Below are positions 1 to 64,000 of a stretch of DNA of 64,000 nt, in pieces (within the stretch, counting starts at the first letter, position 1; the number at the start of each line of letters is the position of its first letter). This DNA comes from Rhodopseudomonas palustris (GTDB lineage Bacteria; Pseudomonadota; Alphaproteobacteria; Rhizobiales; Xanthobacteraceae): contig JACRJB010000014.1 of NCBI GenBank assembly GCA_016215605.1, positions 1 to 64,000 of the forward strand, written 5' to 3'. Both the position numbers and the translations under genes were made by a program. The notes below the pieces were generated by a model. The model worked only from the letters and a program-made list of their open reading frames with translations, had not been told where the DNA came from and made no database searches.

Positions 1-177
1 CCCGCCACATACCTCGCAAACCGTACTTCACTGCCGCCGTCGAAATCGAGACTCATTTGGCGCCTCCATCTGCCAAAATCTGAATCTCAATAGATACTTG
101 AGTCCCGCCTCACAGGCCCGCGACCTTGTGACTCAGTACAACTAACCCATCCTACAAGTCCCAACCTCGCGAGGTGA

Positions 178-990
178 CTACTTGATCGCCTGCTGCGCCC
201 GCAGCGTCGCTTCGATCGCGGTCAGCACCCGCGCCAGCCGTTCGGCCCATTCGGCCTGGCCGGCTTCGTCGATGATCTGGTCCTGGCGGATTTCGATGCC
301 CGAATTGATCAGGCCGCGGGCCTCGCCGTGCACCGGAATCGCGTAGTCGGTGCCGTCGCTCACCGCATAAGGCTGGTTGTCGCCGACCACCAGGCCGTCC
401 TCGCGGCGCAGTTCGGCGAGCAGCAGCGGCGGCAGCACCTTGTCGTGCTGATACAGCGTGCCGATGTGCCAGGGCCGCGCCATGCCGTGATACACCGGCG
501 TGAACGAATGCAGCGCCAGCAGCAGTGTCGGCCGGCCGGCGGCGAGGCGTTCGCTGATCGTGGCGTCGATGCGGGTGTGATACGGATCGAAGATCAGCCG
601 CCGCCGCTCCTCGGCCTGCTCGCGTGTCAGCCCGTCATTGCCGGGGATCGTGGTGGTCTCGCTGACCAGCGGGATCGAGCTTTCCGCGCTCGGCGGCCGG
701 TTGCAGTCGATCACGAGGCGCGAATAGCGCTGCGCGATCAGATGCGCCTGAAGCGCGTCCGACAGCCGTTCGGCGACGCCGGCGATGCCGATGTCCCAGG
801 CGATGTGGCGGCTCAGTTCGGCTTCGGGCAGGCCGAGATCGCCGAGCTGCGGCGGGATCTTGCGGCCGTAATGGTCGCAAACCAGCAGAAATGGCGATGC
901 TCCCGCCTGATTTCGCTCGATCACCGGAACCTCTCCGGGCTCGAGGCGTAGGGATTCATCACGCGCGCCGTTCATCTGTGAAGTGCCCAT
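178..990 (-). CDS. N-formylglutamate amidohydrolase family protein
   Basis: About 270 residues of the FGase family, whose members hydrolyse N-formyl or related N-acyl amino acids. Recognisable stretches are the early LLVCDHYGRKIP, the central RLVIDCNR and a LLALHSFTPV block that carries the histidine typical of these zinc amidohydrolases. A start at 990 (MGTSQMNG) is preferred over one 24 codons upstream, because the longer version would run into the divergent transglutaminase gene starting at 1063. The gene stands alone on the minus strand, so there is no operon context to name the physiological substrate. Family is clear; the exact substrate is not. Confidence 0.85.
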   Translation of the reverse strand: MGTSQMNGARDESLRLEPGEVPVIERNQAGASPFLLVCDHYGRKIPPQLGDLGLPEAELSRHIAWDIGIAGVAERLSDALQAHLIAQRYSRLVIDCNRPPSAESSIPLVSETTTIPGNDGLTREQAEERRRLIFDPYHTRIDATISERLAAGRPTLLLALHSFTPVYHGMARPWHIGTLYQHDKVLPPLLLAELRREDGLVVGDNQPYAVSDGTDYAIPVHGEARGLINSGIEIRQDQIIDEAGQAEWAERLARVLTAIEATLRAQQAIK

Positions 991-1062
991 CAAATCAGCA
1001 GTCCGCCCCCAGGGTTGCTGGTATCGTCTCGGCGCCGCAAAGTCGAGATCCATCCATTGCAC

Positions 1063-1977
1063 ATGCCGTTACTGACGATCACTCACCGCACCGAATATCA
1101 CTACGCCCACCCGGTCGCCTTCGGCGAACACCGGGTGATGCTGCGGCCGCGCGACGGCCACGATTTGCGGATGCTGCAGGGCGCGCTGGTGATCACGCCG
1201 CCGCCGGCCTCGCTGCGCTGGATCCACGACGTGTTCGGCAACAGCGTCGCAATCGCGACCTTCGATCAGCGCGCCACCACGCTGACGTTCGATTCCACCG
1301 CCACCGTCGAGCATCATCCCAGCGACGAATTCGCCCTGACGCCGGACGATCGGGCGTTCTTCTATCCGTTCCTGTACGAAGAGGAGGAGTTTCCCGACCT
1401 CGAGCCGTTCATCCGCCCTGCTTACGGCGATCCGGACGGCGAGCTGTCGGCCTGGGCGCGCAGCTTCCTCGACGACCAGGGGAAGACCCCCACCTTCAAG
1501 ATCCTCAGCGGCCTGACCCACGGCATCCGCGGCGGGTTCAGCTATCGCAAGCGCCACGCCCACGGCACCCAGCATCCGCTCGACACGCTGCAGACCGGCT
1601 CCGGCACCTGCCGCGATTTCGCGCTGCTGATGATCGAGGCGCTGCGCCGGCTCGGCATCGCGGCGCGCTTCGTCTCCGGCTATCTGTTCGTGCATGGCGA
1701 CCGCGAGCACGGCTATGTCGGCGGCGGCTCGACCCATGCCTGGGTGCAGGTCTATCTGCCGAGCGCCGGCTGGATCGAGTTCGATCCGACCAACGGCATC
1801 ATTGGCAACCGCGATCTGGTGCGGGTGGCGGTGGCGCGCGATCCGTATCAGGCGATCCCGCTGCACGGCGCCTATTTCGGCGGGGCCGACGCATTCCTGC
1901 GGATGGATGTCAGCATCAACGTCGTCTCGGCCGGCGACGATGGGCCGCGCGAGCCGAGCGCCGCGGCGCATGGCTGA
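1063..1977 (+). CDS. Transglutaminase-like cysteine protease family protein
   Basis: A 304-residue protein with an N-terminal bacterial transglutaminase-type beta domain (about residues 1-90) followed by a transglutaminase/papain-like core. The catalytic triad is visible: C183 in GSGTCRDFA, H225 in STHAWVQVY and D241 in WIEFDPTN. The start at 1063 gives MPLLTITHRTEYHY, the usual N-terminus of this family; the open frame extends 16 codons further up without a better start. No signal peptide is seen, so it is probably cytoplasmic, with an unknown peptide or amide substrate. It overlaps the next gene by 8 bases, indicating co-transcription. Confidence 0.9.
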   Translation: MPLLTITHRTEYHYAHPVAFGEHRVMLRPRDGHDLRMLQGALVITPPPASLRWIHDVFGNSVAIATFDQRATTLTFDSTATVEHHPSDEFALTPDDRAFFYPFLYEEEEFPDLEPFIRPAYGDPDGELSAWARSFLDDQGKTPTFKILSGLTHGIRGGFSYRKRHAHGTQHPLDTLQTGSGTCRDFALLMIEALRRLGIAARFVSGYLFVHGDREHGYVGGGSTHAWVQVYLPSAGWIEFDPTNGIIGNRDLVRVAVARDPYQAIPLHGAYFGGADAFLRMDVSINVVSAGDDGPREPSAAAHG

Positions 1978-2392
1978 GGCGGATCCGATGCTCGACCGCC
2001 TGTTCGTCTACGGCACGCTGATGCGCGGCTTCGACAATCCAATGGCGCGCTTGTTGTCGGAAGGGGCGGAGTGTCTCGGCGCGGCGACGATCCTCGGCCG
2101 GCTGTACCGGATCCGGCATTATCCAGGCCTGGTCGAGCCGCGCAATCCCGCCGATGTGGTTTACGGCGAAGTGTTCCGGATGCGGCAGCCGCGCGAGTTG
2201 CTGCTGCGGCTCGACGACTACGAGAGTTGCACCGAGGCCTATCCCGAACCGAGGGAATACCGGCGCGAGATCGCGGACGTCACGCTGCACAGCGGCGCGG
2301 CGGTCTCGGCCTACGTCTACATCTACAATTGGGATGTCGCGGGGCTGCCGCACATCGCCTCGGGACGCTTTCAGCCGGACAGCGCCGGCTGA
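1970..2392 (+). CDS. Gamma-glutamylcyclotransferase-like (AIG2/GGCT fold) protein
   Basis: A 140-residue protein opening with LFVYGTLMRG, the YGTL signature of the GGCT fold, and with an acidic residue in LDDYES where the family places its catalytic glutamate. Family members release 5-oxoproline from gamma-glutamyl peptides or amines, but many bacterial AIG2-like proteins have no assigned substrate. The start at 1970 overlaps the end of the transglutaminase gene; an in-frame ATG at 1988 is the alternative. Both neighbours act on glutamyl-type amide bonds, so a shared role is possible but unproven. Confidence 0.8.
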   Translation: MAEADPMLDRLFVYGTLMRGFDNPMARLLSEGAECLGAATILGRLYRIRHYPGLVEPRNPADVVYGEVFRMRQPRELLLRLDDYESCTEAYPEPREYRREIADVTLHSGAAVSAYVYIYNWDVAGLPHIASGRFQPDSAG

Positions 2393-2408
2393 AGCTGCGT
2401 CGGCGGAC

Positions 2409-2651
2409 TTAGCGGTTCAGGTGCAGTTCGATATGCGCGTTGCCGGCGAGCGGCAGCAGCGTCAGCCAGTCCGGGTTGCCGGGCTCGGTCAGGCAGAAGC
2501 TCGGGAAATCGTAGACATCGACCGCGGCGGTCGCGATGTCGAGTTCGTGGCCGCAATCGTCGCATTTCCAGGAGTGGATCGCGTAGACGCCGTCGACGGT
2601 CTCCACGCCGAGCGACGTCATTTCCACATTGCAACAGTTACAATTCGCCAT
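2409..2651 (-). CDS. Small zinc-ribbon protein of unknown function
   Basis: An 80-residue protein with two cysteine pairs, C4-x-x-C7 and C30-x-x-C33, arranged as a zinc ribbon. No catalytic motif or membrane segment follows. It is convergent with the preceding gene, with 16 bases between the stops. I recognise no named family; the composition matches neighbouring genes, so it is probably a genuine small core-genome protein. Confidence 0.6.
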   Translation of the reverse strand: MANCNCCNVEMTSLGVETVDGVYAIHSWKCDDCGHELDIATAAVDVYDFPSFCLTEPGNPDWLTLLPLAGNAHIELHLNR

Positions 2652-2911
2652 GGTTGTGGCTCCTTATTGGTCGACCGCGCACGGTTCCGTTGCCGGAACG
2701 GCGCAAGAGCCCTGAACCTTGGTGAATCGCTCTCCCCCGACTCCCGCGCATCGCGCGCGGGTGCGGCACTTCAATCCCGCTTATGCGGTGCAGCAATGAG
2801 GCAGATCAAACCTGCCGCAGTTGCGAATTGGGGTTTATTTAACTGCTAATTCTCGCCCCGCAATGCGGAATGTTGAGTGGCTGATGCGCGGGTGCCGCTT
2901 GCTCTCTGCGC

Positions 2912-2947
2912 GCAAGCCAGTGCGTGAAAGCAAGCCAGTGCGTGAAA
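2912..2947. repeat. Tandem 18-bp direct repeat
   Basis: Two exact head-to-tail copies of GCAAGCCAGTGCGTGAAA (2912-2929 and 2930-2947) lie just past the 3' end of dinD. The surrounding 300-bp gap (2652-2952) holds no gene that I can support. The duplication may be replication slippage or a footprint at the edge of the lower-GC dinD insert. Confidence 0.7.
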
Positions 2948-2952
2948 GGAGG

Positions 2953-3807
2953 CTAAGACCCGATAGAAGGATCTTTGGCTGCTTTCTTTCGATTGGCAAC
3001 ACGCTTGCGGACTTCCTTAATAGGAGGTTCGAGCGGCAGTTGCTCCGGCAGCGTGCCGCCGCTCTTCTCTACGGTCCTGCGGACGCGTTGCGCCACCTCC
3101 AGGTTGGTGCGGATCGCGGCCTGCTCGCCCTTAACCTGCGACTTATCGATGACGTCGGCCGCAAGGTTCATTTGGAAGTCGTGCATAGACAGCTCGAGAA
3201 GTCCAGCACGATCAAGGAGCTGGTCCTTTAACCCTAACCCCTTCAGGCTCTTCACGTCCTTAAGACTCATGCCGTAAAGCCCACGAAATCGCTGGTCGTG
3301 GAAGACGCCTTGCATCTGACTGCGAACGCCTGCGCTCTTGGCGACCCCGCTCACGAGCTTAACGGATTGAGTGACCTTCTCGCGAAGTTCGATGCGCTTT
3401 TCGTCTTCTGACCGCTCTTCCTCCAGTTCATGCTGCCTCGTCTGAACGACGAAGTAGGCCTGCGCTGCGGCAATCTCATGTTTTGCCGGATCGCCGTTCA
3501 TGGCGATGAGATAGCAGGCCGCCCGCGAGAGGAAGTAATCTTCGACCTGCCGCTGTGATCCGCTTCCGAGGCTGACCATTTTGTGGGTCGGCCCAAAATG
3601 GTGTGACGGGTCGATGTTGTTGTTGCGCAGGGCATCGCGTGCGCGGTCCATCAACGCCTCAAATTCCCGCCATGTGGGATATCCGAGCGTTTCGTGGATT
3701 TCGCGAGCGAGCCAATACTCCACCCCTTCGGGGCTGGCGTGCTTCAGCCGCTCCAGCAGGTCCATCGTCTGCTTGTATGCGGGGGAATTGGTAAGCTCTC
3801 CTGACAT
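2953..3807 (-). CDS. dinD: DinD-like DNA-damage-inducible protein
   Basis: A 284-residue protein that follows Escherichia coli DinD through most of its length. Shared blocks include the early EYWLAREIHETLGY, the YFLSRAACYLIAMNGDPAK stretch, the FVVQTRQ(H)EL helix, RGLYG and the C-terminal KSGGTLPEQLP. DinD is a LexA-regulated protein reported to inhibit RecA-mediated strand exchange. MSGEL at 3807 is the best start; MRHM at 3816 is an alternative. I find no clear alphaproteobacterial SOS box (GTTC-N7-GTTC) in the 63-bp divergent promoter, so SOS control is not demonstrated here. Codon and base use are less GC-rich than in the neighbouring dnaG, consistent with acquisition. Confidence 0.85.
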   Translation of the reverse strand: MSGELTNSPAYKQTMDLLERLKHASPEGVEYWLAREIHETLGYPTWREFEALMDRARDALRNNNIDPSHHFGPTHKMVSLGSGSQRQVEDYFLSRAACYLIAMNGDPAKHEIAAAQAYFVVQTRQHELEEERSEDEKRIELREKVTQSVKLVSGVAKSAGVRSQMQGVFHDQRFRGLYGMSLKDVKSLKGLGLKDQLLDRAGLLELSMHDFQMNLAADVIDKSQVKGEQAAIRTNLEVAQRVRRTVEKSGGTLPEQLPLEPPIKEVRKRVANRKKAAKDPSIGS

Positions 3808-3870
3808 ATGTCGCATCCTTGTATGTCGCCGCCCCATTTCATAACATATGCCCCACACAGGAGTCGAACG

Positions 3871-4380
3871 ATGGACGAGCGAAAAGTCATCCTGGAACGT
3901 CTCAGGAAGAAAGAACAGGAAATTCAATCTCTTGAAGAGCGGCTTCGATCCGCGAAGGTTTACGTTCAAGCGCTGCAAGATGTACTAAAAGCGACAGAAA
4001 AGAGCCCGCCGTCCCATACAGTAACCGAAGCGACGCTGAAACCTGGCAGCGCTGTTGCTCGTGTTCGCGACCAAATCTTAGCGGCTAAGATCCCTATACA
4101 TATCAATATGTTAATTGAGGGGTTGGGAAGAGATGTGACGAAGGCTAGCCGCGCTTCACTCGTGAGTTCCTTGGCTGCTTATGTGCGGAAGGGGGAGATA
4201 TTTACCCGCCCCGCACCTAATACCTTTGGACTGTTGGAGCTCGGTCACACGGAAGAGAACACGATGTCGTCAGCCCCACAGCCGCCCGAGGGCTTCGGCA
4301 GAATTGTCCAAACTGCCAGTCAGCACCGTCGAGAGATCGAGGCGCGTAACATGAATGACGAAGAAGATTCGCCCTTCTGA
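3871..4380 (+). CDS. Coiled-coil plus winged-helix-like protein, divergent from dinD
   Basis: A 169-residue protein. Residues 5-43 are a strongly charged heptad-type coiled coil, and residues 60-124 look like a winged-helix domain of the HARE-HTH kind (GSAVARVRDQIL, then LVSSLAAYVRKGEIFTR and NTFGLLEL). The tail is acidic. The start at 3871 follows the ribosome site CAGGAG at 3858. It is transcribed away from dinD across 63 bp and shares its lower GC. I do not recognise a named family; a DNA-binding or chromatin-associated role partnered with DinD is inference. Confidence 0.6.
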   Translation: MDERKVILERLRKKEQEIQSLEERLRSAKVYVQALQDVLKATEKSPPSHTVTEATLKPGSAVARVRDQILAAKIPIHINMLIEGLGRDVTKASRASLVSSLAAYVRKGEIFTRPAPNTFGLLELGHTEENTMSSAPQPPEGFGRIVQTASQHRREIEARNMNDEEDSPF

Positions 4381-4482
4381 AATGAATATTCTTGCCTAAC
4401 GCAGAGCACGTGATCGCCACGGCGGGCTGTGGATATCTAGTATAACGCGATCGGGTTCGTCCTTATATGTCAAAGCCTACAG

Positions 4483-4507
4483 ACCCGGGACGGTTAGCGC
4501 CCCGGGT
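4483..4507 (+). promoter_or_regulatory. Hairpin in the dnaG 5' leader
   Basis: ACCCGGG (4483-4489) and CCCGGGT (4501-4507) form a perfect 7-bp stem with an 11-base loop, ending 15 bases before the dnaG ATG. It could limit ribosome access or act as a weak attenuator. No T-run follows, so it is not a classical terminator. Confidence 0.4.
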
Positions 4508-4522
4508 GATGCCAGGTTGTCC

Positions 4523-6538
4523 ATGCGCTTCACGCCGCAATTTCTCGACGAGCTGAAAGCCCGGCTGACGGTGTCGGAGGTGGTCGGCCGCCGGGTCAAG
4601 CTGAAGAAGGCGGGGCGGGAGTGGAAGGGGCTGTCGCCGTTCCAGCAGGAGAAGACCCCGTCGTTCTTCGTCAATGACGAGAAGCAGGCGTGGTTCGACT
4701 TCTCGTCCGGCAAGAACGGCTCGATCTTCGACTTCGTCATGCAGACCGACGGGGTGGATTTCCCCGAGGCGGTCGAGCGGCTGGCGGCGATGGCCGGCCT
4801 GCCGCTGCCCGCCGCGACCCCGGACGCCGCGCGCCAGGAGCAGCGCCGCCGCTCGCTGTACGACGTGATGGAGCTGGCGGCGGTGTATTTCGCCGACAAT
4901 CTCGCCTCGCGCGCCGGCGCCCGCGCCCGCGGCTATCTGACCGATCGCGGCATGCTGCCGTCGACCCAGGTCAAGTTTCGCCTCGGCTACGCCTCGCCGG
5001 ATCGCTTCGCGCTGAAGGAGCATCTCGGCAAGCTCGGCGTCTCGGTCGAGAGCATGGTCGAGGCCGGGCTGCTGTCGGCCGGCGACGACATCCCGGTGCC
5101 GTTCGACAAATTCCGCGACCGGGTGATGTTTCCGATCACCGACATCCGCGGCCGGGTGATCGCGTTCGGCGGCCGCGCGCTGGAGAAGGACGTCGCGGCG
5201 AAGTATCTGAACTCGCCCGAGACGCCGCTGTTTCACAAGGGCGACAACCTCTACAACTACGCGACGGCGCGCAAAGCCGCGCACGACGGCGCCTCCGTGA
5301 TCGTCGTCGAAGGCTATGTCGACGTCATCGCGATGGTCACCTCGGGCTTCAACGCCACCGTCGCGCCGCTCGGCACCGCGCTGACCGAGAACCAACTGCA
5401 GCTGCTGTGGAAGATGGCCGACGAGCCGATCCTGTGTTTCGATGGCGACCGCGCCGGCCAGAAGGCGGCGTATCGCGCTGCCGATCTGGCGCTGCCGCAT
5501 CTCAAGCCCGGCAAGAGCCTGCGCTTCGCGCTGCTGCCGGAAGGCCAGGACCCCGACGATCTCGCCCGCGCTGGCGGACGGCTGGCGATCGAGGAGGTGA
5601 TCGGCATCGCCCGTCCGCTCGCCGATCTATTGTGGTCGCGCGAGGCCGAGGGCGGCAGCTTCGGCACGCCGGAGCGGCGCGCGGCGCTGGAGGCGCGGAT
5701 CAACGAGCTGGCGAACGGCATCCGCGACGAGGTGGTGCGGCGCTATTATCGCCAGGACTGGGCCGAGCGGCTGCGCGCGGCGTTCGCGCCCGCTGGCGGC
5801 TTCGGAGGAGGCTTCCGCGGTGGTGGCGGCGGCTATCGCGGCGGCGCTGATTCGGGCCGCCGGTTTCCGCCGCGCGGAGGTTTTCCACAGGGCGGCGGCC
5901 GTTTCGCGCCGCAGCCCCGGCAGGCCGGCCTCAGTTCTCCACCGCTCGGGCGGGGGCCGTATCAGGTCGCCAGCCCCGATCTGGCGTCGAGCCCGATCAT
6001 GCGCGGCCAGCGCAGTGCGCTGTCGCGGCGCGAGGCGCTGATCCTGCAATCGCTGCTCAACCACCCCTGGTTGCTGCACGACCACCTCGAAGAGGTCGCG
6101 GCGCTGGAATTCGCCCATCCGGAGGCGCACCGGCTGCGGGCGGCGATCATCGCCGCCTTCGCCGCCGACCACCACCATGGCGACGATCCGGCCGGGCAAT
6201 CCGAAAAGCTCCGCGCCGACCTCGCCAAGGCCGGTTTATCCGAGCAATTACAACGACTTGAGCGCGCGATCACGACCCAGGCGGTGTGGGGCGCCGGGCC
6301 CGCGGCGGCGCCTGAGGACGTTCTTTCGACGTGGCAGCAACTCGTTGCCTTGCATCGACAATCACACTCCTTACTTAGAGAACTGAAGGATGCCGAGCTG
6401 GCTTTGGGTGAAGACGGCAGCGAGGCCAACGTCGCCTGGTTGAGGGACGTCAAGGCGCGGCTCTCGGAAGTGGAAGGGACTGAGGCGCTGATCGAGGGGT
6501 TCGGGCAGTCGTCCGGCCGGTTCCATCGGAGCGTCTGA
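4523..6538 (+). CDS. dnaG: DNA primase DnaG
   Basis: A 671-residue replicative primase that makes RNA primers at the fork with DnaB. The N-terminal domain aligns with zinc-ribbon primases, but the four ligand positions read S38, Q41, D59 and S62 in place of C, H, C and C. The catalytic TOPRIM domain is intact, with E263 in VVEGYVDV and D307/D309 in FDGDRAG. A Gly/Arg-rich linker (about residues 420-475) separates the core from a C-terminal helicase-interaction region. The ATG at 4523 is preferred over the TTG two codons upstream. It lies directly before rpoD, the classical macromolecular-synthesis order. Confidence 0.97.
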   Translation: MRFTPQFLDELKARLTVSEVVGRRVKLKKAGREWKGLSPFQQEKTPSFFVNDEKQAWFDFSSGKNGSIFDFVMQTDGVDFPEAVERLAAMAGLPLPAATPDAARQEQRRRSLYDVMELAAVYFADNLASRAGARARGYLTDRGMLPSTQVKFRLGYASPDRFALKEHLGKLGVSVESMVEAGLLSAGDDIPVPFDKFRDRVMFPITDIRGRVIAFGGRALEKDVAAKYLNSPETPLFHKGDNLYNYATARKAAHDGASVIVVEGYVDVIAMVTSGFNATVAPLGTALTENQLQLLWKMADEPILCFDGDRAGQKAAYRAADLALPHLKPGKSLRFALLPEGQDPDDLARAGGRLAIEEVIGIARPLADLLWSREAEGGSFGTPERRAALEARINELANGIRDEVVRRYYRQDWAERLRAAFAPAGGFGGGFRGGGGGYRGGADSGRRFPPRGGFPQGGGRFAPQPRQAGLSSPPLGRGPYQVASPDLASSPIMRGQRSALSRREALILQSLLNHPWLLHDHLEEVAALEFAHPEAHRLRAAIIAAFAADHHHGDDPAGQSEKLRADLAKAGLSEQLQRLERAITTQAVWGAGPAAAPEDVLSTWQQLVALHRQSHSLLRELKDAELALGEDGSEANVAWLRDVKARLSEVEGTEALIEGFGQSSGRFHRSV

Positions 6539-6798
6539 CCGAGGTTCGGGACGGGCCATTCGGCGAGATCCGCGATAAAGACTCGCCAAATCCCCGTCCA
6601 GGCTGCAAAAACAGGGTTAGTAAGGGCTTAACGGCATTCCGGTAGAAGGCCTTCGGGCGACCATTTTGGGAAACCAGCAAGCGGGATCGTGACGGGTGGC
6701 GCAGGCGAGCGCCGCCCTTTGCGTGTCTCACCCGGCAAGGCAAGTTTTTGATGACGGCGCGGCGACGCGATCGTCATGCGCGCGTTCAGGAGCAGTGA

Positions 6799-8919
6799 AT
6801 GGCCAGCAAGGCGAAGACGGTTCAGTTGAAAGACAAGGAAAAGGACGACAAGGCCGACGCGCCGGAGAAGGACTCCGCCGACGCTCCCTCGCCGCTCCTC
6901 GACCTGTCGGACGCGGCCGTCAAGAAGATGATCAAGCAGGCCAAGAAGCGCGGCTTCGTGACCTTCGATCAGCTCAACGAAGTGCTGCCGTCCGACACCA
7001 CCTCGCCGGAGCAGATCGAGGACATCATGTCGATGCTGTCCGATATGGGCATCAACGTGTCCGAGGCGGAAGAAAGCGACAGCGAGGACGAGGAAGCCAA
7101 GGACGAGGCCGAGGAAGAGCCCGATAACGACCTCGTCGAGGTCACCGCGAAGGCGGTTACCGAGACCAAGAAGTCCGAGCCCGGCGAGCGCACCGACGAT
7201 CCCGTCCGGATGTATCTGCGCGAGATGGGCACCGTCGAGCTGCTGTCGCGCGAGGGCGAAATCGCCATCGCCAAGCGGATCGAGGCCGGCCGCGAGGCGA
7301 TGATCGCAGGGCTGTGCGAAAGCCCGCTGACCTTCCAGGCGATCATCATCTGGCGCGACGAGCTCAACGAAGGAAAGATCTTCCTTCGCGACATCATCGA
7401 TCTCGAAGCCACCTATGCGGGCCCCGACGCCAAGGCCAACATGAACCCGGCGATGGCCGGCGGCGAGGGCGGCGAAGAGGCTTCGGCCGAAGGCGAAAGC
7501 GGGGCGCCCGCGCATGTCGCGCCGCCGGCCGCGCCGCCGCAGCCGACCCCGTTCCGTCCGGCGCAGCGCGGCGCGCCCGCCGAGGCTCCGGCCGAGGGCG
7601 GCGCTGAAGGCGCCGCCGAAGGCGACATGGACGACGACGAGTTCGAGAACCAGATGTCGCTCGCCGCGATCGAGGCAGAGCTCAAGCCGAAGGTGGTCGA
7701 GACTTTCGACAAGATCGCCGACAACTACAAGAAGCTGCGCAAGCTGCAGGAGCAGGACATCGCCAACCAGCTGCAGAACGAGCAGCTGTCGCCCTCTCAA
7801 GAACGCAAGTACAAGAAGCTCAAGGACGAGATCATCGTCGAGGTGAAGTCGCTGCGGCTCAACCAGGCCCGCATCGATTCGCTGGTCGAGCAGCTCTACG
7901 ACATCAACAAGAAGCTGGTGTCGTTCGAAGGCCGGCTGCTGCGCCTCGGCGACAGCCACGGCGTCGCGCGCGACGACTTCCTGCGCAACTATCAGGGCTC
8001 GGAGCTCGATCCGCGCTGGCTCAACCGCGTCTCGAAACTGTCCGCCAAGGGCTGGAAGAACTTCGTCCACCACGAGAAGGACCGGATCAAGGAGCTGCGC
8101 CAGGAGATCCAGTCGATGGCCGCATTGACCGGCCTCGAGATCGGCGAATTCCGCAAGATCGTGCACAGTGTGCAGAAGGGCGAGCGCGAAGCCCGTCAGG
8201 CCAAGAAGGAAATGGTCGAGGCGAATTTGCGTCTCGTGATCTCGATCGCCAAGAAATACACCAACCGCGGCCTGCAGTTCCTCGATCTCATTCAAGAGGG
8301 CAACATCGGCCTGATGAAGGCGGTCGACAAGTTCGAGTATCGCCGCGGCTACAAGTTCTCGACCTACGCGACGTGGTGGATCCGGCAGGCGATTACGCGC
8401 AGCATCGCCGACCAGGCCCGCACCATCCGCATTCCGGTGCACATGATCGAGACGATCAACAAGATCGTGCGTACTTCGCGCCAGATGCTCAACGAGATCG
8501 GCCGCGAGCCGACCCCGGAAGAACTCGCCGAGAAGCTCGGCATGCCGCTGGAGAAGGTGCGGAAAGTCCTCAAGATCGCCAAGGAGCCGCTGTCGCTCGA
8601 AACCCCGGTGGGCGACGAAGAGGACAGCCATCTCGGCGACTTCATCGAGGACAAGAACGCGGTGCTGCCGATCGACGCCGCGATCCAGTCGAACCTGCGC
8701 GAAACCACCACGCGCGTGCTCGCCTCGCTGACCCCGCGCGAAGAACGCGTGCTGCGCATGCGCTTCGGCATCGGCATGAACACCGACCACACGCTGGAAG
8801 AAGTCGGCCAGCAGTTCTCGGTGACGAGAGAGCGCATCCGCCAGATCGAAGCCAAGGCGCTGCGCAAGCTGAAGCATCCGTCAAGGTCGCGGAAGCTGCG
8901 ATCGTTCCTCGACAACTAA
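6799..8919 (+). CDS. rpoD: RNA polymerase primary sigma factor RpoD (sigma70)
   Basis: A 706-residue housekeeping sigma factor. Region 1.1 occupies about residues 30-110 and is followed by an acidic tract. Region 1.2 is at [11 protein letters not shown], the non-conserved region follows, region 2 starts near residue 473 ([17 protein letters not shown]), and region 4 ends with the helix-turn-helix [20 protein letters not shown]. The non-conserved region carries an Ala/Pro/Glu/Gly-rich low-complexity stretch at about residues 213-275. The gene starts 260 bp after dnaG, with AGGAG 5 bases before the ATG. The intergenic gap is long enough for a separate promoter. Confidence 0.98.
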
Positions 8920-8933
8920 CAACCCGGACCGTG

Positions 8934-8961
8934 TCCGGCGAAGCCGTTTGGCGAAGCCGGA
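8934..8961 (+). terminator. Possible rpoD terminator hairpin
   Basis: TCCGGC (8934-8939) pairs with GCCGGA (8956-8961), and an inner GCC/GGC stem closes on a GTTT loop, 15 bases after the rpoD stop. No strong T-run follows, so intrinsic termination would be weak. Confidence 0.4.
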
Positions 8962-9009
8962 TGCGGAGCTTCTTTGGATAACTGAGGCGATCAATCTGTC
9001 CTCACTGTC

Positions 9010-9032
9010 GTTGCCGGGCTTGACCCGGCAAC
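9010..9032. repeat. Palindromic intergenic repeat
   Basis: GTTGCCGGG and CCCGGCAAC are perfect 9-bp arms around CTTGA. A related arm pair recurs at 21160-21303, so this belongs to a dispersed REP-like family. Confidence 0.7.
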
Positions 9033-9101
9033 CCATCCCTCTTCAAGATGGACGCCGGGCTCGAGTCCGCACCTGACGCCGGCAAGCGAGACGAGGCGAC
9101 G

Positions 9102-9335
9102 ATGTCGAAACCGGTGATCTTCACCGTGTCCGCCGTCTGGGACGCCGACGCCGGCGTCTGGAGCGGCCATTGCGACGAGATTCCGGCCGCGGCCGATGCG
9201 CCGACGCTCGACGAACTGCTCGCCAAGATGGAAGCCATCACGCTGGATCTGCTGCCGGACAATCATCCCGGCGTCGATCCGGCGGCGGTGTTTTTGCAGA
9301 TCACCGCCTTGCGTGAAGCGCTGTCGGCGGCCTGA
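9102..9335 (+). CDS. DUF1902 / HicB-like antitoxin
   Basis: A 77-residue protein with the pattern FTVSAVWDADAGVWSGHCDEIPA, typical of DUF1902 and the HicB antitoxin fold. MSKPVIF at 9102 is the natural N-terminus; upstream codons run into a palindromic repeat. It shares the A of its TGA stop with the ATG of the HicA-like gene, so the two are translationally coupled. HicB-type proteins neutralise HicA and usually autoregulate; no separate DNA-binding domain is visible here. Confidence 0.8.
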   Translation: MSKPVIFTVSAVWDADAGVWSGHCDEIPAAADAPTLDELLAKMEAITLDLLPDNHPGVDPAAVFLQITALREALSAA

Positions 9336-9532
9336 TGGCGCCGCAGTTCGACCGCGAACTGAGAGAGCTGCTGCGCGCCGCCGGCTGCGCGATGGTCCGG
9401 CAGGGCAAGGGAAGCCACGAGATCTGGCACAGCCCCATCACCGATCGCAATTTCGCCGTGCCGATCGGCATCCCCAGCCGTCACACCGCGAACGCCATCC
9501 TGCGCCAGGCCGGGCTGCCGAAAGCGTTTTGA
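9335..9532 (+). CDS. hicA: HicA family mRNA interferase toxin
   Basis: A 65-residue HicA/YcfA-type double-stranded-RNA-binding toxin. The GSHEIW segment carries the catalytic histidine, and the C-terminal helix HTANAILRQAGL is typical of the fold. It sits immediately after its antitoxin in a TGATG overlap. The antitoxin-first order differs from the E. coli hicAB order but is common in DUF1902 pairs. Confidence 0.85.
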   Translation: MAPQFDRELRELLRAAGCAMVRQGKGSHEIWHSPITDRNFAVPIGIPSRHTANAILRQAGLPKAF

Positions 9533-9562
9533 GCGGCGGCTTCGAGTCGAAGCTTTCAAGCC

Positions 9563-9775
9563 CTGTAGCCCGGACGAAGCGAAGCGCAATCCGGGACAAA
9601 CAGCAGGCTCCGGATTTCGCTGCGCTCCATCCGGCCCACATGCGCTGCGAGGCTCACCCTCCCCTGGAGGGGGAGGGTCGCTCGCGGAGCGAGCGGGGTG
9701 GCGAACCGTTCATCCGCACTGCCCGCGGACCCCCACCCCCGACCCTCCCCGCAAGGGGGAGGGGAGACGCGCCGG
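9563..9775. repeat. Block of palindromic repeats between hicA and higA
   Basis: The block holds three inverted repeats. CCCGGA and TCCGGG lie in the first 40 bases. CCCTCCCC pairs with GGGGAGGG around 9658-9680. A second CCCTCCCC/GGGGAGGG pair sits at about 9741-9764, around GCAA. No gene is supported. These look like dispersed REP-like elements. Confidence 0.65.
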
Positions 9776-9789
9776 CCGAACCTGCGGTG

Positions 9790-10113
9790 CTATTCCGCCG
9801 CGCCCGCGTAGCGCGCGATCTTGATCTCGCCGGAGCGCTTGCGCGCCTGCGCGATGTCGAAGCTGTTCTGCATGCGCATCAAGGTGTCCATCGACACGCC
9901 GAACGCCTTTTCGATCCGCAGCGCCATCTCGGACGAGAGCGAGGCGCGCTCGTTCAGCACGGCTGACAGCGCCTGGCGGGTGACACCGAGAACCTTGGCG
10001 GCCTCGGTGACCGACAGATCGAGCGGGTCGATGATCTCGTGCTTGACGAAGCCGCCGGGGTGGACCGGGCTTTTCATCCGAACATCCGTGTTCGCGCGCG
10101 TCGTCCGTTTCAT
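9790..10113 (-). CDS. higA: HigA family antitoxin (XRE helix-turn-helix)
   Basis: A 107-residue addiction-module antitoxin. PVHPGGFVKHEIIDPLDLSV leads into a helix-turn-helix, TEAAKVLGVTRQALSAVLN, the hallmark of HigA/VapI proteins. An internal start at 10077 (MKSPVHPGG) matches the shorter common family form; the longer start is kept because it lies 9 bases after the toxin stop. HigA binds HigB and represses the operon. Confidence 0.88.
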   Translation of the reverse strand: MKRTTRANTDVRMKSPVHPGGFVKHEIIDPLDLSVTEAAKVLGVTRQALSAVLNERASLSSEMALRIEKAFGVSMDTLMRMQNSFDIAQARKRSGEIKIARYAGAAE

Positions 10114-10122
10114 GCAAGCATC

Positions 10123-10422
10123 CTAGTGATAATCCTCGTAGTCGAGGTCGATGATCTCGATCCCGTCCTTGTCGATCCGGAAGGTCAGCCGCCAGTTCTT
10201 GGTGACGAACAGACTCCATGTCCCCTTGCGATCGCCGCTGAGCTTGTGCGCCTTCCAGCTCGGCACGGTTCGGAGTTCGTCCTCCCGCTCCATGTCCTGC
10301 AGAAACGAAATCATGCGGCGCAGCTTGTCCGCGATGGCCGCCTGAATCCCTCCGGCGTCGTCCTCTTCGATGAGGCGCCGGAGCCCTTTGTGCAGGACAT
10401 TCCGAATTCTCACGGACCGCAA
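10123..10422 (-). CDS. higB: HigB/RelE family toxin
   Basis: A 99-residue RelE-superfamily ribosome-dependent mRNA interferase. The C-terminal half, with LSGDRKGTWSLFVTKNWRLTFRI, is the family signature with conserved Arg and Trp residues. It is transcribed just before higA in the toxin-first order usual for higBA. Confidence 0.88.
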   Translation of the reverse strand: MRSVRIRNVLHKGLRRLIEEDDAGGIQAAIADKLRRMISFLQDMEREDELRTVPSWKAHKLSGDRKGTWSLFVTKNWRLTFRIDKDGIEIIDLDYEDYH

Positions 10423-10487
10423 GATACCGGATGGTGGCGTCGTCTGTAAATTGACGCTTTACATGCCGAGCAGCCTCCCATCTCGTC

Positions 10488-10638
10488 GTCCCCGCGCAGG
10501 CGGGGACCCATACCCCCTGGCCTGACGGTCGAACGACGGCTTCGGATCAAGGCGTCGGCTCATCCGCCCTGCGAGCGATATCCGCTCCGCGCCCATCCCC
10601 CGCCGCAGCGCGCCCCCTCTCCCGCTTGCGGGAGAGGG
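10488..10638. repeat. Two palindromic repeats upstream of the DUF2442 remnant
   Basis: GTCCCCGC and GCGGGGAC (10488-10507) surround GCAG. CCCTCTCCCGC (10615-10625) and GCGGGAGAGGG (10628-10638) form a perfect 11-bp hairpin around TT. Both are REP-like. The second lies about 50 bases before the homologous start of the DUF2442 reading frame. Confidence 0.75.
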
Positions 10639-10705
10639 CCGGGGTGAGGGCGACACGAGCACTGAATCCGCAAGTATAAGAGAAGGGCCGCTGGATGACC
10701 GCCGC

Positions 10706-10930
10706 TTGTGGCTGCGCTTCACCGACGAAAGCGAAGACGTGCGCGATCTGGCGGATATCCTGAACGCCGACGGCCCGATGCCGGCGCTGCTCCGCGATCC
10801 CGCCACCTTCGCCCGCGCCTTCGTCGAGATGGGCGCGCCGACCTGGCCCAACGGCTTCGACCTCGACCCGATCCAGCTCACTATCAAACTCCGGGACGCG
10901 GGCGAACTGTCCCGCGTGGCGGCGGAGTGA
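10706..10930 (+). pseudogene. DUF2442 protein, apparently 5'-truncated
   Basis: The frame encodes DUF2442 features (WLRFTDES, then LRDPATFARAFV and WPNGFDLDP). In-frame homology continues upstream of the TTG at 10706 as PLDDRR, matching the usual PLxDYRL start of the family. No ATG, GTG or TTG lies in that stretch before the palindromic repeat at 10615-10638. The gene has probably lost its start through repeat insertion. DUF2442 genes often pair with DUF4160 in toxin-antitoxin-like units; no partner is present here. Confidence 0.55.
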
Positions 10931-11137
10931 GGGTTGTAGGGGAAGCTGTAAGCCGTCATTGCGGTGACGACGCCTTTCGGAAAATCCGCTCCACAGGCTT
11001 AATGTAGGGCCGGGCATTCCCAGTCACTGTAGGTCGACTAGTACGTTGTGATGGCTTTGATCGTTCTGAGAACTTCCTATACTTACCGTCGATTTATCCC
11101 GATGTTATACAAATCGATCTTTGAGCTGAACTAATTT

Positions 11138-12139
11138 ATGGGCGAAGCGGCTATGCGACAGAATCCGATCTTATTTGTTAATGTTGGTTGGATGGTCAAT
11201 TATCGAGGCCCGGCCGATGATGATCCGACATTAGGGGGGCACGGGTATCTGAAAACACACAAAATCGGATACGAGGCATGGAATTTTATGCCCTATCGCG
11301 GAGTAATGTATGGCTACATTCCTGGATCAAGGCAGGTCAATTTAAGGACGTTGGGATCTTCCGCTTCATTCGCATCATTGCAGGGAGTGACGGTGGTCTG
11401 GATCGCCAGAAGTCCCCAGAATGGGATAACATATATTGTCGGTTGGTACTTGAGTGCAACAGTACATGCTAAAGAGAATCCAATTTCCCTAAAGAGGGGG
11501 AATATTCAGATCAGTTATTGGATAGAGACGGACCCGGCCAATGCTATTTTGCTTCCTGTAGAGCGGCGGCTGTTTATCGTGCCGACGGAGAAGAAGGTAG
11601 GAAACCTAGGTCAGAGTCCAATATGGTATGGGGGGACTGACCAATTTAGAGAGCGTGTCCGTAAATACATAGTCAGCGGCCGACCTGGTGTCAGCAAAGA
11701 GCGTGGTTCGCCAAAGCAGAATGACGCCGAGGCGCGGAAGAAAATCGAGTTGGCCGCTGTAAGGCACGCCGTGCATTTTTATCGCTCCGAAGAAGGTGGG
11801 GGGCGGAATGTCAGGTCTGTTGAAAAGGATGGTGTCGGCTGGGACCTGACAGTCACCGACGTAAATGGCCATTGTTTGTTAGTAGAGGTGAAAGGTCTCA
11901 GCGGGAGGCAGGTCGCCGTCGAGCTTACACCCAATGAATATCAAAAGATGAGATCGACAGAGCATCGAGAAAGCTATGTGATTTATGTCGTTTCGGAGGC
12001 AGGCACCTCAGGGGAGAAATCTCACGTATTCTATTATGATCGAGAGAGTAGCTGCGGCGGAGACCTGGTGTGGCGGGCGAGTGATGGTCGTAAACTAAAA
12101 ATAGATGAGCGGCTAGCTGCTCGTCTTTCGTGTATTTAA
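11138..12139 (+). CDS. DUF3883-type PD-(D/E)XK nuclease-like protein
   Basis: A 333-residue protein with clearly lower GC than its neighbours. The C-terminal third resembles DUF3883, a PD-(D/E)XK-fold domain: a helix KKIELAAVRHAV, then D236 in GVGWDLTV and E250/K252 in LLVEVKG. The N-terminal half (residues 10-115) is a beta-rich domain with GVTVVWIARSP and YIVGWY that could be a PUA/EVE-like reader of modified bases, but this is a weak resemblance. The start may be 11138 or 11153. A restriction-like or defence nuclease is the best reading; activity is inferred from the motif only. Confidence 0.6.
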   Translation: MGEAAMRQNPILFVNVGWMVNYRGPADDDPTLGGHGYLKTHKIGYEAWNFMPYRGVMYGYIPGSRQVNLRTLGSSASFASLQGVTVVWIARSPQNGITYIVGWYLSATVHAKENPISLKRGNIQISYWIETDPANAILLPVERRLFIVPTEKKVGNLGQSPIWYGGTDQFRERVRKYIVSGRPGVSKERGSPKQNDAEARKKIELAAVRHAVHFYRSEEGGGRNVRSVEKDGVGWDLTVTDVNGHCLLVEVKGLSGRQVAVELTPNEYQKMRSTEHRESYVIYVVSEAGTSGEKSHVFYYDRESSCGGDLVWRASDGRKLKIDERLAARLSCI

Positions 12140-12185
12140 GTTGAGCTTTGGCTCTCTGGGTGGTGTTAGTGCGGCATGGGAATCC

Positions 12186-12290
12186 GAAGGGCCGTAGCGT
12201 GGGTTAGGCGAAGCCGTAACTCGCCGCTCCGATCGCAGCGGATTACGCGTTCGGCTAATCCGTCCTATGGGTTATTTCGTGCCTAGGCTT
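12186..12290. repeat. REP-like imperfect palindrome
   Basis: A GC-rich tract with the TGGGTTAGGCGAAGCCGTAA type of sequence is followed by an inverted counterpart ending in GGCTAATCC. It separates the two AT-rich genes of the island and breaks their co-transcription unless it is read through. Confidence 0.5.
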
Positions 12291-12316
12291 GGGGCAGTTC
12301 GGGGCGGCTTTCTGAA

Positions 12317-13072
12317 ATGAAGAAGCAAATTCGTTGGATGACATACAATCAGCGAGTCTCTGCCGATATTGAAAGCGCATTTAGAAGTCCGGATGCGCAA
12401 GAGTTTTTCTGCAAAGAATTTGTGGATAGCCTTGCTGTGCCGATAAAGCAGCAGGAAGAGTGGATCATCAAATTGCTTACAATTCAATTCACTCTAGTTG
12501 TTTTCCTGCTCGTCGGATTTGTCTCTGAAGACGTGACGTTCCATGTTCTTGGAGTCGATCTAAAGAATATTGTTGGTTTGCGGGAGGTTCTGCTTGCACT
12601 GTCGGTGACTGCGGCAATGTTTGCTATGTTGCTTTTGAGCGCTCGGGATACTGCAATTCATATGATAACGGAAATTCAGAAGCGAAAGTCGCCCGAGGCT
12701 TTTCGGCATTTTGCAGCGTTTGCGGCTCCAAGGGCTTTCAATTTTCGTGTGTATCTTCCCAGGGAGTTTGACGATTGGATATTCGAGCGTATTCCAAGAG
12801 GAGTTTACGCGTTCATTTTCTTTCCTCTTTTAGCTTCTGTGTTTGGTAGCTTGATCGCTGTATCGTTTGTTGTCCAATGGATAATTATCACTGAGGTTTG
12901 GAAGGCCCCTATGCTAGGCGCATGGTCATACGCTGCAATCGGATATGCAATAGCGGTCTATCTTTTGAATTGTGTCATACTCTTGCGGAGATCATTGCCG
13001 TTTCCGTACTACGACAGCAGTGAGCTGAAGCGATTGGGTGCTCGCGCCTTGGATATGCCGAGGTTTAAGTGA
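12317..13072 (+). CDS. Four-helix membrane protein of unknown function
   Basis: A 251-residue protein with four hydrophobic segments at about residues 50-69, 90-108, 162-191 and 202-223. The N-terminal 45 residues are cytoplasmic-looking and polar, and a soluble loop of about 50 residues lies between segments 2 and 3. No known family signature is recognised. The gene shares the low GC of the preceding nuclease-like gene, lies on the same strand and is followed by the structured element at 13.1 kb. A membrane effector partnered with the nuclease is possible but speculative. Confidence 0.55.
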   Translation: MKKQIRWMTYNQRVSADIESAFRSPDAQEFFCKEFVDSLAVPIKQQEEWIIKLLTIQFTLVVFLLVGFVSEDVTFHVLGVDLKNIVGLREVLLALSVTAAMFAMLLLSARDTAIHMITEIQKRKSPEAFRHFAAFAAPRAFNFRVYLPREFDDWIFERIPRGVYAFIFFPLLASVFGSLIAVSFVVQWIIITEVWKAPMLGAWSYAAIGYAIAVYLLNCVILLRRSLPFPYYDSSELKRLGARALDMPRFK

Positions 13073-13081
13073 TCGTCGCTC

Positions 13082-13111
13082 TTGACAATTATCCTATATT
13101 GCATATATTCC
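13082..13111 (+). promoter_or_regulatory. Sigma70-like promoter of the structured element
   Basis: TTGACA (13082-13087), a 16-base spacer and TATATT (13104-13109). It matches the promoter at 20623-20652 in 24 of 30 positions, which argues for a conserved promoter module carried by the element. Confidence 0.6.
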
Positions 13112-13700
13112 TATCCATCCCGCCTCACCAAACGAGGGGCGGCTCGCGATCGTCACTAGTCGCGGGGCGGGGTGCGGTGGACGCGGCAGCGTCGGCGCGG
13201 AGGGAGGCGGTTGGGGGCCGCGAGGCAGGGAGTCCGCAGGGCTCGGCCTCGGGGCCTATGGAGCCGCCGAACGACGCGCGGACGACGACGCTGTGCGGTG
13301 CGGGCCGGGGCGGAGATGCGCCCCATCTGCATCGCCTTTGCGCGCCGGCCCAAGTCGTGTGGTCCTGACGCCCGTCGCTGGCGTCAAGGGACGGAGCGCC
13401 TGCACGCCGACCGGCCGCAGGAGTCGAAGGTCCGGACGCTTGCGTCCGCTCCGCTCAGTCCCGACGGTGACGAACCCAAGCGTATCAATCGCCACCGGGG
13501 AGAGCACGAAGCAAGCCGGAAGCCCACCGCGTGCGGAACGCCGGACGTCTCGGTGCTTTCGTGGTTTCTAACTCATGCGCTTTTTACTTTTGCGCATGAG
13601 GCTGCGGACGCATCGTGCGTCCGGCGTTCCGCGCGCCCTCGTTTGTGGCGCGGCGAAGGGGCAGGTCGCCCGTTCGCACCAACCCCCTCGGCGCCCCCGC
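13112..13700 (+). ncRNA. ORF-poor structured element, candidate noncoding RNA
   Basis: About 590 bases of GC-rich sequence start right after a sigma70-like promoter. Apparent reading frames are Arg-rich and lack ribosome sites. The sequence contains several inverted repeats, the largest at 13529-13636. The opening block at 13134-13149 matches the copy at 20669-20684 in 14 of 16 positions. From memory of Bradyrhizobium and Rhodopseudomonas genomes, similar tracts are multicopy, but this must be checked. The right boundary near 13700 is uncertain. From there to 13959 I see only GC-rich sequence without a supported gene, ending at the histidine-kinase start. Confidence 0.5.
13529..13636 (+). repeat. 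Three-arm inverted-repeat structure within the element
   Basis: A 17-bp closing stem (13529-13545 with 13620-13636, one G-U pair as RNA) encloses two perfect hairpins. One is CTCATGCGC/GCGCATGAG (13572-13580 and 13592-13600) around an 11-base T-rich loop. The other is GGACGCA/TGCGTCC (13606-13612 and 13616-13622) around TCG. The second hairpin overlaps the closing stem by three bases, so they coexist in shortened form or alternate. Confidence 0.75.
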
Positions 13701-13959
13701 GCCGTTCAAACAACAGGGGCGATGCCGCATGTCTGCACCCCACTCAAAGGCGCCAGGCCGGGATGATGACGTCGCTCCGCGCGCAGGCGCGCCGGGCGAA
13801 CGCCGCGCCGACCTGCGCGGCGCTTTCGTCGCGGCGAGTCTCGCGGAGCGGGGCCGGCGCGGCCGCCCGGCGGGCGCGCGCCGAATGGCCGCAAGCCGGC
13901 GCGCGGGCCGCTGCCGCCTGTCCTTTTGCCACGGTTTCCGCCATAAAGTCGGCTTCCTC

Positions 13960-14997
13960 ATGCCGAATCCCGCGGAGCCGACCCTGCATCGTCTGAAAGT
14001 CTGGGACATCATCCACGCCACGCGGCGGCTGCGCTCGCTCGGCTGGCTCGGCGATCTGGCGGGGGTGGGCTTCGCGGCGGCGGCGCTGGCGCTGCGCTTC
14101 GCCTTCGATGCGGCGCTGCCGGCCGGCTTCCCCTATCTCACCTTCTTCCCCGCGGTGGTGCTGACGGCGTTCTTCTTCGGCCTGCGCCCGGGCATCGTCT
14201 GCGCGGCGCTGAGCGGGCTGGCGGCGTGGTACTTCTTCATCCCGCCGTTCTACGATTTCGACCTGTCGCCGCCGACGGCGATCGCGCTCGGCTTCTACGT
14301 GTTCATCGTCGCGGTCGACATCGCGCTGATCCACATCATGCATCTGGCCGCGGCAAGGCTGCGCGCCGACGCCGAGGAGACCGCGCTGCTGTACGAACGG
14401 CAGCGGACGATGTTCCAGGAGCTGCAGCACCGCGTCGCCAACAACATGCAGTTCGTCTCTGCGATGCTGCGGCTTTATTCCAAGCGCGCCGGCCAGGATC
14501 CGGCCGCGATGCTGACCGCGCTCGACGACGCCCGCGTCCGGCTCGACACCATGTCGCGGCTGCACCGGCATCTGTACGATCCGGTCAACGTCACCCGCCC
14601 GGTCGGCGAGTTCTTCCAGGAGCTGTGCGCCAACCTCGCCGAGGCCGCCGGCGCCAAGGACGTCCGCTTCAGCATCGACATGCCGCCGGTGCAGTTCGGC
14701 CTCGACCAGCTGACGCCGCTGTCGCTGATCGCGGTCGAAGTCATCACCAACGCGCTGAAGCACGCCTTCCCGGACGGCCGCGGCGCCATCGCGCTGCGGC
14801 TGGTGCAGCACGGCGACCACATGGTGTTCACCATCGCCGACGACGGCCGCGGCATGGCGACGGCCGCGACGCCCGAGCACAGCAGGAGCCTCGGCCTGAA
14901 GATCGTCCACAGCCTCGCCGCCCAGCTCGGCGGCCGCATCGTCTACGAGACCGGGCCGGGCACCACGGCCCGGGTGGAATTCGACCGGATCGGATGA
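13960..14997 (+). CDS. Membrane sensor histidine kinase (HisKA_2 type)
   Basis: A 345-residue protein. Residues 30-130 are a DUF4118-like block of four membrane helices, as in KdpD and bacterial sensor kinases. The dimerisation/phosphoacceptor helix follows, with H157 in ELQHRVANNMQF. An HATPase domain carries the N box VITNALKHAF and G box IADDGRGM. This architecture is typical of general-stress and light/redox kinases that work with PhyR-like or orphan regulators. The start at 13960 (MPNPAEP) is chosen because upstream codons run through the Arg-rich repeat tract. No response regulator is adjacent. Confidence 0.88.
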   Translation: MPNPAEPTLHRLKVWDIIHATRRLRSLGWLGDLAGVGFAAAALALRFAFDAALPAGFPYLTFFPAVVLTAFFFGLRPGIVCAALSGLAAWYFFIPPFYDFDLSPPTAIALGFYVFIVAVDIALIHIMHLAAARLRADAEETALLYERQRTMFQELQHRVANNMQFVSAMLRLYSKRAGQDPAAMLTALDDARVRLDTMSRLHRHLYDPVNVTRPVGEFFQELCANLAEAAGAKDVRFSIDMPPVQFGLDQLTPLSLIAVEVITNALKHAFPDGRGAIALRLVQHGDHMVFTIADDGRGMATAATPEHSRSLGLKIVHSLAAQLGGRIVYETGPGTTARVEFDRIG

Positions 14998-15146
14998 GCC
15001 GTGGCGGCGGCGCGCAGCTCGTGCACGAGAGCGTAAACCATTAGTGAAGCCTTCAGATTTTGATCGTATTCGATGGTTCCGGCGCAGCCGCGATCGGCGG
15101 TCGCCCGCAACGACGGTCTGTTTCGGCGGGGATGACACGAAGCACG

Positions 15147-16910
15147 ATGCACGCGCTCTGGAATCAGATTGCGACCAGTCTCAAGACTCGGTTTCTGGTT
15201 GTGACGATCTGCGTGTTCAGCCTGGTCGCCCTGCCGGCCTATGTCGCGTTCGAGTTTCTGACCCGCAAGACCGTCGTCGCGCTCGGCACGCTGTTCGCCG
15301 AGAAGCAGGTGCTGTTCGACCGCTACCGCGGCCTCGAGGCGCTGATCCGCGAGGTCTCGCTGGCCGAGACGGTCGCCCGCTCGCCGGCGGTTCGCGCCTG
15401 GGCCCGCGACGAGGCCGATCCCGACAAGACCGTGCGCGGGCTGGCCGAACTCGAGCACTACCGGCTGTCGTTTCACGACAAGAGCTATTTCTTCGTCGTG
15501 CACGAGTCGGGCAATTACTACTTCAACGATGCGGCCAACAACTACAACGGCAACCAGCTCCGCTATCAGGTCAAGCGCGACAATTCGCGCGACGGCTGGT
15601 ACTTCAAGACGATCGCGGCCGGTCAGGCCTGCCAGCTCAACGTCGACCGCGACGACAATCTCGCCGTCACCAAAGTCTGGATCAATTGCGTCATCACTGA
15701 CCAAGGCCGCATTCTCGGCGTGATCGGCACCGGCGTCGACCTCAGCGAATTCATCCGCGAGGTGGTGGCGCTGCCGCAGATCGGCATCACCAGCATGTTC
15801 GTCGATCGCGCCGGGGCCATCCAGGCGCACCGCGATCCGGGGATGGTCGATTTCCACAGCCTCACCAAGGACACCAAGACCAAGAAGACGATCTTCCAGC
15901 AGGTCGACAAACCGGCCGACGCCGGCGAACTCGCCGCGATGATGCAGCGCGTCTCCGCCGGCCCCGCGGCGGTCGAATCGCGCTTCATGGACATCGGCGG
16001 GCGCGAGTACCTGGTCGGCGTCGGCTATCTCGATCGGCTGGGCTGGTTCAACGTGACGCTGATGGACATCGACGCCATCATCGATCGTCGCCTGTTCACC
16101 CCGATCGCGCTGCTGCTGATCGTGATGATGACCGCTGCGGTCGCGCTCGTCACCATCCTGTTCCGGCGCGTCGTGCTCGATCGGCTGGCGACCGTCGAGG
16201 CAGCCGCGCGGCGCGTCGAAGCCGGCGACTTCGACAATATCGTGGTCGATCGCGGCAGCGATGAAATCGGCCGGCTGTCGCGGACATTGTCCGGCATGGC
16301 GCACGCCGTGCGCGACCACACGCGCATTCTCGAAGATTTGGTCGACGAGCGGACCGAGAAGCTGCGGCATCTCGCCAATATCGATCTGCTGACAGAGATT
16401 CCCAACCGGCGGGGTTTCACCCAGGTGTTCGAGCGGTGGCTGGCCGAGTCCCCCTTGGTGCCGAGGTCGGCCGGGCTGCTGCTGATCGATCTGGACGACT
16501 TCAAGGACGTCAACGATGCGTTCGGCCATCTGGCCGGCGATCGTCTGCTGTGCGAAACCGCGCGGCGGTTGGCGCCGCTGCTGACCGCGAGCGATACCTG
16601 CGCCCGCTGGGGAGGCGACGAGTTCGTCGCGCTGGTCGAGGACTGCGACCAGGACGGCCTGCGGCTGCTGTGCGAGCGAATGGTCGCCGCGATGAATGCC
16701 ACGCCGATCCGCTCCGACGATGGTCGGGACATTGCGCTGACGGTCAGCATCGGCGCCTGCCGGGTCGTCTCGGGCAGCTCGATCGACGCCGCCTTTGCGG
16801 AGGCGGATGCGGCGCTCTACGCCGCCAAGCGCGCCGGCCGCAACCGGTTCGTGATGTCCGACGCCGGCGCCGGGGCCGCGCTCGACGCGGTGATGAAGGC
16901 CCGGGCCTGA
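15147..16910 (+). CDS. Membrane diguanylate cyclase (dCache-HAMP-GGDEF)
   Basis: About 587 residues. An N-terminal membrane anchor (FLVVTICVFSLVALPAYV) is followed by a periplasmic double-Cache sensor of about 280 residues, a second membrane helix (IALLLIVMMTAAVALVTIL), a HAMP domain and a C-terminal GGDEF domain with an intact RWGGDEF active site. It should make c-di-GMP in response to an external ligand. The position of the inhibitory RxxD site reads TASD, so product feedback is probably absent. No EAL domain is present. Start 15132 (MTRSTM) is an alternative. It follows the histidine kinase on the same strand. Confidence 0.9.
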   Translation: MHALWNQIATSLKTRFLVVTICVFSLVALPAYVAFEFLTRKTVVALGTLFAEKQVLFDRYRGLEALIREVSLAETVARSPAVRAWARDEADPDKTVRGLAELEHYRLSFHDKSYFFVVHESGNYYFNDAANNYNGNQLRYQVKRDNSRDGWYFKTIAAGQACQLNVDRDDNLAVTKVWINCVITDQGRILGVIGTGVDLSEFIREVVALPQIGITSMFVDRAGAIQAHRDPGMVDFHSLTKDTKTKKTIFQQVDKPADAGELAAMMQRVSAGPAAVESRFMDIGGREYLVGVGYLDRLGWFNVTLMDIDAIIDRRLFTPIALLLIVMMTAAVALVTILFRRVVLDRLATVEAAARRVEAGDFDNIVVDRGSDEIGRLSRTLSGMAHAVRDHTRILEDLVDERTEKLRHLANIDLLTEIPNRRGFTQVFERWLAESPLVPRSAGLLLIDLDDFKDVNDAFGHLAGDRLLCETARRLAPLLTASDTCARWGGDEFVALVEDCDQDGLRLLCERMVAAMNATPIRSDDGRDIALTVSIGACRVVSGSSIDAAFAEADAALYAAKRAGRNRFVMSDAGAGAALDAVMKARA

Positions 16911-17080
16911 GCTGCAGCGCGGCGGGCGCCGCATCGCGTCCGATGTGCACGGCGCGGCTGGGCCGGCGCCGATCGCCGCGTGTCCGTCTCAAACCGGACG
17001 TCGCCGGCCGCGGAATCGCGCTAGCATGGCGGCCATTCGTGACGCCATCCTTTCACCAGCCCGATTTCCAGGAGCGCCCC

Positions 17081-17449
17081 ATGGCCCAGATGCTCGCGCC
17101 TCTCTCGATCAACGACTCCGACACGCCGGTCGCCTCGGGCGGCTTCGGGCCGTGGTCCGGCGGCGTGGCGCAGGCGATCAATCCGTGGCGCTTCATCACC
17201 ACGCTGATGGGCAATCAGTTCAGCCTGTTCAGCATCAATCTCGGCCGCTCCAGCGCGCCGCAGACGGAAACCGCGATCCTCGACGAGGTCGGCTCCTACG
17301 GCCGCCAGATCGGCCGGATCGGCGAGGCGCTCGAAGTGCTGGTGAAGGAGTTTCCGCGCGAGGGCCTGAGCGAGCAGGCCGCCGCCGCGCTGGAGGATTT
17401 CTCGGCGCAGATGCGCGAGATCAGGAAGATCAAGCAGCGCGCCGCGTAG
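17081..17449 (+). CDS. Conserved hypothetical protein, 122 residues
   Basis: A small soluble protein beginning MAQMLAPLSIND after an AGGAG site 5-9 bases upstream. The middle (GNQFSLFSINLGRS) is hydrophobic but too short for a clear membrane helix. The C-terminal half (residues 60-120) is helical and charged (SYGRQIGRIGEALEVLVKEF). No family is recognised. It stands between the diguanylate cyclase and a palindromic repeat. Confidence 0.6.
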   Translation: MAQMLAPLSINDSDTPVASGGFGPWSGGVAQAINPWRFITTLMGNQFSLFSINLGRSSAPQTETAILDEVGSYGRQIGRIGEALEVLVKEFPREGLSEQAAAALEDFSAQMREIRKIKQRAA

Positions 17450-17459
17450 TACATTCTTC

Positions 17460-17563
17460 GTCATGGCCGGGGTCATTGTTTAGCCCGGGGACATGGCCAT
17501 CCACGTCTTTGGTCCGGGCCCAGCTTGCAGGACGTGGATGCCCGTGCCGAGCGCGGCCATGAC
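17460..17563. repeat. Large nested palindromic repeat
   Basis: Outer arms GTCATGGCCG (17460-17469) and CGGCCATGAC (17554-17563) enclose inner perfect arms CATCCACGTC (17498-17507) and GACGTGGATG (17531-17540). A short relative with the same outer arm lies at 22030-22059. It separates two convergent genes. Confidence 0.75.
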
Positions 17564-17603
17564 GGATCGAAACGCCAGCGAGCCGCGCAGCGCTGCCGTC
17601 CGC

Positions 17604-18464
17604 TTACTTGCCCTCGACGAACGCCTTGAACGCGTCCGCGTAGTCCTTGTGCCAGCGCGACAGCGCCGGGCGATTCTCGATGATGTCGCCGGCCGCCCAG
17701 GCGATGCGGCGTTCGTCGAGGTCGCGCGGCACGTCGTTGTCCGGGCACAGAATGTAGAAGTCGCGCTCCGCCAGCCGCGCCAGCATGAAGTCGATGGTCT
17801 CGTCCGGCGTCCAGGCACCGGCCGGCTTCTCGCTGCGGCCGCGCGCCGTCAGCGCGGTGAACACGAAGCCGGGGATCAGCAGATGCGCGGTGACCGCGCA
17901 GCCGGCGGTGTTGCGCAGCTCGTGCGCCAGCGCCTCGGTGAACGCCTTCACGCCGGCCTTCGAGACGTTGTAGGCGGGATTGCCGGGCGGCGTGGTGATG
18001 CCCTGTTTGGAGCCGGTGTTGATGATCAGCCCGGGCCGCCCGCGCGCGATCATGCCGGGCGCGAAGATCTGCGTGCCGTGGATGACGCCCCACAGATTGA
18101 CGCCGATGATCCGCTCGTAGGCGTCGCGCGGGCCGAGCGCCGAACTGTTCGGCTCGATGCCGGCATTGTTCATCAGCACGTCGACGCCGCCGAACCGGGC
18201 GATCACCGCGGCCTGCAACGCCTCGAGCTGCTCCGGCCGCGACACGTCGGTCTGCAGCGCCAGCACCTCGCCCGCGGCGGCGTTGGCCAGCAGCTCCTCG
18301 GCGCGCGCCAGATGATCGGCGCCGATATCGGCGATCGCCACCTTCATCCCCGCCTGCAGGAAGCGCTTGGCGGCAGCGAACCCGATTCCCGACGCGCCGC
18401 CGGTGATGACCGCGACATTGTCCTTGGCGATGGCGGGATGCGACACGGCAGTCTCCTCGGGCAT
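17604..18464 (-). CDS. SDR family NAD(P)-dependent oxidoreductase
   Basis: A 286-residue classical short-chain dehydrogenase. The cofactor motif TGGASGIG is at residues 21-28, NNAG near residue 100, and the catalytic residues are S152, Y165 and K169 (YNVSK). The start MPEETAVSHP at 18464 is preferred because the upstream extension is Arg-rich and lies in repeat DNA. The C-terminal segment (DFYILCPDNDVPRDLDE) resembles SDRs acting on lipid or xenobiotic alcohols. The substrate is not known and no pathway partners are adjacent. Confidence 0.88.
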   Translation of the reverse strand: MPEETAVSHPAIAKDNVAVITGGASGIGFAAAKRFLQAGMKVAIADIGADHLARAEELLANAAAGEVLALQTDVSRPEQLEALQAAVIARFGGVDVLMNNAGIEPNSSALGPRDAYERIIGVNLWGVIHGTQIFAPGMIARGRPGLIINTGSKQGITTPPGNPAYNVSKAGVKAFTEALAHELRNTAGCAVTAHLLIPGFVFTALTARGRSEKPAGAWTPDETIDFMLARLAERDFYILCPDNDVPRDLDERRIAWAAGDIIENRPALSRWHKDYADAFKAFVEGK

Positions 18465-18573
18465 GTGGCGATGCTCGGGAGATAGGCGCGAGCGAAGGCG
18501 GTGCAAGCGCGGGCGATGCATCATCGCCGATCGGAGCGCGAGAAAGTCAGCAGTGAATTGAAGGACTTTCGAC

Positions 18574-18658
18574 GTCATTGCGAGCGAAGCGAAGCAATCC
18601 AGGAGCTGCGGAACGCGTCAAGTTGGGATTGCTTCGTCGCTTCGCTCCTCGCAATGAC
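18574..18658. repeat. Inverted repeat of the GTCATTGCGAG family
   Basis: Left arm 18574-18600 (GTCATTGCGAGCGAAGCGAA...) and right arm 18626-18658 (...CTCGCAATGAC) are imperfect inverted copies ending in the same GTCATTGCGAG/CTCGCAATGAC termini. It lies in the 395-bp gap between the SDR and KAS III genes, which otherwise holds only the next repeat. Confidence 0.75.
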
Positions 18659-18710
18659 GGAGAGACGGCGTGAAGGATGGGCCACGCGTGGCAGCGGCCG
18701 CGCAGACCAT

Positions 18711-18765
18711 CTCATGGTTCGAGATGCCCGGCTGCGCTGCGCTACGCCGGGCTCCTCACCATGAG
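18711..18765. repeat. Inverted repeat with CTCATGGT/ACCATGAG ends
   Basis: CTCATGGT (18711-18718) and ACCATGAG (18758-18765) surround inner CCCGG/CCGGG arms. It differs in sequence from the adjacent repeat, so two families lie side by side downstream of the KAS III gene. Confidence 0.7.
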
Positions 18766-18859
18766 GGGCTGTGTGTGCCGCCAAGGAGTCTGGCGAAGCG
18801 CTGTCCGCTCTGCCTCAAGGTCCGCTCCGCGTCAGCGAAAGAGGCAGCCCCGCTTCGCC

Positions 18860-19975
18860 TCAGCGCTTCTGCACGAACACCGTGCCGGCGGAATAGCCGG
18901 CGCCGAACGAGCAGATCAGGCCGAGATCGCCTTGCGCGAGATCGTCCGAGTTCTTGTGGAAGGCGATGATCGAGCCGGCCGACGAGGTGTTGGCGTAGCT
19001 GTCGAGAATGATCACGTTTTCCTGCGGGGTCGGATCGCGCCCCAGCACCTTGCGGCCGATGATCTCGTTCATGTTGATGTTGGCCTGGTGCAGCCACATC
19101 CGCTTCAGGCCGTGCGGGTCGATGCCGAGCTCGCCGGCGTGGTCGATGATCATTTCGGAGACCATCGGCACCACTTCCTTGAACACCTTGCGGCCCTGCT
19201 GCACGAACAGCTTGTCGGCGAGGTCGCGGCCTTCCGGCCAGGCGCGGTTCAGGAAGCCGGAATTGTTGCGGATGTTGTTGGAGAACTGCGTCTTCAGCCG
19301 CGTGCCGAGGATCGCCCAGCCGTCCCTGGCCTCGTCGGCCCGCTCGACGATCACCGCGGTGGCGACGTCGCCGAAGATGAAATGGCTGTCGCGGTCGCGG
19401 AAATTCAGGTGCCCCGAGCAGATCTCCGGATTGACCATCAGCACCGCGTCGGCCGAGCCGGTGGCGATGAAATCCGCCGCGGTCTTGATGCCGAAGGTCG
19501 CCGACGAGCAGGCGACGTTGATGTCGAAGCCGAAGCCGCCGATGCCGAGCGCGTCCTGCACCTCGACCGCCATCGCCGGGTAGGCGCGCTGCATGTTGGA
19601 GCAGGCGCACAGCACCGCGCCGATCCGCTCGCGCGGCTTGCCCCAGCGCTCCAGCGCCTGTTCGGCGGCCTTCACGGCGATCTCGGCGAGGATCGAGATC
19701 TGATCGTTCGGCCGCTCCGGGATCACCGGCCGCATCAGCTCGGGGTCGAGGATGCCGGGCTTCGCCACCACGTAGCGCGACTTGATGCCGGAGGCCTTCT
19801 CGATGAATTCCGCGGAGGACGGCTGCAGCGGCTCGACCGAGCCGGCGGCGATCGCGGCGGCGTTGGCGGCGTTGAAGTTCGCCACATAGGCGTTGAAGGC
19901 CTCGACAAGTTCCGCATTTGAAATGCTGTCGGGCGGGGTGTAGAGGCCGGTCGCGGCAATGACGGCAGGGCGCAC
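18860..19975 (-). CDS. 3-oxoacyl-ACP synthase III (FabH-like) family protein
   Basis: A 371-residue thiolase-fold condensing enzyme. The catalytic triad is C156 (NVACSSATFG), H296 (WLHQANINMNE) and N329 (YANTSSAGS). It starts at a GTG (19975), giving VRPAVIAATGLYTPP, the normal N-terminus. Residues 30-55 carry an Ala-rich insertion not found in standard FabH of about 320 residues, and other fatty-acid genes are not adjacent. It may prime a specialised acyl chain rather than bulk fatty-acid synthesis. The fold and chemistry are certain; the product is not. Confidence 0.88.
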   Translation of the reverse strand: MRPAVIAATGLYTPPDSISNAELVEAFNAYVANFNAANAAAIAAGSVEPLQPSSAEFIEKASGIKSRYVVAKPGILDPELMRPVIPERPNDQISILAEIAVKAAEQALERWGKPRERIGAVLCACSNMQRAYPAMAVEVQDALGIGGFGFDINVACSSATFGIKTAADFIATGSADAVLMVNPEICSGHLNFRDRDSHFIFGDVATAVIVERADEARDGWAILGTRLKTQFSNNIRNNSGFLNRAWPEGRDLADKLFVQQGRKVFKEVVPMVSEMIIDHAGELGIDPHGLKRMWLHQANINMNEIIGRKVLGRDPTPQENVIILDSYANTSSAGSIIAFHKNSDDLAQGDLGLICSFGAGYSAGTVFVQKR

Positions 19976-20257
19976 GGAAGGCTCCGGTCGGAATGGCTGA
20001 GTGAGGACCGCCGGCCGTTGGCGATCCGCCGCGCCCCGCGGTATCCGACGCCGATTGACCGGCGTCTGCTTTGACGTCGGACAAACAGCGCGCGGCGGCC
20101 GGATCGTCCCTTGGTCGGGAGCCCCGAGCCGCCGGTGCGGGGCGCGTCGGCGAGCGGCCGGCGCGGGCGAATGCGGTATGAAACGGGCCGCGGCAAAACA
20201 CAAGGACCATCGCCCGGCGCGGCGCGCCGGCCGGCTCAGGCGCAAAGGACGATCGCA

Positions 20258-20626
20258 ATGCAACACGGAGATTTGCTGCAGCCGCTGCCCGCGGCCGGCC
20301 CGGACGAAGCGCTCGATACGCTGCTGGCGCGCGGCGGCGTCCGCATCGAGCGCATCGTCTCTTTCGGCCAGTCCAGCCCCGAGGGCTTCTGGTACGACCA
20401 GGCCGAGGACGAATTCGTGGTGCTGCTGTCGGGCGCCGCAACGCTCCGCTTCGACGACGGCCGCGACGTCGCGCTGACCCGGGGCGCCTGGGTCGACATT
20501 CCCGCCCATTGCCGCCACCGCGTCGAGGCGACTGCGGCGGGCGCGCCGACGGTGTGGCTGACCGTGTTCTGGCCGGCGGCGGCCGACGAGGCCGAAGCGG
20601 ATGGGACCGGCGAAGCGGCCTCTTGA
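20258..20626 (+). CDS. Cupin domain protein
   Basis: A 122-residue small-barrel cupin. The first motif region reads FWYDQAEDEFVVLLSG and the second WVDIPAHCRHRVEATA. Canonical metal histidines are only partly present, so metal binding is uncertain. The start at 20258 follows AAAGGA at 20244. It diverges from the KAS III gene across 282 bp without another feature. The -35 box of the next promoter overlaps its stop codon. Confidence 0.8.
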   Translation: MQHGDLLQPLPAAGPDEALDTLLARGGVRIERIVSFGQSSPEGFWYDQAEDEFVVLLSGAATLRFDDGRDVALTRGAWVDIPAHCRHRVEATAAGAPTVWLTVFWPAAADEAEADGTGEAAS

Positions 20627-20652
20627 CAATAATCCTATTATGATTATAGTCC
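20623..20652 (+). promoter_or_regulatory. Strong sigma70-like promoter with embedded dyad, no gene downstream
   Basis: TTGACA (20623-20628), a 16-base spacer and TATAGT (20645-20650). Within it, ATAATC (20629-20634) and GATTAT (20642-20647) form an inverted repeat that would suit a repressor. It is 24/30 identical to the promoter at 13082-13111. Confidence 0.6.
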
Positions 20653-21152
20653 GCATCGTCCTGTCCGTGAGGGGCGCTTCGCGAGGCGTCGTACAAGCGG
20701 GACAGATCGGCGGGCCGGGAAACCGGTCAGCACGATAGTTCGACGAAGCCGGCATGGCGCTGGCGAAGTCGGACGGACGCGGCGTCCTGCGCGTTGCGGT
20801 TCGCACCCGCACGTCCGGGAGGCAGAGGTCACCGTCCGCCGCTACTACGAGCGGCTGCCGCTTTCGTGGCTGGACGGGCGCAGCAAGGCCGGGGAGATCC
20901 CGCTCCGCTGTGTTCCCGGAAGAACGGTCCCGATGCCCAAAATCGCCGCGGTGGGCGCGCCGGAAGGCGTTGCGCGACGGTCCGCAAAGCCATCGCGAAC
21001 CTCACCACCTTTGCGCCGACCGGCGCGCCCCCACCCCTCGCTGCGATAGCGACGGGTGCAAACCTCGGGCTCGGTGGAGCCGCGAGAACGAAGAGCCGTG
21101 GCTGTTTGATAATCGAATCGGAAATCGTGGAGAGGCGGTGCGCTTGCCACCT
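20653..21152 (+). other. ORF-poor tract, likely diverged copy of the 13.1-kb element
   Basis: About 500 bases without a supportable gene. The block at 20669-20684 matches 13134-13149 in 14 of 16 positions and lies at a similar distance from the shared promoter (46 versus 52 bases). Beyond the first 60 bases I cannot align the two by eye. Reading frames are Arg/Pro-rich and lack ribosome sites. Confidence 0.45.
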
Positions 21153-21159
21153 CCACTCT

Positions 21160-21303
21160 CGTCATGCGCGGGCTTGACCCGCCTGCGGGGCCGAAGCCCC
21201 TTCTGCGCGGCGAAGGCCCGCGGATCCATCGCGCGCGAAGCGCGCTGAACGAAGATCATCTTGCGAACAAGATGGATTGCCGGGTCAAGCCCGGCAATGA
21301 CGG
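21160..21303. repeat. Palindromic repeat with GGCTTGACCCG / CGGGTCAAGCC arms
   Basis: The left arm region (GTCATGCGCGGGCTTGACCC) and the right arm region (GGGTCAAGCCCGGCAATGAC) are inverted relatives. They enclose a GC-rich centre and belong with the repeat at 9010-9032. Confidence 0.65.
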
Positions 21304-21442
21304 CGCTGCCCGCGAAAGCGGACGACCCGTTATCGCAGAGCGTTGATCGTGCGGACAGGGCTACGCCGTCCGGAACGATCACGCCCGCTGTCGATTAGCC
21401 GAGCAGGGCGGGGCGCAACGAAATCGGATACGGAGTTCATCC

Positions 21443-22006
21443 ATGGCAGGCCAACTCGATGGCAAGCGCGTGCTCATTCTCGCCACAAACGGCTTCGAAC
21501 AGTCGGAACTCGAAGTCCCGCGCGACCGGCTGAAATCAGCCGGCGCGCAGGTCGATATCGTGTCGCCGGAGCAGGGCGAGATCAAAGGCTGGAGCGGCAA
21601 GGATTGGGGCCGGCCGGTCAAGGTCGACAAGGCGCTCGGAGCGGTGAAGGCCGACGACTACGACGCGATCGTGCTGCCGGGCGGCCAGATCAATCCGGAT
21701 CTGCTCCGCGTCGATGCCGACGCGCTGAAGCTGATCAAGGCGTTCTTCGACGCCGGCAAGACGGTCGCCGCGGTGTGCCACGCGCCGTGGCTGCTGATCG
21801 AGACCGGGATCGCCAAGGGCCGCAAGATGACGTCGTACCATTCGATCAAGCAGGACGTGATCAATGCCGGCGCCAAGTGGGAAGACTCCGCCGTCGTCAC
21901 CGACAACGGCGTAATCACCTCGCGCAATCCGGGCGACCTCGAGGCGTTCTCGGCGAAGATCATCGAGGAAATCCGCGAAGGCCGGCACCAGCGCCGCGCG
22001 GCCTGA
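21443..22006 (+). CDS. DJ-1/PfpI family protein
   Basis: A 187-residue single-domain DJ-1/PfpI protein. The nucleophile elbow AAVCHAPW places the reactive cysteine at C112, and E19 in NGFEQSE is the conserved partner acid. It resembles YhbO/PfpI proteins, for which protease, glyoxalase and deglycase activities have been proposed and debated. The protein is cytoplasmic and monocistronic, with the ATG at 21443 shortly after the repeat region. Confidence 0.92.
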   Translation: MAGQLDGKRVLILATNGFEQSELEVPRDRLKSAGAQVDIVSPEQGEIKGWSGKDWGRPVKVDKALGAVKADDYDAIVLPGGQINPDLLRVDADALKLIKAFFDAGKTVAAVCHAPWLLIETGIAKGRKMTSYHSIKQDVINAGAKWEDSAVVTDNGVITSRNPGDLEAFSAKIIEEIREGRHQRRAA

Positions 22007-22029
22007 TCGGCAATTCTTCTCTCCACGTC

Positions 22030-22059
22030 GTCATGGCCGGGCTCGTCCCGGCCATTGAC
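22030..22059. repeat. Short GTCATGGCCGGG palindrome
   Basis: GTCATGGCCGGG and CCCGGCCATTGAC are near-perfect arms around CTCGT, related to the outer arms at 17460-17563. The position after the PfpI stop would also suit a terminator, but no T-run follows. Confidence 0.65.
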
Positions 22060-22151
22060 GTCTCAGCGGGTCCAAAACGAAATGCCCGCGACAGGCGCGG
22101 GCATGATGGTCGACAGATTACGCGTGAGCCATCGCGCGGCCCGCGCCGCTG

Positions 22152-22517
22152 TCAGTAGCGCGGCTCGCTCTGCCGCCGCGCCGACCGCATCGATCGTTCG
22201 GCGCGCACCGGGATCGGCTCGGCGCCGGGGGTCAGCTGCAGCGGCGTGCGCTTGCCGCCGCGGTCGCCGCCGCGCAGGTCGGTACCCATCGCCATGATGG
22301 CGGAGCCCATCGCGGCGCTGCCGAAAGTGATGACGAAGCCGAACAGCAGCAGGCCGAGCGCGGTGCCGGGCGAACTGTCGGCGAAGATCAGCTCGCGCAG
22401 ATGGCCAGGATTGATCCACAAAAGCCCGCCGAGCAGCAGCGTCGCCAGGCAGACGCCCGCCGCCAGATTGATCGCCAGCAGCCGGAACAGCGGCTGTCGC
22501 AGAAGCGCGCGGGACAT
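22152..22517 (-). CDS. Small inner-membrane protein
   Basis: A 121-residue protein with two hydrophobic segments (about residues 11-34 and 51-76) and an Arg-rich cytoplasmic tail. The start at 22517 (MSRALLRQP) follows a good GAGGAAGAGGA ribosome site; an upstream in-frame ATG at 22577 is less likely. No family with known function is recognised. Confidence 0.65.
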   Translation of the reverse strand: MSRALLRQPLFRLLAINLAAGVCLATLLLGGLLWINPGHLRELIFADSSPGTALGLLLFGFVITFGSAAMGSAIMAMGTDLRGGDRGGKRTPLQLTPGAEPIPVRAERSMRSARRQSEPRY

Positions 22518-22740
22518 GATGCGGTCCTCTTCCTCGACAGGCCGGTCGGTCGATCCGTCGGCGCGCCCGTCGTTCATCCGCCGATCATCTTTCCTGCCGT
22601 CAATATGGCGCGCCGGCGGGCGCCTCGCAACCGCAGGGCAGAAATGCTAGATTCGCCGTATTGTCATCGCAATACGCATCAATACGCAGCCTCGCTCCGC
22701 CGCCCGCTTCAGCCCCTGCCGTTTTGGAGAATGGTTTCAA

Positions 22741-23559
22741 ATGTCCAACCTGCGCCTTGCCCTCCTGACCTGCGCCGTCGGCGGCGCGCTGTTCGCGGCC
22801 GCGCCCGCACAGGCCGCGCGCTGCGGCGGCGACTTCAACAGCTTCGTCTCCAGCATGTCGGCCGAAGCCTCGCAGGCCGGGATCTCGCAGGACGTGATTT
22901 CGCAGGCGCTCGGCGGCGTCACCCCGGACCCGGCCGTATTGGCGTTCGATCGCCGCCAGCGCGGCACCTTCAACAAGACCTTCGAGCAATATGTCTCGAC
23001 GCGAGTTGGCGCCGGCCGGATCAAGAGCGGCCGCGCGATGCTGCAGCGTCACGCCTCGCTGCTGTCGCGGATCGAGCGCCAGTTCGGCGTGCCGCCGCAG
23101 ATCCTGGTGGCGATCTGGGGGCTGGAGTCGGATTTCGGCAAGGGCGACATGGGCAAGCTGCCGGTGTTTCGCGTGCTGGCGACGATGGCGCATGACTGCC
23201 GCCGCACCGAGCTGTTCCAGGGCGAATTGCTGGCGGCGCTGAAGATCGTGCAGCGCGGCGACCTGCCGCTGCGCGACATGGTCGGCGCCTATGCGGGCGA
23301 GCTCGGCCAGACCCAATTCCTGCCGTCGTCCTACATCAAATACGGCGTCGATTTCGACGGCAACGGCCACGTCGACCTGCGCCACAGCGTGCCCGACGTG
23401 CTGGCCTCGACCGCCAATCTGTTGAAGACCAACGGCTGGCGCGCCGGCGGCTCCTACGAGGAAGGCACGCCGAATTTCGAGGCGATGCGCGAATGGAATC
23501 GCGCGCTGGTGTATCGCAAGACGATCGCGTACTTCGCCGATCAGCTGATCGGGCAGTAA
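22741..23559 (+). CDS. Lytic murein transglycosylase (MltB-type)
   Basis: A 272-residue secreted protein. Residues 1-26 are a signal peptide ending in APAQA-A. The SLT_2/MltB domain follows, with catalytic E129 in IWGLESDFGKG and the YAGELGQTQFLPSSY block. It cleaves the glycan strands of peptidoglycan in the periplasm, forming anhydromuramyl ends. No lipobox cysteine or C-terminal peptidoglycan-binding domain is present, so it is a soluble, minimal version. Confidence 0.92.
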   Translation: MSNLRLALLTCAVGGALFAAAPAQAARCGGDFNSFVSSMSAEASQAGISQDVISQALGGVTPDPAVLAFDRRQRGTFNKTFEQYVSTRVGAGRIKSGRAMLQRHASLLSRIERQFGVPPQILVAIWGLESDFGKGDMGKLPVFRVLATMAHDCRRTELFQGELLAALKIVQRGDLPLRDMVGAYAGELGQTQFLPSSYIKYGVDFDGNGHVDLRHSVPDVLASTANLLKTNGWRAGGSYEEGTPNFEAMREWNRALVYRKTIAYFADQLIGQ

Positions 23560-23627
23560 CGCATTGCCCCCGCGAAGCGGCCACGCTTCGCGGGACGACG
23601 CCGCGTCCTGTCGCGACGCTCGCCGCT

Positions 23628-24338
23628 TTACAGCGCGGTCGAGCTGGAGCCGGCCTTCACCACCTTCTTGATCTGGTCGAGGGTGAAGGTCTGGCCGCCG
23701 ATCGACAGCAGCGGCGGCGTCTGGCTGACGTCGACCGAGTCGATGGTGCCCTGGATCTGGGTGGAGACCGTGGCGGTCTGGCCGGCGGCGTCGGTCGCGA
23801 CCACGGACAGCTTGTAGTCGCCCGCCGGCCATTGCGTGCCGTCGTTGCCGCGGCCGTCCCAGGTGAAGCCCTGGTTCTTGCCGGCGTTGAGGGTGAACTT
23901 GCCGGAATACACGGTCTGCCCGGTCGAGCTCTGGATCGACACCTGCGCCGACACCGGCTTTTCGGTCGACAGCGACCAGCCCGCGGTCTTGCCGTCGAAA
24001 TGCGAGCTGCTGCCGTCGACCACCGCATTGGCGCCGATGAAGTTCATCGCCTGCGTGGTCTGCGAGGTGGTCTGCAGCTTGAGCAGCGACGCCAACGTCT
24101 CGTTGCCCTTGAGCTGCTGCTCGACGCCGGCGAACTGCACCAGTTGCTGGGTGAACTGATTGGTGTCGAGCGGATCCATCGGGTTCTGGTTCTTCAACTG
24201 CGTGGTCAGCAGCGTCAGAAACGTCTGGAAGTTGTCGGCGATCCCGGCCGTCTTGCCGGACGAGCTCGAGCTGTTCGCCGTGTAGTTCGGATTCGGGGCG
24301 GAGACGGGTGCCGCGGCAGTGGTTGCATCGACTGACAT
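23628..24338 (-). CDS. flgD: Flagellar hook assembly protein FlgD
   Basis: A 236-residue hook-capping protein. The N-terminal FQTFLTLLTTQLKNQNPMDPLD motif is diagnostic, followed by the FlgD Ig-like region around residues 110-190 (YSGKFTLNAGKNQGFTWDGRG). It caps the growing hook and is exported by the flagellar secretion system without a cleaved signal. It lies 12 bases after fliK on the same strand, a conserved hook-gene pairing. No other flagellar genes are in the window. Confidence 0.95.
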   Translation of the reverse strand: MSVDATTAAAPVSAPNPNYTANSSSSSGKTAGIADNFQTFLTLLTTQLKNQNPMDPLDTNQFTQQLVQFAGVEQQLKGNETLASLLKLQTTSQTTQAMNFIGANAVVDGSSSHFDGKTAGWSLSTEKPVSAQVSIQSSTGQTVYSGKFTLNAGKNQGFTWDGRGNDGTQWPAGDYKLSVVATDAAGQTATVSTQIQGTIDSVDVSQTPPLLSIGGQTFTLDQIKKVVKAGSSSTAL

Positions 24339-24350
24339 GATGACGATCCC

Positions 24351-25911
24351 TCAGATCCTGATATCGACGCCGCTGCTGGCACCCAGCATGCGGCCGTAGC
24401 TGCGTCCGGCTGTCACCGCCGGCGGCAGCTCTTCTTCACTGATCACCAGCCGCTGCGCCTGACGGCCGCTCTCCTGCTGTTGGCCCTGCTGCTGACCCGA
24501 CGACGATTGATCGCGCAGGCTGAACTGCAGCCCGCTGTCGCCGGTCTTCAGCCCGGCATTGTCGAGCGCGCGCTGCAACTGGGTCTGGTCCTGCCGCAGC
24601 ATCGCCAGCGTCTCGGGCTTCTCGACCGTGAGATGCGACGTCACCTGGCCGTGGCGGTCGACATCGATGCGGACGTCGATGCGGCCGAGCTCGGCGGGGT
24701 CGAGCCGGATCTCGAACCGGCTCGCGCCGCCGTTCGCCCGCGCCGCGATGGTGACGGCGAGGTCCTGCATCGCGACCGGCACATTGGTCGCGAGCGCCGC
24801 GGTGAGCTGTGGCGCGGCGGCGGTCTGCTGGGTCGTGGTCGAAGCCTGCGGCGCCTGCAGGTTCGGCACCTGCGTCTGCGGCAGCGAACTCGTGTCGGTC
24901 GCGGTCTGCGTCGTCGCGTCGGCGGCATGATGGCTCGCCGCCGGCTTCGAGGGCGTGTTCGCCGGGTCGACGGCCGTGCCGGTCGCCTCGGTGGTCTTGG
25001 CTTGCTCGCCTTGCGCCGGATGCAGCTTGGCCGTGCCGGCCTGCGGCTGACCCGGTGCGGCGGTCGCGGCGGAAGCGTCGGACGCAGCGTCCTTGGTGGT
25101 GGCGTCCGGATCGGTTTGCACCGCGGCCTTGGTGCCGGTCTTGCCGGCCTGGGGCTGCGCCGTCAGCGCCGCGAGCTTGGGATCAATCGCGGTGATGCCG
25201 GTGGCGGTGCCTGTCTCGGCGACGGCTTCGGCCGGCTGACCGGTGGCCGCGAGATCGGCCACGGCGGTCTGGGCCTTCAGCGCCGCGGCGGCCGCGATGG
25301 TGAGCGGTCCGCTGCCGGCCGCTGCGGCATCCGCAATGGTCTCGGCCGCGGTTCCGGTGGGGTCGGCCGCAGGATCGATCGTGGCGGTCGCGACGGTAAC
25401 GGGCGCAACCACAGGCGGCGTGGTCGGCGCGGTTGCGGTCTGGCCCTGAGCGGTGGCGTCGGCGGCGTCCTTGCCGTCACCGGATTTGCCGTCATCGGCC
25501 GATTTTGCGTCCTTGCTCTTGTCGGTCTTGTCGGTTTTGCCGTCGCCGCCGGATTTCGACGTCGCCGCGTCCTTGGTTCGATCGGCGCCGTTGCGGGCCG
25601 GCGGGTCGTTTCGGCTGTCGGCATTCGCGGCGCGCCGGCCGTCGTCGGTCCGATCGCTGGCGCGGCTCTGGTCGGCGGCGTCGTTGCGGCGCGGGCTGGC
25701 GGTGCGGTCGTCGGTCGCGGGCCGCGGGTCGGGCGTGGGCGCGGGCTGGGCTGCCGGCGATGTCCGCCGTATTGCTGTCGACCAGAGACGCGAAATTGTC
25801 GGTCGACGACGACCGGTCCTGGCGCGCCGTCGATCGCTGCGCCGGAGCCGACGGGGTCGAGACGATATCCGAAGTGGCATTCAACACGGGCAAGCTCTCA
25901 CACTGATCCAT
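24351..25911 (-). CDS. fliK: Flagellar hook-length control protein FliK, apparent frameshift near the N-terminus
   Basis: The C-terminal Flg_hook domain is clear (RFEIRLDPAELGRIDVRIDV, then VEKPETLAMLRQD). A long Ala/Thr/Asp/Lys low-complexity linker precedes it, as expected for a ruler protein. The main frame opens at 25880 with an unconvincing Arg-rich start. The other frame, opening at 25911, gives a plausible N-terminus (NATSDIVSTPSAP, then STDNFASLVDSNTADIAG). Joining the two requires a one-base shift near 25740-25765. Either the gene is mutated or the sequence has an indel there. If real, hook length control would be affected. Confidence 0.75.
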
Positions 25912-26200
25912 ACCCGTCTCAGCAAGGACCGGGCCAGCGGCGGCCCCGGGAAATTCGAACGTTATTGCAATGGATTAGGGGCGGCGGCCGGAAACGCCGC
26001 CGGGCCCGTGCCGCGGCGTTTCTGCCCGTCCCGGCAAGAATTGCCCTGAGCTGCCGGCAAATCCCGGGTCCGCGCATTGCGCCCCCGAAAGCCGGCCTAT
26101 ATTAAAGGCTGGCATCAGGATGGTTTGCGGAATCTGGCTTCGCCGCTTCCCGAACAGGCGGAAGGAATGGTCGCGACGGCTACGTCCGCGATCGCAGCGT
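25912..26200. other. Intergenic region between fliK and mnmA
   Basis: About 290 bases between divergent genes. It should contain both promoters, but no strong boxes are recognised. Nothing else is supported here. Confidence 0.5.
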
Positions 26201-26212
26201 ATGACTGACAGC

Positions 26213-27409
26213 ATGCTCAACAGCCTGGATCTGCCCGGCCGGCCGCAGGACACCCGCGTGGTGGTGGCGATGTCGGGCGGCGTCGATTCCTCGGCGACCG
26301 CCGCGCTGCTGAAGTCGCAGGGCTACGACGTCGTCGGCATCACGCTGCAGCTCTACGATCACGGCGCCGCCACCCATCGCAAGGGCGCCTGCTGCGCCGG
26401 CCAGGACATTCACGACGCCCGCGCGGTCGCCGAGCGGATCGGCATTCCGCATTACGTGCTCGACTACGAAAGCCGCTTCCGCGAGTCGGTGATCGACAGT
26501 TTCGCCGACAGCTACGCGCTCGGCGAAACCCCGGTGCCGTGCATCGAGTGCAACCGCTCGGTCAAGTTTCGCGATCTGCTGGCGACGGCGCGCGAGCTCG
26601 GCGCCTCCGCGCTCGCCACCGGCCACTACGTCTCGTCGCGCCGCCTCGCCGACGGCTCGCGCGCGTTGATATGCGCCGCCGATCGTGACCGCGACCAGAG
26701 CTACTTCCTGTTCGCGACCACCCGCGAGCAGCTCGATTTCCTGCGCTTCCCGCTCGGCGACATGACCAAGCCGCAGACCCGCGATCTGGCGCGGCAGTTC
26801 GGCCTCAGCGTCGCCGACAAGCACGACAGCCAGGACATCTGTTTCGTGCCGACCGGCCGCTACACCGACGTGGTCGAGCGGCTGAAGCCGAACGCGATGG
26901 AGCCCGGCGAGATCGTCGATCTCAATGGCCGCGTGCTCGGCAGCCACCCCGGCATCGTGCATTTCACCGTCGGCCAGCGCCGCGGCCTCGGCATCGCCTC
27001 GCGCGCGCCGCGGTATGTGCTGCGGCTCGACGCTGCGAGCCGGCGCGTCGTGGTCGGTCCGCGCGAAGCGCTGCGGATGGAGCGGATCGTTCTGCGCGAC
27101 GTCAACTGGATCGGCGAGGGCGCGCTCGACCAGGCGGTCGGCGACGGTCTGGAATTGTTCGTGCGGGTGCGTTCGACCCGCGCGCCGCAGCCGGCCTGGC
27201 TGCGCGCCGTGAACGGCGGCTACGAAGTCGAACTGGTCGCCGGTGAAGAGGGCGTGTCGCCCGGCCAGGCCTGCGTGTTCTACGACGCGGCGGAGGGCCA
27301 GGCCCGCGTGCTCGGCGGCGGCTTCATCAAGAGCGCCGCGCCGCGATCGATCGTGGAGCCGGCGCATGACGACGCGGCGTCGCCGGCGCTGGCGGCGATG
27401 CGCGGATAA
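26213..27409 (+). CDS. mnmA: tRNA-specific 2-thiouridylase MnmA
   Basis: A 398-residue enzyme that thiolates U34 of tRNA-Lys, -Glu and -Gln. The ATP-pyrophosphatase loop SGGVDSS is at residues 21-27. The catalytic cysteines lie in the PVPCIECN and SQDICFV blocks, and TGHY and VGQRRGLGI are also conserved. GACCAGQDI is the alphaproteobacterial form of the first loop. The start [10 protein letters not shown] at 26213 matches the usual N-terminus; 26201 (MTDSML) is an in-frame alternative. It is followed 18 bases later by pmtA-like. Confidence 0.95.
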
Positions 27410-27427
27410 GGATTTTCGGGGCGGGCT

Positions 27428-28066
27428 ATGGCAAACGATATCGACCGCGCAGGCGTCGCCAAGGCGTATGCGCGCTGGGCGCCGATCTACGACATGGTGT
27501 TCGGCAAGGTGTTCGACAGTGGCCGGCAGTCGACCATCGCGGTGGCCGATGCGATCGGCGGCCGGGTGCTCGACGTCGGCGTCGGCACCGGGCTGTCGCT
27601 GTCGGACTATTCGCCGACCACCAAGCTGTGCGGCGTCGACATTTCCGAGCCGATGCTGCGCCGGGCGCACGAGCGCGTGCGCACCCTGAACCTCACCAAT
27701 GTCGAGACGCTGGCGGTGATGGACGCCAAGAACCTGGCGTTCCCGGAGCACTTCTTCGACGCGGTCGTGGCGCAATACGTCATCACCGCGGTGCCCGACC
27801 CGGAAGCGACGCTCGACGATTTCGTCCGTGTGCTGAAGCCCGGCGGCGAGCTGATCCTGGTCAACCACATCGGCGCCGAGAGCGGGCCGCGCAAGCTGTT
27901 CGAATTGGCGTTCTCGCCGATCGCGCGGCGGCTCGGCTGGCGTCCGGAATTCCCATGGGCGCGGCTGGTGAACTGGGCCGCACGGCACGGCGGCGTGGAA
28001 CTCGCCGAGCGGCGGCCGATGCCGCCGATGGGGCACTTCTCGCTGATCCGCTACCGCAAGCTCTGA
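27428..28066 (+). CDS. pmtA: Phosphatidylethanolamine N-methyltransferase PmtA-type
   Basis: A 212-residue class I SAM-dependent methyltransferase. The glycine-rich SAM site VLDVGVGTGLSL (about residues 40-51), the acidic residue in GVDIS and the post-I block VLKPGGELILVNHI are all present. The C-terminal region RRLGWRPEFPW is characteristic of rhizobial PmtA, which methylates phosphatidylethanolamine towards phosphatidylcholine at the inner membrane face. The gene is close behind mnmA and probably co-transcribed, though the functions are unrelated. Confidence 0.85.
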   Translation: MANDIDRAGVAKAYARWAPIYDMVFGKVFDSGRQSTIAVADAIGGRVLDVGVGTGLSLSDYSPTTKLCGVDISEPMLRRAHERVRTLNLTNVETLAVMDAKNLAFPEHFFDAVVAQYVITAVPDPEATLDDFVRVLKPGGELILVNHIGAESGPRKLFELAFSPIARRLGWRPEFPWARLVNWAARHGGVELAERRPMPPMGHFSLIRYRKL

Positions 28067-28105
28067 CGCCCTCGGAACTGAGCGGCGGCCGGCACGTTGG
28101 TCCGC

Positions 28106-28450
28106 ATGACCAGGATCATTGCGCTCACATTCGGCTGTGTGTTGATGGCGGCGGCCCCCGCGCTGGCGCAGGCGCCGCCGAAATCGCCGTCGACGGCAAC
28201 CACGCCGTCCCAGACCGGCTGCCCGCCCGGCGCCGCAACGGTTCATCCGCCCGGCACCTCGGCGTCCGGCGCAACGACCGGCCAGACATCGGAACCGCTC
28301 GGCGACAAGCTTGCGCGCTCCGATGGCGTGCTGTGCCCACCGACCGGGGTCGACCCCGAGATCCGTGCGCCGACACCCGACACCGGCACGATGCGAGTGA
28401 TTCCGCCCCCTGGCTCGCCGGGCGGCGATCAGAATGTGCAGCCGAAATAG
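28106..28450 (+). CDS. Small secreted Pro/Thr/Ser-rich protein
   Basis: A 114-residue protein with a signal peptide (MTRIIALTFGCVLMAAAPALAQA) and a low-complexity mature part rich in Pro, Ser, Thr and Gly with two cysteines. No family is recognised. An upstream in-frame TTG at 28097 is a less likely start. Confidence 0.55.
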   Translation: MTRIIALTFGCVLMAAAPALAQAPPKSPSTATTPSQTGCPPGAATVHPPGTSASGATTGQTSEPLGDKLARSDGVLCPPTGVDPEIRAPTPDTGTMRVIPPPGSPGGDQNVQPK

Positions 28451-28565
28451 TCGTGGTGAGATGATTTCGCGGTGCGGTCGCGGTTGCTTGACACGAGCGT
28501 GCGCGGCTTCTTATATGCCGCGCGTTCGCACGGTCCCTGCTTTGGGCAGCCGGAGCGGGCGCCGT

Positions 28566-28642
28566 GGCGGGGTAGCTCAGCTGGTTAGAGCACGGGAATC
28601 ATAATCCTGGGGTCGGGGGTTCGAGTCCCTCTCCCGCTACCA
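28566..28642 (+). tRNA. tRNA-Met (anticodon CAT), elongator type
   Basis: A 77-base gene with encoded CCA (28640-28642). The acceptor GGCGGGG pairs with TCCCGCT using two G-U pairs. The D-arm is GCTC/GAGC, the anticodon stem CGGGA/TCCTG holds the loop ATCATAA, and the T-arm contains GTTCGAGTC. The body resembles elongator tRNA-Met. A CAT anticodon could also be tRNA-Ile2 (lysidine-modified), but the acceptor and D-arm favour Met. Confidence 0.92.
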
Positions 28643-29330
28643 ACAACCACCCCCCGGGGGGGGGTAGACTGGATCGCTCTCTCGCGACCGCGTTCCCCGA
28701 AAATCCTGGAAGTGATCGACACTGGCGGATGAATGCTGCGCCAGAGGGAAGTCTCATTGAGACGTGACGATCGTCGAACCACGGCGTTTCTGCCCTTCGG
28801 TCCCATGCGCCACCGTTGCCGGCATCGTTGAAGTAGACGAGATTGTGTAGCAGCGCTCCGCCCACGACCTCGGGGCGCCGAAGATCTCTCCCGGGAAACG
28901 CTGATGGCGGCCGGAATATCGATCGATCGGCGCGCGTTGAAATTGTTGGCATGGTCTTCCCAGTCATACGTGCTGCTGATGCGCCGGCGCCAGCGAGAGG
29001 TTGTCGAGGATTGCGTCGCGGCCGAGTACCTGCTCGGATTCACCGTTGACGATACGGTCAGTGCGACGATTGTTGCGCGCGGGATCGCCGTTGAGGCGCG
29101 GGCCTGCGGGAAGTTGCGCAAGCGGCGCTCGTCGGAGAGACGCAAGGCGAAAGGTTCGAGGCGGTTCGGCCGAAGGTCACAGTTGAAGCCTTCGACGACC
29201 TCGACGGGTCGCAAGGCCGCGCTTGCCGCCGCCGCCCCACGCCCTGCGTCGGCGCCGGCCTAAGCCATCCGAGTGGCTCAAACCGCGTTGTCCTTCCGCC
29301 CGAGCGGAGGGGCGTAGATTCCGCAGAGGA
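28643..29330. other. Gene-free stretch after tRNA-Met, possibly decayed sequence
   Basis: About 690 bases without a convincing gene. A C/G homopolymer pair (28649-28664) follows the tRNA. On the minus strand, two overlapping frames share protein-like pieces (VEVVEGFNCDLRPNRLEPF; LLHNLVYFNDAGNGGAW) but are broken and unrecognised. A decayed gene inserted beside the tRNA is possible. Confidence 0.35.
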
Positions 29331-29371
29331 TGTTGACTTTGTCATAACATTCGGCAAATGTCCTAACTTAA

Positions 29372-29389
29372 CCGGTATTTTAAAACCGG
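29372..29389 (+). promoter_or_regulatory. Candidate GntR operator upstream of the sulfate-ester operon
   Basis: CCGGT (29372-29376) and ACCGG (29385-29389) flank an AT-rich centre that includes TTTTAAAA, 6 bases before the ribosome site. The outer GGT...ACC spacing suits a HutC-type GntR regulator such as the one at 33609. A TTGACT box lies upstream at 29333. Confidence 0.4.
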
Positions 29390-29405
29390 AGCCAGGGAGG
29401 ACCAC

Positions 29406-30794
29406 ATGGTCTATGAACCGACCAGAAGAACACTTCTGCGTAGCGGCGCGGCGATCGCTGCGCTTTCATCCGCCCCTGCCTTGATCGGCCGGGCGTTGGC
29501 CCAGGACGCGGACCTCGCGCCCTACAAGGCCGCCAAGATCGATTGGCAGCAATTCAAGGGTGAGCAGATCACCGTGGCGGTGATCCCCGCCAGCTACTTC
29601 GAGAACCTGATCACGCTGGCGCCGCAGTTCAAGGAACTGACCGGCATCGACGTGCGCTTCGAGAAGATTCCGCCGGCGCAGATCCGGCAGAAGAGCGTGA
29701 TCGACCTCACCTCGAAGACCGGCACCTACGCGACGCATGCCGCCGATCCGATGTACTTCGCGCTGTATGCCGCCAACAAATGGGTCGAGCCGCTCGATAC
29801 GTATCTGGCCGACAAATCGCTGACCGACGCCGACTGGTTCAAACTCGACGACGTCATTCCGGCCTGGCGCAGCGCCGACAGCGTCGGTGGCAAGCTCTAC
29901 GGCATGCCGTATGACGGCGAAGTCACCATCCAGGTCTATCGCAAGGACCTGTTCGCGGCGAAGGGCCTCAAGCCGGCCGAGACGCTCGAACAGTACATGT
30001 CGAACGCCGCGGCGCTGAACGCGCCGAGCGATCGCGTCTGGGGCGCGGCGCTGCGCGGCGTCGCCGGCGCGGGCCAGAACATGTACATCTATCCCTCGAT
30101 TTTCCGCGAGTTCGGCGGCGACTGGATGAAGGGCGGCAAGCTCACCGTCAACGGCCCCGAAGCCGAAGCGGCGCTCGCCTGGTACGTCGATCTGATGCGC
30201 AAATACGCGCCGACGGCGGCGGCGAACTGGAACTGGCCGGACATCGCCGACGCGTTCTCGCAGGGCACGGTCGCGAGCTACATCGACGCGCATTCGTCCG
30301 CCTCGGTGATCAACAATCCGGACAAGTCCAAGGTGATCGGCAAGGTCGCCTACGCGCGCTGGCCCACGGGCCCGGGCGGCAAGCGCACCACCTCGATCTG
30401 GAATTGGGGTTTCCCGATCAATGCGGCGCTGCCGGACAAAAAGAAGAAGGCGACCTGGCTGTTCATCCAGTGGGCCGCCAGCGCCGAGACCCAGGCGCGC
30501 ACCGCGCATCGCTTCGCCGGCCCGGCCAAGCGCTCCGGCGTCAATCGCAGTTCGATCTGGCGCGATCCCGACTACGTCAAGCTGATGAACGGCTTCGGTG
30601 ACAATTTCGTCGAGGCGACGATGCAATCGCTCGAGCAGGACACCGATGTCGATTGGCGTCCGCGCGTGCCGCAATGGCCGGCGATCGGCGACACCATGGC
30701 GACCGCGATCCAGGCCGCCTTGTCGGGGCAGGCGACCGTCAAGGCGGCGCTCGACGACGCGCAGAAGCGGATCGAACCGATGATGCGCGGCTGA
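29406..30794 (+). CDS. ABC transporter substrate-binding protein (CUT1, Tat-exported)
   Basis: A 462-residue family 1 extracellular solute-binding protein. The N-terminus RRTLLRSGAAIAALSSAPALIG is a twin-arginine signal, so it is exported folded. The mature protein follows the MalE/UgpB fold (VIPASYFENLITLAPQFKELTGIDV). A strong ribosome site (AGGGAGG) precedes the ATG. It heads a co-directional run of importer, GntR regulator, sulfatase, FGE and ClC channel. This makes a sulfated carbohydrate or other sulfate ester the likely ligand, by context only. Confidence 0.88.
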   Translation: MVYEPTRRTLLRSGAAIAALSSAPALIGRALAQDADLAPYKAAKIDWQQFKGEQITVAVIPASYFENLITLAPQFKELTGIDVRFEKIPPAQIRQKSVIDLTSKTGTYATHAADPMYFALYAANKWVEPLDTYLADKSLTDADWFKLDDVIPAWRSADSVGGKLYGMPYDGEVTIQVYRKDLFAAKGLKPAETLEQYMSNAAALNAPSDRVWGAALRGVAGAGQNMYIYPSIFREFGGDWMKGGKLTVNGPEAEAALAWYVDLMRKYAPTAAANWNWPDIADAFSQGTVASYIDAHSSASVINNPDKSKVIGKVAYARWPTGPGGKRTTSIWNWGFPINAALPDKKKKATWLFIQWAASAETQARTAHRFAGPAKRSGVNRSSIWRDPDYVKLMNGFGDNFVEATMQSLEQDTDVDWRPRVPQWPAIGDTMATAIQAALSGQATVKAALDDAQKRIEPMMRG

Positions 30795-30798
30795 GACG

Positions 30799-31719
30799 AT
30801 GACGACGACCGACATCGCGAGCGCGCCCGTGGGCGGCGGCTACGATCGTTTGCTGGCGCGACGGGAGCGGAGGTTCGCCTCCGCTCTGCTGGCGCCGGCC
30901 TTCGTCGCGCTGACGGCGACGACGACGTTTCCGCTGCTGTATCTGGTCTGGACCAGCGCTCACCGCGTCGATCTCGCGATGCCGTTCACCAACGGTTACG
31001 TCGGACTCGAGAACTACGCCGTGCTGCTCGCCGACGACCGGTTCTGGTCGTCGCTGCTGGTCAGCCTGGTCTACACCGGCTCCACCGTGGTGCTGCAGGT
31101 CGTCATCGGTCTCGCGCTGGCGCTGCTGGTGATGGACATGAAGCGCGGCCAGGGCTGGTTCCGGCTGATCGCGATCCTGCCGGTGGTGCTGTCGCCGGCG
31201 GTGGTCGGCATGATCTGGCGCACCTTCATGCTGGCGCCGGAATTCGGCATCATCGATTTTCTCGCCATCAACGCCGGGCTCGGCAGCCAGAATTGGCTCG
31301 GTGAGCCGAAGCTGGCGATGCTGTCGGTGATCGCGATCCACACCTGGCAGTGGACGCCGTTCGCCTTCATGGTGCTGCTGGCCTCGCTCGCGTCGCTGCC
31401 CGACGACATCTACGAGGCGGCGCGGCTCGACCGTGCCTCGGCGTGGCAGCGCTTTTATCGCATCACGCTGCCGCTGCTGCGGCCTGCTATCGTCATGGTG
31501 ATCATCATGCGGACGATGGTGGCGCTGACGGCGTTCGCGGCGATCTTCACCGTCACCGCCGGCGGGCCCGGCACCGCCACCGAGATCCTCAACCTCTACG
31601 CCTATCGCAAGTCGTTCACCGAGCTGTCGTTCGGCTACGGCTCGGCGCTGGCGGTGGCGCTGCTGATCGTCACCGTGCTGATCTCGGGCGTGCTGTTCGC
31701 GCTGCGGAGGGCGAAATGA
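30799..31719 (+). CDS. ABC sugar-type permease (MalF/UgpA-like)
   Basis: A 306-residue inner-membrane permease with six hydrophobic segments. The EAA loop reads IYEAARLDRASAWQRFYRITLPLLRPAI near residue 205, which docks the ATPase. It starts 4 bases after the binding-protein stop and overlaps the second permease by an ATGA. Confidence 0.9.
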   Translation: MTTTDIASAPVGGGYDRLLARRERRFASALLAPAFVALTATTTFPLLYLVWTSAHRVDLAMPFTNGYVGLENYAVLLADDRFWSSLLVSLVYTGSTVVLQVVIGLALALLVMDMKRGQGWFRLIAILPVVLSPAVVGMIWRTFMLAPEFGIIDFLAINAGLGSQNWLGEPKLAMLSVIAIHTWQWTPFAFMVLLASLASLPDDIYEAARLDRASAWQRFYRITLPLLRPAIVMVIIMRTMVALTAFAAIFTVTAGGPGTATEILNLYAYRKSFTELSFGYGSALAVALLIVTVLISGVLFALRRAK

Positions 31720-32555
31720 CCGGCAAGCGCCTTCGCATCATCGCCGTGATGGCGGTGTCGCTGATCTTCCTGCTGGCGTGGGCGTTCCCGATCCTTTGGA
31801 GCGTGCTGAACTCGCTGAAGACCGATCAGGACGTGCTCGCCTATCCGCCCAAGCTGCTGTTCGCGCCGACGCTCGACGCCTATCGCGACGTGCTGTTCGG
31901 CTCCAGCTCGATCCTGCCCAATCTCGTCTCCAGCATGATCATCTCGGTCGGCACCACGATCATCACCATGGTGATGGCGGTGCCGGCGGCTTACGCGCTG
32001 GCGCGGCTGCGCTTCCGCGGCAAGAAGGCGGCCGGATTCTACGTGCTGGTGACGCAGATGTTGCCGCCCGTCGGCATCATCATTCCGTATTTCATGATCC
32101 TGCGAAACATCGGCTGGATCGACACGTATCAGGGCATCATCCTGATCTATCTGTCGTTCTCGCTGCCGTTCGCGATCTGGCTGCTGGTCTCGTATTTCGA
32201 GGACATCCCGTTCGAGATGGAAGAGGCCGCCTATCTGGACGGCGCGTCGCGCATGAAGACGCTGTGGCGCATCATCATCCCGCAGGTCCGCGGCGGCATC
32301 GCCGTCACCGTGGTGTTCGTGTTCCTCAATGCCTGGAACGAGTTTCTGTTCGCCGTCGTGCTGAGCGGCAACACCGTGCGGCCGGTGACGGTCGCGATGT
32401 TCAATTTCGTCTCGGTCGAGCAGACGCTGTGGACCAAGCTCGCCGCGGTGTCGGTGCTGGCGATGCTGCCGGTCATCATCCTCGGGGTGGTGGCGCAGAA
32501 GCACATCGTCAAGGGGCTGACGGTCGGAGCGGTCAAGGGAGGAGGGCGGCGATGA
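31716..32555 (+). CDS. ABC sugar-type permease (MalG/UgpE-like)
   Basis: A 279-residue partner permease. The EAA loop reads EEAAYLDGASRMKTLWRIIIPQ, and six membrane helices are visible. The ATGA overlaps on both sides show strict operon structure and translational coupling. Confidence 0.9.
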   Translation: MTGKRLRIIAVMAVSLIFLLAWAFPILWSVLNSLKTDQDVLAYPPKLLFAPTLDAYRDVLFGSSSILPNLVSSMIISVGTTIITMVMAVPAAYALARLRFRGKKAAGFYVLVTQMLPPVGIIIPYFMILRNIGWIDTYQGIILIYLSFSLPFAIWLLVSYFEDIPFEMEEAAYLDGASRMKTLWRIIIPQVRGGIAVTVVFVFLNAWNEFLFAVVLSGNTVRPVTVAMFNFVSVEQTLWTKLAAVSVLAMLPVIILGVVAQKHIVKGLTVGAVKGGGRR

Positions 32556-33604
32556 GCGGCCGTGGTCAGGTCAGTTTTCGGAACATCGCGCGCACCTACG
32601 GCAACTTTGCCGCGCTGAAGGGCGTCGATTTCGACATCCGGGAGGGCGAGTTCTTCGCGCTGCTCGGCCCGTCGGGCTCCGGCAAGAGCACCACGCTGCG
32701 TATTCTCGCCGGGCTCGACGCGCCGACCGCCGGTCAGGTGCTGATCGACGGCCAGGACGTCACCGCGGTCGACGCGCGCGACCGCGACATCGCCATGGTG
32801 TTCCAGAGCTACGCGCTGTATCCGCACATGACGGTGGCGCAGAACATCGCATTTCCGCTGGAGATGTCGGGTCACAGCAAGGCCGAGATCGGTCCGGCCG
32901 TCCACGACGCCGCGCGAAAAGTGAAGATCGAGCATCTGCTCGACCGCAAGCCGGGGCAGCTCTCCGGCGGCCAGCAGCAGCGCGTTGCGCTGGCGCGCGC
33001 GATCGTGCGCAAGGCCAAGCTGTTCCTACTCGACGAGCCGCTGTCGAACCTCGACGCCAAGCTGCGGTTGGAAACCCGCGCCGAGCTGAAGAAGCTGCAG
33101 CGTGCGCTCGGCGTCACCGCGGTCTACGTCACCCACGACCAGGAAGAGGCGATGACGCTGGCCGACCGCATGGCGGTGTTCATGGGCGGCGAAATCCAGC
33201 AGATCGGCACGCCGGCCGAAGTGTTCGCCAAACCGAATTCCATCGACATCGCCGGGTTCATCGGCAATCCGCCGATGAACCTGATCCCGGCGCGCTACGT
33301 CGACGGCGACGTCACCATCGGCGGTCACCGGCTCAAGACCGACTCGACGCTGACCGGTGAGCGCGACGTGGTCGTCGGGCTGCGTCCAGGGGCGCTGCGG
33401 GCCGCAAGCGACGGCGTCCCGGCGCGCGTCGATCTGATCGAGGATCTCGGCGACACGGCGATCCTCGACCTCGATTGCGCCGGCACGCTGCTGCGCATGC
33501 GCGTGTCGGACATCGAAATCCCGAACGAAGGTGACACCATCAAGGTGACGGCGCGGCCGCAGGACGTCCATCTGTTCGATCCCGCGACCAAAGCCCGTCT
33601 GTAA
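32552..33604 (+). CDS. ABC transporter ATPase (MalK/UgpC-like)
   Basis: A 350-residue CUT1 ATPase. Walker A is GPSGSGKST, the signature LSGGQQQRVALARA, Walker B LFLLDEPLSNLDAKLR, followed by a C-terminal TOBE/OB region from about residue 235 (GFIGNPPMNLIPARY). MalK-type ATPases can energise more than one permease pair, but this one is coupled by overlap to the preceding permease. Confidence 0.92.
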   Translation: MSGRGQVSFRNIARTYGNFAALKGVDFDIREGEFFALLGPSGSGKSTTLRILAGLDAPTAGQVLIDGQDVTAVDARDRDIAMVFQSYALYPHMTVAQNIAFPLEMSGHSKAEIGPAVHDAARKVKIEHLLDRKPGQLSGGQQQRVALARAIVRKAKLFLLDEPLSNLDAKLRLETRAELKKLQRALGVTAVYVTHDQEEAMTLADRMAVFMGGEIQQIGTPAEVFAKPNSIDIAGFIGNPPMNLIPARYVDGDVTIGGHRLKTDSTLTGERDVVVGLRPGALRAASDGVPARVDLIEDLGDTAILDLDCAGTLLRMRVSDIEIPNEGDTIKVTARPQDVHLFDPATKARL

Positions 33605-33608
33605 CGCC

Positions 33609-34385
33609 ATGTCGGTGACGCCTCGCACCAAGACCAAGCCGCGCAACGGCGCCGTCGCGGCGCCGGCGTCGGATACGCCGCTGCACATCCAGATCCGCGA
33701 GGCGATCCGCAGCAAGGTGAAGGATGGCGAACTGATCGACGCGACCGGCCGACTGATGACGGAGGCCGAACTCGGCGCTCATTTCGGCGTCAGCCGCATC
33801 ACCATCCGCAACGCCATCACGCCACTGGTCGCCGAAGGCATGTTCGACCGCTCGCGCGGCCGCGGCACCTTCCTGCGCTCGAACCAGCCGGAGAATTGGG
33901 TCGGCCGGCTGATGGGTTTCTCCGAAACCATCCGCGACGCCGGCTACACCGCGGGCGCCCGCGTGCTGGAGCAGGGCATGACCAACCGGCACGACGCCGC
34001 CGTCCGCAGCGAACTGCGCGAGCGCGCCGTCTGGCAGTTGAAGCGGCTGCGGCTCGCCGACCAGACGCCGATCGCCATCGAACACGCGTTCTACCCGCCC
34101 GATATCGGCCTCGAACTCGAAAAACGCGATCTCACCGACATCCTGATGTACCGGGTGTTCGAACAAGAGCTCGGCCTCGCGATCAAGGACGCGCGCCAGA
34201 CCATCGGCGCCGATCTCGCCGACGCCGCCGGCGCCAAGCTGCTCGGCGTCAAGCCGGGCGCACCGCTGCTGTCGATCGAGCGCGTCACCTTCGGCGAGGA
34301 CGGCCGCGCGCTGGAACTGCTGCGCGCCGTCTATCTGCCCGACTATTTCCGCCTCAGCATCAGCTTGACGCGGCGACAGACCTGA
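33609..34385 (+). CDS. GntR family regulator with UTRA ligand domain
   Basis: A 258-residue HutC-subfamily regulator. The winged helix is at about residues 25-90 (TEAELGAHFGVSRITIRNAITPLVAEGMFDRSRGRGTFL). The UTRA effector domain follows, ending LLSIERVTFGEDGRALELLRAVYLPDYF. It lies inside the operon, 4 bases after the ATPase and 35 bases before the sulfatase, and probably represses it until a substrate or product binds. The palindrome at 29372 is a candidate operator. Confidence 0.92.
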   Translation: MSVTPRTKTKPRNGAVAAPASDTPLHIQIREAIRSKVKDGELIDATGRLMTEAELGAHFGVSRITIRNAITPLVAEGMFDRSRGRGTFLRSNQPENWVGRLMGFSETIRDAGYTAGARVLEQGMTNRHDAAVRSELRERAVWQLKRLRLADQTPIAIEHAFYPPDIGLELEKRDLTDILMYRVFEQELGLAIKDARQTIGADLADAAGAKLLGVKPGAPLLSIERVTFGEDGRALELLRAVYLPDYFRLSISLTRRQT

Positions 34386-34420
34386 CAACCCAAATCCAAC
34401 AACCAACGAGAAAAGACGCT

Positions 34421-36064
34421 ATGGCGAACGGTGCGAAGTCTCAACAGGGCCCCAACATCCTGCTGATCCTCAACGACGACATGGGGTTCTCGGACATCGG
34501 CTGCTACGGCGGCGAAATCGAAACGCCGAATCTCGACCGGCTGGCGGCGAACGGCTTGCGCTATTCGCAGTTCTACAACACCGCGCGCTGCAGCCCGTCG
34601 CGCGCGTCGCTGCTCACCGGCCTGCATCCGCACCAGACCGGCATCGGCATCCTGACCTACAGCAACGGTCCGGAAGGCTACGCCGGCAACCTCAACAAGA
34701 GCTGCGTCACCATCGCCGAGGTGCTCAAGCAGGCCAAGTACAGGACGTATCTGAGCGGCAAATGGCACATCGCGGCCAGCCTGACCGAGCCGACCGACGC
34801 CTGGCCGCTGCAGCGCGGCTTCGAGCACTTCTACGGCACGATCATCGGCGCCGGCAGCTTCTATCACCCGAACACGCTGACGCGCGGCAACGACAATGTC
34901 GAGCACGAGGCCGTCAACGATCCGTCGTTCTTCTACACCGATGCGATCAGCGACCAGGCGGTCGCCTACATCCGCCAGCATCACCAGAAGCACGCGGCGC
35001 AGCCGTTCTTCCAATACCTCGCCTACACGGCACCGCACTGGCCGCTGCACGCTCACGACGAAGACATCGCCAAGTACAAGGGCCGCTTCGACGCCGGCTG
35101 GGACAAGCTGCGCGAAGAGCGGCTGAAGCGCCTGGTCGAGAACGGCCTGATCCATCCGAACTGGCGGCTGACCGACCGCGATCCGAGCCAGCCGCCGTTC
35201 ACCGAGGCCGAGCACCGCGACTGGACGCTGCGCTGCATGGAGGTCTATGCGGCGCAGATCGACCGCATGGATCAGGGCATCGGCCGCGTCATCGCGGCGC
35301 TGGAGGAGACCGGCCAGCTCGACAACACGCTGATCATCTTCCTGTCGGACAACGGCGCCTGCGCGGAGGACATTCCGGAAGGCGTCACCGCCAAGGAGCT
35401 GGTCGACGAGCTGATGATCGCACAGGCGAAGACGCGCGACGGCCGGCCGGTGAAGTTCGGCAACGATCCGTCGCTGATGCCCGGCGGCGAGGACACCTAT
35501 CAGAGCTACGGCACTGCCTGGGCCAATCTGTCGAACGCACCGTTCCGGCTGTACAAGCACTGGGTGCACGAAGGCGGCATTGCCACGCCGTTCATCGTGC
35601 ACTGGCCGCGCGGCATCACCGAGAAGGGCGGGCTGCGGCACAATCCGAGCCAATTGCCGGACGTGATGGCGACGATCCTGGACGTCTCCGGCGCGCCGTA
35701 TCCGACCGAGTACAACGGCAACAAGATTTTGCCGTGCGAGGGCACCAGCCTGGTGCCGTCCTTCGCCTCCGCCTACGACGAGCGCGGCCCGCTGTTCTGG
35801 GAGCACGAAGGCAACGCCGCGGTGCGTGTCGGCAAATGGAAGCTGGTGCGCAAATATCCCGGCCCCTGGGAGCTCTACGATATGGAGACCGACCGCACCG
35901 AAATGCACGATCTCGCGGGCCAGCATCCGGAGCGGGTGCAGGACATGGCGGCGCAATATCAGGCATGGGCCGATCGCTGCGGCGTGATCCCGCGCGAAAA
36001 GATCCTCGAACTGATGAAGGCCGAGGGCGGCAACGCGTTCTGGGAAGAAGAAAAGCAAAACTAG
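34421..36064 (+). CDS. Formylglycine-dependent sulfatase
   Basis: A 547-residue type I sulfatase. Metal-binding D19/D20 sit in LILNDDMGFSDIG. The formylglycine signature CSPSRASLLTG places the modified cysteine at C57. GKWHI and IIFLSDNGACAEDIP supply further active-site residues. No signal peptide is seen, so it should act in the cytoplasm on an imported ester, consistent with an ABC importer rather than an extracellular pathway. The next gene encodes the matching formylglycine-generating enzyme. Confidence 0.93.
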   Translation: MANGAKSQQGPNILLILNDDMGFSDIGCYGGEIETPNLDRLAANGLRYSQFYNTARCSPSRASLLTGLHPHQTGIGILTYSNGPEGYAGNLNKSCVTIAEVLKQAKYRTYLSGKWHIAASLTEPTDAWPLQRGFEHFYGTIIGAGSFYHPNTLTRGNDNVEHEAVNDPSFFYTDAISDQAVAYIRQHHQKHAAQPFFQYLAYTAPHWPLHAHDEDIAKYKGRFDAGWDKLREERLKRLVENGLIHPNWRLTDRDPSQPPFTEAEHRDWTLRCMEVYAAQIDRMDQGIGRVIAALEETGQLDNTLIIFLSDNGACAEDIPEGVTAKELVDELMIAQAKTRDGRPVKFGNDPSLMPGGEDTYQSYGTAWANLSNAPFRLYKHWVHEGGIATPFIVHWPRGITEKGGLRHNPSQLPDVMATILDVSGAPYPTEYNGNKILPCEGTSLVPSFASAYDERGPLFWEHEGNAAVRVGKWKLVRKYPGPWELYDMETDRTEMHDLAGQHPERVQDMAAQYQAWADRCGVIPREKILELMKAEGGNAFWEEEKQN

Positions 36065-36121
36065 CCGCGCCACGACTGCAAGGCGCAGAGGCGTCGCGCG
36101 AACACTGCAAGGAAGCGGCCG

Positions 36122-37099
36122 ATGGCCGAGAGCCGAACGGGGTGTTGTAGCAAGGGTCGCGCCGGCGATACGCCGGCGGCCTCGCGCGACGCCCCGTCAG
36201 ATGTGATCATGCCGAGCCCCGAGCCGGTCAAGCGGCGCTGGAGTGCGCCGCTCGGCGGCAGTTTCCGGATGGGCTCGGAAGACCGGCGCTTTGCCGACGA
36301 CGGCGAGGGGCCGGTGCGAAGCGTGACGCTGTCGCCGTTCCGCATCGCCTGCTACACGGTCAGCAATCTGCAGTTCGGCGATTTCGTCCGCGCCACCGGC
36401 TACACCACCGACGCCGAGCGCTACGGCTGGAGCTTCGTGTTCGAAGGCCTGCTGTCCGCCGACAGGCGCGGCACGCTCGGCCGACGCGTGCAGGAAACGC
36501 CGTGGTGGCTGCCGATCGCCCACGCTTACTGGGCGCAGCCCGAAGGGCCGGACAGCAGCGTGCTCGGCCGGCTCGATCATCCGGTCGTGCACGTCTCCTG
36601 GAACGACGCCAAAGCGTATTGCCGCTGGTCGGGGACACGGCTGCCGAGCGAGGCGGAGTGGGAGTTCGCCGCGCGCGGCGGTCTCGACCAGGCCACCTTC
36701 GCCTGGGGGGACGAACTGACGCCGAACGGCGAGCATCGCTGCAACATTTGGCAGGGCCGCTTCCCGGATCTGAACACGCAGGACGACGGCTATCTCGGTA
36801 CTGCGCCGGTGCATGCCTTTCCGCCCAACGGCCATGGCCTCTACAACGTCGCCGGCAATGTCTGGGAGTGGTGCGAGGACACGTTCTCGCCGCGCTATCA
36901 CCAGGTGACTTCGCCGACCGATCCACGACATTCCGAGCCGGCGCCCAACCGTTCGATGCGCGGCGGCTCGTTCCTGTGCCACGAGTCGTATTGCAACCGC
37001 TACCGCGTCGGCGCGCGTAGTTCCAACACGCCGGATAGTTCGGCCAGCAACATCGGCTTTCGCGTCGTGGATGGGCCGCTGACCGGAGCCCCCCGATGA
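36122..37099 (+). CDS. Formylglycine-generating enzyme (SUMF1-type sulfatase activator)
   Basis: A 325-residue FGE-sulfatase-domain protein. The C-terminal core CHESYCNRYRVGARSSNTPD keeps both catalytic cysteines (C286 and C291, spaced as C336/C341 of human FGE). GGSFRMGS and NVWEWCED are the other hallmarks. It oxidises the sulfatase cysteine to formylglycine using oxygen and copper. AAGGAAG supports the 36122 start; MPSPEP at 36209 would be a shorter alternative. It overlaps the ClC gene by ATGA. Confidence 0.93.
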   Translation: MAESRTGCCSKGRAGDTPAASRDAPSDVIMPSPEPVKRRWSAPLGGSFRMGSEDRRFADDGEGPVRSVTLSPFRIACYTVSNLQFGDFVRATGYTTDAERYGWSFVFEGLLSADRRGTLGRRVQETPWWLPIAHAYWAQPEGPDSSVLGRLDHPVVHVSWNDAKAYCRWSGTRLPSEAEWEFAARGGLDQATFAWGDELTPNGEHRCNIWQGRFPDLNTQDDGYLGTAPVHAFPPNGHGLYNVAGNVWEWCEDTFSPRYHQVTSPTDPRHSEPAPNRSMRGGSFLCHESYCNRYRVGARSSNTPDSSASNIGFRVVDGPLTGAPR

Positions 37100-38895
37100 C
37101 GATCGTGCCGCCGCCGAACGTTGCGCATCAGGCGCCGGCTGGGGGACCGCGGCTGCTGCCCATGGCGTTGCGCAACTTCGTGCGCAATCGCGAGACCGGG
37201 CTGGTGCTCGTCGCCATCGTGGTCGGGCTGCTCAGCGGTCTCCTGGTCGCGGCGATATCGACGCTCAGCCAGCTCGCGCACGCGCTGCTGTTCGACATTC
37301 CGTTCGACAGCCATCTCAGCGCCACCGGCGTCATCTCCTGGCAACGCACCGTGCTGGTGCCGACGATCGGCGGCGCGGTGCTGGCGGTGATCGCTCTGAT
37401 CTTCGCGCGCCGGGTCAAGGGCCAGCAGCTCGCCGACGCCATCGAAGCCAACGCGCTGTATGGCGGCCGCGTCTCGTTCCGCGGCAGCATGCTGATTTCG
37501 ATCCAGACGCTGCTGTCGAACGGCTTCGGCGGCTCGGTCGGCCTCGAGGCCGGCTACACGCAGATTTGCGCCACGTTCGGCTCGCATATCGGCCAGCGGC
37601 TCGCGGCGCGGCGCAACGACATGCGGCTCCTGGTGGCGTGCGGCGCCGCCGGCGCGATCAGCGCGGCCTTCTCGGCGCCGCTCGCCGGCGCGTTCTACGC
37701 GTTCGAGGTCGTGCTCGGCGCCTACACGGCGGCCAGCCTGATTCCGGTGATCGCCAGCGCGGTGACGGCGTGGCTTGTGGCGCGCCATCTGACGCACACC
37801 TCGTTCCTGATGGTGCCAGGATTTCCCTCGCCGGTGTCGGTGGAGATGATCGGCCAGACCGCGCTGATCGGCGTGATCTGCGCTTTCGCCAGCATCCTGG
37901 TGATGCTCGCCGTGGCGTTCTCCGAGCGCTGCTTCCAGCGACTATCAATCTTCAACGGCATGTTGCGGCCGGTGGTCGGCGGCGCGCTGCTGGGCGCCCT
38001 TGCGCTGCTGACGCCGACCGTGCTCGGCGCGGGCCACGGCGCGATGCAGATCCTGCTGGTGAGCAACCCGGCCTGGCTGCTGCTCGCCACCACCATCATC
38101 TTCAAGATGATGGCCTCGGCGATCTCGCTCGGCTCCGGCTTTCGCGGCGGCCTGTTCTTCGCGTCGCTGCTGCTCGGGGCGCTGATCGGCCAGCTCTACA
38201 GCGTGGTGATGAGCGTTCCGTTTCCGACGCTGGCGTTGCAGCCCGGCACGGCGGCGATCGCGGCGCTGGCGGCGTTCGGCACCGGTGTGATCGGCGCGCC
38301 GTTCAGCATGGTGTGTCTGGCGTTGGAAATCACCGGCGATTTCTCCGTCACGGTCGGCGCCGTGGTCGCCTCGACGGTGTGTGCGCTGATCGTGCGGGAG
38401 CTGTTCGGCTACAGCTTTGCCACCTGGCGCTTCCATTTGCGCGGCGAGGCGATCCGCGGCCCGCAGGATGTCGGCTGGACCCGGCAGCTCAGCGCCGCGT
38501 CGCTGATGCGCGCCGATTTCGAGCACGCGCTGTCGACGGAAACGATCGGCGAGGCGCAGAAGCTGTTCTCGCCGGCGCGCGTCCGCCAGCTCGTGCTGCG
38601 CGATCCCAACGGCCGCTACGCGGGGCTCGTCACCTCCGCGAATCTGCATTCGGTCACCAGCCAGACCGACCTGCAGCTCGACACGCTGGCGCAGCAGCGC
38701 GACGAATATCTGCTGCCCGGGATGTCGATCCGCGAGATCCTGACGGCGTTCGAACGCAGCGAGGCCGACGTGATGGCGGTGGTCGATCGGCCGGATCACC
38801 TGGTGGCGATCGGCACGGTGAGTGAGGCCCATGTGCTGCGCACCTACGGCGAGGAGCTGGAGCGCCGAAATCAGGAACTGTTCTTCCGGCAATAG
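37096..38895 (+). CDS. ClC-family chloride channel/antiporter with CBS domains, divergent filter
   Basis: A 599-residue membrane protein with the ClC architecture of about 17 helices, then a cytoplasmic CBS pair from about residue 470 (SAASLMRADFEHALSTETIGEAQ). The usual GREGP segment reads GSVGLEAGYTQ and the GxFxP-type segment reads GGLFFASLLLGA, so two of the three ion-path motifs are changed. Translational coupling to the FGE gene ties it to sulfate-ester metabolism. Export of released sulfate or a counter-ion is an appealing but untested idea. Confidence 0.82.
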   Translation: MTIVPPPNVAHQAPAGGPRLLPMALRNFVRNRETGLVLVAIVVGLLSGLLVAAISTLSQLAHALLFDIPFDSHLSATGVISWQRTVLVPTIGGAVLAVIALIFARRVKGQQLADAIEANALYGGRVSFRGSMLISIQTLLSNGFGGSVGLEAGYTQICATFGSHIGQRLAARRNDMRLLVACGAAGAISAAFSAPLAGAFYAFEVVLGAYTAASLIPVIASAVTAWLVARHLTHTSFLMVPGFPSPVSVEMIGQTALIGVICAFASILVMLAVAFSERCFQRLSIFNGMLRPVVGGALLGALALLTPTVLGAGHGAMQILLVSNPAWLLLATTIIFKMMASAISLGSGFRGGLFFASLLLGALIGQLYSVVMSVPFPTLALQPGTAAIAALAAFGTGVIGAPFSMVCLALEITGDFSVTVGAVVASTVCALIVRELFGYSFATWRFHLRGEAIRGPQDVGWTRQLSAASLMRADFEHALSTETIGEAQKLFSPARVRQLVLRDPNGRYAGLVTSANLHSVTSQTDLQLDTLAQQRDEYLLPGMSIREILTAFERSEADVMAVVDRPDHLVAIGTVSEAHVLRTYGEELERRNQELFFRQ

Positions 38896-38930
38896 CCGCT
38901 ACGGCCGCAGATCCATCTCGATCCGGAGTG

Positions 38931-39620
38931 GAGAAGACCCCCGACGCCGATTTGCTGCGGGAGATGATCGGCTTTGCCGCCCAGCGGCTGATGGAAGCTG
39001 GAGGTCGGCAGCCTGACCGGCGCCGGCTACGGCGAGAAGACGTCGGAGCGGTTGGCGCAGCGCAACGGCTACCGTGACCGCGACTGGGAGACCCGGGCCG
39101 GCACTGTCGAGCTGCGGATCCCGAAGCTGCGTAAGGGCAGCTATTTTCCGGGCTTCCTGGAGCCGCGCCGGATGGCCGAGAAGGCGCTGACCGCAGTGAT
39201 CCAGGAGGCCTATGTGCACGGCGTCTCGACCCGCTCGGTCGACGATCTGGTCAAGGCGATGGGGATGAGCGGCATCTCCAAGAGTCAGGTGTCGCGGCTG
39301 TGCGAGGAGATCGACGACAAGGTGAAGGCCTTCTCGACGATGCCGAAACCGACGTGCTGGCCTTTATGAGCTTCCCGCCGGCGCATCGCACCAAGCTGCA
39401 CTCGACCAACCCGATCGAACGCCTCAACGGCGAGATCAAGCGGCGCACCGAGGTGGTCGGCATCTTCCCCAACGAGGACGCCATCGTCCGCTTGGTCGGA
39501 GCCATCCGGCTCGAACAGAACGACGAATGGGCCGTCCAACGTGCCCGCTACATGACGCTGGAGACCATCGCCCCGATCGGCGATGATCCCGCCGTCAGCC
39601 TCCCGGCCTTCGCCAACTGA
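38931..39620 (+). pseudogene. IS256-family transposase remnant
   Basis: The reading starts EKTPDADLLREMIGFAAQRL. An extra A near 38995 shifts the frame, and it continues [19 protein letters not shown] through [18 protein letters not shown]. Then about 150 residues, including much of the DDE core, are missing at about 39331. It resumes [30 protein letters not shown] to the normal C-terminus LPAFAN at 39620. The following 70 bases, with the AAAGGGACACGATCC type of end, may be the right terminal repeat. The element cannot transpose by itself. Confidence 0.88.
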
Positions 39621-39851
39621 CCGGCCCGGACCCTACCGGCCATCGCGGTGACCCACCGTCAGATACACCACGCAAAGGGACACGATCCCACGGCGTCGTA
39701 TGGGCCTCTTCGTTACCACGCCACCCCGAGTGTAACGAGCGGTTCGGATTCGCCGTTTGACCGATCCTCCGAGATAAGAGATAGGCTTCAGGCGGCCAGG
39801 CTGCGGTTATGCGCGGTTTCGATGGACGTCACATCTCGGAAGATCGGTGCG

Positions 39852-40496
39852 ATGAAGGCGCGACGTGCAACGACCAAGATCGGCACGCGGGATCCCCTCG
39901 CCACCAAGGCGAAGATCCTCGACGCCGCCACCCGCGAGTTCGCGATGCGGGGGTACGACGGCGCGCGGGTCGGCGAGGTCGTCAAGCGCGCGCGCTGCAA
40001 CATCAACCTCGTCTATCATTACTTCGGCAACAAGGAGAAGCTGTTCATCGCCGTGATGGAGCGGGCGTATTCGCGCATCCGCCTGCATCACAAGGACATG
40101 GAGCTGCGCAACGCGGACCCGCAGGATGCGATGCGCGGCTTGATCGTCTCGACTTTCCGGATGTTCGTCGATTCGCCGGAGACCATCGGATTGCTCGTCT
40201 CGGAGAACATTCACCGGGCGCGGCACATCAAGAATTCGCCGCTGATCGTCAGCATGTACGACGCGCTGCTGGATTTCATGCGTGAGACGCTGGATCGCGG
40301 CGTCGCGACCGGAGTGTTTCGTTCCGGCGTGGACCCGACCGATTTGTTCATTTCGATCAATGCCGAAGGCTATTTCTATTTGTCGAACCGGCACACGCTC
40401 GGCGTTATTCTGCACCAGGATTTCATGACCGAGGCCCGCCTTCGCCAGCGCGAGGCGTTCATCACCGACGTCATCATGGGCTTTCTCCGGCCCTGA
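39852..40496 (+). CDS. TetR family transcriptional regulator
   Basis: A 214-residue regulator. The helix-turn-helix lies in the first 60 residues (TKAKILDAATREFAMRGYDGARVGEVVKRARCNINLVYHYFGNKEKLF). The C-terminal domain resembles the TetR_C/RutR-like class (NINAEGYFYLSNRHTLGVI). Start 39852 (MKARRATTK) is favoured; 39822 is in frame. It is followed 113 bp later by a co-directional catabolic set whose promoter contains a TAAG/CTTA dyad. Confidence 0.9.
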   Translation: MKARRATTKIGTRDPLATKAKILDAATREFAMRGYDGARVGEVVKRARCNINLVYHYFGNKEKLFIAVMERAYSRIRLHHKDMELRNADPQDAMRGLIVSTFRMFVDSPETIGLLVSENIHRARHIKNSPLIVSMYDALLDFMRETLDRGVATGVFRSGVDPTDLFISINAEGYFYLSNRHTLGVILHQDFMTEARLRQREAFITDVIMGFLRP

Positions 40497-40547
40497 AGTT
40501 CTCCGCAACCGCTCTCGGTCGCGCCTGTGCAGGCAGGGCAAGCGCGC

Positions 40548-40586
40548 TTGACAGACCCGTAGCAAACTACTAAGTGAACGCTTAAT
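40548..40586 (+). promoter_or_regulatory. Promoter and candidate TetR operator of the catabolic set
   Basis: TTGACA (40548-40553) is followed after 17 bases by TAAGTG. ACTAAG (40569-40574) and CTTAAT (40581-40586) form a near-perfect inverted repeat over the -10 region, a position where a TetR repressor would block transcription of the gene at 40610. Confidence 0.45.
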
Positions 40587-40609
40587 TAGAAAATACGGAG
40601 GACACCAGG

Positions 40610-41653
40610 ATGGGCGACGTCTTGCAGGCGCACGATCTCCCCGCGACCATTGCGACCGAGGAGAGTCTCGAGGAGCTGCTGTCGCGGCCGCCGGTCTGGC
40701 TGTCCGGTCTGCTGGCGCAGGTCCCTGGCGACATCATGGTTCTGGGCGTCGGCGGCAAGGTTGGGCCGACGCTGGCGCGCATGGCGAAGCGGGCGGCGCC
40801 GGGCAAGCGCATCATCGGCGTCGCGCGGTTCTCCGAAAAGGGCCTGCGAGAGAGGCTCGAAAGCTGGGGCATCGAGACGATCTCCTGCGATCTGCTCGAC
40901 CGTGAAGCCCTCAACGCGCTGCCGGACACGGCCAACATCATCTACATGGCGGGCAAGAAGTTCGGCACCGACGTCGATCCCAGCTTCTCCTGGGCGATGA
41001 ACACGCACGTGCCCGCGATGGTCGCCGAGCGCTTCCACGCCGCGCGCATCGTCGCGTTCTCCACCTTGTGCGTGTATCCGTTTGCGCCGATTGGTGGCGG
41101 CGGATGGAGCGAGGACGTGCAACCCGGTGCGACCGGCGACTACGCGACCAGTTGCACGGGCCGCGAGCGGATGTTCTCGTACTTCTCCCGCCGCCACAAC
41201 ACGCCCGGCCGGCTGATCCGGCTGAACTACGCGATCGACATGCGTTACGGCGTGCTCCACGACATCGCCCGCTGGGTGCTGGACGGAACGCCGATCCCGA
41301 TCGGTACGGCCTATGCTTCGGTGATCTGGCAGGGCGACAGCAACGCGCAGATTCTCGGCGCGCTGGCGCACGTGACGACGCCCACCACTCCGCTCAATGT
41401 CGGCGGTCCGGAGCATATGAGCGTCCGCCTCGCGGCCGAAGAGTTCGGCCGCATCTTCGGCAAGAAGCCGGTCTATGAAGGCGAAGAGACCGCGACGGGC
41501 TGGTACAACACCACGCTGGCCGCACAGCGCCTCTACGGCTACCCGACCGTGTCGCTGGCGCGGATGATCGACTGGGTCGCCGACTGGATGCAGCGCGATA
41601 TGCCGTCCCATCACAAGCCGACGCACTACGAAGAGCGTAACGGCCAGTTCTGA
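40610..41653 (+). CDS. NAD(P)-dependent epimerase/dehydratase family protein
   Basis: A 347-residue extended SDR-like protein. The Rossmann segment DIMVLGVGGKVGPTLARMAKRA starts near residue 42, a modified form of GxxGxxG. The YxxxK catalytic pair is not clearly seen; the region around ATSCTGRERMFSYF aligns where it should be. It is therefore an atypical member. CGGAGGA precedes the ATG. It begins the TetR-controlled set with EthD-like, FAH and GMC genes. Confidence 0.75.
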   Translation: MGDVLQAHDLPATIATEESLEELLSRPPVWLSGLLAQVPGDIMVLGVGGKVGPTLARMAKRAAPGKRIIGVARFSEKGLRERLESWGIETISCDLLDREALNALPDTANIIYMAGKKFGTDVDPSFSWAMNTHVPAMVAERFHAARIVAFSTLCVYPFAPIGGGGWSEDVQPGATGDYATSCTGRERMFSYFSRRHNTPGRLIRLNYAIDMRYGVLHDIARWVLDGTPIPIGTAYASVIWQGDSNAQILGALAHVTTPTTPLNVGGPEHMSVRLAAEEFGRIFGKKPVYEGEETATGWYNTTLAAQRLYGYPTVSLARMIDWVADWMQRDMPSHHKPTHYEERNGQF

Positions 41654-41707
41654 ACGGCGCGATCGTCCGCTTCCGTGCGCGTCGACATCGACGCGCGCGA
41701 ACCCTCA

Positions 41708-42421
41708 ATGGTGGATCTCGACATGAGCCATGCGACTGCATCGGGCGTCGGCCTGATGGCCTTCTGGGCCGATATCGATCCCGACTATGTGCTGCGCTAT
41801 CAGCAGTGGCACAATTGCGAGCACATTCCGGAGCGCGTCTCGATTCCCGGCTTTCGCGAAGGGCGTCGCTATCGCACGATCAGCGACGCGCCGCACTTCC
41901 TGATGTTCTACGAAACCGACGCCACCAGCGTGCTGGCGTCCGCGGCCTATATGGCGGCGCTGAACACGCCGACCGACTGGACCCGCGAGGCGCTGACCCA
42001 TTTCCGCAATCCGGTGCGCAGCATCTACACGCGTCTCGCCGCCGCCGGGCAAGCCGGACCGTTCACATCCCCCTATGTCGTCTCGCTGCGGTTCGATCTG
42101 CCGGAGGGCGGCGAGGACGATTATGCGGGCGCCTGGATCGCGGCCGTTGGCCAAAGCCACGGCGTCTCGCGGGCGCGGCTATGGCGCGCGGACGCAGCGG
42201 TCAGCAACATCGCGACCTCGGAGCGGAAAATCTACGGCGGCGGACCGGGCAAGCAGGCCTATCTGGCCCTGATCGAGCTGGAACTGCCGCCGGATCAGCT
42301 TCCCGATCCGGTCGCCGCCGGCGATGCGGCCTGTGCGGTGCGACGCGCCGACGAGGAGCGCGGCAGCTACTGGCTCGAGATCGCGCACCGGTCGCCGACC
42401 GCGCACAACGACGGGAATTGA
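41708..42421 (+). CDS. EthD-like dimeric alpha/beta-barrel protein
   Basis: About 237 residues with two ferredoxin-like halves: LMAFWADIDPDYVLRYQQWHNCEHIPER and VVSLRFDLPEGGEDDYAGAW. The WHNCEHIPER segment is typical of EthD/DUF4286-like stress or degradation proteins. The start is uncertain (41708 ATG, 41723 ATG or 41675 GTG). It lies 1 base before the FAH gene, so it is in the same transcript. The function is unknown; such proteins often act in monooxygenase or decarboxylase pathways. Confidence 0.65.
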   Translation: MVDLDMSHATASGVGLMAFWADIDPDYVLRYQQWHNCEHIPERVSIPGFREGRRYRTISDAPHFLMFYETDATSVLASAAYMAALNTPTDWTREALTHFRNPVRSIYTRLAAAGQAGPFTSPYVVSLRFDLPEGGEDDYAGAWIAAVGQSHGVSRARLWRADAAVSNIATSERKIYGGGPGKQAYLALIELELPPDQLPDPVAAGDAACAVRRADEERGSYWLEIAHRSPTAHNDGN

Positions 42422-42422
42422 C

Positions 42423-43271
42423 ATGAAGCTCGTGCGGTTCGGACAAGCCGGCAAAGAACAACCGGGCGTCGTCGATCAGGCGGGCGCGGTGCGCAGCCTT
42501 TCGGGTATCATTGACGATATCGACGGCGCCGCGGTCTCGCCCGAGGGATTGGCGAAGCTCAAGGCGCTCGATCCGGCGACCTTGCCGCTGGCGCCCGAGG
42601 GTGTGCGTCTCGGTCCGTGCGTGGGCCGGGTCGGCAAGCTGGTCGGGATCGGACTGAACTACTCCGACCACGCCGCCGAAGCCGGCTTGCCGGTGCCGAC
42701 CGAGCCGATCGTCTTCATGAAAGCGACCAGCTCGATCTCGGGCCCCTACGACGACGTCGAAATTCCCGCCGACGCGATCAAGACCGACTGGGAGGTCGAA
42801 CTGGCCTTCGTGATCGGCACGCGCGCCAAGAACGTCTCCGAAGCCGACGCGCTGCGTCATGTGGCTGGCTATTGCATCGTCAACGACGTCTCCGAACGCG
42901 CGTGGCAGACCGAGCGGCAGGGGCAGTGGACCAAGGGAAAGAGTCACGACACTTTCTCGCCGATGGGACCGTGGCTCGTCACCGCCGACGAGATCGCCGA
43001 TTCCAGCGCGCTCGGGATGCGGCTCGAGGTCAACGGCGTCACCCGGCAGAACGGCTCGACCCGGACGATGATCTTCAACGTGCCGTATCTGGTCAGCTAT
43101 CTCAGCCGGTTCATGACGCTGCACCCGGGCGACGTGGTCACCACCGGGACGCCGCCCGGCGTCGGCCTCGGCATGAAGCCGCCGCTGTATCTCAAGCCGG
43201 GCGACGTGATGCGGCTGGAGATCGACGGGCTCGGACATCAACGGCAGGCCGTCGTTCTGGAAGGTGGCTAG
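42423..43271 (+). CDS. Fumarylacetoacetate hydrolase family protein
   Basis: A 282-residue FAH-fold protein. VGIGLNYSDHAAEAG is the substrate-loop start, and IVFMKATSSISGPYD and DWEVELAFVIG carry the metal-binding acids. MTLHPGDVVTTGTPPGVGLG is the conserved C-terminal block. Family members cleave C-C bonds of 2,4-diketo acids or isomerise/decarboxylate dienoates. In a pathway with a lactonase-like TIM-barrel hydrolase and a DapA-like lyase, a late diketo-acid step is plausible. Confidence 0.9.
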   Translation: MKLVRFGQAGKEQPGVVDQAGAVRSLSGIIDDIDGAAVSPEGLAKLKALDPATLPLAPEGVRLGPCVGRVGKLVGIGLNYSDHAAEAGLPVPTEPIVFMKATSSISGPYDDVEIPADAIKTDWEVELAFVIGTRAKNVSEADALRHVAGYCIVNDVSERAWQTERQGQWTKGKSHDTFSPMGPWLVTADEIADSSALGMRLEVNGVTRQNGSTRTMIFNVPYLVSYLSRFMTLHPGDVVTTGTPPGVGLGMKPPLYLKPGDVMRLEIDGLGHQRQAVVLEGG

Positions 43272-43275
43272 CGCA

Positions 43276-44901
43276 ATGGCGAGCAGTCGCGAGGCTGCTT
43301 CCATCGGCCGGTTCGACTACATCATCGTCGGCGCCGGATCCGGCGGCTGCGTCCTCGCCAATCGGCTGAGCGCCATCCCGAACGCCCGCGTCTTGCTGCT
43401 CGAAGCCGGCGGTAGTGACAATCGTCTCTGGGTCCACGTCCCCGTCGGCTATCTCTACACGATGGGCAATCGGGCGGTGGACTGGTGTTTCAAGACCGAG
43501 CCCGAGCCCGGCCTGAACGGCCGCTCGCTCGACTATCCCCGCGGCAAAGTGCTCGGCGGCTGCTCGTCGATCAACGGCATGATCTATATGCGCGGCCAGG
43601 CGCGGGATTACGACGTCTGGCGGCAGATGGGCAATCCGGGGTGGGGGTGGGACGATGTCCTGCCCTATTTCCTGAAATCCGAACGGCACTACGGACCCGC
43701 GGATGCGTATCACGGCGTGGCGGGAGAGCTGCGCGTCGAGCAGCAGCGGCTGCAATGGCCGGTGCTCGACGCCGTTCGCGAAGCCGCTGCCGAACTGGGC
43801 ATTCCTCCGACCAGCGATTTCAACCGTGGCGACAACGAGGGCGCCGGGTACTTCGCGGTGAATCAGCGCAACGGCATCCGCTGGAACGCCCGCAAGGCGT
43901 TTCTCGATCCGGTGAGGAACCGCACTACGCTGCGCATCGAGACCGGCGCCGAAGTCGAGCGCATCCTGATCGACGAGGGGATGGCGACCGGGATCGTCTT
44001 CAGCAAAAGCGGGCAGACGTTTCGCGCCGAGGTGTCGGGTGAAATCGTGCTGGCGGCCGGGGCGATCGGCACGCCGAAGCTGCTGGAGCTGTCCGGCGTA
44101 GGCGCAGGCGCCGTGCTGTCGCAATACGGCATCGCGGTGAAACACGAACTTCCGGGTGTCGGCGAAAATCTGCAGGATCATCTGCAGATCCGTACCGTGT
44201 TCGGCGTCACCGGCGCCCGGACGCTCAACGATGTGTCGGCGGGGTGGCTGGGCAAGCTGCGGATCGCGGCCGACTACGCGCTACGGCGTCGCGGGCCGAT
44301 GGCGATGGCGCCGAGCCAGCTCGGCATCTTCACGCGGTCGTCGCCGCACTACGACCGCGCCAATATCGAGTATCACGTCCAGCCGCTGTCGCTCGACGCC
44401 TTCGGTCAGCCGTTGCACCGGTTTCCGGCGCTGACCGTCTCGGTGTGCAACCTGCGGCCGGAGAGCCGCGGTGCCACCCATATCCGTAGCAACGTGGCGC
44501 GCGAGCCGCCGAAAATCCAGCCGAACTATCTGTCCACCGAGAGTGACCGCGTCGTCGCCGTGGACAGTATCCGGCACGCCCGCAAGCTGATGGCGACGGA
44601 GCGCCTGCGCGGCTATCGCCCCATCGAACTGAAGCCCGGGCCATCGATCACGACCGAGGAGCAGCTCGCGCGCGCCGCCGGCGACATCGCCACCACGATC
44701 TTTCATCCGGTGGCGACGGCACGGATGGGGCGCGACGCGAGGGCGGTGGTCGCGCCGGACCTGACGGTCCACGGCATCGCCGGCCTGAGCATCGCCGATG
44801 CCTCGGTGATGCCGACGATCCCTTCGGGAAATACACATGCGGCCGTCACCATGATCGCCGAGAAGGCGGCCGATCTGATCCGGGCGCGGCGACGTGATTA
44901 G
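43276..44901 (+). CDS. GMC family FAD-dependent oxidoreductase
   Basis: A 541-residue choline-dehydrogenase-like enzyme. The FAD motif GAGSGG is at residues 19-24 and LLLEAGG follows. GMC signature 1 is GKVLGGCSSINGMIYMRG and signature 2 is GAIGTPKLLELSG. The C-terminal catalytic block is FHPVATARMG. It oxidises a primary or secondary alcohol. The ATG at 43276 is preferred over an in-frame GTG at 43264 that would overlap the FAH stop. Confidence 0.93.
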   Translation: MASSREAASIGRFDYIIVGAGSGGCVLANRLSAIPNARVLLLEAGGSDNRLWVHVPVGYLYTMGNRAVDWCFKTEPEPGLNGRSLDYPRGKVLGGCSSINGMIYMRGQARDYDVWRQMGNPGWGWDDVLPYFLKSERHYGPADAYHGVAGELRVEQQRLQWPVLDAVREAAAELGIPPTSDFNRGDNEGAGYFAVNQRNGIRWNARKAFLDPVRNRTTLRIETGAEVERILIDEGMATGIVFSKSGQTFRAEVSGEIVLAAGAIGTPKLLELSGVGAGAVLSQYGIAVKHELPGVGENLQDHLQIRTVFGVTGARTLNDVSAGWLGKLRIAADYALRRRGPMAMAPSQLGIFTRSSPHYDRANIEYHVQPLSLDAFGQPLHRFPALTVSVCNLRPESRGATHIRSNVAREPPKIQPNYLSTESDRVVAVDSIRHARKLMATERLRGYRPIELKPGPSITTEEQLARAAGDIATTIFHPVATARMGRDARAVVAPDLTVHGIAGLSIADASVMPTIPSGNTHAAVTMIAEKAADLIRARRRD

Positions 44902-45028
44902 CAGCGTCGCCGATACCAATTCCGCGACGCGCCGCGAGTGGGCGCGACGAACGACCGCCGCTGACGGGCGTGAAAAGTGTTTTTCCCCGATGTCCGCCCT
45001 TGACAGCCATCGATCTCGACGGCTCAAT

Positions 45029-45041
45029 GTAACGGCGTTAC
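45029..45041. promoter_or_regulatory. GTAACG-G-CGTTAC palindrome upstream of IclR
   Basis: A perfect 6-bp inverted repeat, with an extra GTAACG half-site at 45051-45056. TTGACA starts 29 bases before it (45000-45005). The position in the 370-bp gap 44902-45271 suits autoregulation by the IclR protein. Confidence 0.45.
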
Positions 45042-45074
45042 CTACAGAGAGTAACGAAGGATTGGGAGGCGTCG

Positions 45075-45272
45075 ATGCGGCCGGAATCGAGCAGGGACAT
45101 CTGTCGCCGTCCTGCCGTGCACGCGGCAGCGTCGACGGCCGGGACCCCCGGTTTGTCAGGCTTTCAGCTTCACGGCGCAGCGGACTTTCGACGTTACGAA
45201 CCGCCCCTGCGTATCCGGCCGCGGCTGCCCATTCGAGCCGGTCGCTTTGCGCGTGCGGGGGAGATGGTTTGA
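45075..45272 (+). CDS. Possible small leader ORF overlapping the IclR start
   Basis: A 65-codon frame preceded by a good GGGAGG site 6 bases before its ATG. Its TGA shares the A with the IclR ATG (TGATG), the layout of translational coupling. The product is Arg-rich, with no known family, so it could be a leader rather than a functional protein. Confidence 0.3.
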   Translation: MRPESSRDICRRPAVHAAASTAGTPGLSGFQLHGAADFRRYEPPLRIRPRLPIRAGRFARAGEMV

Positions 45273-46126
45273 TGGCCGGGACGCCTGCCGATCCGAAGCG
45301 CAATGCCGCGAAGCCCGTGGAGACGACCGTCCTCGCGGTAGAGCGCGCGTTGCAGACCATCCAGCTGCTGTCGGGAGCCGCCGACGGACTCAGTCTGGCG
45401 GAAATCTCTCGCGAGCTGATCGTCAACAAGGCGATCGCGTCGCGGCTGCTCGAAACCCTCGAACACGCCGGCTATGTCTGGCGCGACGACGTCGCGCAGC
45501 GCTATCACCTGACCTACCGGATCAGCAATCTCGGCCTGCGTCAGCTGCAGCAATCGGGTCTGCTCGGCCAGTGCACCAGCGTGCTGGAAGATCTCGCCGA
45601 ACGCACCGGCGAACTGGTTCGTCTGTCGGTGGTCGAGCGTGGCGAGAAGATCACCTGGGTCTATGCGGTCGTGGGCACGCGCCGCACGCTGCGCATCGAT
45701 CCGAACTTCAACTTCGAAGTGAGCCTGCACAGCCACGCCACCGGCAAGGCCTGGCTGATGACTCTGCCGTTCGAGCGGGCCGCGCAGCTGGTCGAGCAGG
45801 CCGGCATGTCACCGCTGACGCCGCACACCACCGTCGACTATCAGTTGCTGCGCAAGGAACTCGACACCGCCAGTCGTCGCGGCTTCGCGATCACCTTCGA
45901 GGAAAACGAGATCGGCGTCGGCGCCGTCGCCGCGCCGATCATGTCGCCACGACTGTCCGGCACCACCGAATGCGTCGGCGTGGTGTCGGTGGCGGCACCC
46001 ACCAATCGCATGACGCGGACGCAGATCGAAGCTTGCGGCCCGCTGGCCGCGGAAGTCGCGTCCCGCCTCGCGTTGATGTGGCCGCTCGATGAACGCGCCC
46101 CGTTGCGACTGCAACGGCCGGCATGA
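45272..46126 (+). CDS. IclR family transcriptional regulator
   Basis: A 284-residue regulator. The N-terminal winged helix (VERALQTIQLLSGAADGLSLAEISRELIVNKAIASRLLETLEHAGYV) and the C-terminal effector domain (VSLHSHATGKAWLMTLP; RRGFAITFEENEIGVGAVAAPI) are complete. The 45272 start follows GGGGGAG. It overlaps or abuts the DapA-like gene and probably controls the downstream lyase-importer operon in response to an aromatic or sugar-acid effector. Confidence 0.93.
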   Translation: MAGTPADPKRNAAKPVETTVLAVERALQTIQLLSGAADGLSLAEISRELIVNKAIASRLLETLEHAGYVWRDDVAQRYHLTYRISNLGLRQLQQSGLLGQCTSVLEDLAERTGELVRLSVVERGEKITWVYAVVGTRRTLRIDPNFNFEVSLHSHATGKAWLMTLPFERAAQLVEQAGMSPLTPHTTVDYQLLRKELDTASRRGFAITFEENEIGVGAVAAPIMSPRLSGTTECVGVVSVAAPTNRMTRTQIEACGPLAAEVASRLALMWPLDERAPLRLQRPA

Positions 46127-46146
46127 CCGAACGACAGGAGATCGAC

Positions 46147-47106
46147 ATGACACGCTTCACTGACTTCGTGCCGCACGGCGTCATCCCCGCAGTGCTGCTT
46201 CCATTTCACGAGGATTTCTCGATCGACGAGCAGAGCTTCCGCAGCCACCTGCGCGACGTCGCTGCCGTCGAGGGCCTGGCTGCCGTGACGGTGAACGCGC
46301 ATTCGACCGAAGTGGCCTCGTGCACGGCGGACGAGCAAGTCCGCGTCATGGAGATCGCCGGCGAGGAAGTCGGCGGTCGTCTGCCGATCGTTCACGGCGT
46401 CTGGGCCGACGGCAGTCTCGAGGCGGCGCGGATCGCGAAGCGCGCGCAGGCTGGCGGAGCGTCGGCGCTGCTGGTGTTTCCGCCGGCGCCGTTCACGCTG
46501 GGCCAGAACGCCGACATGGCGGTGGCCCATTTCAAGACCATCGCGGCGGCGTCCGATCTTCCGATCATCCTGTTCCAGTATCCGCTGGCGACCGGGCAGG
46601 GCTATCCGATGGCGACGCTGACGCGTCTGCTGGACGAAGTTCCGAGCATTCGCGCGATCAAGGATTGGACTCAGAACGTCCAGCAGCACGAAGCCCAGGT
46701 GCGCGCGCTGCAGTCGCGCAGTCGGCCGGTCAACGTGCTGTCCACCAACAGCGCCTGGCTGTTCAGTTCGCTGGTGCTCGGCTGCAATGGCCTGCTGTCC
46801 GGCAGCGGCAGCGTGATCGCCGATCTGCAAGCGCGGCTGTTCCGCGCCGTCAACGCCGACGATCTGGCCGAAGCGCGCCGGCTCAACGACCAGATCAACC
46901 CGATCGCGAGCGTGTTCTACGCCGAGCCGTTCGTCGACATGCACAACCGCATGAAGGAGGCGCTGGTGCTGCTCGGGCTGCAGCCGCGGGCGGTGGTCCG
47001 GCCTCCGCTGGTCAAGATCAAGGAGCCGGAGATCGCGCGGATTCGGCAGGCGCTGATCACGGCGGGGCTGCTCGATGCGTCGGGTCGACGACGCGAGGCC
47101 GCCTGA
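46147..47106 (+). CDS. DapA/N-acetylneuraminate lyase family protein
   Basis: A 319-residue TIM-barrel class I aldolase. The Schiff-base lysine is K172 (RAIKDWT) and the conserved tyrosine Y145 (FQYP). The GTxGE-type loop reads NAHSTEV, altered from canonical DapA, so lysine biosynthesis is unlikely. A pyruvate-dependent aldolase or dehydratase of a sugar acid or aromatic fragment is expected. AGGAG 6 bases upstream supports 46147; an ATG at 46123 overlapping iclR is an alternative. Confidence 0.88.
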   Translation: MTRFTDFVPHGVIPAVLLPFHEDFSIDEQSFRSHLRDVAAVEGLAAVTVNAHSTEVASCTADEQVRVMEIAGEEVGGRLPIVHGVWADGSLEAARIAKRAQAGGASALLVFPPAPFTLGQNADMAVAHFKTIAAASDLPIILFQYPLATGQGYPMATLTRLLDEVPSIRAIKDWTQNVQQHEAQVRALQSRSRPVNVLSTNSAWLFSSLVLGCNGLLSGSGSVIADLQARLFRAVNADDLAEARRLNDQINPIASVFYAEPFVDMHNRMKEALVLLGLQPRAVVRPPLVKIKEPEIARIRQALITAGLLDASGRRREAA

Positions 47107-47190
47107 CACCAAACGCACGGCGGCGACGCGGACGTCAGATCCGTGCGCCGAACACAAAATCAAAAAACAATCATCGGGATAGGAAACGAA

Positions 47191-48387
47191 ATGACACATC
47201 GAAAGTCCATGCTCACCGTCGCCCTGGCGTCGGCGTCCGTGGCGCTCGCGTCCGCGGCCGCCATCGCCCAGGAGAAACCGCCCGTCAAGATCGGCTTCGT
47301 CACCGAACTGACCGGCGCCTGGAGCTTCTTCGGCACCAGCTGCGTCGCCGGCCTGAAGGTCGCCGAGAAGCAACTCAATCCACCGGGTAAGCGCAAGATC
47401 GAGTTCGTGATCGCCGACGATCAGACCAGCCCGGCCCAGGCCGTGGCGGCGTCGCGCAGCCTCGACGTGCAGGACAAGGTGCTGGCGCTGAGCGGACCGA
47501 CCAGCTCCGACACCGGCCTCGCCGTGTACGGCTATGCCGAGCAGAACAAGGTGCCGTTCGTGGTGCCGGTGGCGGCGTTCCCGCAACTGACCAAGCCGGG
47601 CACCCGCTACACCTTCCGGCTCGAGCCCGACGCGGTCGGTTGGGGCTACGCGATCTCCAAGTTCGTCGAGAAGCAGAAGCCGGGCGGAAAGATCGCGATG
47701 ATCTATTCCGACTACGCGCTGATGCGGGCGATCACCGCCGGCATCAAGTATCAGGGGCCGCGGTCGGGCCTGAAGATCGTCGCCGATATCGTGTTCCCGC
47801 AAGGCTCGAACGACGCGACCGTGCAGGCCGCACAGATCCTCGCGGCGGCGCCCGATTACGTCGTCGTCAGCGGCGCCGGCGGCTTCGACAACACCATCAC
47901 CAACCAGTTGCTCGACCTCGGCATCAAGCCGGAGCAGATCATCCATCCGTTCGGCATCACCACGCAGGTGATGAACTGGGGCAAGCGGAGCGTCGGATCG
48001 TATTACGGCACGTTCTTCGACTCCAATCTCGACTCGCTGACGGCCGAGGGTAAGGCCTTCGTCGCGGACTTCACCGCGCAGTACGATCGCCCGCCGTCGT
48101 ACGGCGAGAACTTCTGCTACGTCACCGCCAACGTCATTCGCGAGGTCATCGACGCCAACCCGGAAGCCGCCGACGACCGCGAGAAGTTCCGCGACGCGAT
48201 GTCGGCGTTGAAGACCAAGGAGAAGACCTCGGGCGTTCCGATCGAGTTCGACAAGAACGGCGCCCGCATGGAGTACATGTACTTCATGCAGATGACCGAT
48301 GTGGCGGCGAAGACCTACAAGGCGAAGCAGGCCTTCTACATCGAATGGGATCCGGAAGTCATCCCCGTCTACACGTTGATCAAGTGA
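47191..48387 (+). CDS. ABC substrate-binding protein, branched-chain amino acid type
   Basis: A 398-residue Peripla_BP_6 protein with a Sec signal peptide (MTHRKSMLTVALASASVALASAAAIAQ). The mature part follows LivK folding (KIGFVTELTGAWSFFGTSCVAGLKVAEKQL). In this bacterial group, such binding proteins often capture aromatic acids rather than amino acids. It is the first gene of a five-gene Liv-type importer. Confidence 0.92.
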   Translation: MTHRKSMLTVALASASVALASAAAIAQEKPPVKIGFVTELTGAWSFFGTSCVAGLKVAEKQLNPPGKRKIEFVIADDQTSPAQAVAASRSLDVQDKVLALSGPTSSDTGLAVYGYAEQNKVPFVVPVAAFPQLTKPGTRYTFRLEPDAVGWGYAISKFVEKQKPGGKIAMIYSDYALMRAITAGIKYQGPRSGLKIVADIVFPQGSNDATVQAAQILAAAPDYVVVSGAGGFDNTITNQLLDLGIKPEQIIHPFGITTQVMNWGKRSVGSYYGTFFDSNLDSLTAEGKAFVADFTAQYDRPPSYGENFCYVTANVIREVIDANPEAADDREKFRDAMSALKTKEKTSGVPIEFDKNGARMEYMYFMQMTDVAAKTYKAKQAFYIEWDPEVIPVYTLIK

Positions 48388-48439
48388 CCTATCCGGGCCG
48401 CCGGACTCCGGCGGCCCGCCTCACGCGGGAGTGGCGCAC

Positions 48440-49321
48440 TTGTCCGACGTAAATCTGATCATCCTTCTTTCGACGATATCGACCGGGCTGATCCTCGGCT
48501 CGATCTTCGCGCTCGTCGCCGTCGGCGTGACGATCGTCTACGGTTCGATCTGGATGCCGAATGCCGCGAACGGCCAGTTCTTCGTGCTGGCCGCGCTGCT
48601 CGGCTGGACGATGACGGTGAGCTGGGGAATCCATCCGGCGATCGCCGCGCTTCTGGTAATCGGCATCAGCGTGCCGCTGTCCTACGCGCTGGAATACGTT
48701 CTGGTGCGCCGGTTCTACGACGTGCCGAACCGTAACATCTCGTATTTCGTGCTCAGCCTCGGAATCACCCAGATCCTGACCGGCATCTTCTCGTTCACCT
48801 ATGGACGCTGGAGCGATCAGTTTCAGCTGCCGCCGCTGGTCGGCGGCATCACCTTCGTCGGGCCGCTTCCCGTCGCCAACAACCGGCTGGTCGTGCTGGC
48901 GCTGGCGCTCGCGATCCTGGCCTCGCTGTTCGCGCTACTGCGCTACCATCGCTACGGCCGTGCGATCCGGGCCGTGTTCCAGAACCGCGACGCGGCGGCG
49001 CTGCGCGGTGTCAACGTCAAGGCCAGCTACAGCCTGTCCTTCGCGCTCGGCAATGCCGTGATCTTCGCCGGCGGCATCCTGTTCGCGCTGGCCTACAGCT
49101 TCGATCTCACCGTGGCGTGGACGATGTCGATCACCGCCTTCGCCATCATGATCATCGGCGGTCCGGGCTCGGTGCTGGGCGCGCTGATCGTCGGGATGGT
49201 GTTCGGCTTCACCCAGGCGGCGGTGAGCACGGTGGCGAGTCCGACCATTGCGGCGTTTTCCTATCTCGGAGCGATGTTGTTGATCCTGCTGTTCAAACCG
49301 TCGGGGCTGTTCGCGCGATGA
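48440..49321 (+). CDS. LivH-like ABC permease
   Basis: An inner-membrane permease of about 293 residues with multiple helices (GLILGSIFALVAVGVTIVYGSIWMPNAANG). A TTG start at 48440 has GGGAG at an ideal 8-base spacing; the GTG at 48431 overlaps that site. It ends in an ATGA overlap with the LivM-like gene. Confidence 0.9.
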   Translation: MSDVNLIILLSTISTGLILGSIFALVAVGVTIVYGSIWMPNAANGQFFVLAALLGWTMTVSWGIHPAIAALLVIGISVPLSYALEYVLVRRFYDVPNRNISYFVLSLGITQILTGIFSFTYGRWSDQFQLPPLVGGITFVGPLPVANNRLVVLALALAILASLFALLRYHRYGRAIRAVFQNRDAAALRGVNVKASYSLSFALGNAVIFAGGILFALAYSFDLTVAWTMSITAFAIMIIGGPGSVLGALIVGMVFGFTQAAVSTVASPTIAAFSYLGAMLLILLFKPSGLFAR

Positions 49322-50325
49322 CAACGGTCGCAGAAACCAAGGATCCCTCGCCCCGGTCGATCGGGCACGGCCTGCCGCTCGCTTGCTTCGCGGCGGTCGC
49401 CTTCGCGACGCCGTTCCTGTTGTCCGGCAATCGCTATCTGGCGTTCGTCGCCGGCGTGACGATGATCCACATCCTGTGGGCCTCCGGCATGAACCTACTG
49501 TACGGCTACACTGGACTGATGCCGCTGATGTTCGCCGGCCTCGCCGGCATCAGCGCCTATATGGTCGTCGGACTGACCGCGGCCGGCTGGTCATTCTGGC
49601 TGGCGCTGCCGGTCGGGGCACTGGCGGCGTCGATCGCCGGAACCATCCTGGGGCTGCCGTCGCTGCGCCTGAAGGGGTTCTATTTCACCCTGTGTTCGCT
49701 GGTGATCCAGACCGTCGTGACGCTGGCCTTCGTGTACTTCTCCGGTCTGACCAACGGCGACACCGGAATCTCGCAGATTCCGCTGCCGTCGTTTGCCGGC
49801 ACGCCGTTGTCGGGCCTCGCCTACGATCTGGTTCTGGCGGCTTCGGCGGTGATCGGGGTCGTCATCCTGATGGTCATCGTCCAATCGACGCTGGGACGGC
49901 GACTGATCGCGATCCGCGAGGACGACGAGCTCGCCGGCATGCTGGGGATCAACGTCACCGGCTACAAGATGATCGCCTTCTTCATCGGCTCGCTGTTCGC
50001 CGGCATCGGCGGCGCGCTCTACGCCCCCTATATCGGCTTCATCTCGCCGCGATCGTTCGACGTACTGATCAGCATGAACATCTGGCTGATGGTCGCGTTC
50101 GGCGGCCGCGGCACGATCTGGGGGCCGGTGATCGGAGCGGTCCTGCTGGCGCCGCTGTCGTTCCTGCTGCAAGAATACTACACGGTGAAGGACGTGCTCT
50201 ACGGCCTGCTCATCATCGTGGTGATCGTCGCGATGCCGGGCGGAATCGCCGGCGGCTTCAAGCGGAAGCGACGGGAGGCCGCGGCGCCCGTCGACGTGGC
50301 GGCATCGCGCAGGAGCGTGAAATGA
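49318..50325 (+). CDS. LivM-like ABC permease
   Basis: A 335-residue permease. GMNLLYGYTGLMPLMFAGLAGISAYM and FGGRGTIWGPVIGAVLL are typical LivM blocks. Both ends are ATGA overlaps, so it is strictly in the operon. Confidence 0.92.
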   Translation: MTTVAETKDPSPRSIGHGLPLACFAAVAFATPFLLSGNRYLAFVAGVTMIHILWASGMNLLYGYTGLMPLMFAGLAGISAYMVVGLTAAGWSFWLALPVGALAASIAGTILGLPSLRLKGFYFTLCSLVIQTVVTLAFVYFSGLTNGDTGISQIPLPSFAGTPLSGLAYDLVLAASAVIGVVILMVIVQSTLGRRLIAIREDDELAGMLGINVTGYKMIAFFIGSLFAGIGGALYAPYIGFISPRSFDVLISMNIWLMVAFGGRGTIWGPVIGAVLLAPLSFLLQEYYTVKDVLYGLLIIVVIVAMPGGIAGGFKRKRREAAAPVDVAASRRSVK

Positions 50326-51038
50326 AGGACATCCTGCTCGACGTGAAGGCCGTCTCGAAGCGGTTCGGCGGTGTCGCCGCGCTCAAGGGGATCGATCTCA
50401 TCCAGCATCGCGGCGAGACGCTGGGCATGATCGGACCGAACGGCTCCGGCAAGACGACCTTCGTCAATGTCATCTCCGGCCACACCAAGCCGAACGCCGG
50501 CTCCGTGTCGTTCGACGGCCATTCGCTGTCCGGGAGCAATCCGTTTCAGATCGCGAAGTCCGGGCTGACGCGGACCTATCAGGCGGTGCGGGTGTTCGGC
50601 GAGTTGACGGTCCGCGAGAACGTCGCCACGGCGCTGGTCGATGCGCGCGACGCGGCGTCGCCGGACGCCGTCGCGGAGATCGCCGACTGGCTGCGCATCA
50701 GCCACCGGTTCGACGCCCGCGCCGGTTCGCTGACCCTGATGGAACAGCGTCAGGTCGAATTGCTGATGCGCCTGGTTCAAAAGCCGAAGCTGATGATGCT
50801 CGACGAGCCGGTGGGTGGCCTGTCGTCCGCCGAAGTGCGCATCATGATCGGCGTGCTGTCGGAGCTGAAGGGCCGCTGCACGATCTTCGTGATCGAGCAC
50901 ACCATGAAGGTGATCCGCGAACTCGCCGACAAGGTCGTCGTGCTGATGGCGGGCGAGAAGCTTGCCGAAGGGCCGCCGGCGCAGATTCTGTCGGACCAGC
51001 GCGTCATCGATCAATATCTCGGGACAGCCGATGCTTGA
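50322..51038 (+). CDS. LivG-like ABC ATPase
   Basis: A 238-residue ATPase. Walker A is GPNGSGKTT, and Walker B is LMMLDEPVGGLSSAE. The signature region reads LTLMEQRQVELLMRL, a weak form of the usual LSxGxQR, which may reduce its catalytic share. It pairs with the LivF-like ATPase. Confidence 0.9.
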   Translation: MKDILLDVKAVSKRFGGVAALKGIDLIQHRGETLGMIGPNGSGKTTFVNVISGHTKPNAGSVSFDGHSLSGSNPFQIAKSGLTRTYQAVRVFGELTVRENVATALVDARDAASPDAVAEIADWLRISHRFDARAGSLTLMEQRQVELLMRLVQKPKLMMLDEPVGGLSSAEVRIMIGVLSELKGRCTIFVIEHTMKVIRELADKVVVLMAGEKLAEGPPAQILSDQRVIDQYLGTADA

Positions 51039-51729
51039 AATTGAAGATCTGACGGTGCGTTACGGGCCGTTCCTCGCGGTCGATCATCTCGCGGTGAGTG
51101 TCGGCAAGGGAGAAATCGTCGGCGTCGTCGGGCCGAACGGAGCCGGCAAGTCGTCGATCGTGAAGGCGATCGGCGGGCTGGTCGAGCCGACCTCGGGACG
51201 TCTGACCTTCGACGGCAACGATCTGCAGTCGGTGCCCACGCACAAGCGCATCGCGCTCGGCATTTCGATCGTCCCCGAAGGCCGCGGGTTGTTTCCGCGG
51301 ATGTCGGTCGAGGAGAATCTCGTCATCGCCGGCGATCCGCTCGGCGACAGCAAGCGAGTGCTGCGCAACATCGAGCGTTGCTACGAGCTGTTTCCGATCC
51401 TCAAGGAGCGGCGATGGCAGGCCGCCGGCACGCTGTCCGGCGGCCAGCAACAGATGGTGGCCGTGTCGATGGGCCTGATGTCCGATCCGCGCCTGCTGGT
51501 GCTCGACGAACCGTCGCTCGGGCTGGCGCCGATCGTCATCGGCGAGATCGGGCGGGCGCTGAGGTTGCTGGGACAGCAAGGTCTCACGGTGGCGCTGTTC
51601 GAGCAGAATGCGAAGCTCACCTGTAGCGTCGCGGAGCGCATCTACATTCTCGCCAGCGGCGCGGTGCGGCACCACGACCGGGCCGAAGATCTGCTGCAGA
51701 ATCCGGAAATCATGGACCATCTGATGTAG
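51031..51729 (+). CDS. LivF-like ABC ATPase
   Basis: A 232-residue ATPase with Walker A GPNGAGKSS, a canonical LSGGQQQMVAVSMGL signature and Walker B LLVLDEPSLGLAP. It overlaps the LivG-like gene by 8 bases and completes the importer. Confidence 0.92.
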   Translation: MLEIEDLTVRYGPFLAVDHLAVSVGKGEIVGVVGPNGAGKSSIVKAIGGLVEPTSGRLTFDGNDLQSVPTHKRIALGISIVPEGRGLFPRMSVEENLVIAGDPLGDSKRVLRNIERCYELFPILKERRWQAAGTLSGGQQQMVAVSMGLMSDPRLLVLDEPSLGLAPIVIGEIGRALRLLGQQGLTVALFEQNAKLTCSVAERIYILASGAVRHHDRAEDLLQNPEIMDHLM

Positions 51730-51814
51730 CGCGCGCTGCATCACATACGCGTGCGGCGGCGACACGATGATCGATCGGATCACGTGGCGTCGCGCTGACC
51801 TGAAAGGCATGGCT

Positions 51815-52702
51815 ATGCGAATCGGCGTTGCGGGGCTCGGGCGGATGGGCAGTGCGATCGCCCAGCGGCTGATCGAGGTCGGGCATGAGGTGTCGGTGTG
51901 GAATCGGTCGATCGAAAAGGCGAGGCCTCTGGCCGATCTCGGCGCCGACATCGCGTCGTCACAGAAGGACCTCGCGCAGCGCGTCGATACGATCATCACG
52001 GTGCTGACGGACGCCGACGCGATCGCTCGCGTCTTCGGCGGTGAGGACGGCCTGCTCGCCGGCCCGGTCGACGGCAAGCTGTTCATCGAGATGAGCACGG
52101 TGCAGCCTGCCACCGAGCAGGCTTTGGCGGAGCGGGTGCTGGCGCGCGGCGCGGCGCTGCTCGAATGTCCGGTCGGCGGCACCGTCGGTCCGGCGCTGAG
52201 CGGCAAGCTGCTCGGCTTTGCCGGCGGCAATCAGGCGGATTTCGACAGGGCCAAGCCGGTCCTGGATCAGCTGTGCCGCCGGGTCGAGCTGATGGGCCCG
52301 GTCGGGGCGGGATCCAGCATGAAGCTGGCGGTGAATCTGCCGCTGGCCGTGTTCTGGCAGAGCTTCGGCGAGGCCTACGCGTTGTGCCGTCATCTCGGGC
52401 GCGATCCGGGCTGGATGGTCGAGTACTTCGCCGAGACGTCGGGCGCGCCCAATGTCCTTCGCGCACGCGGAACGGCTGTGGCCCGCGCGCTGCAATCGCA
52501 GGATCCAGGCTCGGCGACGTTCGACTGTGATTCCATCCGCAAGGATCTGCGCACCATGGTCGCCGAGGCCCGGACGTTGGGCTTCGAGCTGCCGCTGGCG
52601 CAGCGCACGCTGGCGGTGTTCGACCAGGCCAGCGAAGCAGGATGGGGCGGCCGCGATTGCACCGAGCTTCCGGCGTTCTGGTCGACCGCGCGTCCGGTCT
52701 AA
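51815..52702 (+). CDS. 3-hydroxyisobutyrate dehydrogenase-like NAD(P)-dependent enzyme
   Basis: A 295-residue beta-hydroxyacid dehydrogenase. The cofactor motif GVAGLGRMGSAIA is at the N-terminus, the substrate block is CPVGGTVGPALSGKLLGFAGG, and the catalytic lysine lies in GAGSSMKLAVN. It may reduce or oxidise a C3-C4 aldehyde/hydroxy acid released by the DapA-like lyase. GAAAGG with 7-base spacing supports 51815; the ATG at 51809 is too close. Confidence 0.9.
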   Translation: MRIGVAGLGRMGSAIAQRLIEVGHEVSVWNRSIEKARPLADLGADIASSQKDLAQRVDTIITVLTDADAIARVFGGEDGLLAGPVDGKLFIEMSTVQPATEQALAERVLARGAALLECPVGGTVGPALSGKLLGFAGGNQADFDRAKPVLDQLCRRVELMGPVGAGSSMKLAVNLPLAVFWQSFGEAYALCRHLGRDPGWMVEYFAETSGAPNVLRARGTAVARALQSQDPGSATFDCDSIRKDLRTMVAEARTLGFELPLAQRTLAVFDQASEAGWGGRDCTELPAFWSTARPV

Positions 52703-52725
52703 CACAGTCGTATGGAGTGACAGCG

Positions 52726-53616
52726 ATGAAGCCGATTCCCACGATCGACGGACACCATCACGTCTGGCGGCTGAAGGATCTCACTTGGCTGTCGGGACCG
52801 CAGGTGCCGCGAATCTTCGGACCCTATGAGCCGATCTGCCGGGACTATACGATCGACGAGTTTCGCAGCGACATCGCCGACAGCAACGTCGTCAAATCCG
52901 TCTATGTGCAGACCAACTGGCCGGCCGGGCAGAGCCTCGAAGAGGCGCAATGGGTACAGTCGGTCGCCGACGCCACCGGGTGGCCGCACGCCAACGTGGC
53001 CCATGCGGACCTGGCGGATCCGGATGTCGGCGACCTGCTGAACAAACTGCACAGCCTGCCGCTGACCCGCGGCATCCGGCAGCAACTGCATTGGCACAGC
53101 AATCCGCAGTACAGTTTCGCGCCGCGCCCCGATGTCATGAACGACAGCGCCTGGCGGCGCGGCCTCGGGCTGGCGACGGATCTGGGGCTGCTGTTCGAAC
53201 TTCAGGTCTTCACCAGCCAGATGGCCGACAGCGTCCGCCTCGCCCGGGCGTTTCCCGACACGATCTTCGTGCTGGAGCACGCCGGGATGCTCGAAGACAC
53301 GTCGCCGGAGGGTTGGCAGACATGGCGGGACGGGATGTCGGCTCTCGCCGACTGCCCGAACGTCAACGTCAAGCTCTCCGGCCTCGGCACGTTCGAGCAC
53401 GCCTATCGCTACGAGACCGTTGCGCCGATCATCAAGGAAACGGTGGGCCTGTTCGGCGCGAAGCGCTGCCTTTTCGGAAGCAATTTCCCGATCGAGAAGT
53501 TGTGGACCGACTACGCCAGTCTTTACGCCACCTTCCGGAAGGCCATCGATTATCTGCCGGAACCAGAGCAGCAGGATGTGTTGTTCAACACCGCGGCTCG
53601 GCTGTACCGGATCTAG
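52726..53616 (+). CDS. TIM-barrel amidohydrolase/lactonase (COG3618 type)
   Basis: A 296-residue metal-dependent hydrolase of the amidohydrolase_2 group. The metal pair is H10/H12 in DGHHHVW, and the C-terminal block is CLFGSNFPIEKL. Relatives hydrolyse sugar lactones or sulfomuconolactone-like rings. It lies 23 bases after the dehydrogenase and ends convergently 1 base before the flavin reductase stop. A lactonase step before the FAH or DapA-like enzymes would be consistent. Confidence 0.88.
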   Translation: MKPIPTIDGHHHVWRLKDLTWLSGPQVPRIFGPYEPICRDYTIDEFRSDIADSNVVKSVYVQTNWPAGQSLEEAQWVQSVADATGWPHANVAHADLADPDVGDLLNKLHSLPLTRGIRQQLHWHSNPQYSFAPRPDVMNDSAWRRGLGLATDLGLLFELQVFTSQMADSVRLARAFPDTIFVLEHAGMLEDTSPEGWQTWRDGMSALADCPNVNVKLSGLGTFEHAYRYETVAPIIKETVGLFGAKRCLFGSNFPIEKLWTDYASLYATFRKAIDYLPEPEQQDVLFNTAARLYRI

Positions 53617-53617
53617 T

Positions 53618-54118
53618 TCACACCGGCTGAACGGCGCAGAACTCGCGATTGAAATGGACCAGCGGCTTTCTGTCGGGCTGCAATCGCGAGTTTTTGACCT
53701 CGAAGAAGAAAACGCTGTGCTGGCCCAGTTCCGTTTCACGTATGACTTCGCAATCGAGCACGGCGAGCGCATCGACGAGGGCGGGGACGCCGCTCGCCAG
53801 CTCCGTCCAGTCGTGCGAGTCGAAGCGATCAGGTCCCCTCAGCGCCGGCGACCCGAATCGCTCGGCGAGACCGGCGTGGTCGTCCGACAGGATGTTGACG
53901 CTGACGCGGCGCGTGACACTGATGATGCCGCGGGTGCCCGCGCCGCGGTTCACGCAGGCAATCAGCGATGGCGGATCGATCGTCAGCGAGCAAACCGCTG
54001 TCATGGTCAGACCGTGCCATTCGCCATTGTCGCTGGTGGCCACGATGCAGACGCCGCCGGCCAGGAGCCGCATGCTCTGCTTGAACAAGTCGGACGACAT
54101 CGGGGTCTCGGAGTTCAT
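53618..54118 (-). CDS. Flavin reductase family protein
   Basis: A 166-residue FMN-binding split-barrel reductase. GGVCIVATSDNGEWHGLTMTAVCSLTIDPPSLIACVN is the typical flavin/substrate block. It supplies reduced flavin to the partner monooxygenase encoded upstream at 54242-55462, making a two-component system. Confidence 0.92.
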   Translation of the reverse strand: MNSETPMSSDLFKQSMRLLAGGVCIVATSDNGEWHGLTMTAVCSLTIDPPSLIACVNRGAGTRGIISVTRRVSVNILSDDHAGLAERFGSPALRGPDRFDSHDWTELASGVPALVDALAVLDCEVIRETELGQHSVFFFEVKNSRLQPDRKPLVHFNREFCAVQPV

Positions 54119-54241
54119 GTCGTGTCCTCGGAGGTTTGATCAGCCGCAGCGCGTCGATCGCAAAGCTGTCTCTCGATCGAGGACCGAGATACGATTCCCT
54201 GCGACGCGCCGCGCATCGTCGTCCGTCGACGTCGCGAGCCG

Positions 54242-55462
54242 TCAGGCGAACGGTGCCGCCCGCGGGTTCTCGCCGAGATCTCCGGTCAGTTTGAACTGGC
54301 CCATCATTCCCGAGACGGTGTCGAAATCGATCACCGCGTGATGGCACGCCGTGCTGATGTCCCGGAAGGCCCGATACACCGGGTTGCCTTCGTACAGCCC
54401 GTGCGCGCCGGACGCGGCGTAGAGGCGATCGATCGCGCGGCGGCACAATTCGACCACATAGGCGGAGTCCCAGCGCATCTGAATGCGGTCCGCGGCCGAC
54501 ATCGGCGCCTGATCGATCTTCATCAGGGTGTCGAAGCGGTCGCACATCTCGGTGAGCAGGCGTCGTGCCGCGGCGATCTCCGCGCTCGACTCCGCCACTC
54601 GCTTCTGCATCGACTGATTGGCGGCCTTGACGACGCCGTAGGGCGACACGCGCTTGGCGGTCGCATCGATGAAGGCCTTCAGGCCGCCCTCGGCCATGCC
54701 GAGCACGGAGCCGGACAACATCGCGGGCAGGCCGGAATAGACCGACAGCCGATAGGTCGGCGCCTTGGCGTGCGGGCTGAGGCCGAGGAACGTCGGCTGG
54801 GTCGGAACCTGGCGATGATCCGGGATGAAGGCGTCGGTCACGACGAGATCCTTCGAGCCGGTGCCGCGCATCCCCAGCGTGTGCCAGGTATCGACGATCT
54901 CGACGTCCGCACGCGGCACCATGACGTGATGGATCAAGTAATCGTCCGGTCCGGGGTCGGCCCGGCGGGCGCCGACGATGAACCACGGCGAATGATCGGA
55001 TCCGCTGCCGAACTGCCAGCGTCCGGTGAGGCGCCAGCCGCCGTCGACGCGGGTCAGCGTGCCCGCCGGCGCCAGCGAGCCGGCGACCAGATTGTCGGCG
55101 TCGCCTTCATAGACTTCGCGCTGACATTCCTCCGGGAACCGCCCGATGATGTAGTCGTGCGCCACGCACACCATCAGCACCCAGCTCGCCGCCGAACAGA
55201 CCTTGCCGATCTCCGCACAAGCCCAGATGTGTGCGCTCGGCGACATTTCGTAGCCGCCGAACTGCTTCGGCGTGATCATACGGGCGAGACCGGATTCGCG
55301 CAGGGCGTTGGCGGCGTCGTCGCTGAGCCGGCGCAGCTTGTCGCTCTCGTCCGTCGTCGCGGCAATCCGGGGCAGGATGGAACGCACGGCTTCCTTGTAG
55401 TCGAACACGGAGTCGGTCGCGCTGTGCGACGGAACCTTCTGCATGGCGGCTGCGCTGTTCAT
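54242..55462 (-). CDS. Flavin-dependent monooxygenase (acyl-CoA dehydrogenase fold)
   Basis: A 406-residue protein of the HpaB-C2/HsaA/DszC group. It has the acyl-CoA-dehydrogenase fold without CoA chemistry and oxidises its substrate with reduced flavin from the adjacent reductase. LVAGSLAPAGTLTRVDGGWRLTGRWQFGSGSDHS is the central beta-domain signature. The gene diverges from lysR across 132 bp containing the TTGA-N6-TCAA site. The substrate may be a phenol, N-heterocycle or organosulfur compound. Confidence 0.88.
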   Translation of the reverse strand: MNSAAAMQKVPSHSATDSVFDYKEAVRSILPRIAATTDESDKLRRLSDDAANALRESGLARMITPKQFGGYEMSPSAHIWACAEIGKVCSAASWVLMVCVAHDYIIGRFPEECQREVYEGDADNLVAGSLAPAGTLTRVDGGWRLTGRWQFGSGSDHSPWFIVGARRADPGPDDYLIHHVMVPRADVEIVDTWHTLGMRGTGSKDLVVTDAFIPDHRQVPTQPTFLGLSPHAKAPTYRLSVYSGLPAMLSGSVLGMAEGGLKAFIDATAKRVSPYGVVKAANQSMQKRVAESSAEIAAARRLLTEMCDRFDTLMKIDQAPMSAADRIQMRWDSAYVVELCRRAIDRLYAASGAHGLYEGNPVYRAFRDISTACHHAVIDFDTVSGMMGQFKLTGDLGENPRAAPFA

Positions 55463-55558
55463 CCCAGTTCTCCTGATGGGCCATCGACGAAGTAAGTCAT
55501 CACTCTGCTATCGATCGGCGTCACGATTAGTTTGCGATGCGTAACGATGTCGATCGAC

Positions 55559-55587
55559 TTGATGTAAGTCAAATTCATAGTCATAAT
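55559..55587. promoter_or_regulatory. TTGA-N6-TCAA box with conserved flank, lysR/monooxygenase promoter
   Basis: TTGATGTAAGTCAA (55559-55572) fits the FixK/FNR core TTGA-N6-TCAA and equally a LysR T-N11-A site. The flank continues ATTCAT and ATAAT. The 14-base string TAAGTCAAATTCAT (55565-55578) recurs exactly at 60687-60700. Confidence 0.6.
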
Positions 55588-55594
55588 CGTCCGT

Positions 55595-56536
55595 ATGAGC
55601 CGGATGAATGAACATCTCGATCTCAATCTGTTGCGCGTGTTCCTGGCGATCTGGGACCTGCGCAGCCTCACCGCCGCGGGTGATCGGCTCGGTCTGACCC
55701 AGCCCGCGATCAGTCATGCGCTGCGGCGCTTGCGCGAGCGGTTCGGCGATCCGCTGTTCGTCAGAGTGGCGAACCGCATGCTGCCGACCGATGCCGCGGT
55801 GCGATTGCACGAGCCGCTCGATCAGGCCTTCGAGTTGCTCAATCGGACGCTGCAGAGCGGTGTCGTGTTCGATCCGCGGGCGACCGAGCGCACCTTCCGG
55901 GTCGCGATGTCGGACATTGCGGAGGTGTACATTCTGCCGCGCCTGATCAGCGAATTGTCGCGGATCTCGCCGTTCGTCCGCGTCCACGTCGTTCCGCTGT
56001 TGCCGGACAGCGTCGTGAGTTCGATGCGGTCTGGAGAGATCGACCTCGCGATCGGCGCCATCAGTTCGCCGGAGAAGGACCTGATCAGTATCGACACCTT
56101 CAACGACCGCTACATCTGCCTGGTGCGCGCCAATCATCCGGTCGCCAAGTCCCGGTTGACGCGGGCGAATTTCTCGAAGCTGCGGTTCTTCTTCGCACGA
56201 ACCACGTCGTCGGTGTATCAGCTGGCCGAGCAATGGCTAGCGGACGAGGACGCCCGGCCGCGGATCGCCGTGCGCGGGCATTTCACCACGGCCCCGGAAA
56301 TCATCCGCCATTCCGACCTGGCTGCGATCTTCCCGAGATTGCTGGCGCTGGATCTGCATCGGGCCCGAGATTTCCGCCTGCTCGATCTTCCGTTCGACCT
56401 GCCGCCGATCGAGGTTCGGGTGCACAGTCATTCGCGGTTCGCGAACGACACCGGCATCAACTGGATGTGCCAGACCAGCGCCGCCATCCTCAGCCATGAA
56501 GGCGACAGTGGCCGAATGAAAGCGGATCGGCGCTAA
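55595..56536 (+). CDS. LysR family transcriptional regulator
   Basis: A 313-residue regulator. The winged helix NLLRVFLAIWDLRSLTAAGDRLGLTQPAISHALRRLRERFGDPLFVR is followed by a NodD-like effector domain (FRVAMSDIAEVYILPRLI). It is divergent from the monooxygenase it probably controls, and may also control the amidohydrolase-ABC operon that shares the promoter motif. Confidence 0.94.
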   Translation: MSRMNEHLDLNLLRVFLAIWDLRSLTAAGDRLGLTQPAISHALRRLRERFGDPLFVRVANRMLPTDAAVRLHEPLDQAFELLNRTLQSGVVFDPRATERTFRVAMSDIAEVYILPRLISELSRISPFVRVHVVPLLPDSVVSSMRSGEIDLAIGAISSPEKDLISIDTFNDRYICLVRANHPVAKSRLTRANFSKLRFFFARTTSSVYQLAEQWLADEDARPRIAVRGHFTTAPEIIRHSDLAAIFPRLLALDLHRARDFRLLDLPFDLPPIEVRVHSHSRFANDTGINWMCQTSAAILSHEGDSGRMKADRR

Positions 56537-56578
56537 GCGGCGCGCGGTCGGCGCGGCGCAAGCGCCGATCCGTCTGCG

Positions 56579-57553
56579 TCACTTCGTCCGGGGATCGAAG
56601 CGCGTCGAGAACGACTCCGGCGGCACCGTGTCGAGATAGCCTCCGCCCATGACGCTGTTCGCCATCTCGGCGAAGCGCTTCAGGGTCGCGATCGTGGCGT
56701 CGTCCCACTTGGTGGTGTAGTCCGCGAGCACCCGCTGGCGAAGCAGCTCGACTGCGGCTGGCTCCAGCCCGTACTTCTTGCCGTAGGCTTCGAACACTTC
56801 GGGATGGGTCTTCACGTAATCGAGCGCTTCGAGCCACGCCCGCGTGAAGTTGGTCAGCGTTTCGGGCTCGGCCTTGATGAAGTCGTCGTTGGTCGAATAG
56901 CCGATCCAGAGAAAATCGTCGCCGGTGCCGGCCTTGTAGGCGTCGGCGAGATTGCCGATCGACCGGTACTTGCCGGATCCCTCGAGCTTGGCGGCGAGCG
57001 GATCGAACATCACGGCGGCGTCGATCTCGCCCTTGTCGAGCAGCGCCGGCAGGAGGCCCGGGCCGGCGAACTGCAGGTCGCCGGTCTTGCCCGGATCGAA
57101 ATTGTGGAATTTGGATGTGATCACGCGAAACAGCACGGTCGCTGTGCCGGCCGCGCCGGCGAACGAGCCGACCTTCTTGCCCTTCAGGTCGGCGATGGTC
57201 TTGATCGGGGAGGCCGTCGGCACGATGACGTCGACGGTCGCACCGCGCCCGACCGGGAAGATCATCGTCACCGGCATGCCCTTGCCGCGGAACTGGGCGA
57301 TCGCCGTCCAGCCGCCGAAGCCGACATCGACATCCTTGCCGCGGATCGCCGTGAACAGCCCGTCCAACGTCGGATAGGCGCGATATTCGGCGGCAATGCC
57401 GTATTTCTTGTCGATCCCCTGATCGATCATCGCGCGCGACCCGATCTCGTTGAGGGATTGTGCGAGATCGCCGATCCGCACTTTGACTTGCGCGGTCGCA
57501 GCGCTGGTCGTCGCAAACAGAACGGCGGCGAAGAACCCTAGACGGATCAGCAT
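56579..57553 (-). CDS. ABC substrate-binding protein (SsuA/TauA/NMT1-like)
   Basis: A 324-residue periplasmic protein with a signal peptide (MLIRLGFFAAVLFATTSAATAQ). The NMT1 fold is recognisable from KYGIAAEYRAYPTLDGLFTAIRGKDVDVGFGG. Such proteins bind sulfonates, nitrate, pyrimidine precursors or aromatic acids. It is the last gene of a four-gene minus-strand operon headed by an amidohydrolase. Confidence 0.9.
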   Translation of the reverse strand: MLIRLGFFAAVLFATTSAATAQVKVRIGDLAQSLNEIGSRAMIDQGIDKKYGIAAEYRAYPTLDGLFTAIRGKDVDVGFGGWTAIAQFRGKGMPVTMIFPVGRGATVDVIVPTASPIKTIADLKGKKVGSFAGAAGTATVLFRVITSKFHNFDPGKTGDLQFAGPGLLPALLDKGEIDAAVMFDPLAAKLEGSGKYRSIGNLADAYKAGTGDDFLWIGYSTNDDFIKAEPETLTNFTRAWLEALDYVKTHPEVFEAYGKKYGLEPAAVELLRQRVLADYTTKWDDATIATLKRFAEMANSVMGGGYLDTVPPESFSTRFDPRTK

Positions 57554-57577
57554 ACTCGCTCCAATCGATTGACGGTT

Positions 57578-58396
57578 TCAGAGATTCATGCGGGCGGCGG
57601 TGTGACGGTCGAGGTCGTCGACCAGGTTTGAATGTGGCTTGGGCACGGCGACCGGTGCAGGTTCGCGTCCCATGCCGTCGCCGAACGCCTTGATGACGTC
57701 GCGGCTGAGTTCGAACACGGCCGAGTCGTCGTAGCTGCGCGGCCGCGCGATCGGCACCGGCATCTCCTGCTGGAACGCGCCGCCAGACATCACGAGAATG
57801 CGGTCGGCGAGGAAGCAGGCCTCGTAGGCGTTGTGCGTGACGAACACGATGGTCTTGCGGGTTTCCTCCCAGATCGTCAGCAGATCGGTGCGAATGCGCC
57901 GGGCCGTGATCTCGTCGAGCCCCGAGAACGGCTCGTCCATCAGCAGGATGCCTGGCTCGACACAAAGCGCACGCACCAAGGCCAGCCGCTGGGCCATGCC
58001 GCCCGAGATTTGATGCGGATAGTAGGTCCGATAGTCGGACAGGCCGGTCATGGCGAGATAGCGGGATTTCAACTGGTCCCAGCGTTCGGTGGGAACGCGG
58101 CAGCTCGCGAGCGCGAAGTCGAGATTACCTTCTGCGGTCAACCACGGCAGCAGCCGCGGTTCCTGAAACAGATAGCCGATCCGGCCGCTGCTGACGCTTG
58201 CCCGGCCCTCATAGACCTTGTCCAGGCCGGCGAGGACGTTGAGCAATGTCGACTTGCCGCAACCGGACGGCCCGAGAATGCAGAGGAATTCGCCGACCCC
58301 GACCTCGAGGTCGAGATTCTTCAGCACCGTGTGGGTCGCGCCGTCCCGCCCCTTGAAGGTCTTGCGCAGCGACGCGACGTGAATGGCCGGCTTCAT
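57578..58396 (-). CDS. ABC transporter ATPase (SsuB/TauB-like)
   Basis: A 272-residue ATPase. Walker A is GPSGCGKST, the signature ISGGMAQRLALVRAL and Walker B LLMDEPFSGLDEI. The start overlaps the permease stop by ATGA. Confidence 0.93.
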   Translation of the reverse strand: MKPAIHVASLRKTFKGRDGATHTVLKNLDLEVGVGEFLCILGPSGCGKSTLLNVLAGLDKVYEGRASVSSGRIGYLFQEPRLLPWLTAEGNLDFALASCRVPTERWDQLKSRYLAMTGLSDYRTYYPHQISGGMAQRLALVRALCVEPGILLMDEPFSGLDEITARRIRTDLLTIWEETRKTIVFVTHNAYEACFLADRILVMSGGAFQQEMPVPIARPRSYDDSAVFELSRDVIKAFGDGMGREPAPVAVPKPHSNLVDDLDRHTAARMNL

Positions 58397-59133
58397 ACCG
58401 CGACCTCCGGGCGCCAGGCGAAGATCCGGCGTTCGATCGGTTTCAGGATCACGAGCTCGATCAGCAGCATGATGATGGTGAACAGCAGCGTCCAGGCGAG
58501 CACCTGGCGCATGTCCGCGAGTTGATACCAATAGAACAGTTTGAACCCGACGCCGTTCGGACGGCCGATCAGTTCGACCAGAACCGTGATCTTCCAGATG
58601 ATGCCGAGGCCGAACCGCGCCGACGCCATCACGTAAGGATAGATCTGCGGCAACAGCACGCGGCGCACGATGACCGGCCGCGAGGCCTCGAAGATGCGCG
58701 CCATCGCGACCAGCTTGGTATCGACGTTCTTCACGCCTTCCCAGATGTTGATCGTGATCGAGGGCGCAGCGGTGACGGCGATGGCGATGATCGCGGCGCC
58801 CTCGTTCAGCCCGAACCACATGAAGGCCATGATGGCGTAGCACAGGCTGGGGACGGTCAGCCCGATCATCACCCAGACATCGAGCACGGCCTCGGCGCGC
58901 CGGTTCAGCCCCATCAGCACGCCGATCGGAACGCCGAGCAGCAGCGCCAGCACGAGGCCGCCCACGACGCGCAGCATCGTCATGGCGACGTCCGTCTCGA
59001 CGCGTCCGCCGGCGATCTCGCCCCACAGCACCTTCGCGGTCTCGAGCGGGCCGGGGAAGATCTCCGGCGGCAGCGTCAGGGACAGCAGTCCCCAGACGAT
59101 CACCGCCACCACCAGCGACACCACTTTAAGCAT
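58393..59133 (-). CDS. ABC transporter permease (SsuC/TauC-like)
   Basis: A 246-residue inner-membrane permease with about six helices. The EAA-like loop reads ARIFEASRPVIVRRVLLPQIYPYVM. It overlaps the amidohydrolase gene by 8 bases and the ATPase by 4. Confidence 0.92.
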   Translation of the reverse strand: MLKVVSLVVAVIVWGLLSLTLPPEIFPGPLETAKVLWGEIAGGRVETDVAMTMLRVVGGLVLALLLGVPIGVLMGLNRRAEAVLDVWVMIGLTVPSLCYAIMAFMWFGLNEGAAIIAIAVTAAPSITINIWEGVKNVDTKLVAMARIFEASRPVIVRRVLLPQIYPYVMASARFGLGIIWKITVLVELIGRPNGVGFKLFYWYQLADMRQVLAWTLLFTIIMLLIELVILKPIERRIFAWRPEVAV

Positions 59134-60517
59134 GGTTGGACATCCCCATCAGCCGAGCTTCCGGAAGCGTGATCCCCGCACTGGCTGCGCAGCGGCGCGC
59201 GACGCGGTCGACCTCGGCCAGCAGAGCAGTCTCGTCGACCGTCAGCACCTTGCGATCCCGCATGACGACGCGGCCGTCGATCACGGCATCACGCACATCG
59301 GCGCCGCGTGCGCTGTAGACCAGCGCCTTTTCCGGATCGAACAGCGGCGCGAGATGCGGCTGCCGAGCCTCCACGGTGATCAGGTCGGCGCGCTTGCCGA
59401 CTTCGATCGATCCGGTTTCCGGCAGCCCGATCGCGCGCGCGCCTTCCACCGTCGCCATCCGCAGCGCGCGCGCCGCGGTGAGGGCGCGCGGATCGTTGGC
59501 GGCGGTCTTGGCGGTTGCGCAGGCGTATTTCATGCTCTCGAACAGATCCTGGCCGCAATTCGCCGCCGCACCGTTGGTGGCGAGGCCGCAGGTGATGCCC
59601 GCGGTGAGGAAGTCCCTGATCGGCGGGAATCCAGTGCCCCAGAACAGTCGCGTCGGCGGATCGAACAGCACGGCGGTGCCGCTCTGCGCGAGCAATTCGA
59701 TCTCGCGCGGCGACACGTCCGAGCAGGCGATCGCCTGCACGTCGGGGCCGAGACAGCCGACTTCGTCGAGCAATTCGACCTGGCGGATTGCGCGACCGAA
59801 ATGGCGCGCGATCATGTTGTTGAACTCGGGCGACTCGGCGACGTGCATGTGTAGGGCGAGGCCGTTGTCGCGGGCGATCCGGCGCGTCTCGCGAAAGCCG
59901 GTCTCGTCGACGACCCATGGCAGCAGCGGGCCGATCGACAGCCGCAGACGGCCGTCTTCGCCGCCGTGCCAGCGCGCGGCGAGGCGGCCGACGCGCTCCG
60001 CCTGTTCGGCGGTCGTCTCGCAAAACCGCGGGTCGAAACTTCGTGCCTCGGTCGCACGCGCGACGGTGCCGCGAATGCCGCTGTCGCGCAGCGCGCGGAA
60101 GGCGGAGTCTTCGGGGTCGGCCGTCGCCTGCGGCGGCATGAAGATGTTTTCAACGAGACTGGTATTGCCGTTCTTGATGTTCTCGACGCAGCCGAGCAAC
60201 TCCGCGACGTACAGCGCCTCTGCGTCCATCGCCGCCATCATCGGCATGATTAGATCGAGCCAATCGAGCAGGCGCCGCTCCGGACCAATGGTGCGGCCGA
60301 ACGCCATGCACAGATGCGTATGGGAGTTGACCAACCCGGGGAGAACGATCCTGCCCGTGGCGTCGATGACGAGATCGCATGGCGGACCGGGATCGTCGCT
60401 GCACGTCCCGACGGCGACGATATCGCGCCCCTCGATCACGACCCGACTATCCTCGATGATCCGGTCGGCGGGATCCATCGTCAGCATCAGGCCGTGTTCG
60501 ATCGCGATGCGCGTCAT
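59126..60517 (-). CDS. Amidohydrolase/deaminase family protein with altered metal site
   Basis: A 463-residue protein of the AtzA/SAH-deaminase-like group. H66/H68 (NSHTHL) and H225 with E228 (HMHVAE) are kept. The next metal histidine position reads C265 (AIACSDVSP), and the catalytic aspartate position of the GTDGAAS motif reads N315 (ATNGAAAN). It may use another metal or mechanism, bind without hydrolysing, or have shifted ligands. As the first gene of an importer operon, it probably acts on the imported compound. Confidence 0.82.
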   Translation of the reverse strand: MTRIAIEHGLMLTMDPADRIIEDSRVVIEGRDIVAVGTCSDDPGPPCDLVIDATGRIVLPGLVNSHTHLCMAFGRTIGPERRLLDWLDLIMPMMAAMDAEALYVAELLGCVENIKNGNTSLVENIFMPPQATADPEDSAFRALRDSGIRGTVARATEARSFDPRFCETTAEQAERVGRLAARWHGGEDGRLRLSIGPLLPWVVDETGFRETRRIARDNGLALHMHVAESPEFNNMIARHFGRAIRQVELLDEVGCLGPDVQAIACSDVSPREIELLAQSGTAVLFDPPTRLFWGTGFPPIRDFLTAGITCGLATNGAAANCGQDLFESMKYACATAKTAANDPRALTAARALRMATVEGARAIGLPETGSIEVGKRADLITVEARQPHLAPLFDPEKALVYSARGADVRDAVIDGRVVMRDRKVLTVDETALLAEVDRVARRCAASAGITLPEARLMGMSNHA

Positions 60518-60680
60518 CGGCGCGGGCAGCCCGCCGGCTGCTCCCTGAAGTGCCTCGATGCGCAGAGGCCGATCAAGGAATCGACCGTCTGATTTGAACG
60601 AGCGCGACGCCGCGTCTCGTCACTGGATTGCGCGCCATCGCTGAATCTGAAGCGTCCATTCTCAAAAAATGGCCGCGTCA

Positions 60681-60709
60681 TTGACTTAAGTCAAATTCAT
60701 GGAAATAAT
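60681..60709. promoter_or_regulatory. TTGACTTAAGTCAA palindrome, amidohydrolase-ABC operon promoter
   Basis: A perfect 14-bp palindrome (60681-60694) of the TTGA-N6-TCAA type, followed by ATTCATGGAAATAAT. It shares TAAGTCAAATTCAT with the lysR/monooxygenase promoter, in the same orientation relative to a leftward operon (164 versus 97 bases from the start codon). Confidence 0.6.
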
Positions 60710-61063
60710 TCTCCAAATGAATTTGGCTCATGCGAGCAGTCCGGCTGCACCGGAATTTTGCTGCCTGCTGATTATTAGTTCAACCGACGATCAATACGGA
60801 TGCGTTCGCGGCCGAGCGGAGGGTCGAGCGCACTGTTCGGCCTCGCCGGGCGGCAATACGTCGCAGGAAGGTCGCAGATCAGAACGTTGTTAGCAATTGT
60901 CCTTGATCGGTCGCGCAGGATGTGCCGGCAGCGCATGCTGAGAGTGGAGCGCGATTGAGCCTCAATGGTCGCAGGCTCGTTCTGATGGAGAGCGTGATCG
61001 CGATGGCGGCTCGATGCGGTGGGACTCAGACTGCTGGCGTCGTCCTCGGTACAGCGCCAAACA
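60710..61063. other. Gene-free stretch before the TetR gene
   Basis: About 350 bases. Short frames are present, but none has a ribosome site or family match. I see nothing further. Confidence 0.4.
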
Positions 61064-61774
61064 TCATTCGTGTTGGACGTCGGGGGGCGTTCGTCGAACC
61101 TGTGGCCGCGACGTCGTTGGCGGACCGGAGACGGCGCCTCGTATGAAGCGTCGGACATGGTCGACGATGACGGGGTCGAGTTCGGTCGGCACCGGCGTTC
61201 CGTACACGTATTTCCGAATGGCGATGTAGAAGATTTGGCCGTGCAGACCCCAGATCGCCTCCTGCTCGAGTTCGGTGATCTTCGCACGTGACGGCGCGTC
61301 GGGATTGTTCAGTCGTCGCAACTCTCTGCAAACCGGGATCACCAGCTTGTCGCGGATGATGGTGAGATAGCGTCCGGTGATGTCGTAGGAGCGGAGGCCT
61401 GAAAACACGAAGATCCGCACCCATTCGTAGTTGAAGATGCGCTCGACATATTCGAGATAGAACTGGATCAGCCGATCTTCCAGCGGCCGCGCGCGGTCCG
61501 CGATCAGCGCTTCCCACTGCGGATTCCATCGGCTGACATAGACGTGGTCGTAGACCTTCTCGATCAGAGCTTCCTTGCTCGGAAAGTGCCGGTAGATCGC
61601 CGAATGCGTGATGCCGATGCGTTTGGCGAGTTCGCGCGTCTGCCCCTCGAAGCCGTGCTCGGCGAAGAACGCGATGGCCGCGTCGAGGATCGCCTTTTCC
61701 CGATCGGCCGATTTCATGTTCTTGCGCGCCGGCGTGCGGCGTGCGGCGGGCTTCGACGTGGTTTTCTGCAGCAT
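61064..61774 (-). CDS. TetR family transcriptional regulator
   Basis: A 236-residue regulator. The helix-turn-helix is at about residues 25-70 (KAILDAAIAFFAEHGFEGQTRELAKRIGITHSAIYRHFPSKEALI). The start at 61774 (MLQKTTS) is preferred. It is divergent from the molybdenum hydroxylase operon, with two GACCA-N2-TGGT sites between them, and very likely represses both directions until an effector binds. Confidence 0.92.
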   Translation of the reverse strand: MLQKTTSKPAARRTPARKNMKSADREKAILDAAIAFFAEHGFEGQTRELAKRIGITHSAIYRHFPSKEALIEKVYDHVYVSRWNPQWEALIADRARPLEDRLIQFYLEYVERIFNYEWVRIFVFSGLRSYDITGRYLTIIRDKLVIPVCRELRRLNNPDAPSRAKITELEQEAIWGLHGQIFYIAIRKYVYGTPVPTELDPVIVDHVRRFIRGAVSGPPTTSRPQVRRTPPDVQHE

Positions 61775-61825
61775 GGAACGAGGCACCCCGGGCCGCCGCA
61801 TCGATTCGGGCGGCCGTTGATTTGA

Positions 61826-61887
61826 GACCAGATGGTAATTTTGTTGACAGGCAATTCAACTCCCCCCATGCTTGAGACCAATTGGTC
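61826..61887. promoter_or_regulatory. Paired TetR operators flanking a TTGACA box
   Basis: GACCAATTGGTC (61876-61887) is a perfect 12-bp palindrome, and GACCAGATGGTA (61826-61837) is a near copy exactly 50 bp upstream. Both are preceded by TTGA. A TTGACA (-35) lies between them at 61844-61849, so the downstream site would cover the start of transcription. Confidence 0.7.
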
Positions 61888-61919
61888 ACAAAAGCGACCG
61901 AGGTCTCGGGGAGGCGACG

Positions 61920-62783
61920 CTGAAGGCGAGCAACTTCGCATACGTCCGCGCGCGGTCGATCAGCGATGCCGTGGCGGCGTTCCGTGGCTGCGGCGGCGAA
62001 GCGCGCTATCTCGCCGGCGGCCAGAGCCTGCTCGCGGCGATGAATCTGCGGTTGCTGGCGCCCGACCTCCTGATCGACATCTCCCAGATCGACGAACTGC
62101 GCGGGATCGAGCGACGCGGCGACGACCTGCGGATCGGCGCGCTGACACGTCATGCCGAGGTGCTGACCTCGCCGCTGGTGGCGGAGCACGTTCCGCTGCT
62201 CGCCGCCGCGGCGCCGTGGGTCGCGCATCCGGCGATCCGCAACAAGGGCACGTTCGGCGGCTCGATCGCCTTCGCCGATCCCGCGTCGGAATTTCCCGCG
62301 GTCGCGCTGGCACTGAATGCGCGGATCGAACTCGACAACGGCGAGCAGCGCCGCCTCGTCGCAGCCGAAGACTTCTTTCGGGACCTGTACGAGACCGCCG
62401 CCGCCCCCGTCGAGATCGTCAGCGCGGTGTATTTCCCGGCCGCCGGCGCGAATGATCGCTTCGCCTTCGACGAGCTGGCGCGTCGTCGCGGCGACTACGC
62501 CATCGTCGGCACGGCGATCGCTGCGCGTTTTTCCAGTGAGGCGGTCGACAGCATTCGGATTGCGTTGTTCTCTGTCGGCGCGACGCCGGTCCTGGCGCGC
62601 GATGCCGCCGCCGTGCTCGAGCGAACACGGCTCGGCGACGACGATATTGCGGCAGCGCAACGCGCACTCGCCGGGGAATTGTCGCCGAGCGAGGATGCGC
62701 AGGTCTCGTCGGAGACCCGGCTGCATCTCGCATCGGTGTTGCTGAAGCGACAACTGCACAAGCTGCGGGAGGGCGCGCGATGA
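61920..62783 (+). CDS. FAD-binding subunit of a molybdenum hydroxylase (CoxM-like)
   Basis: A 287-residue FAD subunit. GGEARYLAGGQSLLAAMNLRLL and HPAIRNKGTFGGSIAFADPASEFPA are the two FAD-binding motifs of the CO dehydrogenase/xanthine dehydrogenase medium subunit. The family N-terminus MKAxxFxYVRA aligns with a CTG codon at 61920, which has GGGGAGG just upstream, so a rare CUG start is likely. A TTG at 61872 is the alternative. It overlaps the iron-sulfur subunit by ATGA. Confidence 0.9.
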   Translation: MKASNFAYVRARSISDAVAAFRGCGGEARYLAGGQSLLAAMNLRLLAPDLLIDISQIDELRGIERRGDDLRIGALTRHAEVLTSPLVAEHVPLLAAAAPWVAHPAIRNKGTFGGSIAFADPASEFPAVALALNARIELDNGEQRRLVAAEDFFRDLYETAAAPVEIVSAVYFPAAGANDRFAFDELARRRGDYAIVGTAIAARFSSEAVDSIRIALFSVGATPVLARDAAAVLERTRLGDDDIAAAQRALAGELSPSEDAQVSSETRLHLASVLLKRQLHKLREGAR

Positions 62784-63268
62784 CTGCGGTCGCGATCTCG
62801 CTCACCGTCAACGGCGAGGCAGTCGCCGCGCTGGTCGAGCCGCGGCTGTCGCTCGCCGATTTTCTGCGGCATCAGCTGCGTCTGACCGGCACCCATGTCG
62901 GCTGCGAGATGGGCGCATGCGGGGCCTGCCTGGTGCTGCAGAATGGCCGCGCGGTGCATGGCTGTCTCAGTCTCGCGGTGCAGGCCGATGGGGCCGAGAT
63001 CGTCACGGTCGAAGGCCTGTCCGAAAGCGGCGCGATCGCCGATCTGCAGGCGGCGTTTCATCGTCGCAACGCGCTGCAATGCGGGTTCTGCACGCCGGGC
63101 ATGCTGATGACCGCGCAGGAACTGCTGCAGCACAATGCCGAACCATCGCGCGAGCAGATCCGCGATGCGTTGTCGGGCAATTACTGCCGCTGCACCGGCT
63201 ACGAAGCGATCGTCGACGCGATCGAGGCCACCGCGCAGGCGCGTCAGACCGCGGAGAGCGCGGCATGA
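62780..63268 (+). CDS. 2Fe-2S subunit of a molybdenum hydroxylase (CoxS-like)
   Basis: A 162-residue protein with two iron-sulfur clusters. GCEMGACGACLVLQNG carries three ligands of the plant-type cluster, and CGFCTPGM with NYCRCTGY ligate the second. It passes electrons from the molybdenum site to FAD. It is coupled to both neighbours by ATGA overlaps. Confidence 0.95.
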   Translation: MTAVAISLTVNGEAVAALVEPRLSLADFLRHQLRLTGTHVGCEMGACGACLVLQNGRAVHGCLSLAVQADGAEIVTVEGLSESGAIADLQAAFHRRNALQCGFCTPGMLMTAQELLQHNAEPSREQIRDALSGNYCRCTGYEAIVDAIEATAQARQTAESAA

Positions 63269-64000
63269 ATACGCCGCTTTCCCAAATCGATCGCCCCAAC
63301 AGCTACATCGGAAAGGCGCTGCCGCGGCCGAACGCCAAGCGCTTGCTCGCCGGCCGTGGCCGCTTCGTCGACGACATCCAGCTGCCGCGGATGCTGCACG
63401 CGGCTTTCGTGCGCAGCCCGCACGCGCATGCGGCGATCGCCGCGATCGACATCTCCGAGGCGGCTGGCATGCCGGGCGTTCGCAGGGTCGCGACCGGCGC
63501 CGATCTCGCGTCACTGTGCGAGCCGTGGGTCGGCACGCTGCGGCACTTCAAGGGCATGAAATCGCCGCCGCAGACACCGCTGGCGCTGGATCGCGTGCTG
63601 TGGGTCGGCCAGCCGGTGGTGGCGATCCTCGCCGATACGCGAGCGCAGGCGGAAGACGCCGCCGAGCGGGTCAACGTCGACTACAACGAGCGCGATGCCG
63701 TGGTTGGTCTCGACGCCGCGCTGGCGCCGGGCGGGCCGGTGCTGCACGAGGCGCTCGGCGACAATCTGGCGTTTCAAACGACGATCGCGAACGGCGATGT
63801 CGATGACGCCTTCGCGCAGGCGCATGCCGTGGTCGAGGTCGATCTCACCTTCGGCCGCCATACGCCGGTGACACTGGAGCCACGCTCGATCGTGGCCGAT
63901 TTCGAACCCGGCGAGCGCGCCCTGACCGTGCATCACTCGACACAGACGCCGTATCAGTTTCAGGATCTGTTTGCGCGCCATTTCCGGCTCGACGAATCCC
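63265..64000 (+). CDS. Molybdopterin-binding subunit (CoxL/XDH-like), partial at window edge
   Basis: The first 245 codons of the large catalytic subunit; the gene runs off the window. SYIGKALPRPNAKRLLAGRGRFVDDIQLPRMLHAAFVRSPHAHA is the classical N-terminus of the aldehyde oxidase/xanthine dehydrogenase a/b hammerhead domain. The active-site loop that separates CO dehydrogenase from hydroxylases lies outside the window, so the substrate cannot be assigned. Confidence 0.93.
   Translation, partial: MNTPLSQIDRPNSYIGKALPRPNAKRLLAGRGRFVDDIQLPRMLHAAFVRSPHAHAAIAAIDISEAAGMPGVRRVATGADLASLCEPWVGTLRHFKGMKSPPQTPLALDRVLWVGQPVVAILADTRAQAEDAAERVNVDYNERDAVVGLDAALAPGGPVLHEALGDNLAFQTTIANGDVDDAFAQAHAVVEVDLTFGRHTPVTLEPRSIVADFEPGERALTVHHSTQTPYQFQDLFARHFRLDES

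Follow-up and report, generated by a model that had tools for sequence, protein, structure and literature searches.

A near-consensus promoter leads, in Rhodopseudomonas palustris, into a long tract in which no credible gene can be found, and the question raised by this locus is what such a tract would be there to produce. The DNA analyzed is a single stretch of 64,000 nucleotides (here called the window), in which we distinguish a type A element, at 13082-13740, and a second, related type B element (Table 1). From the comparison of copies in many genomes, we consider it likely that the type A element would be the gene of a lineage-specific, multicopy, large (~620 nt) structured noncoding RNA, with from a few to about 90 dispersed genes per chromosome. 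The family would range over Bradyrhizobium, the genus of the window and close genera, with type B as its second member type.

Promoter and limits of the element

The promoter TTGACA-N16-TATATT, already recognized when the sequence was read alone, is present, and its two boxes are kept across 15 copies (mean column identity, 0.87 for the -35 box and 0.88 for the -10 box, versus 0.43 for the spacer). Transcription is predicted to start near 13117. In the 40 bases 5' of the -35 box, identity is about that expected by chance (0.27), and in type B it goes from 0.31 upstream of the box to 0.99 within it (37 copies). The sharp rise at the -35 box in both types indicates that the conserved unit begins there. 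In the alignment of the copies, conservation of type A stops at about 13737 to 13740, leaving a noncoding body of ~620 bases 3' of the promoter. No U-rich terminator was seen by eye. A decayed -35 box was observed in one copy (L017).

The limits are also visible from the outside. Of five groups of loci with shared flanks, three have an element clearly set off by its identity from poorly conserved intergenic DNA (mostly 0.76-0.99 in the element versus 0.06-0.4 in much of the adjoining intergenic DNA); in group 0, identity does not drop on the right side, and in group 8, it is low in the 5' part (0.33-0.71).

Table 1. Features of the type A and type B elements in the window. R1 is a covariance model of the 5' domain (23 sequences).
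Feature	Position	Strand	Remarks
Promoter, type A	13082-13109	+	-35 TTGACA 13082-13087, 16-base spacer, -10 TATATT 13104-13109
5' domain	13114-13199	+	R1 match, E 1.6e-12 (the window is one of the 23 sequences of R1)
Closing helix P1 of 5' domain	13119-13125 with 13165-13171	+	
Inner hairpin P2 of 5' domain	13139-13149 with 13153-13163	+	Loop with self-complementary CGATCG
Short hairpin after P2, 5' domain	13174-13184	+	
Variable branched domain	13200-13339	+	Shorter in several paralogues; limits approximate
Middle multi-branch domain	13340-13520	+	Conserved GTGTGGTCCTGACGCCCG (from 13357) pairs with GGGGAGAGCACGA; limits approximate
3' three-arm domain	13527-13654	+	Outer stem, T-rich-loop hairpin, TCG-loop hairpin
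3' part	13655-13740	+	GC hairpin CGGCGC-CCCC-GCGCCG (by eye) and conserved AAACAACAGGGGCGATGNCGCATGTC
Type B element	20620-21115	+	TTGACA 20623-20628, TATAGT 20645-20650, related 5' hairpin, different body, 3' tail GTGGCTGTTTGA

Predicted fold and covariation

The RNA would be started by the element's own sigma-70-type promoter, its first bases closing helix P1, and is predicted to run from the 5' hairpin domain through a variable branched domain, a multi-branch middle domain and a three-arm domain to a terminal hairpin. The helices of the middle domain are found at 236-240/380-384 and 245-256/363-374 in the alignment. The 17-bp stem noticed in the sequence-only reading (13529-13545/13620-13636) does pair over 17 positions, one G-U among them, and the two hairpins that it was said to enclose exist (13572-13580/13592-13600 with the T-rich loop and 13606-13612/13616-13622 with the TCG loop). 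However, the TCG hairpin and the stem share three bases (13620-13622), so that both cannot form in full. Positions 13515-13650 fold at -89.1 kcal/mol, compared with -52.6 +/- 4.1 for 200 shuffles (z -9.0), and the single-sequence minimum of this region is one long hairpin without the three arms. Despite this minimum, comparison of 21 copies favors the three-arm fold. Of the five pairs counted in the TCG hairpin, four are conserved in 21/21 copies, three of these with altered bases, and the rival inner pairs are conserved in 3-9 of 20-21. The innermost pair of the TCG hairpin is kept in only 4/20 copies, and three alternative pairs that would lengthen the outer stem are kept in 14-17 of 21; a mixture of the three-arm fold with an extended outer stem is possible.

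Covariation in the stems had been named beforehand as a point on which the proposal could fail, and it is present both as compensatory changes and as kept pairing. A total of 104 type A copies were jointly aligned and folded, and 103 were counted; copy L018, without its 3' half, was excluded from the structure set, and L060, L062 and L075, with broken 3' ends, from alignment A3. On the tree of the 103 copies, we counted 64 double compensatory branch events that keep a pair, versus 5-15 when partners were slid by 1-5 columns; in 200 permutations, the mean was 5.1 and the highest count 12. The corresponding figures for type B (35 sequences) are 86 double compensatory changes versus 1-6 in slid versions and at most 13 in 200 permuted ones. 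Paired positions hold more G-U than A-C cells in type A (1201 versus 447) and in type B (505 versus 67), consistent in both types with an RNA made from the strand of the promoter. Many positions are also the same in different species.

Taken separately, the 5' domain has 97.4% paired cells (23 copies), with 14 cells changed on both sides versus 5.0 in shuffles, and the 3' three-arm domain has 89.2%, in a small alignment with a named structure. For both domains, the paired fraction and the covariation score exceed those of all 500 shuffles, slid versions being 32-49% paired. A G-test with APC and a tree-simulated null gave no significant pairs when rate weighted and one when uniform, a result that counts against this reading and that we think is due to a few subfamilies dominating the correlations. 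The covarying complex fold of several hundred nucleotides expected of large ornate noncoding RNAs was found, but without significance in the tree-null test.

In the P2 hairpin, 15 of the 18 distinct loops contain a palindromic 6-mer (6.1 expected; maximum of 12 in 500 shuffles), a comparison made with simple shuffles on related sequences and in which one of the 6-mers, TCGCGA, partly overlaps the P2 stem. The 6-mer varies between copies, the other forms being CGATCG, CGTACG, TCATGA and GACGTC.

Distribution, copy number and a candidate operator

Other genomic copies, whose existence was a further test of the proposal, were found in many genomes. In a DNA search with the type A element, 21 of 61 genomes gave matches, that of the window included. 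Ten of the 15 other genomes of the same genus have a near-full-length copy (83-91% identity) and one more has half a copy, and at the thresholds used none was found in two of the 15 (G009 and G014). Two genomes from two other genera of the same family (G020 and G031) have near-full copies (86 and 76%). A scan with one 18-base pattern matched at least 119 stretches, and these 119 copies were used in the counts of flanks and motifs. Among the 80 matches listed, nearly all are from Bradyrhizobium, together with Afipia, Bradyrhizobiaceae, Hyphomicrobiales and a Phenylobacterium metagenome bin; a longer query had no match in this last bin and matched in the other eight of the nine genomes tried.

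With strict filters, R1 found 11 of 297 genomes of the order, ten of them in the family of the window (its own genome included), the single match outside the family being weak (E 1.7e-4). At an E value of <=1e-5, it matched in 113 of the 117 sampled genomes of Bradyrhizobium, a genus central to soybean nitrogen fixation, and had no match in the other four. The genus was recognized as Bradyrhizobium by one of its genomes, G403, whose match positions coincide with those in the record of B. nitroreducens TSA1. In 15 genomes (16 handles, of which G031 and G068 show identical places), R1 matches at an E value of <=1e-3 amount to 3 places in the genome of the window and 1 to 59 in the others. The genome G393 has 88 copies at this threshold and 93 at an E value of <=1. 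The claim of a multicopy family abundant in Bradyrhizobium and Rhodopseudomonas is therefore borne out for Bradyrhizobium, while for Rhodopseudomonas its support comes from the genus of the window alone.

The recurrence of the promoter module and of the element start at 20623 was also recovered (local score of 55 versus a maximum of 43 for 389 random stretches of the window), and the similarity extends further than first described, as the type B element continues to ~21115. Its 3' tail resembles that of the type A copies of another genome (G281). Type B has 28 match places in its own genome, some of which are fragments at contig ends, compared with the 3 places of R1, and 7-13 places in 13 of the 15 other genomes of the genus, with only ten candidates scored per genome. 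Directly 3' of type B, at 21160-21290, there is a palindromic intergenic repeat, REP-like by eye.

In Bradyrhizobium, the promoter spacer often contains the palindrome CCGAAATTCGG, and the 5' motif GATCGTCAC lies upstream in 99 of the 119 copies. Six Bradyrhizobium genomes contain 26, 31, 25, 17, 15 and 1 sites of the 16-base candidate operator TTTACCGAAATTCGGA (with <=1 mismatch), versus 0-1 sites per genome for the reversed control. We fetched 30 of these 115 sites (nearly all exact), and 29 of them lead into a copy; the thirtieth has no match to the element models. Sites also front divergent subfamilies without GATCGTCAC. This putative operator is, as judged from where its sites fall, a mark of the element genes in Bradyrhizobium. 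In the copies L040, L049, L102 and L131, 8 bases rather than 1 lie between the half-sites CCGAA and TTCGG that immediately precede the 5' domain; with this spacing, the reader or the role of the operator may differ in that subfamily.

Flanks, homogenized bodies and relation to known systems

A flank of at least 500 bp is shared with another copy on at least one side by 104 of the 119 copies, which form 16 groups, leaving 15 copies alone; copies with and without a shared flank, and copy numbers of 1 to 88 across genomes, are the observations that bear on presence at variable sites between relatives, as looked for in a MITE. Median core identity in the 15 flank-sharing groups listed is 79-91%. 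Eight fetched loci share the right flank of the element in the window, either at the histidine kinase gene or at the gene that follows. The left flank is common to the window and the compared loci only as pieces of 30 and 103 bases, and a variable region has its edge at the type A element. Two proteins are encoded in this left flank (11138-13072), one of 251 aa with no Pfam match and one that carries a NO VEIN C-terminal domain (NOV_C). One copy (L048), a member of a flank-sharing group, seems by eye to be without most of the body between the upstream module and a GTGTGG motif, and single copies seem dispensable.

Within some genomes, the bodies are kept alike. In G281, where 14 of the 24 counted copies were compared (11 of the 14 stretches reaching a contig end), the sequence of the predicted transcribed region is nearly identical, whereas spacer and upstream DNA differ, and blocks seem by eye to have been exchanged between copies. 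In G393, all 11 copies of one group agree in every one of their first 80 bases, and each of two promoter types occurs with both body groups; the 20 of 88 copies compared there were chosen mostly by equal model score, which biases them toward identical bodies, and L328 was omitted from the identity profile. In type B, four of ten flank-sharing pairs (G000, G001 and G012) are 75-81% alike and six are 86-91% alike, as under plain orthology, so homogenization is partial in this type. Pairs within the same three genomes reach maxima of 94.2, 90.2 and 88.4%; their median is 92.0% in the first (three pairs), and in the other two (G001 and G012) it is 82.5 and 79.5%, not clearly above the median of 81.2% between these two. 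The pattern fits gene conversion of the body that presumably has gone to completion in some genomes but only part of the way in others.

The rival with the most to be said for it is that of a selfish, non-autonomous, promoter-carrying repeat, spread by some transposition system and with a structure that serves its mobility and not the cell, a reading that we regard as unlikely. It is suggested by tens of dispersed copies without a common theme among neighbors, by their near-random spacing along G393 (CV 0.86) and by the abrupt onset of similarity on the left, at the -35 box; PMC11109978 classes, in the part available, such multicopy motifs as candidates for mobile elements or repeats. However, the target-site duplication expected of a MITE was not found as a recurrent feature in type B, the type in which it was sought (both ends located in 21 of 23 copies; a maximum of 1 observed, versus 1-2 in shuffles), and promoter boxes are kept while spacers drift. 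One exact pattern had no match in viral contigs, phage records had no match to the element, and plasmids had one weak match (84 bases). The shared flanks, the lack of target duplications and the homogenized bodies favor an RNA gene family over a mobile repeat, and the near absence from viral, phage and plasmid sequences, together with unrelated neighbors, argues for chromosomal genes acting in trans.

These neighbors also bear on the possibility that the element acts in cis, as a leader or 3' end that controls an adjoining gene. A same-strand histidine kinase gene follows the element in the window, an arrangement common to four relatives, and in 15 of 20 representatives a crude gene finder puts the upstream neighbor on the strand of the element, but the neighboring genes have unrelated functions (19 of 40 predicted neighbor proteins scanned, 14 with a Pfam name), copy L012 is by eye convergent with its neighbor, and bodies are homogenized regardless of what lies beside them; we therefore hold control in cis to be quite improbable. 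A function at the level of DNA, in chromosome organization or replication polarity, with transcription as an incidental feature, is very improbable. Between 59 and 62 of the 88 copies in G393 are co-oriented with the replication fork, with origin and terminus assumed from a rough GC skew, but this bias is modest (p 0.03-0.11 against 60%), and the conserved promoter boxes and the excess of G-U over A-C need an RNA. As for a protein, the tract has open frames of 99 and 274 aa, as may happen in GC-rich DNA, where stops are scarce; however, neither frame matches a Pfam or NCBIfam family, only 40 of 1100 indels counted between copies >85% alike are multiples of three (from sequence pairs, which are not independent), and across 101 copies the open length lies anywhere between 6 and 190 codons. 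An Arg-rich coding gene is accordingly hardly credible, as had been said of the tract from its letters. The accompanying remark that such tracts are annotated as spurious Arg-rich proteins found little to confirm it, the 84-base plasmid match lying under an opposite-strand "hypothetical protein."

Under the preferred reading, that of a family of RNA genes, the element would be transcribed; as the neighbors examined show no common theme, its product would probably act in trans, as a folded RNA. Copies would be redundant, with copy number setting the dose. By analogy with large ornate RNAs, two RNA copies might even pair through the palindromic P2 loop, the most tentative step of the scheme, and for loop-loop pairing between two RNAs, these palindromes are a hint only. 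It is doubtful, although worth stating, that the family forms a class of large self-pairing RNAs with up to ~90 dispersed, coregulated genes per chromosome, each body being overwritten from those of other copies as far as the transcription start, possibly via an RNA (cDNA) template rather than by DNA-DNA conversion.

With Rfam 15, no family reaches its gathering cutoff on the elements scanned. In the whole window, there is one tRNA, located elsewhere than the element, and 16 loci gave one selenocysteine tRNA, also outside it. At an E value of <=0.05, eight further loci gave one tRNA and models below the cutoff, such permissive matches being chance models. Ribosomal and transfer RNAs as candidates were ruled out by Rfam and ARAGORN.

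OLE, GOLLD and ROOL are large bacterial RNAs, each with its own gene. They resemble the element in having several hundred nucleotides and a complex fold, as described in the accessible text of PMC12286853, which also reports kissing loops among their contacts, and OLE is given as ~600 nt (PMC9723947, likewise in part). Self-association through loops may be a further common trait, at which, for the element, only the P2 palindromes hint. Unlike OLE, GOLLD and ROOL, the element occurs as dispersed genes, numbering from a few to 88 in a genome, with homogenized bodies in some genomes, and has no Rfam match. In its dispersed copies, kept alike by concerted evolution while flanks diverge, it is similar to rRNA and tRNA genes, at least as these are summarized in the sources available.

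If it is expressed, this family would, to our knowledge, rank among those bacterial families of large structured RNA genes that have the most copies, and would be, besides rRNA and tRNA, a bacterial case of dozens of dispersed RNA genes in concerted evolution with a shared operator. The family is widespread in Bradyrhizobium yet has no Rfam match, and R1 and a second covariance model, R2, allow it to be tested directly on RNA-seq data that already exist. At the least, spurious protein annotations could be cleaned up.

No published description of the family was found in the open PMC literature, subscription papers being mostly outside this search. In the accessible part of PMC5082802, BjsR1-BjsR10 of B. 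japonicum are described as mostly specific to Bradyrhizobium and in some cases present as 2-4 imperfect copies with RpoD promoters; judged by this description only, they differ from the element in being short RNAs on Northern blots. The same text describes Br-REP1 and Br-REP2 as repeated intergenic hairpins in Bradyrhizobium and Rhodopseudomonas and places Br-REP2, with data not shown, within a larger repeat, so others may already have come across parts of this field. Both are short palindromes, unlike the element, and their consensus sequences were found inside none of 103 copies with <=2 mismatches, Br-REP2 being searched as two halves. Br-REP1 does occur within ~1 kb of 7 of the 20 sampled copies of G393 (L312, L316, L322, L323, L324, L326 and L327).
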